From: Klebsiella pneumoniae
Lineage (GTDB): Bacteria > Pseudomonadota > Gammaproteobacteria > Pseudomonadales > CAMAPQ01
Assembly (NCBI GenBank): GCA_945860125.1
Contig: CAMAPQ010000006.1
Span: 1 to 58,980 of the forward strand
Reading direction: 5' to 3'
Length of the DNA: 58,980 bases
Shown in pieces: positions 1 through 58,980 of the stretch. The translations under genes and the position numbers were made by a program. The notes under the pieces were generated by a model. The model saw only the letters and a list, made by a program, of their open reading frames with translations. It searched no databases and had not been told where the DNA came from. Within the stretch, counting starts at the first letter, position 1, and every line of letters begins with the position of its first letter.

Positions 1-156
1 CCGGAAAACATGGGAATAATTAGACGAGTGTCTCTAAACTTACAGAAAGCAATGAAGGCAAAGTACAAAAGGCGAAGTTACAAAGGGATGCGAAAATCTG
101 CTGGTTGGGATAATAGATTTTTAGATGAAATCTTTGATACTAATTTCATGAGGTAG
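1..156 (+). mobile_element. ISAs1-type transposase, C-terminal end (5' part outside window)
   Basis: Frame 1 is open from the first base and ends at TAG 154-156, giving 51 residues. It begins PENMGIIRRVSLNLQKA and continues through GMRKSAGWDNRFLDEIF. The pattern N-x-(A/G)-(I/L)-I-R-R-x-(A/S)-L-N-L followed by K-x-K-R-x-x-A-G-W-D-x-x-(Y/F)-L is what I know from the extreme C-terminus of ISAs1/H-repeat family DDE transposases. The ccctg directly after the stop (157-161) could be the inner copy of a CAGGG terminal repeat, but the other end is not visible. Whether the element is intact cannot be told from this window. Confidence 0.7.
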
Positions 157-251
157 CCCTGTACAACCACTGTTATTACTCCCACCGCAGGGATCCCGAG
201 ATGATTGAAGTGGGCGTGTCTACTATTGTCAGCACAGGTCATTATTGGTTA

Positions 252-2183
252 TTATTTTTTTTGTTTAAATCCTTTTACGAGATCTTCTATTACGCTTGGG
301 TCTGCTAGTGTTGTGATGTCTCCCAGCTCTCCGAGTTCATTATTGGCAATTTTTCTTAGGATTCGTCGCATTATTTTCCCTGATCTCGTTTTAGGTAGGC
401 TTTGAGCTACTTGGATGTAGTCAGGTTTTGCGATTGCGCTGATTTCTTTAGCAACATGCTGTATCAGTTCGTCTATATCTACAACCGCTCCTTTCATAGG
501 TGTAACAAAAGCATAAATTGCTTGGCCTTTAATGTGGTGCGGTGTGCCTACAACTGCAGCTTCTGCAATTGTAGGGTGCAAGACAAGTGCGCTTTCTATT
601 TCGGCGGTACCAAGACGATGCCCTGAGACATTAAGAACATCGTCTATTCTGCCGGTAATCCAATAATAGCCATCTTGATCTCTAAAGGCGCCATCACCTG
701 TGAAATAGTGTCCTGGAAAAGCGCGATAATAGGTATCTATGCAACGAAGATGATCGCCAAAAACACTTCTAATCTGGCTTGGCCAGCTTGTGGTTATTAC
801 TAAGCTGCCCTTTGCTTTACCCTCTAAAATTTCTCCTTTTTCGTTTACTAGGGCAGGTTTAATCCCAAAAAAGGGAAGTGTTGCACTTCCTGGTTTTAAA
901 TCAATTGCGCCCGGTAAAGGTGCAATCATGATTGCTCCTGTTTCTGTTTGCCACCAGGTATCAACAATTGGGCAGCGGCCTTCACCTACCACATGAAAAT
1001 ACCATTCCCAAGCTTCAGGGTTAATAGGTTCGCCTACGGAGCCCAGTAATCGCAAAGAAGATCTATTATGTTTTAGTACAAATTCATCGCCAACAGCCAT
1101 TAATGCTCGGATTGCTGTAGGTGCTGTATAGAGAATATTGACTTGGTGTTTTTCTACAATTTGCCAAAATCTGCCTGCGTCAGGATAAGTGGGAATACCT
1201 TCAAAAACTAAGGTTGTTCCAGCATTTGCCAGTGGGCCATAGACAATATAACTGTGTCCAGTTATCCATCCTACATCTGCCGTACACCAGTAAATATCGC
1301 CTTCTTGATAATCTAGAACATATTTATGTGTCATCATTGATTGTAGAAGATAGCCTGCCTGCGTATGCAGTACACCTTTTGGTTTTCCTGTTGAGCCAGA
1401 GGTATACAGGATAAATAAAGGATCCTCTGCATCCATTACTTCTGGCTCTGAATAATTACTTACTGTTTTTTCTGCTTCATGGAGCCAAATGTCGCGATCA
1501 TTTACCCAGCTCACTTGTTCTGCTGCATGTTTTACGACAATGACTGAGTGTACATTTGGGCAAGAAAGTAAGGCGGTATCTACATTGCTTTTCAAGGGCG
1601 TTTTTTTATTGCCGCGGATAGCCATATCTGCGGTAATCACGATTCTACAGTCGCTATCAAGAATTCGATCCTTAAGCGATTCAGGTGAAAATCCCCCAAA
1701 TACGACAGAATGAACAGCACCTATACGTGCACAAGCAAGCATGGCATAAACAGCCTCTGGAATCATTGGCATATAAATACAAATACGATCACCTTTTTGA
1801 GCGCCGCGCATTTTTAATATATTTGCCATTTTGCATACAGACTCATGAAGTGCTTTATATGTAATTTTTTTGCTCTGTGATGGATCGTCGCTTTCCCAAA
1901 TAATGGCAGTCTTGTCTGCGTGTGTTTTTAAGTGGCGATCTATGCAGTTATAACAGACATTCAGTTTGCCTTCTTTAAACCAGACTGCTTTTCCTTCGTG
2001 AAAGTTATATTCAGATACTTGACTCCATGGTTGAAACCAAGAAATGAATTCATTTGCTCTGAGCCCCCAGAACTCATTTGGTGCTTCAATTGATTGCTTA
2101 TACCATTCTTGATATTTTTCATACGGCATATTGGTATTTTTTTTGGTTTCTGCTAGAACAGGATAAACTTTAACCTCTGACAT
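252..2183 (-). CDS. acs: acetyl-CoA synthetase (AMP-forming)
   Basis: Activates acetate to acetyl-AMP and then acetyl-CoA in the cytoplasm. The protein is 643 residues, the usual Acs size. Visible motifs are the adenylate-forming P-loop [11 protein letters not shown], the [11 protein letters not shown] region, [27 protein letters not shown], and [11 protein letters not shown] near the C-terminus, which carries the lysine that is acetylated in Acs regulation. The ATG at 2183 is chosen because AGGAG precedes it and the protein then starts MSEVKVYPV; the reading frame stays open 28 codons further but without such support. It is the last gene of a minus-strand run, 52 bp after panC. In Pseudomonas an acs gene also lies near panC. 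Confidence 0.96.
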
Positions 2184-2235
2184 GAGCGCTCCTTTAATTT
2201 TGTAAGTCTGGAATTTGTGGGAGACGTATAATCCG

Positions 2236-3105
2236 CTAGATCTGTAGGCTAAATGATAGATTATCAATTAGCCTTGTTTTGCCAAGATAAGCGGCGACTA
2301 AGGCAACCAAGTGACGATCTGATGGTTGTGGCATAGAAAGATTTTGAGATCTAACTTCAAAATAGTCAGGCTTAAAGCCGTTGCTTAAAAGTTGTTCGCC
2401 TCGTAGTTTTTCATGGCGAGAAAGTGTTTCATGCGAAAGGTTAAGATGTCCTGACTGTATAAGTTGAGCTGTTTCATTGAGTAAACTGAAAATAGTGCCG
2501 GCAGTATCTTTTTCTTTTTCAGTTAAGTACTGATTTCGTGAGCTCATTGCCAATCCATTTTTTTCTCTGAGCGTTGGTGCGCTGATTATTTTTATATCAA
2601 AACCAAGCGTACTAACAAGCGTATTTATTACGGTGAGTTGCTGATAATCTTTTAAGCCAAAGATCGCAATATTTGGCTGGACAAGATTAAATAAAATGGT
2701 AATGATAGTCGCTACACCATCAAAGTGGCCGGGTCTGAAAGCGCCGCATAAAATATGTGATAGGTAAGGTACAGAAACACGAGCAGGTAAATCTAGCCCA
2801 AACGGGTACATTTCTTCAATGCTTGGCACAAATACAAAAGTTGTTTCTGTCGTTGCTAGTTTTTTTATATCTTCTTCTAGTGTTCGCGGGTAACGTGCAA
2901 AGTCTTCGTTAGGTCCAAATTGGGTAGGATTAACAAAGAGGCTAACGACAATACAGTCTGCTTCTTTTGCTGCAAGATTGACGAGAGATAAGTGTCCATC
3001 ATGCAGATTTCCCATAGTCGGTACAAGCGCAATTTTTTTGCTATTTAATCGATAAGGTTTGAGGGCTGCAGTCAAACTTCCTCTATCAGAGATGAGCGTT
3101 ATCAT
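2236..3105 (-). CDS. panC: pantothenate synthetase
   Basis: Condenses pantoate with beta-alanine using ATP, the last step of pantothenate synthesis. The protein is 289 residues. The nucleotidyltransferase signature [14 protein letters not shown] is near residues 29-42; [19 protein letters not shown] follows, then the GLKDYQQL and SSRNQYL motifs typical of PanC. Its ATG overlaps the panB stop by one base (TAATG), so the two are translationally coupled. With panB it forms the standard panBC pair; no panD is in the window. Confidence 0.97.
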
Positions 3106-3899
3106 TAGTCAAAACCATGTTGTTCAGATGGAAATGTTTTCGCTTTTACGGCAACAGCATAAGCTTTAATTGCTGACTGAATATCCGGCTGATGTTCCAT
3201 AAAATTTTTAACAAAACGGGCTGTTTTATTTGGGTTAAGCCCTAGCATATCGTGAAGTACTAATACCTGAGCATCGCAATCTGCCCCTGCACCAATACCA
3301 ATAACGGGTATGCTCAGGCTTTGAGTTAATGTTTTTCCTACAGAGCTAGGAATGCACTCTACTAGTAGCATGTCTGCTCCCGCAGATTCTAGTAACTTTG
3401 CGGTTGCAAGTAATTCCTTCGCTGCATTTTCGCCTCTGCCTTGTACTTTATAGCCGCCCAGTTTATTAACTGATTGTGGGGTGAGGCCTATATGTGCGCA
3501 TACAGGGACGCCCCCTCTATTTAATGCTTCTATAGAGGGGGCGAGCCAAACGCCGCCTTCAAGTTTGAGGCAGTGAGCACCTGCTTGCATCAGGCGGGTT
3601 GCGTAGTTTAGTATCAATGATAATTCAATGCCTGACATAAAAGGCATGTCTGCCATAATCAAGGCATTTGTTACGCCCTTACTCACACACTGCGTATGAT
3701 AAACCATTTGATCAATTGTAACGGGGAGCGTTGATGAGTTACCTTGTAACACCATGCCAAGAGAATCCCCTACTAAAATAACTTCTACACCTGCTTGATC
3801 TATCCAGTGGGCAAAACACGCATCATATCCGGTAAGTACTGCAAACTTTTGATCATGCTGTTTTAATTGTCGTAAAAATGGAACTGTTATTCTGCTCAT
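3105..3899 (-). CDS. panB: 3-methyl-2-oxobutanoate hydroxymethyltransferase
   Basis: Makes ketopantoate from alpha-ketoisovalerate and methylene-tetrahydrofolate, the committed step to pantothenate. The protein is 264 residues, the family length. Visible are VLTGYDACFAHWID, the metal/substrate loop ILVGDSLGMVLQG, the MADMPFMSG block, KLEGG, HIGLTPQ and IPVIGIGAG. Its start codon overlaps the stop of folK by four bases (ATGA). The folate gene folK directly upstream is a common partner in this gene order and fits PanB's use of a folate C1 donor. Confidence 0.97.
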   Translation of the reverse strand: MSRITVPFLRQLKQHDQKFAVLTGYDACFAHWIDQAGVEVILVGDSLGMVLQGNSSTLPVTIDQMVYHTQCVSKGVTNALIMADMPFMSGIELSLILNYATRLMQAGAHCLKLEGGVWLAPSIEALNRGGVPVCAHIGLTPQSVNKLGGYKVQGRGENAAKELLATAKLLESAGADMLLVECIPSSVGKTLTQSLSIPVIGIGAGADCDAQVLVLHDMLGLNPNKTARFVKNFMEHQPDIQSAIKAYAVAVKAKTFPSEQHGFD

Positions 3900-4387
3900 A
3901 ATTTAAACTGACCTAGGCAAATTAAAGCGTTATCCTCTGCACAAGGTAACAAGTCTCGTAACACTTGTCCATTAGGTAGAGCTATGTCTGGCGTAATCTC
4001 TAGCAGAGGCTTTAAAACAAAATCTCTTTGCGTAATACCTGGATGAGGCAGCATTAATATGCTGCTATTTATAACTAAATGATCAACTAAAAGAATGTCA
4101 AGATCTATGGTGCGAGCAATCCATCTCTCATGAGTTCTCACCCTACCTTGATTACGCTCAATGCTTTGTAGTGCTGTTAGTAACGCTAAAGGAGCTAAAT
4201 TTGTTTCTATTAAAGCAGCAGCATTGATGTAATCAGGTTGGTTACTTTTATCCAGAGGTTTTGTTTTATAAAAAGAAGAGTAGTCAAAAATACCTTCGCT
4301 CAATAATTTAATTGAGTTAAGTGCAGATAAAATTTGCGTGATAGGGTCATTTAAATTTGAGCCTAATCCAATATAGGCTTTATTCAT
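3896..4387 (-). CDS. folK: 2-amino-4-hydroxy-6-hydroxymethyldihydropteridine pyrophosphokinase
   Basis: Transfers pyrophosphate from ATP to 6-hydroxymethyl-dihydropterin in folate synthesis. The protein is 163 residues. It starts MNKAYIGLGSNL and contains FYKTKPLDKSNQPDYINAA, the signature RWIARTIDLDILL (pterin/Mg-binding Asp residues) and LPHPGITQRDFVLKPL. It lies 10 bp after pcnB and overlaps panB by ATGA, so pcnB-folK-panB-panC reads as one operon, the same order as in Pseudomonas. Confidence 0.96.
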   Translation of the reverse strand: MNKAYIGLGSNLNDPITQILSALNSIKLLSEGIFDYSSFYKTKPLDKSNQPDYINAAALIETNLAPLALLTALQSIERNQGRVRTHERWIARTIDLDILLVDHLVINSSILMLPHPGITQRDFVLKPLLEITPDIALPNGQVLRDLLPCAEDNALICLGQFKL

Positions 4388-4397
4388 ACGCCGCCTT

Positions 4398-5792
4398 TTA
4401 TTGAGGTTGGGTTTCTTGCGGGTTGGGTGGCGATTTTTTAGGCGACCGTTTACGTTTTTTCTTTTTGGTGCCGCTAGATTTCAGTGCTTTGAGCATTATT
4501 TCACGTGCTTGTTCCCCGGCATCCTGGTAGCTTGCCCACCAATTAGCAAGATCACCAACATTTTCGCCTGCTTTTTCCCTTAATAATAGAAAGTCATATC
4601 CTGCACGAAAGCGTGCAAACTCAATAACAGTGCGGACAGACTTGACAGTTCTTATAGCAAGTCTAGTTTGTAGTTCCCAAATGTCTCGGATGTAAAGCAT
4701 TAGTGCTTTGGGGATTAAAGTAATTTTGGACTGGTTAGCAAGCGTTTGCATCATTGCGCTGTTCAGTGCAGGAAATAAAGCCTCACCATTTTTTATATAT
4801 ACATCAAGCTTCGTTTGCATGGGATGCCATAATAGGCAAGCATAGAGAAAGGCTGGCGTGACTCTTTTGTCGTTGATTATTCGTTGGTCTGTGTTGATTA
4901 GGCCTAGTCTAATCAGTGTGGGTTGATAGGCGTCTGAGTTTAGGCTGTTAGCTGTCGCAGGGTAAAGCAAGGAAAAAATCCCAAGGCGGCATAATATATC
5001 AAAGGTTTTTTCAGCATGCCCCATCAGAAATAGCTTGATAGTTTCATCGAATAGTCTTGCTGGAGAAACATTATAAAGCAGTGTTTTTGTTTCAGGAATG
5101 CATGCTTCTATATCAGGATCTATCGTAAAACTAAGCTTGGCTGCAAGCCTTGCCGCTCTTAGCATTCGTACAGGGTCTTCCCTGAAGCGCACGCCTGGAT
5201 TGCCGATCATCACAAGCTGTTTATTTTGTAGATCCTTCATGCCGGATGAAAAATCCGTAATTACATGTTGGTCTGCATCATAATAAAAAGCATTGACTGT
5301 AAAGTCGCGACGATCAGCATCTTCTTCGATGGTTCCATATTGATTGTCGGCGATTAAAAGTCCGTGCTCATTTGAGCGAATAAAGCGAGAGGTATTATTA
5401 GTCTCTTTTTCATTGGGTGCGCTCCTAAACGTCGTTACTTCAACAATCTCGTTGCGAAAAAGTATGTGTGCAATGCGAAATCGTCTGCCTATAAGTCGGC
5501 AGTTAGAAAAGATTTTTCTTATTTCTTCTGGTTTAGCATTGGTTGCAACATCAAAGTCTTTAGGGGTTCCCTCTAGTAATAAATCTCTCACAGAGCCGCC
5601 CACAACGAATCCCATATAGCCAGATTTCTTCAGTGTTTTGAGTACGCTAAGCGCCTGAAGGCTGATTTCTACTTGCTTAAAGGGCGCCCGAAAAGTTATG
5701 GTGTTCGTTTTATTGTTTTTTGGAGAAGTTTGGTTTTGTTTGCCGTGGGAAACTATTTTCTTTATTTTCCCAATCAGGTCAGTCAGTCTCAT
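4398..5792 (-). CDS. pcnB: poly(A) polymerase I
   Basis: Adds poly(A) tails to RNA 3' ends and so promotes RNA decay. The protein is 464 residues. The nucleotidyltransferase core is GFVVGGSVRDLLLEGTPKDFDVATNA (about residues 60-85), followed by RLIGRRFRIAHILF, EEDADRRDFTVNAFYYD and the RFREDPVRMLRAARLAAKL helix. These distinguish PcnB from the CCA-adding enzyme, together with the long C-terminal part and the strongly basic tail (SGTKKKKRKRSPKK). Upstream lies a perfect minus-strand -10 box, TATAAT, at 5813-5818, which would leave only a short leader. Confidence 0.95.
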   Translation of the reverse strand: MRLTDLIGKIKKIVSHGKQNQTSPKNNKTNTITFRAPFKQVEISLQALSVLKTLKKSGYMGFVVGGSVRDLLLEGTPKDFDVATNAKPEEIRKIFSNCRLIGRRFRIAHILFRNEIVEVTTFRSAPNEKETNNTSRFIRSNEHGLLIADNQYGTIEEDADRRDFTVNAFYYDADQHVITDFSSGMKDLQNKQLVMIGNPGVRFREDPVRMLRAARLAAKLSFTIDPDIEACIPETKTLLYNVSPARLFDETIKLFLMGHAEKTFDILCRLGIFSLLYPATANSLNSDAYQPTLIRLGLINTDQRIINDKRVTPAFLYACLLWHPMQTKLDVYIKNGEALFPALNSAMMQTLANQSKITLIPKALMLYIRDIWELQTRLAIRTVKSVRTVIEFARFRAGYDFLLLREKAGENVGDLANWWASYQDAGEQAREIMLKALKSSGTKKKKRKRSPKKSPPNPQETQPQ

Positions 5793-5812
5793 GCGTTAAT
5801 TATTTCCACCAT

Positions 5813-5838
5813 ATTATACGTTTTATGTTTCATGCCAA
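5813..5838 (-). promoter_or_regulatory. possible pcnB promoter
   Basis: On the minus strand TATAAT occupies 5818-5813, about 20 bp upstream of the pcnB start. A TTGGCA-like -35 lies at 5838-5833, but the 14-bp spacer is too short to be convincing, so only the -10 is strong. Confidence 0.3.
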
Positions 5839-5947
5839 GCGCTGTTTTTGCGGTCTCATTTTTAGTACAGCCTTTTTCCACTACTATTTTTTGTATTTTT
5901 CATTATAAAAAGTGGATTAAAAAAAGATGCAGGTTGATTTCTCCCAA

Positions 5948-5982
5948 AGAGAAAAGCCGAGGAACAACCTCGGCTTTTCTCT
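5948..5982. terminator. perfect 15-bp hairpin between rpmG and pcnB
   Basis: AGAGAAAAGCCGAGG at 5948-5962 is followed by a 5-nt loop (AACAA) and the exact reverse complement at 5968-5982. It lies downstream of the minus-strand rpmB-rpmG unit and upstream of pcnB. A T-rich stretch follows only on the plus strand, so on the minus strand it may act as a 3' stabilising or weak termination structure. Confidence 0.6.
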
Positions 5983-6066
5983 TCATTTTTACTTATGCTT
6001 AAGCTGTCGGCGCTGTGGGCAAAAATAAATATGTTCATTCATGATCAGGCAAAGAATTACATTTAA

Positions 6067-6222
6067 CTACTTAATCTTAGCCTCTTTATATAAGACATGC
6101 TTACGAACAACAGGGTCATACTTTCTAAACTGTAGCTTTTTGGTTGTTGTTTTTTTGTTTTTGCTGGTGGTGTAGAAGTGACCTGTGCCTGCGGTCGATA
6201 CGAGTCTAATTAAATCTCTCAT
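6067..6222 (-). CDS. rpmG: 50S ribosomal protein L33
   Basis: A 51-residue basic protein starting [19 protein letters not shown] and ending with [14 protein letters not shown]. It aligns along its full length with Gram-negative L33. It has no zinc-ribbon cysteines, so it is the zinc-free (C-minus) form. It lies 80 bp after rpmB in the universal rpmB-rpmG order. Confidence 0.95.
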
Positions 6223-6302
6223 TGTAGTTACCCTATACTTATGTCGATATATGCTTGAATTAAAACAGGTTCAGGACTGTGATTTAGCCATTCATAAAAG
6301 GG

Positions 6303-6536
6303 CTAGATAAAGCGACCAGCCTGAATTTCGCTCAATACGAATTCAATGCCCTTTTTATCGATAATTCTCATGCCTTTTGTTGATACTCTCAGTCTTATAA
6401 AGCGTTCTTCGCTTGGTATCCAGAAACGGTGATGATGTAAGTTAGGCTTAAATCTTCTTTTGGTTTTATTGTTTGCGTGGGAAACATTATTACCCACCAT
6501 AGGTCTTTTACCTGTTACAACACATACTCTAGACAT
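6303..6536 (-). CDS. rpmB: 50S ribosomal protein L28
   Basis: A 77-residue basic protein, [21 protein letters not shown] onwards, with [15 protein letters not shown] and [15 protein letters not shown], the standard L28 pattern and length. It is the first gene of rpmB-rpmG. In Pseudomonas this pair lies close to coaBC, algC and argB, as it does here, although there other genes lie in between. Confidence 0.97.
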
Positions 6537-6847
6537 TTTTTACTCCACAAGTTCTCAAAGAAATAAGGTAATTTATTAAGAATAGCCCTTCGTTGCTAAT
6601 TCAGCAGTTATCTAAAGATTCAGGGGGTTTAATCCTGTTATCCATTATGTTCAAACTCATAACGGACTAATATCTAATGATAAGCGAAGGACGCATTCAG
6701 GCTGCAGACTTATATCAAATTTATCAGGCAAACACAATGGGTTCGTTATGCCATTCTTGTTATCACGTTACGGTTGATTGAGATAGCTTTACAATTTTAT
6801 ATTACACTTCAGGCACATACTATTTTCTGATTCTTGTGAGATCGCTT
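6537..6847. promoter_or_regulatory. divergent intergenic region rpmB / coaBC
   Basis: About 310 bp without a gene, holding the promoters for rpmBG (minus) and coaBC (plus). For coaBC, TTGATT at 6774-6779 and TATATT at 6798-6803 are separated by 18 bp, predicting transcription from about 6810. I see no riboswitch or clear repeat in the rest. Confidence 0.35.
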
Positions 6848-8044
6848 ATGTTGAAAAATAAAAAAATCTTGTTGGGTGTAACGGGAGGCGTTGCTTGCTA
6901 TAAAAGCGCTTTAATTGTTCGCTTTTTAAAGCTTGCTGGTGCTGAAGTAAGGGTGATTCTTTCGAAAGGAGCTCAATCATTTGTGGGACCGCTTACTTTT
7001 CAGGCGTTGTCTGGGTACCCTGTATCGTTAGATATTTTAAGCCCCACTGAAGAGGCGAGCATGAGTCATATTTCTTTGGCAAGATGGGCGGATGCCGTGC
7101 TTATTGCGCCAGCGACAGCCCAGTGTCTTGCAAAGCTTGCTCATGGTGTGGCAGACGATCTTTTAAGTACGCTTTGTCTTGCAACGCAGGCACCTATTTT
7201 CGTTGCGCCTGCGATGAATCATATTATGTGGTCAAATCAAGCCGTACAAGCAAATGTAGTGCTATTGCAGTCTAGGGGGATAACAATTTTAGGTCCTGAT
7301 GAAGGTGTTCAGGCTTGCGGCGAGGAAGGGTTAGGTAGAATGCTTGAGCCTGAGTGTATTCAGGCAGAGTTAACTGCTTTTTTTTATCCTAAATTACTCC
7401 AGGGCAAACATGTTGTTATTACGGCAGGGCCTACGCAGGAGTTTATTGATCCTGTTCGTTTTATTTCTAATGCGAGCTCTGGGAAAATGGGGTATGCAAT
7501 TGCGACAGCGGCAAATTATATGGGCGCAAAAGTCACGCTTATTAGCGGCCCTGTTGCGCTTTCTGCTCCAAGAGGTGTGAATGTTGTGAAAGTTATTGCC
7601 GCCAATGAGATGCGAGAGGTTACCTTGAAAGAAGCGCGGCATGCAGATGTTTTTATTGCAACTGCTGCTGTTGCAGATTATCGGCCGATAAGTAAAGAAA
7701 AAAATAAAATCAAGAAAAAAAGTGAAAAAATGCAAGTAGAGCTTATTTTAAATGAGGATATTCTTGCTGAAGTTGCGAATTTACCTAATAAGCCCTATTT
7801 GTGTGGTTTTGCTGCAGAAACAGATCAGCCTGAAATGCACGCGAGAATCAAGCTTGCAAAGAAAAAGCTTGATTTAATTTGCGTAAACGATGTTAGTGAG
7901 CCGCACAAGGTGTTTGGTTCAGATGAAAACGAAGTGATATTGATTACGGCGGATACCCCGCAGGTAAAATTGGATCGGTTGCCCAAGCTAATTGTGGCAG
8001 AGAAAATTTTACAGTTTATTGCCTCTAAACTTTTTAGAGCTTAA
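6848..8044 (+). CDS. coaBC: bifunctional phosphopantothenoylcysteine decarboxylase / phosphopantothenate-cysteine ligase
   Basis: Carries out two consecutive steps of CoA synthesis. The N-terminal CoaC half is an FMN-dependent decarboxylase: [11 protein letters not shown], the active-site His in [11 protein letters not shown], and PAMNHIMW. The C-terminal CoaB half begins about residue 185 with [27 protein letters not shown] and contains AAVADYRP, the lysine-rich [12 protein letters not shown] loop and NDVS. Length is 398 residues from ATG 6848; a GTG 12 bp upstream is possible, but the E. coli N-terminus (short, then KKIVLGVSGG) aligns with the ATG. It works with panB/panC in this window. 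The dut gene that often separates coaBC from algC is absent. Confidence 0.96.
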
Positions 8045-8094
8045 GTGCGCAGGTGTGCTAGGTGCCTATTTGTTTTTAAAGGAGCAGTTTGATT

Positions 8095-11404
<3,310 letters not shown>

Positions 11405-11442
11405 GTGATATGACGCAAGGCTAAGCTTTCTTTGCGATGCCA

Positions 11443-11820
11443 ATAAAAACAAGGGTTCTTTTCCAGAAACCCTTGGAGGCCGTGAGGCAAATCTTTACGT
11501 GTTTTTTTGTTATTTGTGTAAGCTATACGGTTTATCTTGCTCCTCCATGACCGGGCCACTTTTTGTTATTTTAGTGTGTGCCCGGTAAATTCAATCCCTT
11601 GTTTCTCTTAGAAGGCGCCTCTTTTTTCTTGTTATTATTGAGTTCGCTTTCTTCTTCCACTGTCATCTGAGATCTTTATTTTTGTTATGTTAATAATATT
11701 TTTTTTTTGATCTCTTCTCTCCTGCTTTTTTATTTCTTCTTTTTATTTAAGCTATTAATCATACTCCTAATGGTTGGGAGTACTTCTTGTTCTGACTTTT
11801 TTCTAAAGAGCTGTTTCATA
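11443..11820 (-). ncRNA. crcZ: CrcZ-type regulatory small RNA (predicted)
   Basis: The 593-bp gap between cbrB and the convergent argB contains a complete small-RNA gene on the minus strand. A sigma-54 promoter (TGGCAC-N6-TGC, 11846-11832) predicts a start near 11820, and an intrinsic terminator ends it near 11443, giving about 378 nt; Pseudomonas CrcZ/CrcY are of similar size. At least six purine/A-rich segments of the Hfq/Crc CA-motif type (AAnAAnAA) occur, for example AACAAGAA (11791-11784), AATAATAACAAGAA (11639-11626), AATAACAAAAA (11570-11560) and AAATAACAAAAAAA (11515-11502). One sits in the loop of a perfect 7-bp stem (arms 11550-11556 and 11580-11586), extended by a further 4 bp; another short hairpin is at 11762-11782. 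Location after cbrB matches Pseudomonas. Function as an Hfq/Crc decoy is inferred. Confidence 0.82.
11444..11474 (-). terminator. intrinsic terminator of the CrcZ-type RNA
   Basis: Read on the minus strand, AAGGGTT (11474-11468) pairs with AACCCTT (11457-11451), with two more possible pairs towards the loop, and is followed by GTTTTTATT. This is a normal rho-independent terminator. It lies 40 bp beyond the end of argB and could help end plus-strand transcription only weakly, because no T-run follows in that direction. Confidence 0.8.
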
Positions 11821-11831
11821 TAATATATAAA

Positions 11832-11846
11832 GCAGAAACTGTGCCA
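11832..11846 (-). promoter_or_regulatory. sigma-54 (-24/-12) promoter of the CrcZ-type RNA
   Basis: On the minus strand the sequence is TGGCACAGTTTCTGCTT. The GG at 11845-11844 and the GC at 11833-11832 are exactly ten bases apart, the strict RpoN requirement, and TGGCAC is the full consensus -24 element. The predicted start is about 11820. Confidence 0.85.
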
Positions 11847-11928
11847 GTTTATTAAAAATAAAAAAGGCTATTGTAATCATTGTGTTATAGTTGTTTTGGG
11901 TTCTGCTGTTAGACTGTAACGAGAGAAG

Positions 11929-11979
11929 TGTTACTGTGCGCGGTGGGAAGTGTTACGTTTTAATGGTAACAACGTAACA
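11929..11979. promoter_or_regulatory. CbrB-type enhancer: clustered TGTTAC / GTAACA subsites
   Basis: TGTTAC occurs at 11929-11934 and 11951-11956 and GTAACA at 11966-11971 and 11974-11979. The middle part forms a perfect 13-bp dyad (GAAGTGTTACGTT, 11947-11959, with its reverse complement at 11971-11983). It lies about 110-160 bp upstream of the predicted small-RNA start, the normal distance for a sigma-54 activator. TGTTAC/GTAACA halves are, as I remember, the CbrB recognition elements described at Pseudomonas crcZ. Confidence 0.75.
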
Positions 11980-11997
11980 CTTCTATGAATATGCAGC

Positions 11998-13401
11998 CTA
12001 GAAAAATTTTGCTGTTTGTTTTTTGCGAGGAATCCCAAGTTTTTGTCTGCGCTCCCAAAGACATTTTCTGCTAATACCTAACTTTTGAGCAATATCTGTT
12101 TCAGTCATATATTCCTGATGCTCCAAAACAAAGCGCATAAAAAAATCTTCCAGTGGAAGGTCTTCTTGTGGATCCTCTATATTTTTTGCTCTACTTGATA
12201 ACACTTTTATTGTATTTGTCATCGGCGAATTAACAGAGTTAGCATCTAAATTCAGTAAGTCTGCCGAGATAGCCGGCTCATCGCAAAGAACGACAGCGCG
12301 CTCTATTGCATTTTCAAGCTCCCTTACATTGCCTGGCCAAGAATAAGCACAAATAGCTTCAAGTGCAGAGCTTGTAAAGTTAAGCGGGGCTCTTTTTAAT
12401 TTTCCGCATACTTTTTGTATGAAAAACTCAGCTAGAATGACTCTATCATCTCCCCTATTTCTCAGAGGAGGGATGTTGAGCTCAATCACATTTAGTCGAT
12501 AGTAAAGATCTTCTCTAAACTTCCCTTCTCGTGCTAATACTTTTAAATTTCGATGCGTTGCTGCAATGAGCCTTATATCAACCTTTCTTGAAAGCGTAGA
12601 ACCCACTCTGCGAACTTCCTTTTCTTGTAGCAGCCTAAGAAGCCTTGATTGTGCTTCAAGAGGTAGTTCGCCAATTTCATCTAGAAATAGCGTTCCACCA
12701 TGTGCCGCATCAACCAACCCTTTGCGTAGGCTCACTGCCCCGGTAAAAGCGCCTTTCTCATGACCAAACAGCTCTGATTCAATAAGCGTTTCAGGAATTG
12801 CCGCGCAGTTAACAGAAATCATTGCGCCTGTGGCTCTGTTGCTTAGTTCGTGTAGCGCTTTCGCAACTAACTCTTTACCTGTGCCTGACTCTCCCAAGAT
12901 TAGGACCGTTGAATCAGTTGGTGCAACACGATGCATTCTATTAAACAATAAATTCATTTGCGTAGATTGACCAACAATACCTGTTGTTTGCGAGCTTGCT
13001 TCTTGTTCTTTGTTCGTAGACGTACTTTTGTTCTGTAAAGTGATAGCTGAGGTATGTTTTTTAATGGCAGCGGCTGTCGCTTCAAGCATTTCCTGGTTAT
13101 CAAATGGCTTAGCGATGTAGTCAACAGCGCCTTTTTTAATGGCTTCCACGGCAGATCGCAAACTTGCATAGCTTGTCATAAGCAGAACAGGCGTATTGTT
13201 TCCCACCTCTATAAGTGAAGTTCCTGGCTGTCCGGGCAGACGAACATCGGAAATAATTAAGTCAAAAGAACTGCTCGAAAGTTTTTCCAAGGCCTCGTTA
13301 ACGGAGTGGGTTGCGGTTACATCATATTGATTTCTCTCAAGTAATCTTTTCAGAGAAGCACAAATGATGGGTTCATCTTCAACCAATAAAATCCGATTCA
13401 T
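11998..13401 (-). CDS. cbrB: sigma-54-dependent response regulator CbrB
   Basis: NtrC-family activator, 467 residues. Receiver domain at 1-120 with acidic pocket VEDEP, phospho-acceptor Asp52 in IISDVRLPG, and the conserved lysine in YIAKPFD. AAA+ domain from about 140 with Walker A GESGTGKE, the sigma-54 contact loop GAFTGA, Walker [13 protein letters not shown] and the arginine region [18 protein letters not shown] Fis-type helix-turn-helix is at the C-terminus ([29 protein letters not shown]). It follows the sensor cbrA by 148 bp and precedes the CrcZ-type RNA, as in Pseudomonas, where CbrB turns on crcZ and carbon/nitrogen catabolic genes. Confidence 0.92.
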
Positions 13402-13530
13402 ACTGACCGTTCTCTCTAATCTTAAATTTGATTAACCTGCCTTAAGTAAAAAAGGCGGCGAAATAAAATCATTTTATGATAAGCAAAAGGATTAGGATGC
13501 AGTAAACGGATATAAATAACCAGTTTAAAA

Positions 13531-13583
13531 TGTTACGGAATGAGTGCTGTTAAGGTAACACTTCCTCACTTAGGTAACACTTT
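13531..13583. promoter_or_regulatory. second cluster of TGTTAC / GTAACA motifs upstream of cbrB
   Basis: TGTTAC at 13531-13536 is followed by GTAACA at 13555-13560 and 13575-13580; the last two overlap the 3' end of cbrA. Both copies extend to GTAACACTT, the same nonamer as at 11974-11982. They lie 130-180 bp before the cbrB start and could allow CbrB to act on its own gene. I see no exact GG-N10-GC promoter between them and cbrB. Confidence 0.45.
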
Positions 13584-16492
13584 GGTAAATGAATAGTTGC
13601 TTCAGTACCTGTTTTTTCTTCTTTGATCGGGCTTACAATTGAAATCGTTCCTCCGTGATCTCTAATAATGTTATAGATAAGTGATAATCCAAGCCCAGTA
13701 CCTTTTCCGGGTTCTTTGGTTGTAACAAAGGGTTCAAAAATATGTGGGAGTATTTCTTGGGAAATGCCTACTCCATTATCTTTGACTGTGACAGAAATAT
13801 ATTGAGGGTCGGCGCGAACGCTAATTATGATTATTCCTTCTTCTTTGTCTGTAATAGCGTCAAGCGCATTATCAAATAGATTAATGAACACTTGAATCAG
13901 TTTTTGGCTATCGCCATGGATGGTCGTTATATCTGGCTGATCAAGTATAAATTGAATCTGTTTAGATTTAGGATTTAGTTGAATAATACTAAGTGCTTCA
14001 CTAATAATTTCACGTAAGTTGACTGTTCTGAAGTCATATTCTGTTTTCCCTGCGTGACTGTAATTAATTAAAGACTGCACAATATTTGAGATTCTTTTTG
14101 TTAAAGATAGAATTTGTTGTGCGCTCAAGTGAGTTTGAGACTCTCTTGATAGCTCAATTATTTCTTGTGCAAGACAGGCGATGCCTGTTACAGGGTTACC
14201 AATTTCATGGGCGATACCCACTGCTAATCTGCCTACAGAAGCAAGACGATCACTATGAGCGAGCTGTGATTGTAATACTTTTATTTCTGTATAATCTTCT
14301 ACCAAAATAACAAGGTAACTCGCCTCTTTACTATTTTTTTCCTGAGAAACCTGTGTTTTGTGAAAGCCTAACCATAATTGTTTTTTATCTATTTCAATAG
14401 GATATTGAACATGTTGTGCTTCGGCTGTAATAAACTGACTAATTAAGGCGTTCCACGGTGCATTGATATCTGAAAGAGAAGCACCGATGACTTCTTCACC
14501 CATTAAGTGGGTGATTTTTTCCATTGTTTTATTCCAAGCAATTAATTCGTTATCTGAGCCTATAATGCAAACCCCAATGGGTAGATCCTGCAAAACATTC
14601 CGATGAAATCTGCGTAGCTGGTCAAGTGCACGAGCTAATCCTGTTAATTTAAACTGATAACGTTCAAGATGGCTTTCTATAAAATAAATATCTTCAGATG
14701 TGTTTTTTGTTGTTTTTTGCGCTGAGTCTAGGCTTGTTTCAATAATATTTCCTGCTAGCATCGGCCCTAATAAATAAGAAAGATTTATTTCAATGCGATC
14801 TTTTAAGCGTCTTAGATTATAAGGTCGAACCTCTTCATGCGTTAAGCCTAGCTCTTGCAGTGCTTTTTTTACTTCTTGTTCGGCTGATTCATGTCCAATA
14901 GAGTGACTTAGCTTTCTGATAAATCCTGCAATACTATTTACCGTCAGCACTGAACGGATTGATTTTTTAACGTGAGCACTTACACAGGCTTCCGCTGCAT
15001 AGCGTTCTTGAGGTGAGGGTTTCCGATAAATTGAGACGCCTATAAAAACAAGCATGTTTACGATAAAAGCAGTCATTGTTGGTGCTTGCCAGTTATCAAT
15101 ATTCGGGGAAAACCCTAGATCAAACGGTAATCTTGCGCCTTGATCTAGGGTTGGTAAAAATAGCCCTAAAAGCCAGATGATAAAGCCACAGATTAGTCCG
15201 CATATAAATCCCATTCTAGTTGCGCTTGTCCAAAATAAAACCCCAACAAGCCCTGGCGAAAATTGTGTAAAAAGAGCAAGCGTTAGAAAAAGTGACTCTG
15301 TTAAATCGAGTGTATTATTCAGAAAAAGATGAAAAAACAAGCAAAGCAAAATAATTAACATGACAAATAGGGCATTAAATTTTGGCAATGTTGAAATTAA
15401 GTCGCTCTTAGGTTTGTGGATAATGTAAGGCAGCACAAGATAGTTGGTCAGCATGACGCTTAGATTGGTCGAGGCAGCTATAATAATAGCGCCTGAAGCA
15501 ATCAAAGAAGCCATTGATACGATCAAAATTAAAATTTTTGAATGAGAGGCTATAGCAAAATGCACAAGAGCATAATTGGGGTCAGCAAAGATTTTGAGTT
15601 TAAGTGTGCTCCATAAAATAAACGGGGGAATAATAGCGGTAATTAAAATTAATAAAGGTAAACCCCAGCTCGCTTGAATAATTGATTTTTGTTCTGTGTA
15701 TGCTGAAAAAACCGAATGATAAATGTGTGGCAGGGTAATTGCGCTTGCAAAGCTTACAAAAATTAAGGTGCTCCAGTTACCATGTTCAAGAGGAGAATAA
15801 AGCATTTCGGTTGCTTGAGGCGTCTGTGATAGCCAGTCATAAAGTGTTTGTGTTTCATCCAGCACAAAAAAATACGCATATACAGCAATAATCACAATAC
15901 AGCCCATTTTAATGAAGCCTGCTAGGGCTGTGCATAAGACTAAACTTAAGCCATTTTCGTGTTTAGTTGAGCCTGAAAAACTTAAGTGGATCGTAAGAAG
16001 AAAGAGGGTAATTGAAAAAGAAACTGCAAATATATTTGATGATTTTTCGCTGGGATTGATAAGATAAAAAACTTGATTAGCGGTTGTAATTTGTGATGAT
16101 AAAAGAGGAATTGAGGCGATAAGACTGATTAGCGCAACCAGCCTGCCAACCTGAGAGCTTCTATATCGAAATACAAATAAATCAGCGAGGGAGAGCAGTT
16201 GATAAGTATGCGTAAGGCGGTATAACGGCAGTAAAAAAATTGGCGCGATAATGAATAGAGCGCTAACGCCATAGTAGTGAGCAAAATAACTATAGCCATA
16301 TTGATAAGCAAAGCCGGTGCTGCCTAAAAGAAACCAGCTGCTTATTAGCGTTGATAAAGTGAAAATAAATACGGCAGGATGCTGGGCAACTGAAGCAGGA
16401 ATTCTCTTTTTTTGTATGGCGTTATTTAGCAGTAGAATAATTGCAATAAGAAAAAGGGCGGGGGTTATTGCGATAATAAAGTTAGAGGTCAT
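13550..16492 (-). CDS. cbrA: sensor histidine kinase CbrA with SLC5/PutP-like transporter domain
   Basis: Large inner-membrane sensor kinase of 980 residues. About 13 hydrophobic segments in residues 1-500 form a sodium/solute symporter-like domain. A linker of the STAC type follows (about 520-600), then a PAS domain (VLQDLPIGVCIIGSDNELIAWN), the dimerisation/H-box GRLAVGIAHEIGNPVTGIA with His near residue 762, and the ATPase motifs INLFDNALDA, VKDNGVGIS, IFEPFVTTK and GTGLGLSL. CbrA of Pseudomonas has this architecture and transports histidine. ATG 16492 is preferred to TTG 16495; either overlaps the small upstream ORF and lacks its own good ribosome site, suggesting coupled translation. Confidence 0.93.
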   Translation of the reverse strand: MTSNFIIAITPALFLIAIILLLNNAIQKKRIPASVAQHPAVFIFTLSTLISSWFLLGSTGFAYQYGYSYFAHYYGVSALFIIAPIFLLPLYRLTHTYQLLSLADLFVFRYRSSQVGRLVALISLIASIPLLSSQITTANQVFYLINPSEKSSNIFAVSFSITLFLLTIHLSFSGSTKHENGLSLVLCTALAGFIKMGCIVIIAVYAYFFVLDETQTLYDWLSQTPQATEMLYSPLEHGNWSTLIFVSFASAITLPHIYHSVFSAYTEQKSIIQASWGLPLLILITAIIPPFILWSTLKLKIFADPNYALVHFAIASHSKILILIVSMASLIASGAIIIAASTNLSVMLTNYLVLPYIIHKPKSDLISTLPKFNALFVMLIILLCLFFHLFLNNTLDLTESLFLTLALFTQFSPGLVGVLFWTSATRMGFICGLICGFIIWLLGLFLPTLDQGARLPFDLGFSPNIDNWQAPTMTAFIVNMLVFIGVSIYRKPSPQERYAAEACVSAHVKKSIRSVLTVNSIAGFIRKLSHSIGHESAEQEVKKALQELGLTHEEVRPYNLRRLKDRIEINLSYLLGPMLAGNIIETSLDSAQKTTKNTSEDIYFIESHLERYQFKLTGLARALDQLRRFHRNVLQDLPIGVCIIGSDNELIAWNKTMEKITHLMGEEVIGASLSDINAPWNALISQFITAEAQHVQYPIEIDKKQLWLGFHKTQVSQEKNSKEASYLVILVEDYTEIKVLQSQLAHSDRLASVGRLAVGIAHEIGNPVTGIACLAQEIIELSRESQTHLSAQQILSLTKRISNIVQSLINYSHAGKTEYDFRTVNLREIISEALSIIQLNPKSKQIQFILDQPDITTIHGDSQKLIQVFINLFDNALDAITDKEEGIIIISVRADPQYISVTVKDNGVGISQEILPHIFEPFVTTKEPGKGTGLGLSLIYNIIRDHGGTISIVSPIKEEKTGTEATIHLPKCYLSEEVLP

Positions 16493-16658
16493 CAAGATCT
16501 TTGCTGCGACTGAACCAGAAAGTAATAATAATTACAGCTAGGCTTGCAATAAAAGGCCGATACCACTGGAGCCTGTTTTCAAGTGCCCATGAAAATACTG
16601 TCGGCGAAAGAAAAAACAAAGCTAAAGAGAAAGCAATAATAAGACGGTTAATGTACAT
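16482..16658 (-). CDS. cbrX: small membrane protein, CbrX-like
   Basis: A 58-residue ORF that is easily missed. ATG 16658 is preceded by a strong AAGGAGAGAGG. The product starts MYINRLIIAFSLALFFLSP, then W-A-L-E-N-R-L-Q-W-Y-R-P, a second hydrophobic stretch (FIASLAVIIITFWF) and a charged end SRSKDLDDL. So it has two short membrane segments. Its stop lies inside cbrA (11-bp overlap). In Pseudomonas putida a small ORF, cbrX, overlaps cbrA in the same way and couples its translation; I base the name on position, size and topology rather than on an alignment. Confidence 0.75.
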   Translation of the reverse strand: MYINRLIIAFSLALFFLSPTVFSWALENRLQWYRPFIASLAVIIITFWFSRSKDLDDL

Positions 16659-16706
16659 CTTTGCCTCTCTCCTTGCTTTGTATCCTGCCTCGTTTTCTAG
16701 CCTAAA

Positions 16707-17279
16707 CTATCCTTTGGTTTGTTTTTCTTTGATCTCATCTAAAGTTTTGCAATCTATGCACAGATTTGCTGTAGGACGTGCTTCAAGTCTTCTTAAGCCA
16801 ATTTCAATGCCGCATGTATCGCAGTAACCATATTCGCCATGCTCAATGCTTTCTAGCGACTGCTCAATTTTTTTGATTAGTTTTCTCTCTCTATCACGCG
16901 CTCTGAGTTCAAAGTTAAACTCTTCTTCTTGAGAGGCTCTATCAGCTGGATCGGGCAGGCTAGCATTTTCATCTTTCATGTGATGAACAGTGCGATCCAC
17001 TTCTTCCATAAGATCCTGTTTCCATTTGTTTAGGATGACCTTAAAGTGTTTAAGTTGTTTTGCATTCATATATTCTTCGCCTTCTGAAACTTGATAGGCC
17101 GCAAGTCCAAAAGACAAGATTGAATTTGATCCGCTTTTATTGGCAGGTGTAACCTGATCCATATCTAGAGCAGGTGTGGTGGTCGGGGAGGTTTTCTCGT
17201 TTGTTGTAACCTCTTCGCTCTCACTATTTTTTTTGCTTGATGATTTTGAAGTCGTTTTTGATCCTGCTTTGGCTGCCAT
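16707..17279 (-). CDS. dksA: RNA polymerase-binding transcription factor DksA (N-terminally extended)
   Basis: Binds the secondary channel of RNA polymerase and, with ppGpp, adjusts rRNA and amino-acid promoters. The coiled coil carries LPDPADRASQEEEFNFELRARDRERKLIKKIE, and the four-cysteine zinc finger is CDTCG...CIDC near the end. ATG 17279 has GAGGAGA upstream; a GTG five codons earlier overlaps that site and is rejected. At 190 residues it is about 40 longer than E. coli DksA (151); the extra N-terminal part is Ser/Thr/Lys-rich low-complexity sequence. It is 48 bp upstream of the cbrX start in the same direction; dksA is also close to cbrA in Pseudomonas. Confidence 0.94.
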   Translation of the reverse strand: MAAKAGSKTTSKSSSKKNSESEEVTTNEKTSPTTTPALDMDQVTPANKSGSNSILSFGLAAYQVSEGEEYMNAKQLKHFKVILNKWKQDLMEEVDRTVHHMKDENASLPDPADRASQEEEFNFELRARDRERKLIKKIEQSLESIEHGEYGYCDTCGIEIGLRRLEARPTANLCIDCKTLDEIKEKQTKG

Positions 17280-17695
17280 AGCGTTTCTCCTCACTCCGTT
17301 AATGCTGAGAGCCTGTTTATCAATTCCGTGTGTGTTTGTAAAGTATTTTTATGAGACTATATTGGCCTAGCTATCAACTTTATAAATATAAAGAAATATC
17401 TCCTCGTGTTTATACCTACGTATTTCAGCTAAAAAGAATAGCAGAGTCTTTTGTAATTAATGTATTTTTTGAGCGAAAAGACTTTAGTGGCTTAAAGAAA
17501 CTAATTTTTCGTCTAGTTTTTTGTGCTGTTTTTTAAAAATAGAGCTATTTTTTTGCCCGGTGATTTTTATAAAAAATACCCAGAGGTGAATTGCTTGCTT
17601 ATTGTTTTTTTGCTTATATACTCGTTGACTTTCACTCAGCATGCATACTTTTCATGTGAATTGTTTTTCGGTTATCACGTACATAAGGTTATTTC
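17280..17695. promoter_or_regulatory. divergent intergenic region dksA / kup
   Basis: About 415 bp, very AT-rich. It must hold the dksA promoter (minus) and the kup promoter (plus). A candidate for kup is TTGCTT 17595-17600, 16-bp spacer, TATACT 17617-17622. A weak all-AT hairpin lies near 17535-17555. A 61-codon open frame at 17351-17536 has no ribosome site or recognisable motif. I see no RNA gene or repeat. Confidence 0.3.
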
Positions 17696-19576
17696 ATGAG
17701 CAATAATGAAAAAAAATCGAGTTTGTTTTCTTTGGTTTTAGGTGCTGTTGGTATTGTTTATGGAGATATTGGAACAAGCCCATTATATGCTTTAAAGGAA
17801 ACATTTAACCATGATCACGGCTTAGTGCTGACGACTGAAAACATCATGGGCGTTATCTCGTTGATGATTTGGGCGCTTATTATTGTGGTATCCCTGAAGT
17901 ACGTTACATTGATACTTCGTGCACATAATCGCGGGGAGGGAGGGATTATGGCGATGATTGCTTTGGCGTCCTCTTCAGTCTCTAATCGTGGCATGCTTCG
18001 TACGGCGCTTATAATGATAGGGCTCATTGGCGCCGCCCTTTTTTATGGTGATGGCGTTATTACTCCCGCTATTTCTGTATTAAGTGCTGTCGAAGGTTTG
18101 GAGCTGGTTTTGCCCGAATCAAAGCCATTTGTGATTCCTATTTCAATTGCTATTCTCGCGGCGCTTTATCTTGCGCAGAAAAAAGGTACGCATAAAATCG
18201 CTTTTTTGTTTGGCCCCATTATGGTTTGTTGGTTTATTTTATTGGGCGTACTTGGCGTTATGAATATTATTCTAGAGCCTAGTATTTTAATGGCTGCTAA
18301 TCCATTGTACGCCCTATCATTTTTTATCAATCATGGGGCGTTAGCTTTTACTGTTTTGGGCGTTATTGTTTTATGCGTAACGGGCGCAGAAGCGCTTTAT
18401 GCAGATCTTGGTCACTTTGGTCATTTTCCTATTCGTTTGGCGTGGTTTTTTCTCGCTTTTCCTGCTTTGGTTTTAAGTTATTTGGGGCAGGGTGCTTTAT
18501 TGCTGAGAGATCCTTTGTCGGTAAGCAATCCTTTCTTTAATCAGGTACCTGAGTGGGGAATTTTCCCTCTGGTTATTTTTGCAACATTAGCAACGGTGAT
18601 TGCTTCTCAAGCAACAATTTCTGGCACTTTTTCAATTACTCGGCAAGCTATTAACTTGGGTTATTTACCAAGGTTCAAAATATTTCATACTTCAGTAACT
18701 TCAATTGGGCAGATCTACATTCCCACAATTAACTGGATACAGTTTTTCTTTGTTGTTCTTGCTGTTGTTGGTTTTGGCTCTTCTTCTGCGCTTGCGGCTG
18801 CTTATGGTATTGCAGTAACAGGCACAATGTTAATCACAACGTTACTGACCTTTTTTGTTATTCGCTACTGCTGGCATTACAATTTATTGCTTTGTATTGC
18901 GGCAACTGGGTTTTTTGTTGTTATTGATCTTGCCTTTTTTGGAGCTAACATGCTGAAAATAATGAAAGGTGGTTGGTATCCTTTTGTTGCTGCGGTATTG
19001 GTCTATATTTTTATGTCGACTTGGTTTCAAGGGCGAATTTTATTGAGAAATCAGATAAAGAAACAATTATTGCCGCTGGATACTTTTTTGACTTCAGTGA
19101 TGTCCTCTTCTCTTACTCATCGCGTGCCAGGCACTGCGATATTTTTACGCAGTGAATCAGAGGGTGTGCCTCATTCTTTACTGCATAATTTGTATCATAA
19201 TAAAGTTATGCATAGTCGTGTTGTTTTTGTCACAGTTTATGTCGAGGAAATTCCCTGGATCTCTGCTGATCAGAGAATAAAAGTCACTTCTTTAGGTTAT
19301 AACTGTTTTCAGATTGATATTTTCTTTGGGTTTAAAAATGAATTAGATGTTCCTAAGGCGCTGGAATTATGCTCATCAGTTGGACTTGAATTTAATTTAA
19401 TGGAAACCTCCTTTTTCTTAAGTCGGCAGTCTGTTATTCCGGCATTAAAAGAGGGTATGGCTTTGTGGCGAGAGCGCCTTTTTTCAATGATGATGCGAAA
19501 TGCTGGTGACTTGGTTACTTATTATAATTTGCCGCCTAACCGAGTTATTGAGGTGGGTGCGCAAGTTGAAATTTAA
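17696..19576 (+). CDS. kup: KUP-family low-affinity potassium transporter
   Basis: Inner-membrane K+ uptake protein, 626 residues, close to E. coli Kup (622). The N-terminus contains the family signature GAVGIVYGDIGTSPLYALKE and the conserved RGEGG before the next helices; about 12 hydrophobic segments follow up to residue 440, then a cytoplasmic C-terminal domain with VPGTAIFL and a GFKNELDVPKAL region. Its last bases overlap the convergent gmhB by 4 bp. No other potassium genes are nearby. Confidence 0.96.
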   Translation: MSNNEKKSSLFSLVLGAVGIVYGDIGTSPLYALKETFNHDHGLVLTTENIMGVISLMIWALIIVVSLKYVTLILRAHNRGEGGIMAMIALASSSVSNRGMLRTALIMIGLIGAALFYGDGVITPAISVLSAVEGLELVLPESKPFVIPISIAILAALYLAQKKGTHKIAFLFGPIMVCWFILLGVLGVMNIILEPSILMAANPLYALSFFINHGALAFTVLGVIVLCVTGAEALYADLGHFGHFPIRLAWFFLAFPALVLSYLGQGALLLRDPLSVSNPFFNQVPEWGIFPLVIFATLATVIASQATISGTFSITRQAINLGYLPRFKIFHTSVTSIGQIYIPTINWIQFFFVVLAVVGFGSSSALAAAYGIAVTGTMLITTLLTFFVIRYCWHYNLLLCIAATGFFVVIDLAFFGANMLKIMKGGWYPFVAAVLVYIFMSTWFQGRILLRNQIKKQLLPLDTFLTSVMSSSLTHRVPGTAIFLRSESEGVPHSLLHNLYHNKVMHSRVVFVTVYVEEIPWISADQRIKVTSLGYNCFQIDIFFGFKNELDVPKALELCSSVGLEFNLMETSFFLSRQSVIPALKEGMALWRERLFSMMMRNAGDLVTYYNLPPNRVIEVGAQVEI

Positions 19577-20145
19577 GTATTTTTTGTAAGAAATTTTTCT
19601 GTTAAAGCGTAAAGGTTTTCAAAGTAAATGAGGTTTGACATATTCGTTTTTTCAAGTGTTTTTTGCCCTTTGCCAGTTAAAACGAGTGCTGGGGTTAAAC
19701 CATAATTTTCTGCTGCCTCTAGGTCAGATTGTGAATCGCCAACGAAAAGTGAGCCTTTTAAGTTTGTATTAATGTCTTTTGCTAGTTGTTCAATTAGGCC
19801 TGTTTTGGGTTTGCGGCAGTGGCACTGATCGCTGGGGTGATGAGCGCAAAAATAAATACCGTCAATTTTCCCGCCGAGTTTCTGAAGCAGTTTCATCATC
19901 TTTTGGTTCATGCTGTTGAAGTCTTCGAGTGTGAAGTAGCCGCGAGCAATACCTGATTGATTTGTAATGATGTAAATTTTAAAGCCAGACTGTGAGAGTT
20001 TTGCAATTGCTTCTAAACTGCCCGGAATAGGCTTCCACTCATGTTCAGACTTAATATAGTCGTCTGAGTCTTCATTTATCGTTCCATCGCGATCGAGCAA
20101 TATTATTTTTGTTTCGTATGCGGCGGCAAATCGATTTTTTTTCAT
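19573..20145 (-). CDS. gmhB: D-glycero-beta-D-manno-heptose-1,7-bisphosphate 7-phosphatase
   Basis: HAD-superfamily phosphatase of 190 residues that makes heptose-1-phosphate for the LPS inner core. Visible are the nucleophile motif LLDRDGTINED, IITNQSGIARGYF, the zinc-loop pattern CAHHPSDQCHCRKPKTG with its Cys/His ligands, and FVGDSQSDLEAAENYGL. It is the last gene after glyQ-glyS, with an 18-bp gap. The heptosyltransferase waaF later in the window uses the product of this pathway. Confidence 0.94.
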   Translation of the reverse strand: MKKNRFAAAYETKIILLDRDGTINEDSDDYIKSEHEWKPIPGSLEAIAKLSQSGFKIYIITNQSGIARGYFTLEDFNSMNQKMMKLLQKLGGKIDGIYFCAHHPSDQCHCRKPKTGLIEQLAKDINTNLKGSLFVGDSQSDLEAAENYGLTPALVLTGKGQKTLEKTNMSNLIYFENLYALTEKFLTKNT

Positions 20146-20163
20146 GGTGGATTAATCACTTTT

Positions 20164-22260
20164 TCAAGTTTGGATAAGAGAAAAGTCTGCAATGAGTCCA
20201 AAAAGTTTTTTGGTTTGAGCGAGCAGTGCAAGGCGATTATTTTTTAACTCTAGCTGTTCCGTATTAACCATGACAGAGTCAAAAAAAACATCAACTGCTG
20301 GCTTAAGGTGACTAATAATATTGAGTAAAGAACTATAGTCTTTTACCTTATGAGCCGTTTCTGCTTTTATTTCGAGCGCCTGTAATTTTTCATGAAGATT
20401 TTTTTCGGTTTCTTTTTCAAAAAGAGATGCGTTGATGCTCAATGATTCTGTGTTTTCAGCTTTAGCGAGAATGTTTTTTATTCTTTTAAAAGCAGCAACG
20501 AAGCTTTCGCTTTCTGTTGTTGATAGAAAAGCTTGAACAGCTTTGGCTCGGTCGAGAATGTCCTCTAGTACAAGACTTTTAGTTGTGACAATCACTGAAT
20601 TTAAGACGTCGCCCCTGATGTGATGCTGGGCTATGGCTGCGGGTAATCTTGCCACCGCAAAATCCAGCAGGGCGCTGCTAGAAATTGTTATGTGCGCATA
20701 AGCTGGTTTATTGAAAGCAGCTTGTGCTTCTGTGAGTAGCATTGATAGGTCTAGCGGGTAAGCTTTTTCAAGCAGGATGCGTAAGACGCCTAGCATTGCT
20801 CTTCTTAGCCCGAAAGGGTCTTTGTCGCCAGTAGGTGCGATGCCCGCACCAAAAATGCCTGCGAGCGTGTCTAGTTTATCTGCAAGACTTAAAATAGTTC
20901 CCAGTTCAGTTATGGGTAGATTATCCTGCGCAAATCTTGGTGCGTAGTGTTCTTTAATCGCAATGACGATTTCTTCTTTTTCCCCCCAGTGTTGCGCAAG
21001 ATAGCCGCCAATAATGCCTTGTAGTTCTGGGAACTCGCCAACCATTTCGCTTGCTAAGTCTGTTTTGCTAAGCTGGTTTGCTTTTAATATAGCTTTAACG
21101 GTGGTTTCTGAATGTTTTAGTTTTTGTGCAATATGTTTTGCAAGATTGCCTACTCGTTCTGTTTTATCCCAAACGCTACCAAGCTTTAATTGGAATAGAA
21201 TATTTTTTAATTTATCGTTTAGCTCTTGTGGTGTTTTGGCTTTATCTTTTTCAAAGAAGAATTTGGCGTCAGCGAGCCTTGGGCGCACGACTTTTTCATT
21301 GCCTTGTATTACGGTAGCAGGATTGCTGCTTGCTATATTAGCAATGATGATAAAGCTTGCTTTGAGTGTGTTTTTTAAGTCATACACTGGGAAGTATTTT
21401 TGGTTGGTTTCCATCGTGGAAACCAAGGCTTCTTGAGGCACTGTAAGAAAGGTTTCGGGGAAGGAGCAACGTAATGCTTGGGGGTATTCAACCAGCCCTG
21501 TAATTTCTTCTAAGAGTGCGTCACTTATATTAAGTTTTTCATTTTCTATTTCTAGTTTCTGTGTTGCCATCAGGGAAATTTTATTTTTTCTTTTACTAAA
21601 TGAAGGAATAACAAATCCTTTCTCTTCAAGCAGCTGCTCATAGTTTTTTGCATGATCAATTGTTAATGGTTCGGGATGATGTGCGCGGTGTCCTTTTGTT
21701 TCTCGCAGACTTTCTAGTCCAAATAAAGATAAAGGCAGCGCTTCGGTTCCGTGCAGGCTCAGAACCCATTTAACGGGTCGAATAAAAGAAAATTTTGAGC
21801 TGCCCCATTTCATTTTTTTCGGGGCAGGAATTGAATTAAGCGCTTGTTCTATTAGCTTTGGCAGAATACTTTTTGCGGATAATCCTTTTTGTGTTGTTTG
21901 ATAGCAGAGCCGCTCTCCTTTGTCTGTTTTAATCGGCCTTAGTTCATCAATACTTACGCCTAGTGATTTTGCAAATCCTATTAGGGCGGGTAGAGGGTTT
22001 TTTTGGCTGTCATATGCTGCTTGGATTGCAGGGCCGCGCTTTTCAACTTGTTTAGTGGGCTGCTCAAAAGCTAGCTTATGAATAAGTATTGCTAAGCGTC
22101 TTGGTGTAGCAAAAGCCTCAATTACTTCGAAAGTAAGCGCTTCTTTTTTTAGAAGCGCATCTAGGCATGATTGAAGATGTTGGGATGCACTTAAGAGAAG
22201 TTTTGCGGGGAATTCTTCAAACCCTATTTCAAATAGGTAATCGTCTGCTGTTGGTGTCAT
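20164..22260 (-). CDS. glyS: glycyl-tRNA synthetase beta subunit
   Basis: The large subunit of the bacterial alpha2beta2 glycyl-tRNA synthetase; 698 residues against 689 in E. coli. The N-terminal YLFEIGFEEFPAKLL, VSTMETNQKYFPV, VRPRLADAKFFFEKD and the HD-like SLADKLDTLAGIFGAG region with KDPFGLRRA are typical. It follows glyQ by 6 bp. Presence of GlyQS rather than the single-chain enzyme fits a gammaproteobacterium. Confidence 0.97.
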   Translation of the reverse strand: MTPTADDYLFEIGFEEFPAKLLLSASQHLQSCLDALLKKEALTFEVIEAFATPRRLAILIHKLAFEQPTKQVEKRGPAIQAAYDSQKNPLPALIGFAKSLGVSIDELRPIKTDKGERLCYQTTQKGLSAKSILPKLIEQALNSIPAPKKMKWGSSKFSFIRPVKWVLSLHGTEALPLSLFGLESLRETKGHRAHHPEPLTIDHAKNYEQLLEEKGFVIPSFSKRKNKISLMATQKLEIENEKLNISDALLEEITGLVEYPQALRCSFPETFLTVPQEALVSTMETNQKYFPVYDLKNTLKASFIIIANIASSNPATVIQGNEKVVRPRLADAKFFFEKDKAKTPQELNDKLKNILFQLKLGSVWDKTERVGNLAKHIAQKLKHSETTVKAILKANQLSKTDLASEMVGEFPELQGIIGGYLAQHWGEKEEIVIAIKEHYAPRFAQDNLPITELGTILSLADKLDTLAGIFGAGIAPTGDKDPFGLRRAMLGVLRILLEKAYPLDLSMLLTEAQAAFNKPAYAHITISSSALLDFAVARLPAAIAQHHIRGDVLNSVIVTTKSLVLEDILDRAKAVQAFLSTTESESFVAAFKRIKNILAKAENTESLSINASLFEKETEKNLHEKLQALEIKAETAHKVKDYSSLLNIISHLKPAVDVFFDSVMVNTEQLELKNNRLALLAQTKKLFGLIADFSLIQT

Positions 22261-22266
22261 GGTTTT

Positions 22267-23196
22267 TTACCCTTCTTGGTTGGCTCTCTGGGCATTGTCG
22301 TAGTGGTTGCGGCATTCTTCATCTGCCAGTGGGAAGCCTAGTTTTTGGCGCGCTGCAAAATAGGTTTCAGCAACAAGTTTTGCAAGCGTTCTTACGCGTA
22401 AGATATAACGTTGTCGCTCTGTAACAGAGATTGCCTGTCTTGCGTCAAGCAGGTTAAAGGTATGTGAAGCTTTTAGTATGTATTCATAAGCTGGTAGGGG
22501 TAATTGTTTTTTTATTAGTTTCAGGCTCTCTTGTTCAAAAGCATCAAACTGTAGAAGAAGAAGCTCTATATTTGCCTCATCAAAATTAAATTGAGACATT
22601 TCTATTTCATTTTGAAGAAAGACATCGCCATAAGTAACGCGATTAGGCTCATGTGCCCAGGTTAGGTCGTATACGCTATTTACATCTTGCAAATACATTG
22701 CAATTCTTTCAAGTCCGTAGGTGATCTCGCCTGTGACCGGAAAGCATTCCAAGCCACCAATTTGCTGGAAATAGGTAAACTGCGTGACCTCCATTCCGTT
22801 AAGCCACACTTCCCATCCTAATCCCCAAGCGCCAAGTGTGGGTGATTCCCAGTTGTCTTCCACAAAGCGAATATCGTGAAGGTTGGGGTTGATGCCTAGC
22901 TCGTAAAGTGACTGCAAGTAAAGCTCTTGAATATTGTCGGGCGAAGGTTTAAGTACAGCCTGGAATTGGTAGTAATGCTGAAGACGGTTTGGGTTTTCTC
23001 CATATCGTCCATCAGTTGGTCTGCGGCAGGGTTGAACATATGCGCTGCGCCATTTTTCAGGGCCGATGGCTTTTAGGAATGTGGCTGGATGAAATGTGCC
23101 CGCCCCCATTTCCATATCGTAGGGCTGTACTATGATACAGCCTTGTTTTGACCAGAAATTTTGTAGTGTTAAAATTAGCTCTTGAAAGGTTTTCAT
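22267..23196 (-). CDS. glyQ: glycyl-tRNA synthetase alpha subunit
   Basis: Catalytic alpha subunit, 309 residues. It begins [20 protein letters not shown] and contains the near-invariant [63 protein letters not shown] and [11 protein letters not shown] blocks. First gene of glyQ-glyS-gmhB. Confidence 0.98.
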
Positions 23197-23395
23197 TTCT
23201 TAGCCTTTATATTGGTAGTATCCGTATGATTTTATGTTGGCAGGCAAGTATATATGATAATTATTAGCTCAACTATATTCACCTGAATTACTCGTTCCAC
23301 CTTCGCGATTTTTTTGTGATGGTGTTCGTTACGTAATCTTTCAGCGATTTATTTTTTGGTTTTTAAAAAAGCCAATTTCAGGCTGGTTAAAACGC

Positions 23396-23423
23396 TTGAC
23401 CTCTACAAAATCAACGGTATGAT
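23396..23423 (+). promoter_or_regulatory. promoter of tRNA-Leu
   Basis: TTGACC at 23396-23401, 16-bp spacer, TATGAT at 23418-23423; predicted start near 23430, about 24 bp before the mature tRNA. Confidence 0.7.
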
Positions 23424-23453
23424 ACGCAGCTATATGAGTTAGTTTATTGTATT

Positions 23454-23539
23454 GCCGAAGTGGTGGAATGGTAGACACGCTACTTTGAGGGGGTAGTGAC
23501 CGTAAGGTTGTGCCGGTTCAAATCCGGCCTTCGGTACCA
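23454..23539 (+). tRNA. tRNA-Leu (anticodon GAG)
   Basis: Class II tRNA of 86 nt with encoded CCA. The acceptor arms GCCGAAG and CTTCGGT pair, with a G-U pair at 1-72 as in E. coli leuU. The anticodon loop TTGAGGG gives GAG; a long variable arm (GTGACCGTAAGGTTGTG region) and the T-arm GGTTCAAATCC are present. Confidence 0.96.
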
Positions 23540-23576
23540 ATGTAATTTATATATTGTTTGAAGTGTTTTGTTTCGC

Positions 23577-23605
23577 TTGACAAGAGCGTTTCTCTTGCGT
23601 ATATT
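23577..23605 (+). promoter_or_regulatory. promoter of initiator tRNA
   Basis: Consensus TTGACA at 23577-23582, 17-bp spacer, TATATT at 23600-23605. Predicted start near 23612, 25 bp before the tRNA. Confidence 0.75.
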
Positions 23606-23636
23606 CTCGACCCTTCTGATAGTTTGGTTTTTCTGA

Positions 23637-23713
<77 letters not shown>

Positions 23714-23824
23714 TATTTGATATCCTCTAAGCTACTCATTTGCAAGTTCTTATGTTTGGTCTATCCTGATTTTGGCTGGCTGAGTGTAGCTTTTGGTTGT
23801 CGTGTTTCGATAGATTTTTATATT

Positions 23825-23850
23825 AAAAATGGGCTTTGTGCCCATTTTTT
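23825..23850 (+). terminator. intrinsic terminator after the initiator tRNA
   Basis: AAAAATGGGC (23825-23834), loop TTTGT, GCCCATTTTT (23840-23849) and a further T. It separates the tRNA unit from rimP, or works as a leaky attenuator in front of it. Confidence 0.85.
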
Positions 23851-23883
23851 GTTTGTGCATCGTATTCGTTTGGGGTTGTAAAT

Positions 23884-24360
23884 TTGAGAAGTATTATTAA
23901 GCAGTTAGAAGACGTATGCACTCCTGTCGTTGAGGGTATGGGGTATGTTTTTTGGGGTCTCCAGTATATTCCAAGGTCGAACTCTGCTCTTTTAAGGGTG
24001 TTTATAGATGCCGACTCTGGAATATCTGTTGATGACTGTGCTGCGGTAAGTCATCAGCTTGTTGGTGTGTTGGATGTAGAGAATTCTTTGCAGTTCTCTT
24101 ATTCCTTGGAGGTATCTTCCCCTGGTTTGGATCGGTTTCTTTTCAAGTTCTCGCAGTATCCCTTTTATCGTGGTTCATCCTTTGTTTTTCATTTCGCTTC
24201 TCCCGTGTCGGGCTTGCCAAAAAAAACTGAGGCTAAACTAATTGGTGTGGATGAGGCTTTAGAGTTATTGACTATAGAGAGGGAGGGGAAATCCCATTCT
24301 CTGCCCTTTGCTAGTATAGATAAGGCAAGACTGGTCCCTGATATTAAATTCAATCGTTAG
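23884..24360 (+). CDS. rimP: ribosome maturation factor RimP
   Basis: Needed for 30S subunit maturation. From TTG 23884 the product is 158 residues: LRSIIKQLEDVCTPVVEGMGY, then LLRVFIDADSGISVDDCAAVSHQLVGVLDVE and SLEVSSPGLDRFLF, all strong RimP motifs. The frame is open further upstream, but that part begins inside the terminator hairpin at 23825-23850, so the TTG start, where the E. coli N-terminus also aligns, is preferred. First protein gene of the rimP-nusA-infB operon. Confidence 0.92.
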   Translation: MRSIIKQLEDVCTPVVEGMGYVFWGLQYIPRSNSALLRVFIDADSGISVDDCAAVSHQLVGVLDVENSLQFSYSLEVSSPGLDRFLFKFSQYPFYRGSSFVFHFASPVSGLPKKTEAKLIGVDEALELLTIEREGKSHSLPFASIDKARLVPDIKFNR

Positions 24361-24399
24361 TATTTCTGTATTCGTAGAATCGTACGGGGTGGCTGAAAG

Positions 24400-25887
24400 A
24401 TGAACAAAGAAATTTTATTGGTAGCGGATATTGTCTCTAACGAAAAAGGTGTAGAGAAAGAATTGATTTTTAAGGCGGTTGAGACTGCGCTCGCGACAGC
24501 CACAAAGAAGAAGTATGGCGATGATATGGATGTTCGCGTAGAAATTGATCGTAAAACTGGCGATTACCAGACCTATAGGCGTTGGAAGATTGTTTCTGAT
24601 AACTCAGAAGATTGGACTCAACCTTGGCGCGTTATTTCCATTGAGGATGCGCAGGAAAAGAATGCATCTCTAGGGTTTGATGATTATTATGAAGAGCAAA
24701 TTGAGTCTGTTGAGTTTGGTAGAATAGCGGCCCAAACAGCGAAGCAAGTTATCGTGCAAAAAGTAAGAGAAGCTGAGCGCGCCCAGCTTGCTGAATATTA
24801 TGAATCAATGGTTGGTAGGTTAGTGAGTGGTACTGTTAAGAAAGTAACTCGCGATACTATATTGCTTGATTTGGGCGAGAATGCTGAAGCTGTGATCTAT
24901 CGAGAGGAGCTAATTCCGCGCGAGGCGGTGCGTGTTGGGGAGCGTCTAAGGGGCGTTCTTTATGCGGTCAGTAAAGACGTGAGAGGGCCTCAGCTGTTTG
25001 TTAGTAGGACGCGTCCAGAGATGTTGGTTGAGCTTTTTAAAGTTGAAGTGCCTGAGATTGGCGAAGATTTGGTTGAGATCAAGTTTGCAGCAAGAGATCC
25101 TGGTTCTAGAGCAAAAATTGCTGTTGTTGCTCATGATAAACGTATTGACCCTATTGGGGCGTGTGTTGGCATGAGGGGGGCAAGAGTTCAGGCTGTTTCT
25201 AATGAGTTGGGCGGAGAAAGAATTGATATCCTTTTGTGGGATGATAATGATGCGCAGTTTGTGATTAATGCAATTTCTCCTGCTGAAGTTGTTTCTATCA
25301 TTGTTGACGAAGATCGTCGCTCAATGGATATTGCGGTGGAGGAAGGGCAGCTAGCGCAGGCAATTGGTAAGAGCGGTCAAAATATTCGTTTAGCTTCAGA
25401 TGTTACTGGCTGGAAGTTAAATGTTATGACCACTGCTGATGCTGGTAAGCGTAGAGAAGAGGAAGTGGGTCGTTATATTCAGAGTTTTGTGCGTGATTTA
25501 CAGATAGATGAGGATGTTGCTAGTGTTTTGGCGAGGGAAGGTTTCACCTCTCTTGAGGAGGTTGCTTATGTTCCTCTTGATGAAATGCTAGGAATTGAAG
25601 AGTTTGACTCTGATACAGTTGATGAGCTAAGAAGACGCGCAAAAGATGTTCTTCTTACTAAGGCGTTAGTGAGCGAGGAGCAGGCTGTGTCGGTCGAGCC
25701 ATCTATCGATCTTTTGCAAATGGATCAGATGGATAGTCAGTTAGCGCATTTGTTGGCTGGGGGCGGAATTAGTACTGTAGAGAGTCTTGCTGAGCAATCA
25801 ATAGATGAGCTAATGCTTTTTGAGGGAATGACAAAAGAGCGCGCGGCAAGCTTGATTATGAAAGCAAGAGAGCCTTGGTTTCTGTGA
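24400..25887 (+). CDS. nusA: transcription termination/antitermination protein NusA
   Basis: Binds RNA polymerase and controls pausing, termination and antitermination. 495 residues, equal to E. coli. Order: N-terminal polymerase-binding domain ([18 protein letters not shown]), S1 domain ([21 protein letters not shown]), KH1/KH2 ([28 protein letters not shown] and [21 protein letters not shown]), then two acidic C-terminal repeats from about 360, which are found mainly in gammaproteobacteria and relatives. Confidence 0.98.
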
Positions 25888-26010
25888 TTTTTTTAGGCGT
25901 AATGCGTAGAAGTGGCTTGTATTTGCTCTGTTTGTTCACTGTATTTGCAAGTTTGGCGAAAGCATAAAATTAAATGAGTGAAGCATTAGTTTGCGTGGGG
26001 AAGAAAGAGT

Positions 26011-28767
26011 ATGGTGGAAGTGACAGTTAAGCAGTTGGCTGAAGTCGTGGGTGTTCCTGTTGAGAAGCTTCTAAGGCAAATCCAAGATGCTGGACTAAAG
26101 CATGCTGCAGCTGATGCTGTAATTTCAGATGAAGAAAAACAAAAGCTGCTTGATTTCTTGCGTATTTCTCATGGTAGCGATGCTGAGGAAAAAATTACAT
26201 TAAAAAGAAAAAGCTTGAGCACGCTTCGTGTGGCAAACCCTCAGGGAAAAAGTAAGACAGTCAATATAGAAGTGCGTAAGCAGCGGGTTTATGTAAAACC
26301 CTCTTTAGGTGAAAAAATAGAAGGCGATGCTGATGAAGTTAGCGGCTCTTCTGTTCAAAGTTTAGCGCCTACTGACGCTGCGCTAAGTGGCGGCGGTGCC
26401 CTTTCCTCTCATATTGAAAGCGCTTCTTCTCATAAGCCGCCAGATTTGTCTGGTGCTATATCGGCTAGTACGACTTCTGAGGCCATGACTTCGCCTGCCC
26501 TGCCTGTTATAAAGTCGCCTGATAGCATCAAAAAATCTTATCCTTCTTTGAGGGATGAATTGCCTGTTATAGATAAATCGGCAAAATTTAAGCAGGTTAA
26601 ATCTACCGTTGCTGATAAAACATCTAAGCCTGATTCAACTAAAGAGCTTATCGAGTCTTTGTCTCAGAAAACTTTAACGCCGGAAGAGAAGGCTCAAAAG
26701 GCCGCCATTGATCAGCGACGAAAAGAAGCAGAGGAAAAGGCAAGAAAAGAAACGTTGGAGAGAGCAAAGAGAATAGCTGAAGAGTTAGAGCGCAGGAAAA
26801 CTGATTCTCAGCCATTGGTTGAAGAAGAAGAAGAGCAAGATCAGTTGGTTAAGTTGGCTTTTGAAGAAAGCCTTAAAGCTGAAGAGCGAGTTTCAAAGAG
26901 ATCGTCAAGAAAGCTTCCCGAAAGAAAGCCAAAATTTAGCGCTCATAGGTCTGCAAAAAAAGATCAGGAGCACGGCTTTACCCAACCTTCCGAGCCTATG
27001 GTTCGTGAGGTGCGTTTGCTCGGTGACACAATTATTGTTTCAGACCTTGCTGGACAAATGTCTGTTAAGGGCAGTGAGGTTGTTAAGCGTTTGATGAATC
27101 TTGGTACTATGGCGACACTGAACCAGCCAATTGATCGAGATACGGCTATTGTTGTTATTGAAGATATGGGCCATAAGTATATTCTAGCCAAAGAAAACGA
27201 GGCTGAAGCGCGCCTAGAGAAAAGTCTTGAAGACTTTCAGTCTAAGGTTGATTTAAGGTCTAGGGCTCCTGTGGTAACTATCATGGGCCACGTTGATCAT
27301 GGAAAAACTTCCTTGCTTGATTATATTCGCAGAACGAAAGTTGCTGCGGGAGAGGCTGGCGGTATTACTCAGCATATTGGGGCTTATCATGTTGAGACTG
27401 AGCGCGGCGTAATAACTTTTCTTGATACGCCTGGACACGCTGCTTTTACTGCAATGCGCGCGCGAGGTGCGAAAGCAACTGATATTGTTGTTTTAGTGGT
27501 TGCAGCTGATGATGGGGTGATGCCTCAAACTGAAGAAGCAATAGATCATGCGCGTGCAGCTGGTGTTCCGATTATTGTTGCCATAAATAAAGTTGATAAG
27601 CATGGCTCTGACCCTGAAAGAGTTAAGAATGAGCTGGCAACTCGAAAAGGTCTGTTGCCCGAAGAGTGGGGTGGTGAGGTTCAGTATATTAATGTTTCTG
27701 CTCATACGGGGCAGGGGATTGATGATTTGCTTGAATCTATTCTTTTGCAGGCAGAGATTCTTGAATTAAAAGCACCATTTGAAGGTTTGGCGAGCGGTAT
27801 TGTAATTGAGTCAAAGCTAGATAAAGGTCGGGGCCCTGTTTCTTCTGTTTTGGTACAGAAAGGTCAGTTGAAATTGGGCGACGTTGTTCTGATTGGTACT
27901 TTTTTTGGTAAAATTAGGGCAATGCAAGATGAAAATGGGCGGTCGCTTTCTATTGCAACGCCCTCTATTCCTGTGGAAATTCTTGGCCTGCCTGGTGTGC
28001 CAGATGCTGGCGATGAGTTTATGGTTGTTAGCGACGAAAGGAAGGCGAGAGAGGTTGCTGAATTTAGAGGCGATAGGCGTCGTCAGCAGAAATTTTCTCG
28101 TCAGAAAGTTGTTTCATTAGAAGGGTTTTTTGATAATGTTCGTGATCAAGAAATAAAGTATGTCAATATTATTCTCAAGACTGATGTTCGCGGCTCATTG
28201 GAGGCGCTAACTGCTTCCTTGTCTGATCTTGGAAATAAAGAAGTTAAAGTGAATATTGTTGGGTCTGGTGTTGGCGCTATTGCTGAGTCCGATATTAATT
28301 TGGCCTTAACTGCTAAGGCTGTCGTTATTGCTTTCAATGTACGAGCTGATGCCCAAGCTAAAAAGATTAGTCAAGATGAAAGCATAGAGATTCGCTATTA
28401 CAGCATTATTTACGACATAATTGACGATATCAAGAAGGCTTTAGTTGGCTTGCTAGATCCAGAGTTGAGAGAAACAATCTTGGGTGTTGCCGAAGTCAGG
28501 GAAGTATTTAGATCTTCTAAGTTTGGCTTGGTTGCCGGATGTATGGTGCAAGAAGGTTCTTTGTTTAGAAATAAACGTATTCGTGTTCTTCGAGATAATG
28601 TTGTTGTTTTTGAGGGAGAGCTTGAGTCTCTGCGACGATTTAAAGATGATGCCTCGGAAGTTAAGCAGGGAATGGAGTGTGGCGTTGCTGTTCGTGGTTA
28701 CAACGATGTGCAAGAAAAAGATAAGATTGAAGCCTATGATGTCAAAAAAATCACTAGAGTTTTATAA
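26011..28767 (+). CDS. infB: translation initiation factor IF-2
   Basis: GTPase that brings fMet-tRNA to the 30S subunit. 918 residues. N-terminal IF2-N subdomain ([21 protein letters not shown]), a long charged, variable linker (about 90-330), a second IF2-N, then the G domain with G1 GHVDHGKT, G2 GGITQHIG, G3 DTPGHAAF and G4 NKVDK, and C-terminal domains with [17 protein letters not shown]. Follows nusA after 123 bp. The long N-terminal region is like that of enteric IF2 alpha. Confidence 0.98.
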
Positions 28768-28778
28768 GGGGTTTTTGC

Positions 28779-29216
28779 TTGGCTGATGCAACTCGTATTA
28801 AAAGAATTGCTGAACGTATACAAAGAGACCTTGCGCTTTTTATCCATAGAGAAATAAGAGATCCTAGGGTTGGTTTTGTGACCATTACTGATGTAAAAGT
28901 TAGTCGCGATCTTTCTTATGCAGATATTTATGTTGCGGTTCTAGGAAAGAACTCTGAAGAAGAGGCGCGTGATTCAATTCGTGGGTTGCAAAGTGCTGCA
29001 GGTTTTCTGAGAAATGCGCTGAGAAAAGATTTAAATACAAAGGTTACGCCAAGATTAAGGTTTCATTTTGATGAGGTGTTTATTCGTGGTCAAAACATGA
29101 ATATTCTATTAAGTAAAATTAATACGGGTTTCGTGGTGGGCGCAGAGGAAAATGCAAACTCAGAACAGTTGGGTGGTATATGCAGCGAAGTAGGTCTGCC
29201 GCAAGGAGATCAATAA
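28779..29216 (+). CDS. rbfA: ribosome-binding factor A
   Basis: 30S maturation and cold-adaptation factor, 145 residues. TTG start with AAGGGG upstream. Motifs: RIKRIAERIQRDLALFIHREIRDPRVGFVTITDVKVSRDLSYADIYV and LRNALRKDLNTKVTPRLRFHFDE. The last 37 bases overlap truB. Confidence 0.94.
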   Translation: MADATRIKRIAERIQRDLALFIHREIRDPRVGFVTITDVKVSRDLSYADIYVAVLGKNSEEEARDSIRGLQSAAGFLRNALRKDLNTKVTPRLRFHFDEVFIRGQNMNILLSKINTGFVVGAEENANSEQLGGICSEVGLPQGDQ

Positions 29217-30085
29217 ACGGCATTTTTATCTTAGATAAGCCTGCCGGTGTTAGTTCTAACACTGCATTGCAAATGGTAAAGCGTCGTTTTTCTGCTCTTA
29301 AGGCTGGTCATACAGGTAGTCTTGATCCTGTGGCTACCGGCGTTCTTCCTATTCTTTTTGGTGAAGCAACAAAATTTTCTCAATACTTAATTGATTCTGA
29401 TAAATCCTATTTTGTGCGCGCTAAGCTTGGCGTAGAAACAACCACAGGCGACTGTGATGGCGAGATTTTACTCGTACAAAATGTCCCTCCTCTTACTTTT
29501 AATCTCCTGCGGTCTTACATGGATCACTTTCGAGGTGCAATTACTCAAATTCCGCCAATGTTTTCAGCTGTAAAACAGCAAGGAAAGCATCTGTATGAGC
29601 TGGCAAGAAAAGGTCTTGTTGTTGATCGAAAATCCCGAGATGTTAATATTTACTTTTCGCAATTGACAGCCTTTGATCCTATGACGGCTGAGTTTGAGTT
29701 TCATGTTAAAGTCAGCAAGGGGACTTATATTCGAACGTTAGTTGAGGATATAGGTAAGCTCATAGGGTGTGGGGCGCATTTGACTGGCTTGAGAAGATTG
29801 ACGGCAGGTTTCTTTGATTTAACGCATTCTCACTCGATGGACTCTTTAGATATTGAGGCTGCGGATGTAAGGTTGCTATACCCTTTGGATCTCTTATTCA
29901 AGGATTTTGTTTGTATGTCAGTTTGCGAGTCTAGCCAGCGTCGCTTAATGATGGGTCAGGCCCTAAAACTTGAGTCAAGCCCTGTTGGGCTGGTTGCATT
30001 ATTTAGTATAAATGGCTTTTTTGGATTGGGGGAGGGGTTTGAGGGTGGCGTTATTAGGCCTAGACGGTTAATGAGTACTCAGTAA
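29180..30085 (+). CDS. truB: tRNA pseudouridine(55) synthase
   Basis: Makes pseudouridine 55 in the T-loop of tRNAs. 301 residues. NGIFILDKPAGVSSN, the catalytic block GHTGSLDPVATGVLPI with its Asp, SYFVRAKLGVETTTGDCDGE, QIPPMFSAVKQQGKHLYELARKG and KGTYIRTLVEDIG are all present. Overlaps rbfA by 37 bp. The ATG at 29180 comes from the frame; an earlier start is not needed for any motif. Confidence 0.96.
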   Translation: MQRSRSAARRSINGIFILDKPAGVSSNTALQMVKRRFSALKAGHTGSLDPVATGVLPILFGEATKFSQYLIDSDKSYFVRAKLGVETTTGDCDGEILLVQNVPPLTFNLLRSYMDHFRGAITQIPPMFSAVKQQGKHLYELARKGLVVDRKSRDVNIYFSQLTAFDPMTAEFEFHVKVSKGTYIRTLVEDIGKLIGCGAHLTGLRRLTAGFFDLTHSHSMDSLDIEAADVRLLYPLDLLFKDFVCMSVCESSQRRLMMGQALKLESSPVGLVALFSINGFFGLGEGFEGGVIRPRRLMSTQ

Positions 30086-30277
30086 CTTTAGGGTGGTATT
30101 TGTTTTCGCTTTGAGTAATAATCAGCTTCCACTTTGGGCGGGATTTTTAGCAGCCTGCTTGCTTTTTCTGCTCTTTGTGTGATTTATTTTTTTTGTGTCA
30201 GTGCTGAGAGTCTGCAAATATGCGTGGATTTATTCTCTGTCTGTCATCTATCTACTAAGTGCATATTGGAGGGAATT

Positions 30278-30547
30278 ATGTCTTTATCGTCCGAAGTAAC
30301 CAGCGCAATTATTAAGAAGTTTGGAAAAAATGAAAAGGATTCTGGTTCAAGTGCTGTACAAATTGCACTGCTTACAGAAGATATTAATCAATTGCAGGAT
30401 CATTTTAAAGCACACACGAAAGATCACCACTCTAGAAGAGGCTTGATTCGTAAGGTTAATAACCGAAAGAGCTTGTTAGACTATTTGAAGAAAACAGATG
30501 TGGAGCAATATAAAAGCATCGTTGCTCAGCTAGGGCTGAGAAAATAG
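30278..30547 (+). CDS. rpsO: 30S ribosomal protein S15
   Basis: 89 residues, the standard length, with [45 protein letters not shown] and [16 protein letters not shown] 30278 has TTGGAGGG upstream; the frame stays open 48 codons earlier, but that part has no S15 features. Confidence 0.98.
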
Positions 30548-30570
30548 CAGTTATTCCTACTGTTTTTGCG

Positions 30571-30593
30571 GAGAGGAATTTATTTTTCCTCTC
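30571..30593 (+). terminator. hairpin in the rpsO-pnp intergenic region
   Basis: GAGAGGAA (30571-30578) pairs with TTCCTCTC (30586-30593) around a T-rich loop. In enterics this gap holds the rpsO terminator and the RNase III-processed pnp leader; this hairpin could serve either purpose. It has no good T-run after it. Confidence 0.4.
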
Positions 30594-30751
30594 ATGTATT
30601 TTGTTGTATCAGTTGTGTTTTCTTTTTCTATCTTAATAATTAAATACTTATTATGTTGATTAATACTCATTGAGGCGTAATGCCTTATTTGACTAATTCT
30701 TTTTTGCGGTTTAACAAGTAACTGAATATAACGAATTTTGGATAAAATAAT

Positions 30752-32866
30752 ATGTTTAAAATTGTGCGGAAAGAGTTTCTATTTGGGAAAGAACTATGTG
30801 TTTTAGAAACGGGGAGATTGGCTAGGCAAGCAACATCATCTGTTTTAGTGCAGTTGGGTAGTAATACCGTATTGGTTGCAGTGGTTGCTGGCAAAAAACC
30901 AAGTGATAAAGGTGACTTTTTACCTTTAAGTGTCCATTATCAGGAAAAAACTTATGCTGCAGGTAGAATTCCTGGTGGTTTCAATAAAAGAGAAGGAAGG
31001 CCTAGCGAAAAGGAAACATTAACCAGCCGTTTGATTGACCGACCTATTCGTCCTTTGTTTGATAGTGATTTTAATCATGAAGTTCAGATTAATGCTGTCG
31101 TGTTATCTACCGATAAAAAATCAGACCCTGATATTGCTGCTCTAATTGCAACTTCTGCAGCCCTTGCTATTTCTGGCTTACCAATGAAGGCTGTTATGTG
31201 TGCTGCTCGCGTTGGCTTTATCAACGATGAGTATGTTTTGAATCCTAGCTATCTTGAAACAGCTGATTCTCTGCTCGACTTAGTGGTGGCTGGTACAGAC
31301 AAAGCAGTATTGATGGTTGAGTCTGAAGCAAAAGAGCTTCTTGAAGATGAAATGCTTGGCGCAGTTCTTTTTGGTTCTCAGGAAATGCAAGCTGCTATTC
31401 AGGCTATCAAGCAATTTGCTGCTGAAGTGGGCGTTTCTCCTATTGAATGGAAGGCTCCGTCTCGTGATACTTCTGTTCAGGATAAGATTGCTGAGATGAT
31501 GGAAGATAAGATTGCGCTTGCTTATCAAATAACCGATAAAATGTCTCGTTATACGCAAATAGATAAATTGAAATTAGAAGCGGTTAATGCGTTGTGTCCA
31601 GCTGAAGAGGTTTCTATTGTTGATCAGAAGTCTGCGCAGCTTGCATATACTTCGGCACAAGTTAAGACTGCTTTTAGTGAGGTTGAAAAGAAGATTGTTA
31701 GAGAGAATATTTTAAATGGCTTACCTCGGATAGATGGGCGAGATAACCGTTCTGTTCGTCCTATTAGTATTGAAATAGGCGTTCTTGATAATGCTCACGG
31801 CTCTGCTCTGTTCACGAGAGGCGAGACACAAGCGCTTGTTGTCACTACTTTGGGCAGCAATAAAGAGGGACAGTTAATTGATGCTTTAGAGGGCGTGCGG
31901 ACAGATGGCTTCATGCTTCACTATAACTTCCCTCAGTATTCTGTTGGCGAGCTTGGCTCTAGTATGGGGCCTAAAAGGAGAGAGATTGGTCATGGCAGGC
32001 TAGCAAGGCGTGGTGTTCAACCTGTGCTACCTTCCGTTGATGAGTTTCCTTTTGTGGTTCGTGTTGTCTCTGAGATTTTAGAGTCAAATGGCTCTTCTTC
32101 TATGGCGAGTGTTTGTGGTGCTAGCCTTTCATTGATGGATGCAGGTGTTCCGATTAAAGCGCCTGTTTCTGGTATTGCGATGGGGCTTGTTAAAGAGGGT
32201 AATCGTTTTGCCGTTTTAACTGATATTTTGGGTGACGAAGACCATTTAGGTGATATGGATTTTAAAGTTACTGGTACTGAAGAAGGCATTACTGCTTTAC
32301 AGATGGACATAAAAATTGAAGGCATTACAGAGCAAATTATGGAGATTGCTTTAAATCAGGCAAAAGAGGGCCGTTTACATATCTTGGGTGAAATGTCTAA
32401 AGTAATTAGCGTGCCTAAATCACAAACCAGTGATCATGCGCCTCACTATGTCTCCTGCCGCATTGATACGGATAAAATTCGTGATGTGATAGGTAAAGGC
32501 GGCGCAACAATTAGAGCGCTTTGTGAAGAGACAAAAGCTGTTATTGATATTGAAGATACTGGTCTTGTGAAAATTTTTGGTCAAGACAAGCGCTCAGCAA
32601 TGATGGCGATGGAGCGCATTAAAGAATTGACAGTTGTTCCTATTGTTGGCGAAATATATGAAGGCACCGTTGTTAGGCTATTAGACTTTGGTGCATTTGT
32701 TAACTTCCTGCCTGGTACAGATGGATTGGTTCATATTTCTCAAATATCGCAGCAGAGAGTTGAGAGAATTTCGGACTTTTTAGAGGAAGGGCAGCGTGTT
32801 CGGGTTAAGGTAATTGAGGTCGACCCTAAGGGTCGCATTAAGTTGAGCATAAAAGAAGTCGGTTAG
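30752..32866 (+). CDS. pnp: polyribonucleotide nucleotidyltransferase (PNPase)
   Basis: 3'-5' phosphorolytic exoribonuclease of the degradosome. 704 residues. Two RNase PH domains ([26 protein letters not shown] and [15 protein letters not shown] with [12 protein letters not shown]), the [19 protein letters not shown] catalytic block with its Asp residues, then KH ([15 protein letters not shown]) and S1 ([31 protein letters not shown]). It lies 204 bp after rpsO, the usual order. Confidence 0.98.
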
Positions 32867-32878
32867 TTTTTCGGGTTT

Positions 32879-32901
32879 GCACCAAGCTTAACGCTTGGTG
32901 C
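32879..32901 (+). terminator. hairpin after pnp
   Basis: GCACCAAGC, loop TTAAC, GCTTGGTGC: a perfect 9-bp stem starting 13 bp after the pnp stop, followed by a T/C-rich stretch. Confidence 0.6.
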
Positions 32902-32990
32902 GCCTTCTCTCTTTTGTACTGCTGCTATTTTAAGCGGCGGGACCCATCACAGAAATTCCTTTGATTGTTATGTAAAAGTAGAAATATCGT

Positions 32991-33013
32991 CTAGTCTCTT
33001 AGACTAGTTTTTT
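32991..33013 (+). terminator. intrinsic terminator between pnp and mreB
   Basis: CTAGTCT (32991-32997), loop CTT, AGACTAG (33001-33007), directly followed by six T. With the hairpin at 32879 this gives two tandem stop signals before the mre operon. Confidence 0.8.
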
Positions 33014-33090
33014 GCGTTTTATTTTCTTGTCTGTATTTCTATCTCATTTTTTCCTGATTTTTATTTTGTTTATGTTAGCAAGGGTGTTAG

Positions 33091-34140
<1,050 letters not shown>

Positions 34141-34245
34141 TTTTTTGTAGTAAAGCCAGAAAACCTTTGTTCATGATTTGATTGGGTGAGTTTCAGAACG
34201 TTTTATTGTTTTGATTTTTTTAAAGATTTATTTTGTTGCAAAAAC

Positions 34246-35115
34246 ATGACTTTCACTCGCGGGTATCTGGTTTTTCGACAGTTTATAATAGCTTCTGTGC
34301 TATCTGTGTTGCTAATGGTTATAGATTACCGTTATCACTGGGTGAATGATGCGCGTTTTTTTTTGGAGTGGAGTTTAAAGCCTGTCTATCGGCTTGTTCA
34401 TTTGCCTTTTTCTGTTTATGAGCATATGTCTTTTTACTTTAAATCTATTGATCAGTTGCGCATAGAAAATAATTATTTTAAGCAGCAGTCACTTGTTCAT
34501 GCTCGTTATCTTTTGCAAACAGCGGCACTGAAAGCTGAGAATGCCAGACTCAGGGCGTTACTTTATTCTGCCCAACAGCTTGAGTCTTCATCGGTTATTG
34601 CTGAAGTATTGGGTGTTTTGCCTGACCTTTACCGGCAGGAGCTTACCTTAAGTAAGGGAAGTATGGATGGCATTGAGGTTGGGCAAGCTGTTTTAGATTA
34701 TGACGGTATAATTGGTCAAATTATTCATGTAGGCCCAACAACGAGTAGAGTTCTGCTTGTCAGCGATGCAAATCATGTTATTCCTGTTCAGGTCAACCGA
34801 AATGGTGCTCGGGCATTAGTTATTGGCAGTGGTATGATGGATCGTTTATATCTGTTGCATGTTTCTCATCAGGCAGATGTGAAAAAGGGTGATTTATTAA
34901 TTAGTTCGGGAATAGATGGCCGTTTTCCTTTTGGCTATCCTGTTGCTTCTGTAACTGACGTCATCACTAATACTAATGAGCACTTTTCGCGCATAGAAGC
35001 GATCCCGCTTTCTAAGCTTGATCGTATTCGCTATGTTTTAATTGTAATGATAAAAAATGAAGCGCCACCCAAAAGCAATCAGCAATTAGTTCCAGGAAAA
35101 GAGGCAAACCCATGA
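34246..35115 (+). CDS. mreC: cell shape-determining protein MreC
   Basis: Bitopic inner-membrane protein that scaffolds the elongation machinery. From ATG 34246 it has 289 residues: a short cytoplasmic start (MTFTRGYLVFRQ), one membrane helix (about 13-30), a coiled coil (LRIENNYFKQQSLVHARYLLQTAALKAEN region) and the beta domain with LTLSKGSMDGIEVGQAVLDYDGIIGQI and GDLLISSGIDGRFPFGYPVA. A GTG at 34186 in the same frame would add 20 residues; the family N-terminus favours the ATG, though neither has a strong ribosome site. Confidence 0.9.
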   Translation: MTFTRGYLVFRQFIIASVLSVLLMVIDYRYHWVNDARFFLEWSLKPVYRLVHLPFSVYEHMSFYFKSIDQLRIENNYFKQQSLVHARYLLQTAALKAENARLRALLYSAQQLESSSVIAEVLGVLPDLYRQELTLSKGSMDGIEVGQAVLDYDGIIGQIIHVGPTTSRVLLVSDANHVIPVQVNRNGARALVIGSGMMDRLYLLHVSHQADVKKGDLLISSGIDGRFPFGYPVASVTDVITNTNEHFSRIEAIPLSKLDRIRYVLIVMIKNEAPPKSNQQLVPGKEANP

Positions 35116-35624
35116 GTTATCAGCCTGAAAAACAGGCTCCTTTTATTTTAGTGGTTTGCTCTTTTTGTGTCGCATTTATTTTGCTTTCATTGTTATCTTC
35201 TTTAGCTATCAAGCTTTATTATCCCCATATTGTTGTGCTGGTGCTTTTATATTGGCTTATTTATTATCCGCAGTGGGTGGGTATTCTGAGTGCGTGGTGT
35301 GTTGGTATTATGCTTGATGTTTTTTATAATGAGTTACTTGGTCTCAATGCTTTTTGTTTAACCGTGCTGGCTTATTTGACTTTTCATACGCGCTTAAGAA
35401 TTCGTCACTTTCCCCTCGTGCAGCAAAGCGTCGTTATTTTTGTTATGGTGGGCGTTTATCAGTTACTTAAAGTTTTACTATTATTACTGACTCAGATTGT
35501 TATCAGTCGCTTTGATTATTATCTGCAAGCATTAGCAAGCGGGGTCGCGTGGCCTTTCGTTTTCTTTGCCCTAAATGTGCTATTAAAAAAACATAGAGAA
35601 AAAAGTGGCATTCATTTATCTTAA
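35112..35624 (+). CDS. mreD: rod shape-determining protein MreD
   Basis: Small polytopic membrane protein, 170 residues with five or six hydrophobic segments, including LLYWLIYYPQWVGILSAWCVGIMLDVFYNELLGLNAF, the most conserved part of MreD. Overlaps mreC by 4 bp. The maf gene that often follows mreD is absent here; rng comes next. Confidence 0.93.
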   Translation: MSYQPEKQAPFILVVCSFCVAFILLSLLSSLAIKLYYPHIVVLVLLYWLIYYPQWVGILSAWCVGIMLDVFYNELLGLNAFCLTVLAYLTFHTRLRIRHFPLVQQSVVIFVMVGVYQLLKVLLLLLTQIVISRFDYYLQALASGVAWPFVFFALNVLLKKHREKSGIHLS

Positions 35625-35649
35625 AAAACTTAAGAATTAGGACATCATT

Positions 35650-37167
35650 ATGAGCGAAGAAATACTGATTAATGTTACCTCCGTTGAAACAAGAGTTGCT
35701 ATTGTTGAGGGGGGCGCTGTTCAGGAGATCTATATTGAGCGTAAGAGTGATCGCACGAGAGTTGGCTCAATTATCAAAGGTAAAGTCGTGCGTGTTTTGC
35801 CAGGCATGCAGGCGGCATTTGTTGATATTGGTTGGGAAAAAGCTGCTTTTATACATGTGGCAGACCTATTTTTTCCTGGAAAAGCGAAACCGCTTGATTC
35901 ATCTTCTGTCTCTTCTTCGGCCGTGGCCCCATTGCCTATTCAGAGCTTATTGCGTGAAGGACAAGAAATTGTTGTTCAAGTTGTTAAAGACCAAATAGGC
36001 GAGAAGGGATCTCGTTTGACGATGCAAATATCTATTCCTTCTCGATTTTTAGTGTTCCTTCCCTTTGTAACACATGTGGGTATTTCTCAGCGGATAGAAG
36101 TAGCGCAAGAGAGAGAAAGGTTAAAATCTATTGTAGAAACAGGACTGAAAGAGCGTGGTTTTGTGACCGCTGAGGGTGATAGTCTTGCTTGCGGTATTAT
36201 TGTTCGCACCGTGGCTGAGAATGTGTCGAAAGAGTCACTTGAAGCGGATTTAGATTTTTTAATTCGTTTGTGGGCGTTAATACAGAAAAAAGAAATATCA
36301 TCAAAAGCAGTGAGCTGCCTTCATGTAGAGTTACCACTTTATTTGCGTGTGACAAGAGATTTGCTTCGTGTGCATGTTGAGAAGTTAAGAGTTGATTCTC
36401 TCGAAGCTTACAAGAGAATTTTAGCTTTTATTGCTGAGTTCATGCCAAGCCTTGAAGAAAAGATTGAGTACTATGCTGGTGCAAGGCAAATATTTGATCT
36501 TTATAGTGTTGAGGATGAAATTCAAAAAGCATTGCAGCGAGAAGTTTCGCTAAAGTCTGGCGGGTATTTGATTTTTGATCAAACAGAAGCGCTTACCACG
36601 ATTGATATTAATACAGGCGCTTTTGTTGGTTCGCGAAACTTAGAAGAAACAATTTTTAAGACTAATTTAGAAGCAACCCATTCAATTGCAAGACAGCTTC
36701 GCTTAAGAAATTTAGGCGGTATTATTATTATTGATTTTATTGATATGCAAGAAGAAGAGCATAAAAGACAAGTCATTAGAATGCTTGAAAAGCAGCTAGA
36801 AAAAGATCATTCACGCTGTAACGTAATGGGTGTCTCTGCGCTGGGACTTGTTGAAATGACGCGCAAAAGAACAAGAGAGAGCTTAGAAAGAATTTTGTGC
36901 GAGCCTTGCAAGGTGTGTACAGGCAGAGGGCGTATTAAAACAGCCAGCACGATTTGTTATGAGATATTTCGAGAAATAAAGAGAGAGGCGAAAGTTTATC
37001 ATTTAAAATCCTATCTTATTATTGCTTCTCAGCCGGTTATTGATCGTTTGCTAGATGAAGAGTCTTCTCATGTTGCGGATATAGCAGAAGAGATAGGTGC
37101 CACGTTACAGTTTCAAGTTGAGAGTGTTTATTCTCAAGAGTTATTTGATATTGTTCTTATTTATTAA
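35650..37167 (+). CDS. rng: ribonuclease G
   Basis: Endoribonuclease of the RNase E/G family, 505 residues, matching RNase G (489 in E. coli) rather than the much longer RNase E. S1 domain at about 35-125 (GSIIKGKVVRVLPGMQAAFVDIGWEKAAFIHVADL); catalytic DNase I-like part with TTIDINTGAF and IIIIDFIDM carrying the metal-binding Asp residues; zinc-link cysteines in CEPCKVCTGRGRIKT. Position after mreCD and before yhdP is the classical cafA locus. Confidence 0.95.
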   Translation: MSEEILINVTSVETRVAIVEGGAVQEIYIERKSDRTRVGSIIKGKVVRVLPGMQAAFVDIGWEKAAFIHVADLFFPGKAKPLDSSSVSSSAVAPLPIQSLLREGQEIVVQVVKDQIGEKGSRLTMQISIPSRFLVFLPFVTHVGISQRIEVAQERERLKSIVETGLKERGFVTAEGDSLACGIIVRTVAENVSKESLEADLDFLIRLWALIQKKEISSKAVSCLHVELPLYLRVTRDLLRVHVEKLRVDSLEAYKRILAFIAEFMPSLEEKIEYYAGARQIFDLYSVEDEIQKALQREVSLKSGGYLIFDQTEALTTIDINTGAFVGSRNLEETIFKTNLEATHSIARQLRLRNLGGIIIIDFIDMQEEEHKRQVIRMLEKQLEKDHSRCNVMGVSALGLVEMTRKRTRESLERILCEPCKVCTGRGRIKTASTICYEIFREIKREAKVYHLKSYLIIASQPVIDRLLDEESSHVADIAEEIGATLQFQVESVYSQELFDIVLIY

Positions 37168-37185
37168 ATCGCATAAGTAATTATA

Positions 37186-40100
37186 GTGAAAAAAAGTCAG
37201 TCATTATCCCAGGTGTCATTTGGTTTTTTCAAAATAATGTTTCGTGCTGTGAGACATTTTGCTGTTGCGCTATTAGTGATTGGCGCGCTTTATGTTACAT
37301 TTGGGCGTATTTTTGCTCATTCTTTAGAAAACTATCAGATTTCCATACAGTCTTATTTGCAGAATAAAACTCATTTGCCTTTTAAGTTTAAAAAACTGGA
37401 AGCAAGTTGGGCGTTCTTTTATCCCGTGCTTCGTTTGCATGATGTGACTTTAAATTATCAAAATGATGAGCAATTATCAGACAGGCTTTCTATACCTTAT
37501 TTAGGTGTTGAATTGGATATTTTTTCTTCTTTGTTTTCTTTTTCCTTTGTCTTTAAAAATATTGAGGTAGAGGGTTTAAAGGTTACTTTTGAGCAGGAAG
37601 CTGAGGGAAGCTGGTCGCTCGTAGGGGCTGAAAAGCGCCTTGTAAATATTGAGGATCCTTTATCGTCTCAGAAAAAAAAACAAGCAGATAATAAATCTGA
37701 AAAAGCCGATTTTTTCACGCGCGTGCTTAAGCATGAGGCGGCGACATTCAAAAATTCAACGCTTATTTTTAAGTCAAATAATCAGACGTATCATTTTTTA
37801 TCTCAGGCATTAAATCTTGCAGTTATTGACGATAGGTACCATATTTTTGGAAGTTTAGATCAGTTAGATGATGAATTAATTAGTCTTGATTTAAAGGCTA
37901 ATCTTTCAACAGACAAAACAAGTTTTGATCGCTTCTCTGGTAGCGTGTATCTTTCCTTGGATCCAGCAAAAGGCACTGATTTTCTTTCTAGGATTACTGA
38001 GAAATCACGATATAGCATTATTAATGCTTTAGTTGCTACTAAATTGTGGCTTGATATCGAAGAAGGTGCGGTCAAGGCGCTCACGGGAGAGATTGATTTA
38101 AAGCAGATAAAAATTAAAAATAATAAAAAAGAAAAAAGTGAGGCTGACGTTAGTAACGAATTTTTTTCACTCGAGGGCATTTCGGGTTACTTTAAGTTTG
38201 ATCGTACTGCTGGCGGTGGTTGGCGCTTTATAGCAAATCAGCTCACTATTTTAGATGATGAAACTATTTCCCCTATAACAAAACTTTATGTGGAAAATCA
38301 CTTAAATGAAAAAAAATCTCTGCTTGGGAAAAATAATTTTTTAAAAGAGCATGCTGATCAAGAGTATGTAATTAATGCGCAGTCAATTAAAATAACCCCT
38401 GTCATTGAGCGAGCTATAAAGTTTTTTATGGGCGAAAAAACAGGCCCTTTTAGCTTTTCTGGCTCAGCTGAACAGCTTGCAATTCATGGGTGGCTTTTAA
38501 AAAATAAATTGATTGATTTTGAGGGGGTGGCGACATTTAATGAGCTTTCTTTTAGTCGCGGTACGCAATGGCCTGAGTTTTCAGGATTAAATGGCGAAAC
38601 TTATTTTTCTAATAAACAAGCTTCTTTTTTGCTTAATGCGAATAATTTTTCTGTCGACTTAAAAAACATTACAAGAGGAACGCTTGCAGGGGAAAAAATG
38701 CAAGGCGGCATTGTTTTTGAGCAAAATGAGTCAGGTTGGTTATTGAAGAGTAACTTGGTGAGTGTTGAAACAGAAGATGCAAAGTCAGTTACAGCTTTTA
38801 AGCTATCCAAGAATATTCAAGATTCAAATCCTTATTTGTTTTTACTCTCCGAGGTATTTGAGGGGCGTGCTCAAGCAACCTCTAAATATATTCCTGTGCA
38901 TAAACTTTCTCCTGGGCTTGTGAGTTGGTTAGATAAAGCAATTGTGGCTGGGTATTTAAATAGGGGTGATTTTTTATATGCAGGAAAGCTATTGCTACCT
39001 GTCGCTGAAATGAAGCAAAGAACATTTCAAATGTATTTTGATGTCAGTCAAGCTACGCTTGATTATGCTGCACCTTGGCCAAAGGTCCATGATGCATCAA
39101 TTAATGCTTTGATTGATGGGCGAGAGACTTTTGTGCAGGTTAGTGCTGGTCAAGTGCTTGACTCAACCGTAAAAAATTTTACGGTTGATATATTGCCGCA
39201 TACTTTACTGACGTCAAAAATTTATGCTCAAGGTATTATTGAGGCAAGCATAAAAGATGGTTTCACGACCTTAGAGCAAGGCTTATTTAAGGAAAGCTGG
39301 ATTGATTTTTTGAAAGAAATAGAGCCAAAAGGCAATGCCGTCTTAAATCTCAAGCTTGAAATTCCATTGCCTGCGCAGCCTAATGACAAAGCCCGAAAAA
39401 GTATAGAGCCTGCCCTCATAAGAGTTATAGCTGAGGTTAAAAATGCTGATTTTTTACTTAAACAATACCGGTTACCTGTGAGTAATCTTTCTGGGGTTTT
39501 CACCTATGATTCACAAAAGGGGCTAACTTCCCCCTCTATAAAAGCAAAAATACTTGATAAGTCTGTTACGGGAAAAGTGGGGTCAGAGTTTCAATATAAT
39601 AAATTTATTGCAACTAAAGTCTCCATTAATGGAAAAGCAGAAATGCGTGCATTATACGATTGGACTTTAAATCCTCTTTTATTAAATTTATCTGGTGAGA
39701 GTGACTATGTAGCGGACATTGTTCTATACAACGACCAAGTGAAAGATCGCTCTAACTTTATTGAAGTTAATTCTAATCTGCAGGGTGTTGAAGTAGGCAT
39801 TCCTGTTCCTTTTTATAAGAGCGCCGAGCAAGTAAGGGCTTTTAGTTATAACCTGTCAGGCAAAGATGATGACCAGAGGGTAAGCGTTGATTATGGTTCT
39901 ATTCTGCGGGCAGATTTATTATTCAATAAGAATGAAGTAAAGGCATGCAATATTTTTTTGGGCGATAAAAAAAACGTATTAGAGCAAAAAAATATAGACT
40001 TAATGCGTAATCAAAATTCGGCAATTGTCGGGGCGGTTGAAAAAATAAATATTAATCAGTGGCGATGGTTTGCAAAACAATTAAAAAGAAAAATAGAGGC

Positions 40101-41298
40101 GCCAGTCGTTTCTGATGTCGCGAAAATAAGTCTTTCCCCTTCAAATGCCAGTAAAAATACAATTGAAAGTTGGGTTGCCCTCATTGATTCGGCCAAGCTA
40201 AAAGTTGAAGAGCTGATATTTGATAAGCATAGTTGGTTTGATATTAATTTTGATCTCTTGGCAGGAGAGTCAGGGTGGGATATCGCTGTTAAAAATACGG
40301 ATGTTGACGCAAAAATAACGGCGCCTACAGACTGGGAGAATAGAGGTATAGATATCCATCTTAGTGAGTATCGCTTTACTAAAAATCCGCTGATTGATCA
40401 AGTAAAAAAAGAAGAGGCGTTGAATGTACCTGCGCCGCTTGCCGCAATTCACAAAGTTAATCCTAATGATTGGATACCTTTTAGGTTTGTTTTAGATCAT
40501 CTTTTTGTTGAAGGGCAAGATTGGGGTGGTTGGTCTTTTATCGCTGAAAAACAAAAAGATGGTTTGTTATTTAATCAGGCATTTCTTCGTTTAAATGCGA
40601 TTGATATGGCTGGAAATATTAGTTGGCGATGGAATGATGGTGCGCCAACCACGCATTTTTTAGGCGATATTAAAGTAAAAAACTTAGGTAATGTGCAGCA
40701 GCAGTGGGGCTATACGCCTACCATTAAAAGCGAGAGTACTGTATTGGAAGCTGATTTAAGCTGGTTAGGTAGCCCCATTGATTTTAAGTTGTCCAGCAGC
40801 GAAGGTTCCGCGAATGTGTCTATTAAAAAAGGGCAGTTATTAGATGTTGAATCAAAAGCCTCAAGTGTAAAAGTGATTGGTTTGCTTAACTTTGAAACGC
40901 TTATTCGTAGAATGCAGCTAGATTTTCGTGATCTTTATCAAAAAGGTTTAGCTTATGATGAAATTGCAGGCCGCCTTAATTTCCATGATGGTTCAGTTAT
41001 CACTAAGGGAATTAAAATGGAAGGTCCTTCGGTTAAGTTTAAGATCAGTGGTTCGGTGGATTTATTAAATAAAAAAGTAGATCAAAAAATGGCATTAACT
41101 TTACCGTTAAGTCGCAATTTAATTTTGCCTGCTGCCGCAACGGGTGGCTTGCCGCTTGCTGCAACTGCCTATGTTTTAGAGTGGGCGTTGGGCAAACAGA
41201 TTGATAAGTTAACAACCTTGTATTTTCATTTGCAGGGCCATTGGGATGACCCTCAAGTGACACAGGCAAATTATTTTAATTTTGGTGGAGATAAGTAA
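37186..41298 (+). CDS. yhdP: YhdP family AsmA-like envelope protein
   Basis: Very large (1370 residues, GTG start) protein with one N-terminal membrane helix (about 12-35, RAVRHFAVALLVIGALYVTF) and a long beta-rich periplasmic part. It ends with an AsmA-like C-terminal domain (INFEGLIRRMQLDFRDLYQKGLAYDEIAG-type sequence, here NFETLIRRMQLDF, then KMEGPSVKFKISGSVDLLNKKVDQKM and LPLAATAYVLEWALGKQID). Family members (YhdP, TamB, YdbH) carry phospholipids to the outer membrane. Lies between rng and a nitrilase as in many gammaproteobacteria. Confidence 0.92.
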   Translation: MKKSQSLSQVSFGFFKIMFRAVRHFAVALLVIGALYVTFGRIFAHSLENYQISIQSYLQNKTHLPFKFKKLEASWAFFYPVLRLHDVTLNYQNDEQLSDRLSIPYLGVELDIFSSLFSFSFVFKNIEVEGLKVTFEQEAEGSWSLVGAEKRLVNIEDPLSSQKKKQADNKSEKADFFTRVLKHEAATFKNSTLIFKSNNQTYHFLSQALNLAVIDDRYHIFGSLDQLDDELISLDLKANLSTDKTSFDRFSGSVYLSLDPAKGTDFLSRITEKSRYSIINALVATKLWLDIEEGAVKALTGEIDLKQIKIKNNKKEKSEADVSNEFFSLEGISGYFKFDRTAGGGWRFIANQLTILDDETISPITKLYVENHLNEKKSLLGKNNFLKEHADQEYVINAQSIKITPVIERAIKFFMGEKTGPFSFSGSAEQLAIHGWLLKNKLIDFEGVATFNELSFSRGTQWPEFSGLNGETYFSNKQASFLLNANNFSVDLKNITRGTLAGEKMQGGIVFEQNESGWLLKSNLVSVETEDAKSVTAFKLSKNIQDSNPYLFLLSEVFEGRAQATSKYIPVHKLSPGLVSWLDKAIVAGYLNRGDFLYAGKLLLPVAEMKQRTFQMYFDVSQATLDYAAPWPKVHDASINALIDGRETFVQVSAGQVLDSTVKNFTVDILPHTLLTSKIYAQGIIEASIKDGFTTLEQGLFKESWIDFLKEIEPKGNAVLNLKLEIPLPAQPNDKARKSIEPALIRVIAEVKNADFLLKQYRLPVSNLSGVFTYDSQKGLTSPSIKAKILDKSVTGKVGSEFQYNKFIATKVSINGKAEMRALYDWTLNPLLLNLSGESDYVADIVLYNDQVKDRSNFIEVNSNLQGVEVGIPVPFYKSAEQVRAFSYNLSGKDDDQRVSVDYGSILRADLLFNKNEVKACNIFLGDKKNVLEQKNIDLMRNQNSAIVGAVEKININQWRWFAKQLKRKIEAPVVSDVAKISLSPSNASKNTIESWVALIDSAKLKVEELIFDKHSWFDINFDLLAGESGWDIAVKNTDVDAKITAPTDWENRGIDIHLSEYRFTKNPLIDQVKKEEALNVPAPLAAIHKVNPNDWIPFRFVLDHLFVEGQDWGGWSFIAEKQKDGLLFNQAFLRLNAIDMAGNISWRWNDGAPTTHFLGDIKVKNLGNVQQQWGYTPTIKSESTVLEADLSWLGSPIDFKLSSSEGSANVSIKKGQLLDVESKASSVKVIGLLNFETLIRRMQLDFRDLYQKGLAYDEIAGRLNFHDGSVITKGIKMEGPSVKFKISGSVDLLNKKVDQKMALTLPLSRNLILPAAATGGLPLAATAYVLEWALGKQIDKLTTLYFHLQGHWDDPQVTQANYFNFGGDK

Positions 41299-42146
41299 TG
41301 CCTTCAATTTTGAGAGTTGCAGCGTTACAGATGGTAAGCCAAGATGACGTTCAGTACAATTTGAATCAGCTTACCCTGCTCGTTGAACAAGCCGCGCAAT
41401 CCGGTGCACAACTGTTAGTCTTGCCTGAAAATTTTGCCTTGTTTTCAGCTGAAAAAGCCCGCGCTTTTGCTGAAGAAAAAGCTGAAATGGTGCTGAGTAT
41501 CTTAAGTGGTTTATGTCAAAAACATGGGGTATGGATTTGTGCAGGAACATTACCTTTTTTGAGGAATGATGAGCAACAGCTTGTTCAAAATAGTCGCGTG
41601 AGGGCGGCCTGTTTTTTATTAAATGATCAGGGTGTTTGTGTTTCACGTTACGATAAAGTGCATCTTTTTGATGTAACGGTTAATGATGCTGTTGGTTGTT
41701 ATCGCGAATCAAAAAATATTGAGCCTGGCAATAAAGTTTGTGTGTATGAAAGTCCTTGGGGTAAGTTTGGTTTTGCCGTTTGTTATGATTTACGTTTTCC
41801 TGAAATGTTCAGAATAATGGCTAAGAAAGGTGCACTTTTAACTTTTGTGCCCAGTGCTTTTACAAGGATTACAGGGTTAGCGCATTGGGAGGTATTGCTT
41901 CGTGCGCGTGCGATTGAAAATCAGATGTTTATTATCGGTGCAAATCAAGGTGGCACCCATCACCTGATAAAAAATAATGTAAAAGAAACAAGAGAAACTT
42001 TTGGCGGTAGTTCTATTGTTAGTCCTTGGGGTGTTGTGCTAAATAAAATAGATCAAGGCACGGGTATCGTGATGAGCGACCTTAATTTTGATGAGTTGCA
42101 TGAAATTAGAAAAAACTTCCCTGTTTTTGAGCATGCTATTTTTTAG
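41298..42146 (+). CDS. carbon-nitrogen hydrolase, Nit1/omega-amidase-like
   Basis: Nitrilase-superfamily amidase, 282 residues. The catalytic triad is visible: Glu44 in LVLPENFALF, Lys in RYDKVHLFDV and Cys in GFAVCYDLRFPEMFR. The sequence CYDLRFPE and the position right after yhdP (one-base overlap, TAATG) are typical of the Nit1-type deaminated-glutathione amidase group, so removal of damaged glutathione is the most likely job (inference). The 3' end overlaps the convergent phoB by 11 bp. Confidence 0.88.
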   Translation: MPSILRVAALQMVSQDDVQYNLNQLTLLVEQAAQSGAQLLVLPENFALFSAEKARAFAEEKAEMVLSILSGLCQKHGVWICAGTLPFLRNDEQQLVQNSRVRAACFLLNDQGVCVSRYDKVHLFDVTVNDAVGCYRESKNIEPGNKVCVYESPWGKFGFAVCYDLRFPEMFRIMAKKGALLTFVPSAFTRITGLAHWEVLLRARAIENQMFIIGANQGGTHHLIKNNVKETRETFGGSSIVSPWGVVLNKIDQGTGIVMSDLNFDELHEIRKNFPVFEHAIF

Positions 42147-42825
42147 AAAAACGATAACCCGTTCCGCGTACGGTTTGAATAAGATGATCGCATAATGACG
42201 GCTCTAGTGCTTTTCGTAATCTTCTTATATGCACATCTACTGTTCTATCTTCTACATAAACATTGCCACCCCATACTTGATCAAGTAACTGCACGCGTGA
42301 GTAGGCGCGTTCTGGGTGAAGCATGAAAAATTCTAGCAATTTATATTCTGTTGGACCAAGATCAATTGGTTGATTATGCGCATAAGCTCTGTGACTCACA
42401 GGATCCAATTCTACACCTTCAAAAGAGAGTTTTTTACCTGAAAGGGTTGGCCTTGTTCGACGCAAAACAGCTTGTATTCTCGATATTAATTCTCTTGTTG
42501 AAAAAGGCTTAGTAATATAATCATCTGCGCCTGCATCTAGACCTAAAATTTTATTTTCTTCTTCGCTTTTCGCTGTGAGTAAAATAATCGGAATATCCTG
42601 CGTGCTACTTTCTTTTTTTAATCGTTTAGCAAGCGCAATACCGTTTAATGACGGTAGCATCCAGTCAAGAAGGATAATATCCGGCCTTTGATCGATGATC
42701 ATTTGATATGCGACGAGCCCATCATCTGCTTGCATTGTGGAAAAATGTGCAAGCTCTAGTGCGCCTGCTATCATTTCTCTTATTGCGTATTCATCATCGA
42801 CAATAAGTACGGTTGCATCCAACAT
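42136..42825 (-). CDS. phoB: phosphate regulon response regulator PhoB
   Basis: OmpR-family regulator, 229 residues, the same length as E. coli PhoB. Receiver: LIVDDEYAIREMI, phospho-Asp in IILLDWMLPSLNG, ILLTAKSEEENKILGLDAGADDYITKPFSTREL. DNA-binding winged helix: GPTEYKLLEFFMLHPERAYSRVQLLDQVWGGNVYVEDRTVDVHIRRLRKAL and RTVRGTGYRFS-type end. ATG 42825 has AAAGGG upstream; the longer frame adds 36 residues without family support and runs through the Pho box. The sensor phoR is not adjacent; the next gene downstream is the convergent nitrilase. Confidence 0.92.
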   Translation of the reverse strand: MLDATVLIVDDEYAIREMIAGALELAHFSTMQADDGLVAYQMIIDQRPDIILLDWMLPSLNGIALAKRLKKESSTQDIPIILLTAKSEEENKILGLDAGADDYITKPFSTRELISRIQAVLRRTRPTLSGKKLSFEGVELDPVSHRAYAHNQPIDLGPTEYKLLEFFMLHPERAYSRVQLLDQVWGGNVYVEDRTVDVHIRRLRKALEPSLCDHLIQTVRGTGYRFSKK

Positions 42826-42870
42826 TGGTTTTATCCCTTTACTGTTCTTTACTGTGATAAGTCGCGATGA

Positions 42871-42904
42871 ATTTAAGCCTCTTTTTGTTACAGTATAATG
42901 ACAG
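42871..42904 (-). promoter_or_regulatory. Pho box and -10 of phoB
   Basis: On the minus strand CTGTCATTATACTGTAAC (42904-42887) fits the Pho box (two CTGTCA-type repeats 11 bp apart). Ten bp further on is TTAAAT (42876-42871) as a -10. This spacing is the standard layout of a PhoB-activated promoter and points to phoB autoregulation. Confidence 0.65.
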
Positions 42905-42938
42905 CTTCTAACATCTATGACAGCTTCTAACATCTATG
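42901..42938. repeat. 19-bp perfect tandem duplication in the phoB/glnE promoter region
   Basis: ACAGCTTCTAACATCTATG occurs twice without a gap (42901-42919 and 42920-42938). As a result ATGACA (TGTCAT on the minus strand) appears three times at 19-bp intervals: 42898, 42917 and 42936. Confidence 0.95.
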
Positions 42939-42989
42939 ACAAATTATTCGAATTTCTGCTCTCATTTCTAATGCTTTTTGGAGTTAGCT

Positions 42990-45866
42990 ATGGATAAAAA
43001 TAGACCCATGCTCGCAGTGCACGAGAAAGTTAGATCTATGAAAGCGCAAGCCATGCAGTCTGCTGTTGATTTTAAGTTTTCCCTGCATGAGGTAGATTTA
43101 ATCCGCATTTTGATTGCAAGTGATTATTGGTATGAGCAAATTATTCGTCATCCCGAATGGCTTCTGTGTTTTTTTTCAGGTGAGCATAAATATTTTAGCA
43201 GTAAAGCATGTGCTATTACTTTTTTTAATGAGATGTTTCCTTGCTCAGGTGAGTGCGATGAAGGTGTTTTATATAAAAATCTGCGTATTTTTCGTCATTT
43301 TCATATCTGTCGGCTTATTAAGGCTGAAGTGCTTGAATCTCTTACGATAAATCAATCTACAGTAGAGCTTTCTTATCTTGCGGCTGCCTGCCTACAAATA
43401 GCGCTTGATTATTATGAGCATAAATTGAGCCTGCGTTATGGTGCGCCCTGTGATGCTCAGGGTAACATGCTGCATTTTATTATTTTTGGTATGGGTAAGC
43501 TTGGTGCTAATGAGCTTAATCTTTCATCTGATATTGATCTTATCTTTGCATACGATGCTGAAGGGCAAACAAGTTCCCCTTCAGCTAATAGAGAAAATAA
43601 TTTATCTGCGGGCGAATTTTTTGTGAAGTTAGGCCAGAGTATTATTCGTATTTTATCTGGGCACACAGAGGAAGGTTTTGTTTATCGTGTGGATATGCGT
43701 TTGCGACCATTTGGCGTGAGTGGTCCCTTAGCGAGTGCGTTTAGCACAATGCTTGATTATTACCGTGAAGAAGGCAGGCCGTGGGAGCGTTATGCAATGC
43801 TTAAGGCTAGTGTTGTTGCAGGCAATGAAAGTATCGGTGCAAAATTTTTGACTGAATTAAAACCTTTTATTTATCGAAAATATACGGATTTTAGTACGCT
43901 TAATGACTTAAGAGAGATGAAGCAGCTTATTTCCCGTGAATTATTAAGAAAAGATGATCGGCATAATGTGAAATTAGGTTTAGGCGGTATTCGTGAAATT
44001 GAGTTTGTGGTTCAGGTTATTCAGCTAATGCGTGGTGGAAAAGATGTGCGCCTGCAAAGACCCCATTTGTTGCCTGTGCTCGAAGTGCTTGTTGCGGGCA
44101 ATTATATGGATGAGCAAGATGCGGGTGTGTTGAAGTCTGCCTATCTCTTTTTAAGAAAAGTGGAGCATCGTTTACAAGCTAAAAGAGACTTGCAGACACA
44201 TAAACTTCCTCAGTTAGAAGAAGATCAATATTTGCTTGCTCATAGTTTGGCATTTGACGATTATGAAAGCTTTTTAGTTGTATTAAATGATATTCAGTAT
44301 CAGGTACATACTTGTTTTGAAAAAGTCATTGAGCCTAGTCGCGATCATCGAGAAGAAAACCCCTTGATGGGTGAGTTTGAGGCGTTATGGGAAAGCACCT
44401 TTCCCATTGATGTGTCGGGTTTTTTTCCTGCAATTACTGAAAATAAAGCTGAAATAAATCAGGGTATACAAGATTTGCGCGATAGCTTTCGCGTGAAAAA
44501 AATGACACCCCAAGCAAGGCTACGACTAAATCAATTAATGCCTATTTTGCTGTATAAATTGCATGTGTCAGCGCATCATATTTTTACGGTTCAACGTGTG
44601 TTGGGTGTGGTTGAGTCAGTTTTGAGGCGATCTGTTTACCTTTCGATGTTAGTGGAAAATCCTGAAGCATTGAATCATCTTATTTTATTGTGTGAGCGCA
44701 GTATTTGGGTGGCGGATAAAATTACAGAATTTCCATTATTACTTGATGAATTATTGAATGCTTCTCGTTTATTTTTCCCCCCTAAAAGAGATTGGTTGGA
44801 AGATGAGCTGCGTCAGTTGTTATTGAGATTGCCAGAGGCTGATATTGAAAATCAGATGGAGGTTTTGCGTCAGTTTAAGCATGTTCATTCTTTGCGTGTT
44901 GCCGCAGCTGACTTAGCAGGCAATATGCATATTATGAAGGTAAGTGATTATCTTTCTTGGCTTGCTGAGATTTGTATTCGTTCTGCCTTGAGTTTGGCAT
45001 GGCAGGAAGTCTGTGCAAAATTTAATGTTCTCGCTGATAAGCGCGAGATGGGGCCTGATTTTGCTGTTGTCGCTTATGGCAAGTTGGGTGGGATTGAACT
45101 GGGTTATGAGTCTGATCTTGATCTGGTTTTTTTATATGATGCTGATGCTGAATTAGTTGATGAGCAAAAAGAAGCGCTTGATCCTTCTTCTTGTTATACC
45201 CGGCTTGCTCAAAAATTAATTCATATCCTCACTGCAAAAACATATAGCGGCGCAGTCTATGAAGTAGATATGCGTTTAAGACCGAGTGGCAATGCTGGTC
45301 TTTTAGTCTCTTCTCTTTCTGCCTTTCAAAATTATCAGCAAAATACTGCTTGGGTGTGGGAGCATCAAGCTTTAGTACGCACGCGTCCCGTAGCGGGTTC
45401 GCTTGAAGTCGGCGATGCATTTTTGCGGATGAGAAAAGAAATTCTTTGTCAGAAGAGAGATGAGGCGTTACTCAAAAATGAAGTCATTTTAATGCGCCAA
45501 AAAATGCTTGTACAATTTAATATTGAGGCGAAAAAAGAGTCGCACGTAGAGTGTGTTCATCTTAAGCAAAGCTTGGGCGGTATGATTGATATTGAGTTCA
45601 TGATACAATTTTTAGCGCTGAAAAATGCCTACAGCTTCCCGCAAATTGCATTTTATTCTGATAATGTTCGCATTCTTGATCAGGCTGAAAATTTAGGTTG
45701 TCTTTCCCGTGCTGCTTGCTGTGATCTCAAAGAGCATTATTTACTTTTTCGCGAAACAAATCATCGTCTGAGTTTGCAGAAAAAAAATGGGTGGGTAGAG
45801 CGTTCATTATTTTATGATCAGTTTTGCCGCGTTCAGGAAATTTGGTGTTTATTATTCGAAAGTTAA
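42990..45866 (+). CDS. glnE: bifunctional glutamine synthetase adenylyltransferase/adenylyl-removing enzyme
   Basis: Adenylylates and deadenylylates glutamine synthetase in response to PII and glutamine. 958 residues (E. coli 946). Two nucleotidyltransferase domains: the N-terminal one has FGMGKLGANELNLSSDIDLIFAYD, the C-terminal one AYGKLGGIELGYESDLDLVFLYD; VDMRLRPFG and VDMRLRPSG follow each. ATG 42990 has GGAG upstream and is preferred to TTG 42978. Followed by ilvE and waaF as in Pseudomonas. Confidence 0.96.
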   Translation: MDKNRPMLAVHEKVRSMKAQAMQSAVDFKFSLHEVDLIRILIASDYWYEQIIRHPEWLLCFFSGEHKYFSSKACAITFFNEMFPCSGECDEGVLYKNLRIFRHFHICRLIKAEVLESLTINQSTVELSYLAAACLQIALDYYEHKLSLRYGAPCDAQGNMLHFIIFGMGKLGANELNLSSDIDLIFAYDAEGQTSSPSANRENNLSAGEFFVKLGQSIIRILSGHTEEGFVYRVDMRLRPFGVSGPLASAFSTMLDYYREEGRPWERYAMLKASVVAGNESIGAKFLTELKPFIYRKYTDFSTLNDLREMKQLISRELLRKDDRHNVKLGLGGIREIEFVVQVIQLMRGGKDVRLQRPHLLPVLEVLVAGNYMDEQDAGVLKSAYLFLRKVEHRLQAKRDLQTHKLPQLEEDQYLLAHSLAFDDYESFLVVLNDIQYQVHTCFEKVIEPSRDHREENPLMGEFEALWESTFPIDVSGFFPAITENKAEINQGIQDLRDSFRVKKMTPQARLRLNQLMPILLYKLHVSAHHIFTVQRVLGVVESVLRRSVYLSMLVENPEALNHLILLCERSIWVADKITEFPLLLDELLNASRLFFPPKRDWLEDELRQLLLRLPEADIENQMEVLRQFKHVHSLRVAAADLAGNMHIMKVSDYLSWLAEICIRSALSLAWQEVCAKFNVLADKREMGPDFAVVAYGKLGGIELGYESDLDLVFLYDADAELVDEQKEALDPSSCYTRLAQKLIHILTAKTYSGAVYEVDMRLRPSGNAGLLVSSLSAFQNYQQNTAWVWEHQALVRTRPVAGSLEVGDAFLRMRKEILCQKRDEALLKNEVILMRQKMLVQFNIEAKKESHVECVHLKQSLGGMIDIEFMIQFLALKNAYSFPQIAFYSDNVRILDQAENLGCLSRAACCDLKEHYLLFRETNHRLSLQKKNGWVERSLFYDQFCRVQEIWCLLFES

Positions 45867-45952
45867 TAACCATTATATTTTGAATGTCGCTATTCTCGTA
45901 TGAATTATACTTTTTTATATTTTGTGTCGTGATTTTAAGAAGGAGAGCAAAA

Positions 45953-46873
45953 ATGTCAATGGCAGATTTAGAAGGTTTTATATGGTTTGATGGAGAGCTT
46001 GTTCCATGGAAAGAAGCGAAAGTACACGTGTTAACGCATACGTTACATTATGGTATGGGCGTGTTTGAAGGCGTTCGCGCTTATGCAACAGAGCAAGGCC
46101 CTGCCATTTTTAGATTGCAAGATCATACTGATCGCCTTTTTCGTTCTGCGCATATTATGAATATTAATATGCCCTTTTCAAAAGAAGAAATTAGTGAAGC
46201 GCAAAAGATGGCTGTCAAAGAAAACCATCTACCTCATGCCTATATTCGTCCTATGGTTTTTTTAGGTTCTGAGGCGATGGGTTTGCGGGCAAAAGGGCTT
46301 AAAACGCATGTGATTGTTGCTGCTTGGTCTTGGCCGTCTTATATGTCGCCCGAAGCGTTACAGCGTGGCATTAAAGTAAAAACCTCCTCTATCACGCGTC
46401 ATCACGTGAATATTTCAATGTGCAAAGCAAAAGCAAATGGGCATTATATCAATTCAATGCTGGCTTTGAATGAAGCATTGAATTGTGGTGCTGAAGAAGC
46501 GCTAATGTTAGATGTTGAGGGCTATGTAGCAGAAGGTAGTGGCGAGAATATCTTTATCGTAAGAAATGGCGTGTTATATACCCCGGAGCTTACTTCTTGT
46601 CTGGATGGTATTACGAGAAATACCGTCACTGCATTAGCCGAAGATTTAGGTTATACGGTAAAAGAAAAACGCATAACAAGGGATGAAGTTTATATTGCGG
46701 ATGAAGCTTTTTTTACGGGCACTGCGGCAGAAGTACTACCTATTTCAGAGCTTGATAATCGTATTATCGGTTCTGGTCGACGCGGGCCTATTACGGAGCA
46801 AATTCAGTCGCTCTATTTTGATGTCGTTATGGGTAAAAAAGTACAGCATGCTGACTGGATAACGTTTGTTTAG
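45953..46873 (+). CDS. ilvE: branched-chain amino acid aminotransferase
   Basis: PLP-dependent class IV aminotransferase for Val, Leu and Ile, 306 residues. It starts MSMADLEGFIWFDGELVPW and contains THTLHYGMGVFEGVRAY, RLQDHTDRLFRSAHI, the region MCKAKANGHYINSMLALNEA with the PLP lysine, EGYVAEGSGENIFIV and FFTGTAAEV. ATG 45953 has AAGGAGAG; the upstream extension of the frame has no family features. Confidence 0.96.
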   Translation: MSMADLEGFIWFDGELVPWKEAKVHVLTHTLHYGMGVFEGVRAYATEQGPAIFRLQDHTDRLFRSAHIMNINMPFSKEEISEAQKMAVKENHLPHAYIRPMVFLGSEAMGLRAKGLKTHVIVAAWSWPSYMSPEALQRGIKVKTSSITRHHVNISMCKAKANGHYINSMLALNEALNCGAEEALMLDVEGYVAEGSGENIFIVRNGVLYTPELTSCLDGITRNTVTALAEDLGYTVKEKRITRDEVYIADEAFFTGTAAEVLPISELDNRIIGSGRRGPITEQIQSLYFDVVMGKKVQHADWITFV

Positions 46874-46891
46874 GTGATCAAGCTGGCGACT

Positions 46892-47950
46892 ATGAAAATT
46901 CTCATTCTAGGACCTTCTTGGGTGGGTGATATGGTAATGATGCACAGCTTAGTGCGTTATCTGCATAGATCACATCCTGATGCCGCAATTGATATTGCTG
47001 CTGCAAAATGGTGCTTGCCTGTCGCCACAAGAATGAGCGAAGTTCGCCAGTGCATTGAGCTGCCTTATCAGCACGGTGTCTTTTCTTGGGCGCAGACCAA
47101 GGCCTTTGCTAGTGAGCTGAAGAAAGCGTCGTATGACTGGTGCATTGTTATCCCCAACTCTTTTAAAGCGGCGCTGTTGCCTTGGTTGGCAGGTATCCCA
47201 AAAAGAACGGGTTGGCGAGGTGAGTTTCGTTATGGCTTGCTCAATGACTCGCGCAAGCTTCCTGCTAGCGAGTTTTCTCAGCAAGTTTTACGCTTTGCCC
47301 AGCTGCATAATTTTAGCGCTAATATGGCTACTTTTAGTGCGGCTGAGCCCTCTTTTTTGCGCCCCTCGCTTGTGTGTAATCCTGAGTCTGCTGCTCAAGT
47401 TGCAAGCATGCTCAAACTAGATATGGGGGTGCGACCTGTTGTTGTTTTATGCCCCGGTGCTGAATATGGTGAGTCAAAAAGATGGCCTGTTAGGCATTTT
47501 GCAGCGCTTGCCGAAAAGTTAGTTGCACATCATTTTCAAGTTTGGTTTATGGCTTCTGCCAAAGAAGCCGCCTTATGCGAGGCAATACTGGCTAAAATTT
47601 CTTCGTCTTATCATGCGTTTTGTTTTAATTTAGCCGGTAAAACAACGCTAGGAGAAGCGATTGATCTTCTTTCATTGGCTTCGTGTGTTGTTGCTAATGA
47701 TTCTGGTTTGTTGCATGTTGCGAGTGCTTTATCTTTGCCGGTCGTAGGGCTTTATGGTTCAACAGCGCCTGACTTTGCGCCGCCTTTAGCTGCGCAGGCG
47801 AGTGTTTTTTATCGCAATCTTAATTGTAGTCCTTGTCATGCTCGGGTGTGCCCTAAAGGCCACTTAAAGTGCTTGTATGAGATTCATCCTAAAGAAGTGT
47901 TATTAGCCGTTTTATCTTTTGTTTCATCTTTAAAATTAAAGGGCGCATGA
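46892..47950 (+). CDS. waaF: ADP-heptose:LPS heptosyltransferase II
   Basis: GT9-family enzyme that adds the second heptose to the LPS inner core; 352 residues. MKILILGPSWVGDMVMMHSLVRYL is the WaaF N-terminus, and CPGAEYGESKRWP, CVVANDSGLLHVASALSLPVVGLYGST and HARVCPKGHLKCL are the donor-binding and C-terminal motifs. ATG 46892 matches the family start; a GTG at 46874, directly after ilvE, is possible. In an ilvE-waaF-ligase run with no gaps. Confidence 0.93.
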   Translation: MKILILGPSWVGDMVMMHSLVRYLHRSHPDAAIDIAAAKWCLPVATRMSEVRQCIELPYQHGVFSWAQTKAFASELKKASYDWCIVIPNSFKAALLPWLAGIPKRTGWRGEFRYGLLNDSRKLPASEFSQQVLRFAQLHNFSANMATFSAAEPSFLRPSLVCNPESAAQVASMLKLDMGVRPVVVLCPGAEYGESKRWPVRHFAALAEKLVAHHFQVWFMASAKEAALCEAILAKISSSYHAFCFNLAGKTTLGEAIDLLSLASCVVANDSGLLHVASALSLPVVGLYGSTAPDFAPPLAAQASVFYRNLNCSPCHARVCPKGHLKCLYEIHPKEVLLAVLSFVSSLKLKGA

Positions 47951-49243
47951 ATGTTGTTTGCCACGGGCGAGTCTTATTATCAATATGTGCCGAAGTGGGG
48001 TGCGCGATGCGTAAATTTTTTTATTTTATTAATGTTGGCTTCAACTGTTACAGTTGAAAAAGGTTTTGGTTTTTTTTCTTTATTGCTCATTCTCATTGCT
48101 TTATTTTTTTTGCCTGCTCAGCGTAAGCGCCTGCCGCTCACTAAATATGAAAAAATATGGCTTTTATTATTAGTCTCAATGTTTGGTAGTGGCTTTGTTT
48201 CTTTTTGGCTAAAGGATCCTAGTTTGCGCGGATGGTCGTATCTTGATCTGCCTAGTCGTTTTTTGCTTATTATTCCTTTGTATCTTTATCTGCGTCGTGT
48301 TTATTTATTGGAGCGTTTTTTCTGGCTGGGTTGTGCTTTGGGTGCAATAGGTTCAGGCGTGATAGGTTCTTATCAGTATTATAAGTTTGGCTATTTGCCT
48401 GTCCGTGGTGCAGCAAATCACCATATTTTATATGGTGATTTAAGTATGTGTTTAGCCTTTTTAAGTGCGCTAGGGTATCCGTTTTTTAATAAGCTTCGGT
48501 TGCGTTATGGTCAGTTTTTATCATTGCTCGGTTTCGTCGGTGGGTTAGTAGGTGCAATATTATCTACTGCGCGCGGTAGCTGGTTAGCGCTGCCTTTATT
48601 ATTGGGTGTTTTAGTTTTATTAAATCGAGATAAAGTCTCGCGCTCTTTGCTTTTTGGTATTTTTGGCGTGCCTTTGCTAATTTTTTGCGCGCTGTATATG
48701 GCTCCAGGCAGTATGGTTAAGCAGCGCGTCAATGCAATTCATGTTGAAGTTGGTGACTATTTTCAAAGAGATATTACAAATACCTCCATTGGTGCTCGCT
48801 TTGAAATGTATAAAGGCGCTTGGATTATTTTTACGCGCAACCCCCTTTTTGGTGCAGGAACAGGCACCTATGAAGAAGAGGCTATTCGTTTGCAGGAAGA
48901 GAAGAAAATAAAGTCATTGCCTGAAAAATTTAATCAGCCACATAATGAATTTTTGCACGTGCTTGCAACGCGTGGCATCGTAGGTTTTATTGCGTTAATG
49001 ATTTTTTTTCTGTTACCGCTTTGGTATTTTATTCGGGCAATGGCCTATAAGCCCTTATCTTATCTTTCCCAGGCAGGCGTCGTGCTTTATGTAAGCTACC
49101 TTGAATTTGCATTAACTGAATCCATTTTAAATCGAATGCTTAGCTTGATGTTTTTCTTGTTGGTTTCTTCGGTTATTATTGCTTTTTTACAGCAGCGTGG
49201 CATGCGCGAGAAAGATGAAAAAATTGATTTGAGTTGGATATAA
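47951..49243 (+). CDS. O-antigen ligase family protein (WaaL-like)
   Basis: Polytopic membrane protein of 430 residues with about 11-12 hydrophobic segments. The large loop and following helix carry the Wzy_C/WaaL pattern: STARGSWLALPLLLGVL, TNTSIGARFEMYKGAWIIFTRNPLFGAGTGTYEEE and QPHNEFLHVLATRGIVGFIAL, including the His of the ligase/polymerase group. It starts right at the waaF stop. Within an LPS-core gene set a ligase that joins O-antigen or another polymer to the core is most likely; a Wzy polymerase cannot be excluded. Confidence 0.82.
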   Translation: MLFATGESYYQYVPKWGARCVNFFILLMLASTVTVEKGFGFFSLLLILIALFFLPAQRKRLPLTKYEKIWLLLLVSMFGSGFVSFWLKDPSLRGWSYLDLPSRFLLIIPLYLYLRRVYLLERFFWLGCALGAIGSGVIGSYQYYKFGYLPVRGAANHHILYGDLSMCLAFLSALGYPFFNKLRLRYGQFLSLLGFVGGLVGAILSTARGSWLALPLLLGVLVLLNRDKVSRSLLFGIFGVPLLIFCALYMAPGSMVKQRVNAIHVEVGDYFQRDITNTSIGARFEMYKGAWIIFTRNPLFGAGTGTYEEEAIRLQEEKKIKSLPEKFNQPHNEFLHVLATRGIVGFIALMIFFLLPLWYFIRAMAYKPLSYLSQAGVVLYVSYLEFALTESILNRMLSLMFFLLVSSVIIAFLQQRGMREKDEKIDLSWI

Positions 49244-49250
49244 CATTCTT

Positions 49251-50015
49251 ATGGATGAGGCTTTTTTTAATAAAATAAGTATTGTTATTATCACGCGTGA
49301 TGCTGAAGTTACTTTGGGAAAAACACTCGAAAGTGTTTCTGCTTTTTCTGAAGTCGTGATTTATGATAACGGCTCACAAGATCAAACTGAAGCAATTGCC
49401 AAGCAATTTTCAAACGTGCGTTTTTTTACTGGCCCGTTTTTAGGTTTTGGTAACACTAAGAATCATGCCGTAACACTTGCAACCACTGACTGGGTTTGTT
49501 CGCTTGATGCGGATGAATGTTTAACACAATGCCTTATAGAAGAATTCCAGGTTTTCAAGCCTTTTTCTGATAAACAAGTAGGCCAGATTACGCGAGAAAA
49601 TTTTTTTTACGGTAAAAAATTGCGTTATGGTGGCTGGGGCAATGATAAGTTAATTCGCCTTTTCAATAGAAAGGCCCACCAGTTTTCTGATAGCCAAGTT
49701 CATGAAAGCATTGTAACCCATAATGATTCATTAATTGTTCACTTTAAGTCGCCCATTGAGCACAATGCAGTATATCGTTTAAGTCAGATTTTGCAAAAAA
49801 TTGATCGTTATTCAGAGTTATATGCAACTAACTCAGACAAAACTTACCCTGTTTTTATTATTGTATTAAAAGCACTTTTTGCTTTCATGCAGAGTTATTT
49901 TTTGCGATTAGGTTGTTTGGAGGGGTGGCGGGGTTTAATGGTCGCTGTGTCCAATTCCAACTCAGTTTTTTTTAAGTATTTTAAGGTATGGGTGAAAAAA
50001 AATGTTGATCAGTAA
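49251..50015 (+). CDS. family 2 glycosyltransferase (WaaE/KdtX-like)
   Basis: 254 residues. GT-A fold motifs: ISIVIITRDAE-type start, VVIYDNGSQDQTEAIAKQF, FLGFGNTKNHAVTLATTDWVCSLDADECLT with the DxD, then the KKLRYGGWGNDKLIRLFNRK block typical of the WaaE/KdtX group of LPS core beta-glucosyltransferases. The C-terminal part has one hydrophobic stretch. Follows the ligase by 7 bp. Confidence 0.82.
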   Translation: MDEAFFNKISIVIITRDAEVTLGKTLESVSAFSEVVIYDNGSQDQTEAIAKQFSNVRFFTGPFLGFGNTKNHAVTLATTDWVCSLDADECLTQCLIEEFQVFKPFSDKQVGQITRENFFYGKKLRYGGWGNDKLIRLFNRKAHQFSDSQVHESIVTHNDSLIVHFKSPIEHNAVYRLSQILQKIDRYSELYATNSDKTYPVFIIVLKALFAFMQSYFLRLGCLEGWRGLMVAVSNSNSVFFKYFKVWVKKNVDQ

Positions 50016-50057
50016 TAGCTTTGTGCCAAAAAATAAGGACGCTAAAGCTTCATTTGC

Positions 50058-51191
50058 ATGAAAAATATTCTGGTTGATTTATCAAAAACTAAAAATCTTT
50101 ATAATGGTCTTGGCCAGTTTTCCTATTCTTTAGGCAAAGCTTTCATCGAGCTAGAAAAAAACCAATATATAGATGATGCCTTTTTTACTTTTTTGCTCCC
50201 TGAAGATAAAAAAATACTCTTTCCTCAGCATCATCGGTTTCGTTATGGCGTTGCCTCTCAAAAGAGTAGTGTGCCTCGTTTTTTAAGGAAGTGGTTAGAT
50301 CAAGATAAAACACGCTATGATATCTGGCACGTTACAGCGCAAGATGCTCGTTTTTGGCCGATTTGTTTGAAAAAACAGACTAATGGAAATAATCAGGAAA
50401 TCAGGCCTAAAATTGTTTATACCATTCATGATCTTAATTACGTACATTTATACACAGGCTTAAAGTTAAAGTATAAGCTTGCGCTTATTCAGAAAAGAAT
50501 TAATCAGGCTGATGTGATTACCACCATCTCTCATTTTGTTGCAGGAGAAATAAGAGCGCATCTTTGTTTGAAAGATAAACCATTAAAGGTTATTTATAAT
50601 GGCGTAACTGATTTTTCAAAGATTGATCTTGCGCCTAAAAAGCCTTTGTTCCCTCATAAAAAGCCTTTTTTTCTTTCGTTAGGTGAGTTAACACTTAAAA
50701 AGAACTTTAAGGTAATTTTACCATTAATGACACTTATGCCTGAGTATGATTGGGTCGTGGCTGGCAAGAATGAGACTGATGATGGTAATAAAATGAAGCG
50801 TGAGGCGCAGGCATTAGGTTTGGCGGATCGTGTTCATTTTCTAGGTGTGGTCGGTGAGGCAGAAAGAAAGTGGCTTTATGAAAATTGCGAGGCTTTTTTA
50901 TTTCCGTCACTTGCTGAAGGTTTTGGTTTGCCGGTTATTGAAGCGATGAGTTTTGGTAAACCAGTATTTTTATCTAATCTTACAAGCTTGCCTGAAGTGG
51001 CTGGTTCTTTAGGTTTTTACTGGGCAGATTTTTCCCCCGAGGCTATGAAGTCAGTGCTTGTTGCAGGGCTTGAAACTTATAGATCGCATGGACATTTTTC
51101 TGCGCTGCTCAGAGCGCATGCAGCACAGTTTAGTTGGCAAAAAGCAGCCTTGGCTTATGCTGATATTTATCGCACACTGATGAGTTATTAG
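50058..51191 (+). CDS. family 4 glycosyltransferase
   Basis: 377 residues, GT-B fold. N-terminal ILVDLSKTKNLYNGLGQFSYSLGKAF (acceptor-side glycine loop), TIHDLNYVH, ISHFVAGEI, NGVTDF, FLSLGELTLKKNFKVIL and the nucleotide-sugar motif FPSLAEGFGLPVIEAMSFGKPVFLSNLTSLPEV (E-x7-E). Last gene of the waaF block; its substrate cannot be told. Confidence 0.85.
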   Translation: MKNILVDLSKTKNLYNGLGQFSYSLGKAFIELEKNQYIDDAFFTFLLPEDKKILFPQHHRFRYGVASQKSSVPRFLRKWLDQDKTRYDIWHVTAQDARFWPICLKKQTNGNNQEIRPKIVYTIHDLNYVHLYTGLKLKYKLALIQKRINQADVITTISHFVAGEIRAHLCLKDKPLKVIYNGVTDFSKIDLAPKKPLFPHKKPFFLSLGELTLKKNFKVILPLMTLMPEYDWVVAGKNETDDGNKMKREAQALGLADRVHFLGVVGEAERKWLYENCEAFLFPSLAEGFGLPVIEAMSFGKPVFLSNLTSLPEVAGSLGFYWADFSPEAMKSVLVAGLETYRSHGHFSALLRAHAAQFSWQKAALAYADIYRTLMSY

Positions 51192-51196
51192 TAGAA

Positions 51197-51299
51197 TAGG
51201 ACTTAGGCAAAACTGCCCAGCTTTGTTATCGCGCTTTGTCGTACGATTTGTACTGTTTTCATTGCGACGCCTTGCTGGGACAATTTTGCGTAAGTCCTA
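51197..51299. repeat. 103-bp element with imperfect terminal inverted repeats (MITE-like)
   Basis: The left arm starts TAGGACTTAGGCAAAACTG (51197) and the right arm, read in reverse, TAGGACTTACGCAAAATTG (51299); both continue to CCCAGC, about 25 bp with few mismatches. No coding capacity. GGACTTACGCA-type ends are known from IS elements, so a non-autonomous derivative is likely; it could also act as a transcription terminator between the glycosyltransferase gene and ppnP. Confidence 0.7.
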
Positions 51300-51343
51300 C
51301 ACAAAAGAAGAGTACTTCCTTTTTTTTATTTAGGAGCGCGCAT

Positions 51344-51658
51344 ATGTCTATATTTGAGAACGTAAGTATTGTTAAAAAAGCGAATGTTTATTTTGATGGT
51401 AAAGTTGTGAGTCGCACCGTGTTATGGGCGGACGGCACTAAAAAAACACTAGGTTTTATGCTGCCAGGTGATTACGAGTTTGGTACTGACGAAGCTGAAG
51501 TCATGGAAATTATATCCGGCGATCTTGACGTGATGCTACCGCATAGTAAAGAGTGGATTAGCGTTGTGGGTGGTGAAACATTCAATGTGCCTGCGCATGC
51601 GCGTTTTAAGTTAAAAGTCCGACATGCAACGGATTACTGCTGTTCTTTTATTAGTTAG
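51344..51658 (+). CDS. ppnP: pyrimidine/purine nucleoside phosphorylase
   Basis: Small cupin (former YaiE/DUF1255), 104 residues; phosphorolysis of many nucleosides in nucleotide salvage. It reads MSIFENVSIVKKANVYFDGKVVSRTV, then KTLGFMLPGDYEFGTDEAEVMEIISGDLDVMLP and ETFNVPAHARFKLKV, the PpnP pattern and length. ATG 51344 has TAGGAG upstream; the frame extends backwards into the inverted-repeat element, which argues against the longer start. Confidence 0.92.
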   Translation: MSIFENVSIVKKANVYFDGKVVSRTVLWADGTKKTLGFMLPGDYEFGTDEAEVMEIISGDLDVMLPHSKEWISVVGGETFNVPAHARFKLKVRHATDYCCSFIS

Positions 51659-51668
51659 GTGTTAGGTG

Positions 51669-51696
51669 TTGAAAGTTAGCTAACATAAGATAATAT
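51669..51696 (+). promoter_or_regulatory. possible gatCAB promoter
   Basis: TTGAAA 51669-51674, 16-bp spacer, TAATAT 51691-51696; start near 51703, 24 bp before gatC. Confidence 0.4.
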
Positions 51697-51726
51697 TTAT
51701 GTTGATATTTAAGCGAGAAGATCTAA

Positions 51727-52029
51727 ATGGCGATTAATCCTGAAACGCTTACCTCACAGCAAATTAAACAAATTGCGCATCTTGCAAGAATTAAAGTAAC
51801 GCCAGAAGAAATGACTGCTTTTGAGCAGAAACTGCCTTCTATTCTTTCAATGATAGACAAAATGCAATTGTTAGATACTTCTAGCGTTACGCAGATACCT
51901 CATCCTTTAAATATGGGGCAGCGTTTTCGTGAAGATGTGGTAACAGAAAATAATTTTCGTGATTATTATCAAAAGCAAAGTAAACAGACCATGGATGGCG
52001 TGTATTTAGTGCCAAAAGTAATCGAATAA
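51727..52029 (+). CDS. gatC: aspartyl/glutamyl-tRNA amidotransferase subunit C
   Basis: 100 residues. [36 protein letters not shown] and the C-terminal [11 protein letters not shown]...[11 protein letters not shown] are the GatC pattern. It holds the A and B subunits together in the GatCAB amidotransferase that turns Asp-tRNA(Asn) and/or Glu-tRNA(Gln) into the amidated forms. First gene of gatCAB. Confidence 0.95.
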
Positions 52030-52045
52030 TTTGACGGGAGCTTAC

Positions 52046-53500
52046 ATGTTTCGGCTTTCTTTAAAACAGCTATCCCAAAAACTTTCTGCACGTGAAATTT
52101 CAAGTGTTGAGCTCACTGAGCTATTTCTTGAGCGTATTAAACGTTATGGCAACACCCTTAACTGCTTTATTAGTCTTAATGAAGAGCAGGCACTTCTTCA
52201 TGCTAAAAGTGCAGATGATGGTTTTACCCATTATCGCAAGACACCTTTAGCAGGCATTCCTATCGCGCATAAAGATATCTTTTGCACAAAAGATATGCTT
52301 ACAACTTGCGGCTCAAAAATGTTAAGCGACTTTGTGCCTCCTTATGACGCGACAGTGGTGGAGAAGCTAAATCACGCCGGCATGGTTCAATTGGGTAAAA
52401 CCAATATGGATGAGTTTGCGATGGGTTCTTCAAATGAAACAAGTTTTTTTGGTGCTGTTAAAAACCCTTGGAATTTAGAGTGTGTTCCAGGTGGTTCTTC
52501 GGGCGGCGCAGCAGCAGCTGTGGCTGCTCGTTTAGTGCCCGTTGCTACAGGTACGGATACAGGTGGCTCAATTCGCCAGCCCGCCTCGTTTTGTGGTATT
52601 AGCGGTATGAAGCCAACCTATGGCCGTGTTTCTCGCTGGGGTATGATTGCTTTTGCGTCGAGCCTCGATCAGGCGGGGCCAATGGCGCATCATGTTGAAG
52701 ATCTTGCCTTATTAATGGAGCATATGGCAGGTTTTGATGAGCGCGACTCAACCTCGAATACGAATGAAGTGCCGCATTATTCTGCTTTAATTAATCATCC
52801 TTTGAAGGGTAAAAAAATAGGGCTACCAAAACAGTTTTTTAATGGAGCATTATCAGCTGATTTATCACAATTATTAGAAGACAGCATTAACGTTTTTAAA
52901 AAGCTGGGCGTGATTTTTGTGGAGATTGATCTGCCTCATCTTGATTATGCTGTGCCGGCTTATTACGTTATTGCGCCAGCTGAATGCTCTTCTAATTTGT
53001 CTCGGTTTGATGGCGTCCGATTTGGCTATCGTGCGCAAAACCCTAAAAATCTGCAAGATTTATATGAAAGAACGCGAGGTGAAGGTTTTGGTCATGAAGT
53101 TAAAACAAGAATATTAATTGGTACTTACGCACTTTCTGCTGGTTATTACGATGCTTATTATAAAAAGGCGCAAGAAGTGCGTGCGCTTATTCAGCAGAAT
53201 TTTCTTGCAGCCTTTCACCAAGTTGATTTTATCTTAGGCCCTGTAACGCCAACGCCTGCTTTTAAGTTAGGCGAGAAGTCTCATCAGCCTATTGAAATGT
53301 ATTTATCTGATATTTATACCATTGCAGTTAACTTAGCGGGTTTGCCTGCGTTATCGTTTCCGATTGGTTTTCAGAATGCCTTACCCATGGGGGCGCAGTT
53401 GATTGGTAATTATTTTGATGAGGCGGGGTTATTAAATGCCGGACACCAGTTCCAGCTGGAAACCGAGTGGCACCAAATGATGCCAGAAAAATTTCTTTAG
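52046..53500 (+). CDS. gatA: aspartyl/glutamyl-tRNA amidotransferase subunit A
   Basis: Amidase that frees ammonia from glutamine. 484 residues. The Ser-cisSer-Lys triad is visible: Lys in [14 protein letters not shown], the [14 protein letters not shown] loop, and the nucleophilic Ser in [28 protein letters not shown] and [16 protein letters not shown] end the protein. ATG 52046 has GGGAG upstream and is preferred to an upstream in-frame TTG. Confidence 0.96.
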
Positions 53501-53523
53501 TGTGCAATGAGGAGAAGGCGGCA

Positions 53524-54966
53524 ATGTGGGAAGCAGTGATTGGTTTAGAGGTGCATGTACAGCTGGCAACGCAATCCAAGATTTTTTCAGGCGCTTCAGC
53601 TGACTTTGGTGCAGAACCTAATACGCAGGCTGCCTTAATTGACTTAGGTTTTCCGGGCACGCTGCCGGTTCTTAATAAAGAAGTGGTGCGCATGGCAATC
53701 ATGTTTGGTTTGGCGGTTAATGCGCAAATTCATCGCGCTTCAGTGTTTGCACGTAAGAATTATTTTTACCCTGATTTACCTAAGGGATATCAAATCAGTC
53801 AGCTTGAGTCGCCCATTGTTTATGATGGTGTGCTTGAAATTGAATGTAATGGCGTAAAAAAGAGTGTAGAAATTATTCGTGCGCACCTTGAGGAAGATGC
53901 AGGAAAGTCGTTACATGAAGACTTTCATGGCATGACGGGCGTTGATTTAAACCGTGCGGGTGTGCCGTTGTTAGAGGTGGTGACAGCACCTGTTTTAGCT
54001 TCTGCACAGGAGGCGGTGGCGTATCTAAAGGCGTTACATGGCGTTGTTACGTATCTTGGTATTTCAGATGGAAATATGGCGGAAGGCTCTATGCGGTGTG
54101 ACGCAAATGTGTCTATTAGAAAAAAAGGTGATCCAACATTAGGTGTGCGTGCTGAAATTAAAAATGTGAACTCTTTTCGTTTTGTTGAAAAAGCGATTGA
54201 GCATGAAATAGGCAGACAAATTGATTTGTTGGAATCAGGTAAAACGGTTAAACAAGAAACGAGATTATATGATTCTGATAAAAATGAAACGCGCTCTATG
54301 CGCTCAAAAGAAGAAGCGAACGATTATCGTTATTTTCCAGATCCTGATTTATTTCCCGTTGAAGTCAGCGAGGCTTGGCTGATTTCTCTTAAACAGATTA
54401 TGCCTGAATTACCCGCGGCAAAAAGAGCACGCTTTATTCAGGACTATCAACTTAGTGCCTATGATGCGGGCGTATTAACTGAAACTAAAGCATTGGCGCA
54501 GTTTTTTGAAACGGTTGTTTCTTCCTCTGGCCGGCAGGTTAAGTTGGCGGCTAATTGGGTGAGTACGGAGTTATTGGGTGCCCTTAATAAGGCCAGCTTA
54601 ACGATTGCGCAGTCACCTATTTCTCCTGAGAAATTAGGCTGTTTAATTTTAAGAATTATTGATAATACGATTTCAAGTAAAATTGCAAAAACAGTTTTTG
54701 AACAGCTATGGCAAGGCGATAAAGAAGTAGATGAAATTATTGAGCAGCAGGGGCTCAAGCAAGTCACCGATGTTGATTTTATTGAGAAAATAGTTACAGA
54801 AGTGATGGGGGAAAATCCTGAGCAAGTACAGAGTTATCAACAAAGTGATGAAATAAAAAGAAAAAAAATGTTAGGTTTTTTTGTTGGTCAGTTAATGAAA
54901 AAATCGCAAGGAAAAGCTAACCCTCAGCAGATTAATGAAGTCTTAATTCGGCAGTTAATGCTATAG
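53524..54966 (+). CDS. gatB: aspartyl/glutamyl-tRNA amidotransferase subunit B
   Basis: Kinase and tRNA-binding subunit, 480 residues. [81 protein letters not shown] and [18 protein letters not shown] are GatB signatures; a YqeY-like domain with [13 protein letters not shown] and the tail follows. ATG 53524 has GGAGAAGG. It starts 23 bp after gatA. Confidence 0.97.
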
Positions 54967-55198
54967 ATGCATCAATGATGGTGAGCTTCCGCCGAGGCTG
55001 TGTAATATCATTTATTTTTTTTCAGTTTGACAAGGTAATAGCAGAATCTAGCTTAAAAATATGAGTGGAACGTCATCCTCGCGAAGGCGGGGATCCAGAT
55101 TTAATCTGGTTTTAATATTTAAAAACTGGATCCCCGCCTTCGCGAGGATGACGAATTCTATGCATCAATGATGTTACACAGACTTGGCGGAAGCTCAC
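54967..55198. repeat. nested palindromic element between gatB and ridA
   Basis: The outer arms, GTGAGCTTCCGCC onwards (54981-55010) and its near-exact reverse complement (about 55170-55198), match with only a few mismatches. Inside them lies a perfect 28-bp inverted repeat (55071-55098 and 55126-55153) around a 27-nt AT-rich loop; its arm reads CGTCATCCTCGCGAAGG and on to ATCCAG. ATGCATCAATGATG is repeated directly at 54967-54980 and 55160-55173. No coding capacity. The inner repeat is a type of dispersed palindrome seen in many proteobacterial genomes. Confidence 0.85.
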
Positions 55199-55261
55199 GA
55201 ATAATGCGTGCACAATGATGAGATAAAAATGACGTTATTAAGTTTTAAAAGAGGATAAAAA

Positions 55262-55642
55262 ATGTTAAAGCAGGCTATTTCAACGGATCAGGCCCCTGGC
55301 GCCATTGGCACTTATTCTCAGGCTATACGCACAGGAAACTTGGTTTTTCTTTCAGGGCAAATTGCGCTTAACCCAAAAACGGGTGTGATGATGCAAGATA
55401 CGATTGAAGATGAAATTATTCAGGTATTTAAAAACTTAAAAGCAGTTGCAGAAGCATCAGGCGGGACGTTAGATCATGCTGTAAAAGTAATGGTTTTTCT
55501 TACTGATCTTGGGTATTTTGCGCAAGTAAATAAAATCATGGAACAATATTTTGTGCAGCCCTTTCCTGCGCGTGCTGCGGTGGGCGTTGCTGCGTTACCG
55601 CGTGGTGCCAGAGTTGAAGTTGATGCGGTGCTTGCGTTTTAA
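55262..55642 (+). CDS. ridA: RidA family 2-iminobutanoate/2-iminopropanoate deaminase
   Basis: Removes reactive enamine/imine intermediates released by PLP enzymes. 126 residues. It contains APGAIGTYSQAIRTGNLVFLSGQIALNPKTG, KNLKAVAEASGGTLDHAVKVMVFL and FPARAAVGVAALPRGARVEVDAVL with the conserved substrate-binding Arg. It stands alone between the palindromic element and ptsO. The branched-chain aminotransferase ilvE in this window is one kind of enzyme it protects. Confidence 0.95.
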   Translation: MLKQAISTDQAPGAIGTYSQAIRTGNLVFLSGQIALNPKTGVMMQDTIEDEIIQVFKNLKAVAEASGGTLDHAVKVMVFLTDLGYFAQVNKIMEQYFVQPFPARAAVGVAALPRGARVEVDAVLAF

Positions 55643-55662
55643 TTGGGATATCGCGGCCGCAG

Positions 55663-55932
55663 CTACGATTCTTCGTCAAAACGGTTATTGATGAGTGTTT
55701 TTACCGCTAAAAATGCGGCTTGCTCATCTGTTCCTTCTGCGCTAATTTCCAGCGGTGTGCCTTGGCTTGCGGCTAAGAGTAATAACGACATAATACTTTT
55801 GGCTGAAATTTCCTGATCATTTTTTTTAAGTAAAATGGTTGATTCAAACTGGCTCGCAATATTTACAAGTTTTGCTGAAGCTCTGGCATGGAGGCCAAGT
55901 TTATTAATAATAATAATGGGTTCTTTAATCAT
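55663..55932 (-). CDS. ptsO: HPr-like phosphocarrier protein NPr
   Basis: 89 residues. The phosphorylatable His is in IIINKLGLHARASAKLV, and KSIMSLLLLAASQGTPLEISAEGTDEQAA is the regulatory-Ser helix region. Directly after rapZ, as in the nitrogen PTS cluster, so NPr rather than sugar HPr. ATG 55932 is used; a GTG three codons earlier would abut the rapZ stop. Confidence 0.9.
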   Translation of the reverse strand: MIKEPIIIINKLGLHARASAKLVNIASQFESTILLKKNDQEISAKSIMSLLLLAASQGTPLEISAEGTDEQAAFLAVKTLINNRFDEES

Positions 55933-55941
55933 TTTACGCAC

Positions 55942-56826
55942 TCACGTTAGAGCTTTGATGAGTTGGCGATGGCGGACTTGCACATCTGGAAATTGACCTT
56001 GAAAATGGTGATACAGTGCTTGAGCAAAATAAACGGAACGATGTTGTCCGCCTGTGCAGCCTATCGCAACTGTCATATAACTACGGTTATTCGCCTCAAA
56101 TCGAGGAAACCATTCATCTAGAAAAAAAGTGACATCTTCAAGCATTTTTTTAACACTACCATGTTTTTGCAAAAATTCGATAATTTCAGAGTCTAGGCCA
56201 TTATATTCCCGTAAAGAGTGCGACCAAAAAGGATTAGGTAAACATCTGACATCAAATACCAAGTCAGAATCAAGCGGAATCCCATGTTTAAAGCCGAAAG
56301 AATAAAATAAAACTGACATTCTGGCAGGGTTGTTTTCGTGAATCTGATGCTTAACGAGATCACGTAACTCATGAAGATTCAATTTGCTGGTGTCAATGGT
56401 AAGGTGTGCTTTTGCAGCAATCGGTTCAAGCAGTGCTTCTTCAGTTGATACCGCTTCTGCAAGAGAAATATCCCGCGTTGAGATAGGGTGTTTTCTTTTT
56501 GTTTCACTAAATCGCTGAATTAAAATCTGATCATTGGCGTCAAGATAAATGATTTTAAAAGATAGCTTCGTATTTTTCTCAAGCTCGCTCACAATGGCAG
56601 GAAAATTAGCAAGATGTTTGGGATTGTTTCTAGCGTCTATACCAACCGCAAGCTTGCGTACTTCCTCGTGCGTATCTTCTAGTTGTTGCTCAATGAGGAT
56701 AGGTAAAAGGCTAATGGGTAAATTATCAACACAGTAAAAACCGATATCTTCCAATATATGAATAGCGGCAGATTTACCTGAGCCTGAGCGCCCACTTATA
56801 ATAACAAGCTGAATCGTTTTTTCCAT
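55942..56826 (-). CDS. rapZ: RNase adapter protein RapZ
   Basis: 294 residues (E. coli 284). P-loop ISGRSGSGKSAAIHILEDIGFYCVDNLPI, the Walker B-like IIYLDA, and the C-terminal block SFGFKHGIPLDSDLVFDVRCLPNPF, then AIGCTGGQHRSVYFAQALYHHF. RapZ guides RNase E to the GlmZ sRNA in enterics; in other bacteria its role is less clear. Pair rapZ-ptsO is present, but rpoN, hpf and ptsN are not adjacent here. Confidence 0.95.
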   Translation of the reverse strand: MEKTIQLVIISGRSGSGKSAAIHILEDIGFYCVDNLPISLLPILIEQQLEDTHEEVRKLAVGIDARNNPKHLANFPAIVSELEKNTKLSFKIIYLDANDQILIQRFSETKRKHPISTRDISLAEAVSTEEALLEPIAAKAHLTIDTSKLNLHELRDLVKHQIHENNPARMSVLFYSFGFKHGIPLDSDLVFDVRCLPNPFWSHSLREYNGLDSEIIEFLQKHGSVKKMLEDVTFFLDEWFPRFEANNRSYMTVAIGCTGGQHRSVYFAQALYHHFQGQFPDVQVRHRQLIKALT

Positions 56827-56876
56827 TGTCTACCTGTAATGATTTTCGTTTGAGCGCAGCCAACAATACCGTGGTT

Positions 56877-57665
56877 TCAATTACAAAGGGTATATGACTT
56901 TAGTGCCTTCCTTCTGATTTGCCAGTCAGGCAAATATTTTGTGAGTAGTGCATAAAATCTTGCGCCATGATTCATTTCAAATAAATGGCACATTTCATGT
57001 ACCACAATATATTCAATGACTGATTGATCAAATTTAACCAGTTCTGCATTAAAAGTCATTTTTCCACGTAACGTACAGCTTCCCCAGCGTGATTTCATCT
57101 GTCGCACCAATACATGGCTAATTAAATCGCAAGCCTTCATGGGCTCACGCCATTTCTCAATTAGCCTATCTAAGGTATTAAGTAAGCGGTTTTTTTTCCA
57201 CTGCAAAATAAAATGTTCTAAATTTTTTATGCGTTGTGTCCCCGTCATAATAAGATGGCTTTCTGCAAGGTAAAGCTCAGGGTTACCTTCTGGCTGTAAG
57301 TGCAAAGTATAATATAGGCCAAATATTTTATGAGAGGTACCCTCTTGTGCCTTTTCTATTGCTTTGGGTGGCCTTGAGGCAAAAGATTCAAGATGCTTGT
57401 AAATCCAGCCCATTTTTGTCAATACATATTGCCTAATCGCAGGCTCAGCATGATATACCGGCGCTCTGACAATAATTTTCAAGTCAGGGAATATTTCAAT
57501 TCCAATACTCTTTCTGCGGCTCTTAATTATTTTGATTTCAATTTTTTTGTCTTGGAATAAAAAGACATAAGATGAGGCAGATTCTAATGTACTCAATAGA
57601 CTAGAGAATGAGTGGTTTATTGTTGTATTAGAAGGGTATGTATTAGTAGGCATAAGCTTTGTCAT
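56877..57665 (-). CDS. YgjP-like (DUF45) zinc metallopeptidase domain protein
   Basis: 262 residues. The C-terminal half has the family pattern RQMKSRWGSCTLRGKMTFNAELVKFDQSVIEYIVVHEMCHLFEMNHGARFYALL, with an HExxH-type zinc site (HEMCH) and a further His in MNHGARF. The N-terminal half has KSRRKSIGIEIFPDLKIIVRAP, also usual for this family. Related to SprT/WSS1-type enzymes; the substrate is unknown. It overlaps the GGDEF-EAL gene by 23 bp with ATG 57665; ATG 57653 is an alternative. Confidence 0.85.
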   Translation of the reverse strand: MTKLMPTNTYPSNTTINHSFSSLLSTLESASSYVFLFQDKKIEIKIIKSRRKSIGIEIFPDLKIIVRAPVYHAEPAIRQYVLTKMGWIYKHLESFASRPPKAIEKAQEGTSHKIFGLYYTLHLQPEGNPELYLAESHLIMTGTQRIKNLEHFILQWKKNRLLNTLDRLIEKWREPMKACDLISHVLVRQMKSRWGSCTLRGKMTFNAELVKFDQSVIEYIVVHEMCHLFEMNHGARFYALLTKYLPDWQIRRKALKSYTLCN

Positions 57666-58980
57666 ATTTTAAGGTAAGGGTATTTTTGAGTGAAAGTTCG
57701 GTTGCTTTGACTGCCGATAAGGGCCTGCTAAAGAAAAAGCCTTGAGCTTGATCACACACCATTCTACTAAGAAGGTCAACTTGCGCAAATCGCTCAACGC
57801 CTTCTGCAACGACTGTCATGCCAAGACTATGCGCCATCATGATTGTGGCAGAAACAATTGCTGCACTATTCGCATTCGTATCCAAATCATCGATAAACAT
57901 CTTGTCTATTTTTAAACTCTCAGGGCTATAGCGTTTAATATAGGCTAAAGAAGAATAACCTGTGCCATAGTCATCAATGGAAAGTCGCACACCTAATGTG
58001 CGTAGTTTTGTCAGTCTTTCAATTTGCGCATTATCTCCATGCAAAAGAACATCTTCAGTGAGCTCAAGTAATAATCTTTGTGGGGCGAGTCCGCTTTCTT
58101 TGAGCGCCTGTTCAACGCGTGAAACAAAATCAAATTCGCGAAATTGTAGCGCTGAGCAGTTAACATTCACGGTATATTGCTGCGGCCAAGTATTTGCGAC
58201 TTGACATGCTTTTTCAAGCACCCATAAACCAATAGCTTGTATCAAGCCCGCTTCTTCCGCCAAGCGAATAAAAGCCAGTGGCGGTAGCAAACCTGTTGGC
58301 CTATTCCATCGAATGAGCGCTTCAAAGCCGGTTACGCTTAGGCTTTTTAAACAGACAATTGGTTGAAAGTCGACGATAAACTCAACTAAAGCAACTGCTT
58401 TTCGTAGCGCTGTTTCCATTTCCAGTCGGTTAGAGGCAATGGTCGTTAGTTCAGTTCTGAAAAACTTAAACTGATTTTTGCCAGCTGCTTTTGCATCATA
58501 AAGCGCCATATCTGCACAACGAATGAGCGTTTCCCTATCCTGACCATCTTCAGGATAAAGGCTAATACCAATACTGGGTGTCACAATTACTTCTTGGCTA
58601 TCTAGTTTGATAGGACAGACAATCAATGCTGAGAGTTTAGTTAAGATGTCGACTACGGTTTTAAGCTGCATGGCATGCGAAATAATCAATAAAAACTCAT
58701 CACCCCCGAGCCTGCTCGCAAAGTCTGATTCGCGTACACAATACTTTAAACGTTTTGCAATTTCTTTAAGTAACGTATCTCCGGCTTCATGGCCTAAGCT
58801 ATCGTTAATATGCTTAAACCCATCAAGATCAATAAAGACTAACGCGAGAGGGATATTATCCTGTTTTGCCTCATGCAGACGTTTATCTAGCTCGTTATAT
58901 AATTGGGCACGATTAGCGAGCCCTGTTAGTTGATCAAAATAGGCGAGTTGCGATAGTTGCAGTTCGGTTTCTTTTTTTGC
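57643..58980 (-). CDS. GGDEF-EAL cyclic-di-GMP protein, C-terminal 445 residues (start outside window)
   Basis: The frame is open to the window edge. GGDEF domain at visible residues about 13-175: FDQLTGLANR, FIDLDGFKHINDSLGHEAGD and an intact LGGDEF. RESD, five residues before GGDEF, fits the inhibitory c-di-GMP site RxxD. EAL domain at about 195-430: FEALIRW, NVNCSALQF, ELTED, IDDYGTGYSSLAYIKRYSPESLKIDKMFI, VAEGVE and QAQGFFFSRPL, so the catalytic residues I know of are present. It could make or break down c-di-GMP. An N-terminal sensor part is expected beyond the window. Confidence 0.92.
   Translation of the reverse strand, partial: AKKETELQLSQLAYFDQLTGLANRAQLYNELDKRLHEAKQDNIPLALVFIDLDGFKHINDSLGHEAGDTLLKEIAKRLKYCVRESDFASRLGGDEFLLIISHAMQLKTVVDILTKLSALIVCPIKLDSQEVIVTPSIGISLYPEDGQDRETLIRCADMALYDAKAAGKNQFKFFRTELTTIASNRLEMETALRKAVALVEFIVDFQPIVCLKSLSVTGFEALIRWNRPTGLLPPLAFIRLAEEAGLIQAIGLWVLEKACQVANTWPQQYTVNVNCSALQFREFDFVSRVEQALKESGLAPQRLLLELTEDVLLHGDNAQIERLTKLRTLGVRLSIDDYGTGYSSLAYIKRYSPESLKIDKMFIDDLDTNANSAAIVSATIMMAHSLGMTVVAEGVERFAQVDLLSRMVCDQAQGFFFSRPLSAVKATELSLKNTLTLKYDKAYAY

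Follow-up and report, generated by a model that had tools for sequence, protein, structure and literature searches.

The 593-nt gap between argB and cbrB in the window (the whole analysed stretch of 58,980 nt) probably carries the gene for an RNA of about 378 nt, which is activated by CbrB, transcribed from a sigma-54 promoter and works like CrcZ as a decoy for Hfq. The gap is bordered by the end of argB at position 11404 (plus strand) and the end of cbrB at position 11998 (minus strand). Read on the minus strand from the cbrB stop codon, it contains four CbrB-type hexamers, a GG-N10-GC site of the sigma-54 type, a stretch rich in A and a hairpin that resembles a terminator. The reading is based on the gene order, the promoter elements and their spacing, the excess of motifs, the terminator-like hairpin, the presence of hfq and rpoN and the recurrence of the arrangement across the order; from these we infer transcription, activation by CbrB, Hfq binding and the target mRNAs.

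Upstream of the gap lies a cbrAB pair. The cbrA gene (13550–16495, minus strand) encodes a protein of 981 aa which combines a transporter-like N-terminal part with a PAS/HisKA/HATPase sensor kinase; HATPase_c and PAS were found above the Pfam cut-off and HisKA slightly below it, and the transporter part gave no Pfam match. The cbrB gene (11998–13401, minus strand) encodes an NtrC-family sigma-54 activator of 467 aa with the domains Response_reg and Sigma54_activat. Upstream of cbrA, dksA is located. The genes pcnB (4398–5792), folK, panB, panC and an acetyl-CoA synthetase-like gene are found together at positions 252–5792, and between them and the predicted RNA lie argB, a phosphomannomutase-type gene and coaBC, all on the opposite strand. 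In Pseudomonas the pcnB-folK-panB-panC block follows cbrB; here the acetyl-CoA synthetase-like gene sits inside this block, and argB and two further genes intervene before cbrB. Since argB is convergent, a role of the A-rich stretch as a 5' leader was ruled out, and a coding role of the gap was set aside because the predicted RNA contains no sense-strand ORF of more than 31 aa. A further group of two TGTTAC and one GTAACA was observed at 13525–13585, at the 3' end of cbrA and thus upstream of cbrB; no GG-N10-GC site was seen there, and the region represents a weak second match of the promoter profile described below (E = 0.047). At least two CbrB-type hexamers within 260 nt upstream of cbrB occur in nine of 44 loci, and autoregulation of CbrB through the hexamers at 13525–13585 is possible.

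Within the 177 nt between the predicted transcription start and cbrB four TGTTAC/GTAACA hexamers are located on the minus strand (11929–11979), whereas dinucleotide shuffles contain 0.26 on average and none of 2000 reaches four. In the order of transcription they are a forward subsite TGTTAC (F1, 11979–11974), an extra forward hexamer (11971–11966) and two reverse subsites GTAACA (R1, 11956–11951, and R2, 11934–11929). The published CbrB site consists of one forward and two reverse subsites which lie 20–25 bp apart on the same face of the helix (PMC6296734). The predicted F1-R1-R2 series follows this order with spacings of 23 and 22 bp, within the published range, and has one forward hexamer in addition. 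Relative to the promoter the hexamers are found at -133, -125, -110 and -88, which places them 8–11 bp farther from it than is most frequent in relatives of the same order (about -122, -101 and -80).

The sigma-54 promoter itself, TGGCACAGTTTCTGCT with its -24 and -12 elements, is situated at 11846–11831 on the minus strand. It was recognized by the strict GG-N10-GC pattern as well as by the promoter profile of the relatives, and it is the only match of the strict pattern on both strands of the window. The original prediction had described a perfect promoter at this place and on this strand; its -12 element differs from TTGC by one base. From the promoter position a transcription start near 11820 is predicted. 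Across the 2.58 Mb genome the combined pattern GTAACA-N70-100-TGGCAY-N6-TGC has a single match, at this locus; the reversed control pattern likewise has one. The combined pattern was found somewhere in 42 of 56 genomes, including six of the 12 genomes without a full CbrA, and was rejected as a marker on its own for this lack of specificity. A site for IHF as in P. putida was likewise discarded: the one-mismatch site at 11875 is at chance level, with 114 such sites in the window.

The predicted RNA extends on the minus strand from 11820 to 11443 and consists of 47% A. It contains ten non-overlapping AAnAAnAA motifs (at least six A-rich segments had been predicted), compared with a shuffle mean of 3.3; none of 1000 shuffles reaches ten, so that the excess goes beyond the effect of A content. 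Segments of the type (ARN)n with n of at least 4 number seven, with a shuffle mean of 2.74, and a fraction of 0.0025 of 2000 shuffles reaches this number. One of these putative Hfq sites, all on the minus strand, is AATAACAAAAAG (11559–11570), which is placed in a predicted hairpin loop and whose AAnAAnAA core has a mean unpaired probability of 1.00. From the (ARN)n motif and the analysis of unpaired probabilities, further sites were assigned to AATAACAAAAAA (11503–11514), an (ARN)6 segment (11622–11639), AACAAAAATAAA (11675–11686) and an (ARN)5 segment (11733–11747). A repeat search also detected AAATAACAAAAA twice, together with close variants. Compared with 100 shuffles, the 378 nt are predicted to form a more stable fold (z = -2.78), with hairpins situated between the A-rich segments. 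Adenines of the motifs are mostly unpaired in this fold (mean 0.92, versus 0.75 for other adenines), although one motif reaches only 0.48. The transcript would end at a terminator-like hairpin (11475–11450, minus strand) of nine pairs, four of them G-C, followed by TTTTTATT, as the original prediction had it; in the 1 kb scanned, seven terminator-like sites including this one were counted over the two strands, with 0.8 expected.

For the comparison with relatives 56 genomes were searched, namely that of the window's organism (2.58 Mb in 125 contigs, 96.8% complete) and 55 others of the same order, none of which belongs to the same family. To judge from loci that are identical to those of named records and from the Rfam CrcZ match in genome G020, this order probably corresponds to the Pseudomonadales in a wide sense. 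A CbrA-type match with E < 1e-100 was obtained in the window's genome and in 43 others, and the remaining 12 gave matches of E 1e-37 or weaker only. The CbrA-type proteins of the 43 genomes share 31–43% identity with that of the window; in four of them (G021, G032, G044, G051) the matches are partial or split in two. In all 43 relatives cbrA is followed by cbrB (50–62% identity). As full layout we defined a sigma-54-like site that is preceded by one or more CbrB hexamers within 160 nt and followed by two or more AAnAAnAA within 300 nt, a rule that was fixed after the relatives had been inspected. With 41 of the 43 relatives evaluable (the sequences of L043 and L061 after cbrB are too short), the full layout was detected downstream of cbrB in 32 of 41, which represent 28 families. 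The same rule selected two of 1006 control windows of mostly coding DNA from the same genomes, none of 8400 sequences produced from the same stretches by dinucleotide shuffling and, across the study window, two of 332 tiles, both covering this locus. In 30 of the 32 relatives with the layout AAnAAnAA is in excess (shuffle fraction < 0.05), and for these relatives and the window together 153 such motifs were counted compared with 35 expected.

The strict layout is absent in nine of the 41 evaluable relatives. Two of these (L047, L039) retain CbrB hexamers together with an A-rich run, one (L056) has a degenerate A-rich stretch and one (L073) a very short form in which hexamer-like sites, a hairpin and two A-rich motifs are packed into about 250 nt after cbrB; in the remaining five (L060, L078, L052, L074, L054) nothing was evident downstream of cbrB. 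In seven loci (L046, L051, L053, L057, L062, L068, L076) the first promoter-like site is followed by another one, and in several of them this further sigma-54-like site has hexamers and A-rich motifs of its own, as tandem copies would; L062 also gives three weak Rfam CrcZ matches. Judged by these sequence features, the CrcZ-type layout occurs in a large part of the order. The original prediction, which placed the CbrAB-CrcZ circuit or an analogous RNA in this lineage, is supported in part; it had pictured a single lineage. The prediction had also made the gene depend on rpoN in the genome and on persistence of promoter and A-rich motifs in relatives; rpoN is present, and the 32 relatives that keep the layout belong to other families of the same order.

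That a homology search could miss the RNA had been anticipated correctly. The Rfam CrcZ model (RF01675) gave 11.2 bits with the window RNA (E = 0.91 in a search of 501 bases) at a threshold of 95, and the Rfam search of positions 9000–14000 yielded no CrcZ match at E of 1 or below. In a relaxed search of the window the top two rows were eukaryotic snoRNA families on the opposite strand, which were taken as chance matches. When 42 of the 43 relatives' loci (without L061) were given to Rfam, the CrcZ gathering score was reached in two, with 306.8 bits in L041 (genome G020) and 102.5 bits in L042 (genome G045). At a relaxed threshold ten chosen loci produced seven matches of 66.9 to 19.6 bits, all to CrcZ, in five loci; four of these have E < 0.005 (66.9, 39.3, 26.9 and 26.3 bits in L044, L063, L062 and L046) and fall within the predicted transcripts, that of L046 within its second unit. 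No CrcZ match at this threshold was obtained in the other five (L037, L040, L051, L069, L071); in the genomes of L037 and L069 the crc locus also encodes a nuclease whose active site is intact. With scores from 306.8 down to 26 bits, the set of relatives thus grades into known CrcZ. A promoter profile of the 32 relatives, built with the window excluded, matches 11978–11824 at E = 7.8e-14, and on this sequence evidence promoter and position are homologous to those of the relatives. The corresponding transcript profile hits 11676–11541 at the right place and on the right strand with E = 0.77, short of significance. We therefore do not claim homology for the RNA body, which appears to be like that of the relatives in kind.

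When named genomes were scanned with one CbrA protein as query, no match was obtained. With a CbrA alignment 565 loci were obtained, of which the best 80, more than half of them from Pseudomonadaceae, were analyzed; four were left unevaluated. Among these best 80 of 565 loci the layout was found in 65 of the 76 evaluable ones: 41 of Pseudomonadaceae, 19 of other families, three without family assignment and two in records apparently mislabelled (as Pantoea and Pedobacter), which were excluded from the genus count. The 19 loci belong to 11 genera of six NCBI families outside Pseudomonadaceae, namely Gilvimarinus, Marinimicrobium, Microbulbifer, Spongiibacter, Zhongshania, Balneatrix, Amphritea, Bacterioplanes, Motiliproteus, Neptunomonas and Marinobacter. 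Three loci are identical in sequence to loci of the relatives (L143 = L069, L158 = L040, L197 = L046), so that the two sets overlap. The layout was missing from four Alcanivoracaceae, six Chromatiales and one unplaced locus of the 76. All four Alcanivoracaceae loci show hexamers and A-rich motifs and no strict promoter match. After cbrB of the Chromatiales, hexamers occur in four of six loci (L195, L206, L212, L221) and AAnAAnAA at most once. In five of these loci (L195, L206, L212, L218, L221) protein genes replace the RNA, in four of the five behind CbrB-type hexamers. L195 shows the start of an acetate-CoA ligase-like gene (30.1 bits for a piece of 46 aa), L206, L218 and L221 have similar starts as judged by eye, and L212 encodes the small subunit of a sodium/substrate symporter at the place of the RNA. 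The hexamers ahead of these genes suggest that CbrB may control acetate-use genes directly in Chromatiales.

The window's genome encodes one Hfq (103 bits) and one RpoN. Across the 56 genomes hfq was found in 52 and rpoN in all, in 54 of them above the cut-off; the fragmented genomes G022 (full layout, 89% complete) and G050 (only the short form, that of L073; 93% complete) yielded no hfq. Of the four Exo_endo_phos proteins in the window's genome, L034 is ExoIII-like and L033 is the sole candidate for Crc. L033 scores higher with the Neisseria nuclease NApe (261.7 bits) than with Pseudomonas Crc (206.7 bits), and its gene adjoins rph and yicC; for comparison, the Crc of genome G020 (L107), also encoded beside rph, reaches 519 bits with the solved Crc. 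An AP-nuclease tree was established from 63 rows, comprising 62 loci (L081–L142, L081 being L033; L104 was cut to 262 aa) and the ExoIII-like L034; weaker rows of about 107 bits and below, including a partial match from G022, were left out. The Crc clade comprises 38 rows (support 100/99), 31 of which have rph beside the gene, and L081 falls outside. The nuclease positions NEYDNDDH are kept in all 25 rows outside the clade, with eight of eight residues in L081, and are departed from in all 38 Crc rows, in agreement with the loss of active-site residues described for P. aeruginosa Crc (PMC3662782). Because the sole candidate retains all eight of the nuclease residues that are eroded in Crc proteins, a canonical Crc, which was not found in this 96.8% complete draft, looks absent from the window's genome; a strongly diverged Crc that scored too low to enter the tree is possible. 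The AU test does not reject L081 as sister to Crc, either alone (p = 0.34) or together with L082, L086 and L090 (p = 0.42), so that L033 is possibly a proto-Crc at the same locus. The full RNA layout without a row in the Crc clade was also found in G016, G021, G025, G028, G032 and G043. Five of these genomes are drafts, whereas G028 consists of a single contig and gave one nuclease match.

According to the model which we favor, scarcity of preferred carbon would lead CbrA to phosphorylate CbrB, which would bind to F1-R1-R2 and let the sigma-54 polymerase fire at 11846–11831. The roughly seven (ARN)n segments, mostly predicted to be unpaired, would occupy Hfq hexamers at their distal face and draw Hfq off the A-rich ribosome-binding sites of catabolic mRNAs, whereby catabolite repression would be lifted. 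The original prediction envisaged titration of Hfq and Crc. Its Hfq part is consistent with the hfq gene found, but the only Crc candidate lies outside the Crc clade and has an intact nuclease site, and titration of Hfq alone therefore fits better, with the AU test allowing a position as sister to Crc. Since a canonical Crc was not found, Hfq is probably the only protein that the RNA acts on in the window's organism.

The RNAs CsrB, RsmY and RsmZ carry GGA motifs which are bound by CsrA/RsmA. With them the predicted RNA shares the principle of repeated binding motifs for titrating a post-transcriptional regulator, whereas it would use ARN repeats for Hfq. The closest likeness is to CrcZ (RF01675) of Pseudomonas and Azotobacter, which has the place after cbrB, the sigma-54 promoter, the F1-R1-R2 series at 20–25 bp and the terminator-like end in common with it. 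CrcZ of P. aeruginosa has a length of 407 nt (378 nt predicted here) and six (ARN)n segments with n of at least 4 (seven here), and it titrates Hfq, binding to its distal face and releasing catabolic mRNAs (PMC4063720). Differences are that the window RNA is unrecognized by Rfam, that argB is convergent downstream and that no canonical Crc was found in the genome. CrcY and CrcX of P. putida and P. syringae are CbrB-driven A-rich RNAs that represent extra copies (PMC8871633); they are of the same class as the predicted RNA, whose promoter pattern occurs only once in the genome. The window RNA appears to work like CrcZ, outside RF01675 by score and apparently without a Crc partner.

Three other explanations were weighed against this reading. 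The RNA might be driven by CbrB and sigma-54 and depend on Hfq, yet exert its effect chiefly through pairing with target mRNAs; the A-rich segments would then serve only to recruit Hfq. Hfq-binding RNAs often pair with their targets, and the hairpins predicted between the A-rich segments would suit such a function. What recurs in the relatives, however, are the repeated A-rich sites; no conserved transcript segment was detected with the profile of the 32 relatives (E = 0.77), which share a class of motif and not a sequence, and we regard base-pairing as the main function as quite improbable. Still less credible, to the point of being scarcely tenable, is a decayed or chance A-rich spacer without any transcript. 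Such spacers are common in genomes of low GC content, and that of the window is fairly low with 40%; against this stand hexamers and A-rich motifs in numbers above those of shuffles, a promoter like that of the relatives, and a layout that shuffled sequences never and control windows hardly ever reproduce.

A more serious rival is that the RNA and CrcZ are analogues without common descent: unrelated A-rich RNAs would have come repeatedly under the control of an old CbrB promoter located after cbrB. Strong homology of the promoter with undetected homology of the transcript is in line with this, as are the loci outside the order (L195, L212) in which CbrB-type hexamers precede a protein gene after cbrB. 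The CrcZ score nevertheless falls gradually through the order (306.8, 102.5, 66.9, 39.3, 26.9 and 26.3 bits), the pattern expected of one fast-evolving RNA, and repeated recruitment is in our view unlikely. Of the original prediction, the CrcZ-type RNA gene downstream of the cbrAB pair is supported by the sequence, by the layout kept in most evaluable relatives and by the presence of hfq and rpoN.

In the window's lineage and the genomes G021, G025 and G028 the decoy-RNA layout occurs together with a nuclease that is encoded at the crc locus and has kept its active site. We tentatively suggest, as an idea with rather less than even odds, that the decoy RNA predates Crc: an ancestral A-rich RNA driven by CbrAB would have acted on Hfq alone, and Crc would have arisen later from the nuclease of the rph-yicC locus by losing its active site and becoming a partner of Hfq. 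These four would keep the earlier state; at a still earlier stage, outside the order, acetate-use genes may have been under direct control of the CbrB promoter.

In a review from 2022 CbrAB-crcZ is regarded as unique to Pseudomonadaceae and described from Pseudomonas and Azotobacter only (PMC8871633). In open-licence literature, which leaves most subscription papers outside, we found no reports of CbrAB-crcZ in other genera; in the same literature crcZ in Marinobacter gave no match, and CbrA together with Marinobacter led to a community transcript study whose accessible part names no such circuit. The CbrAB-crcZ-type gene order and promoter layout were found here in 28 families of one order, beyond the Pseudomonadaceae of the review, and also in genera that can be cultured, Marinobacter and Microbulbifer among them; the Rfam CrcZ threshold was reached in only two of 42 relatives' loci. 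Genomes with the RNA layout and without a canonical Crc would provide a natural test of what Crc contributes to an Hfq-decoy system and of which of the two came first.
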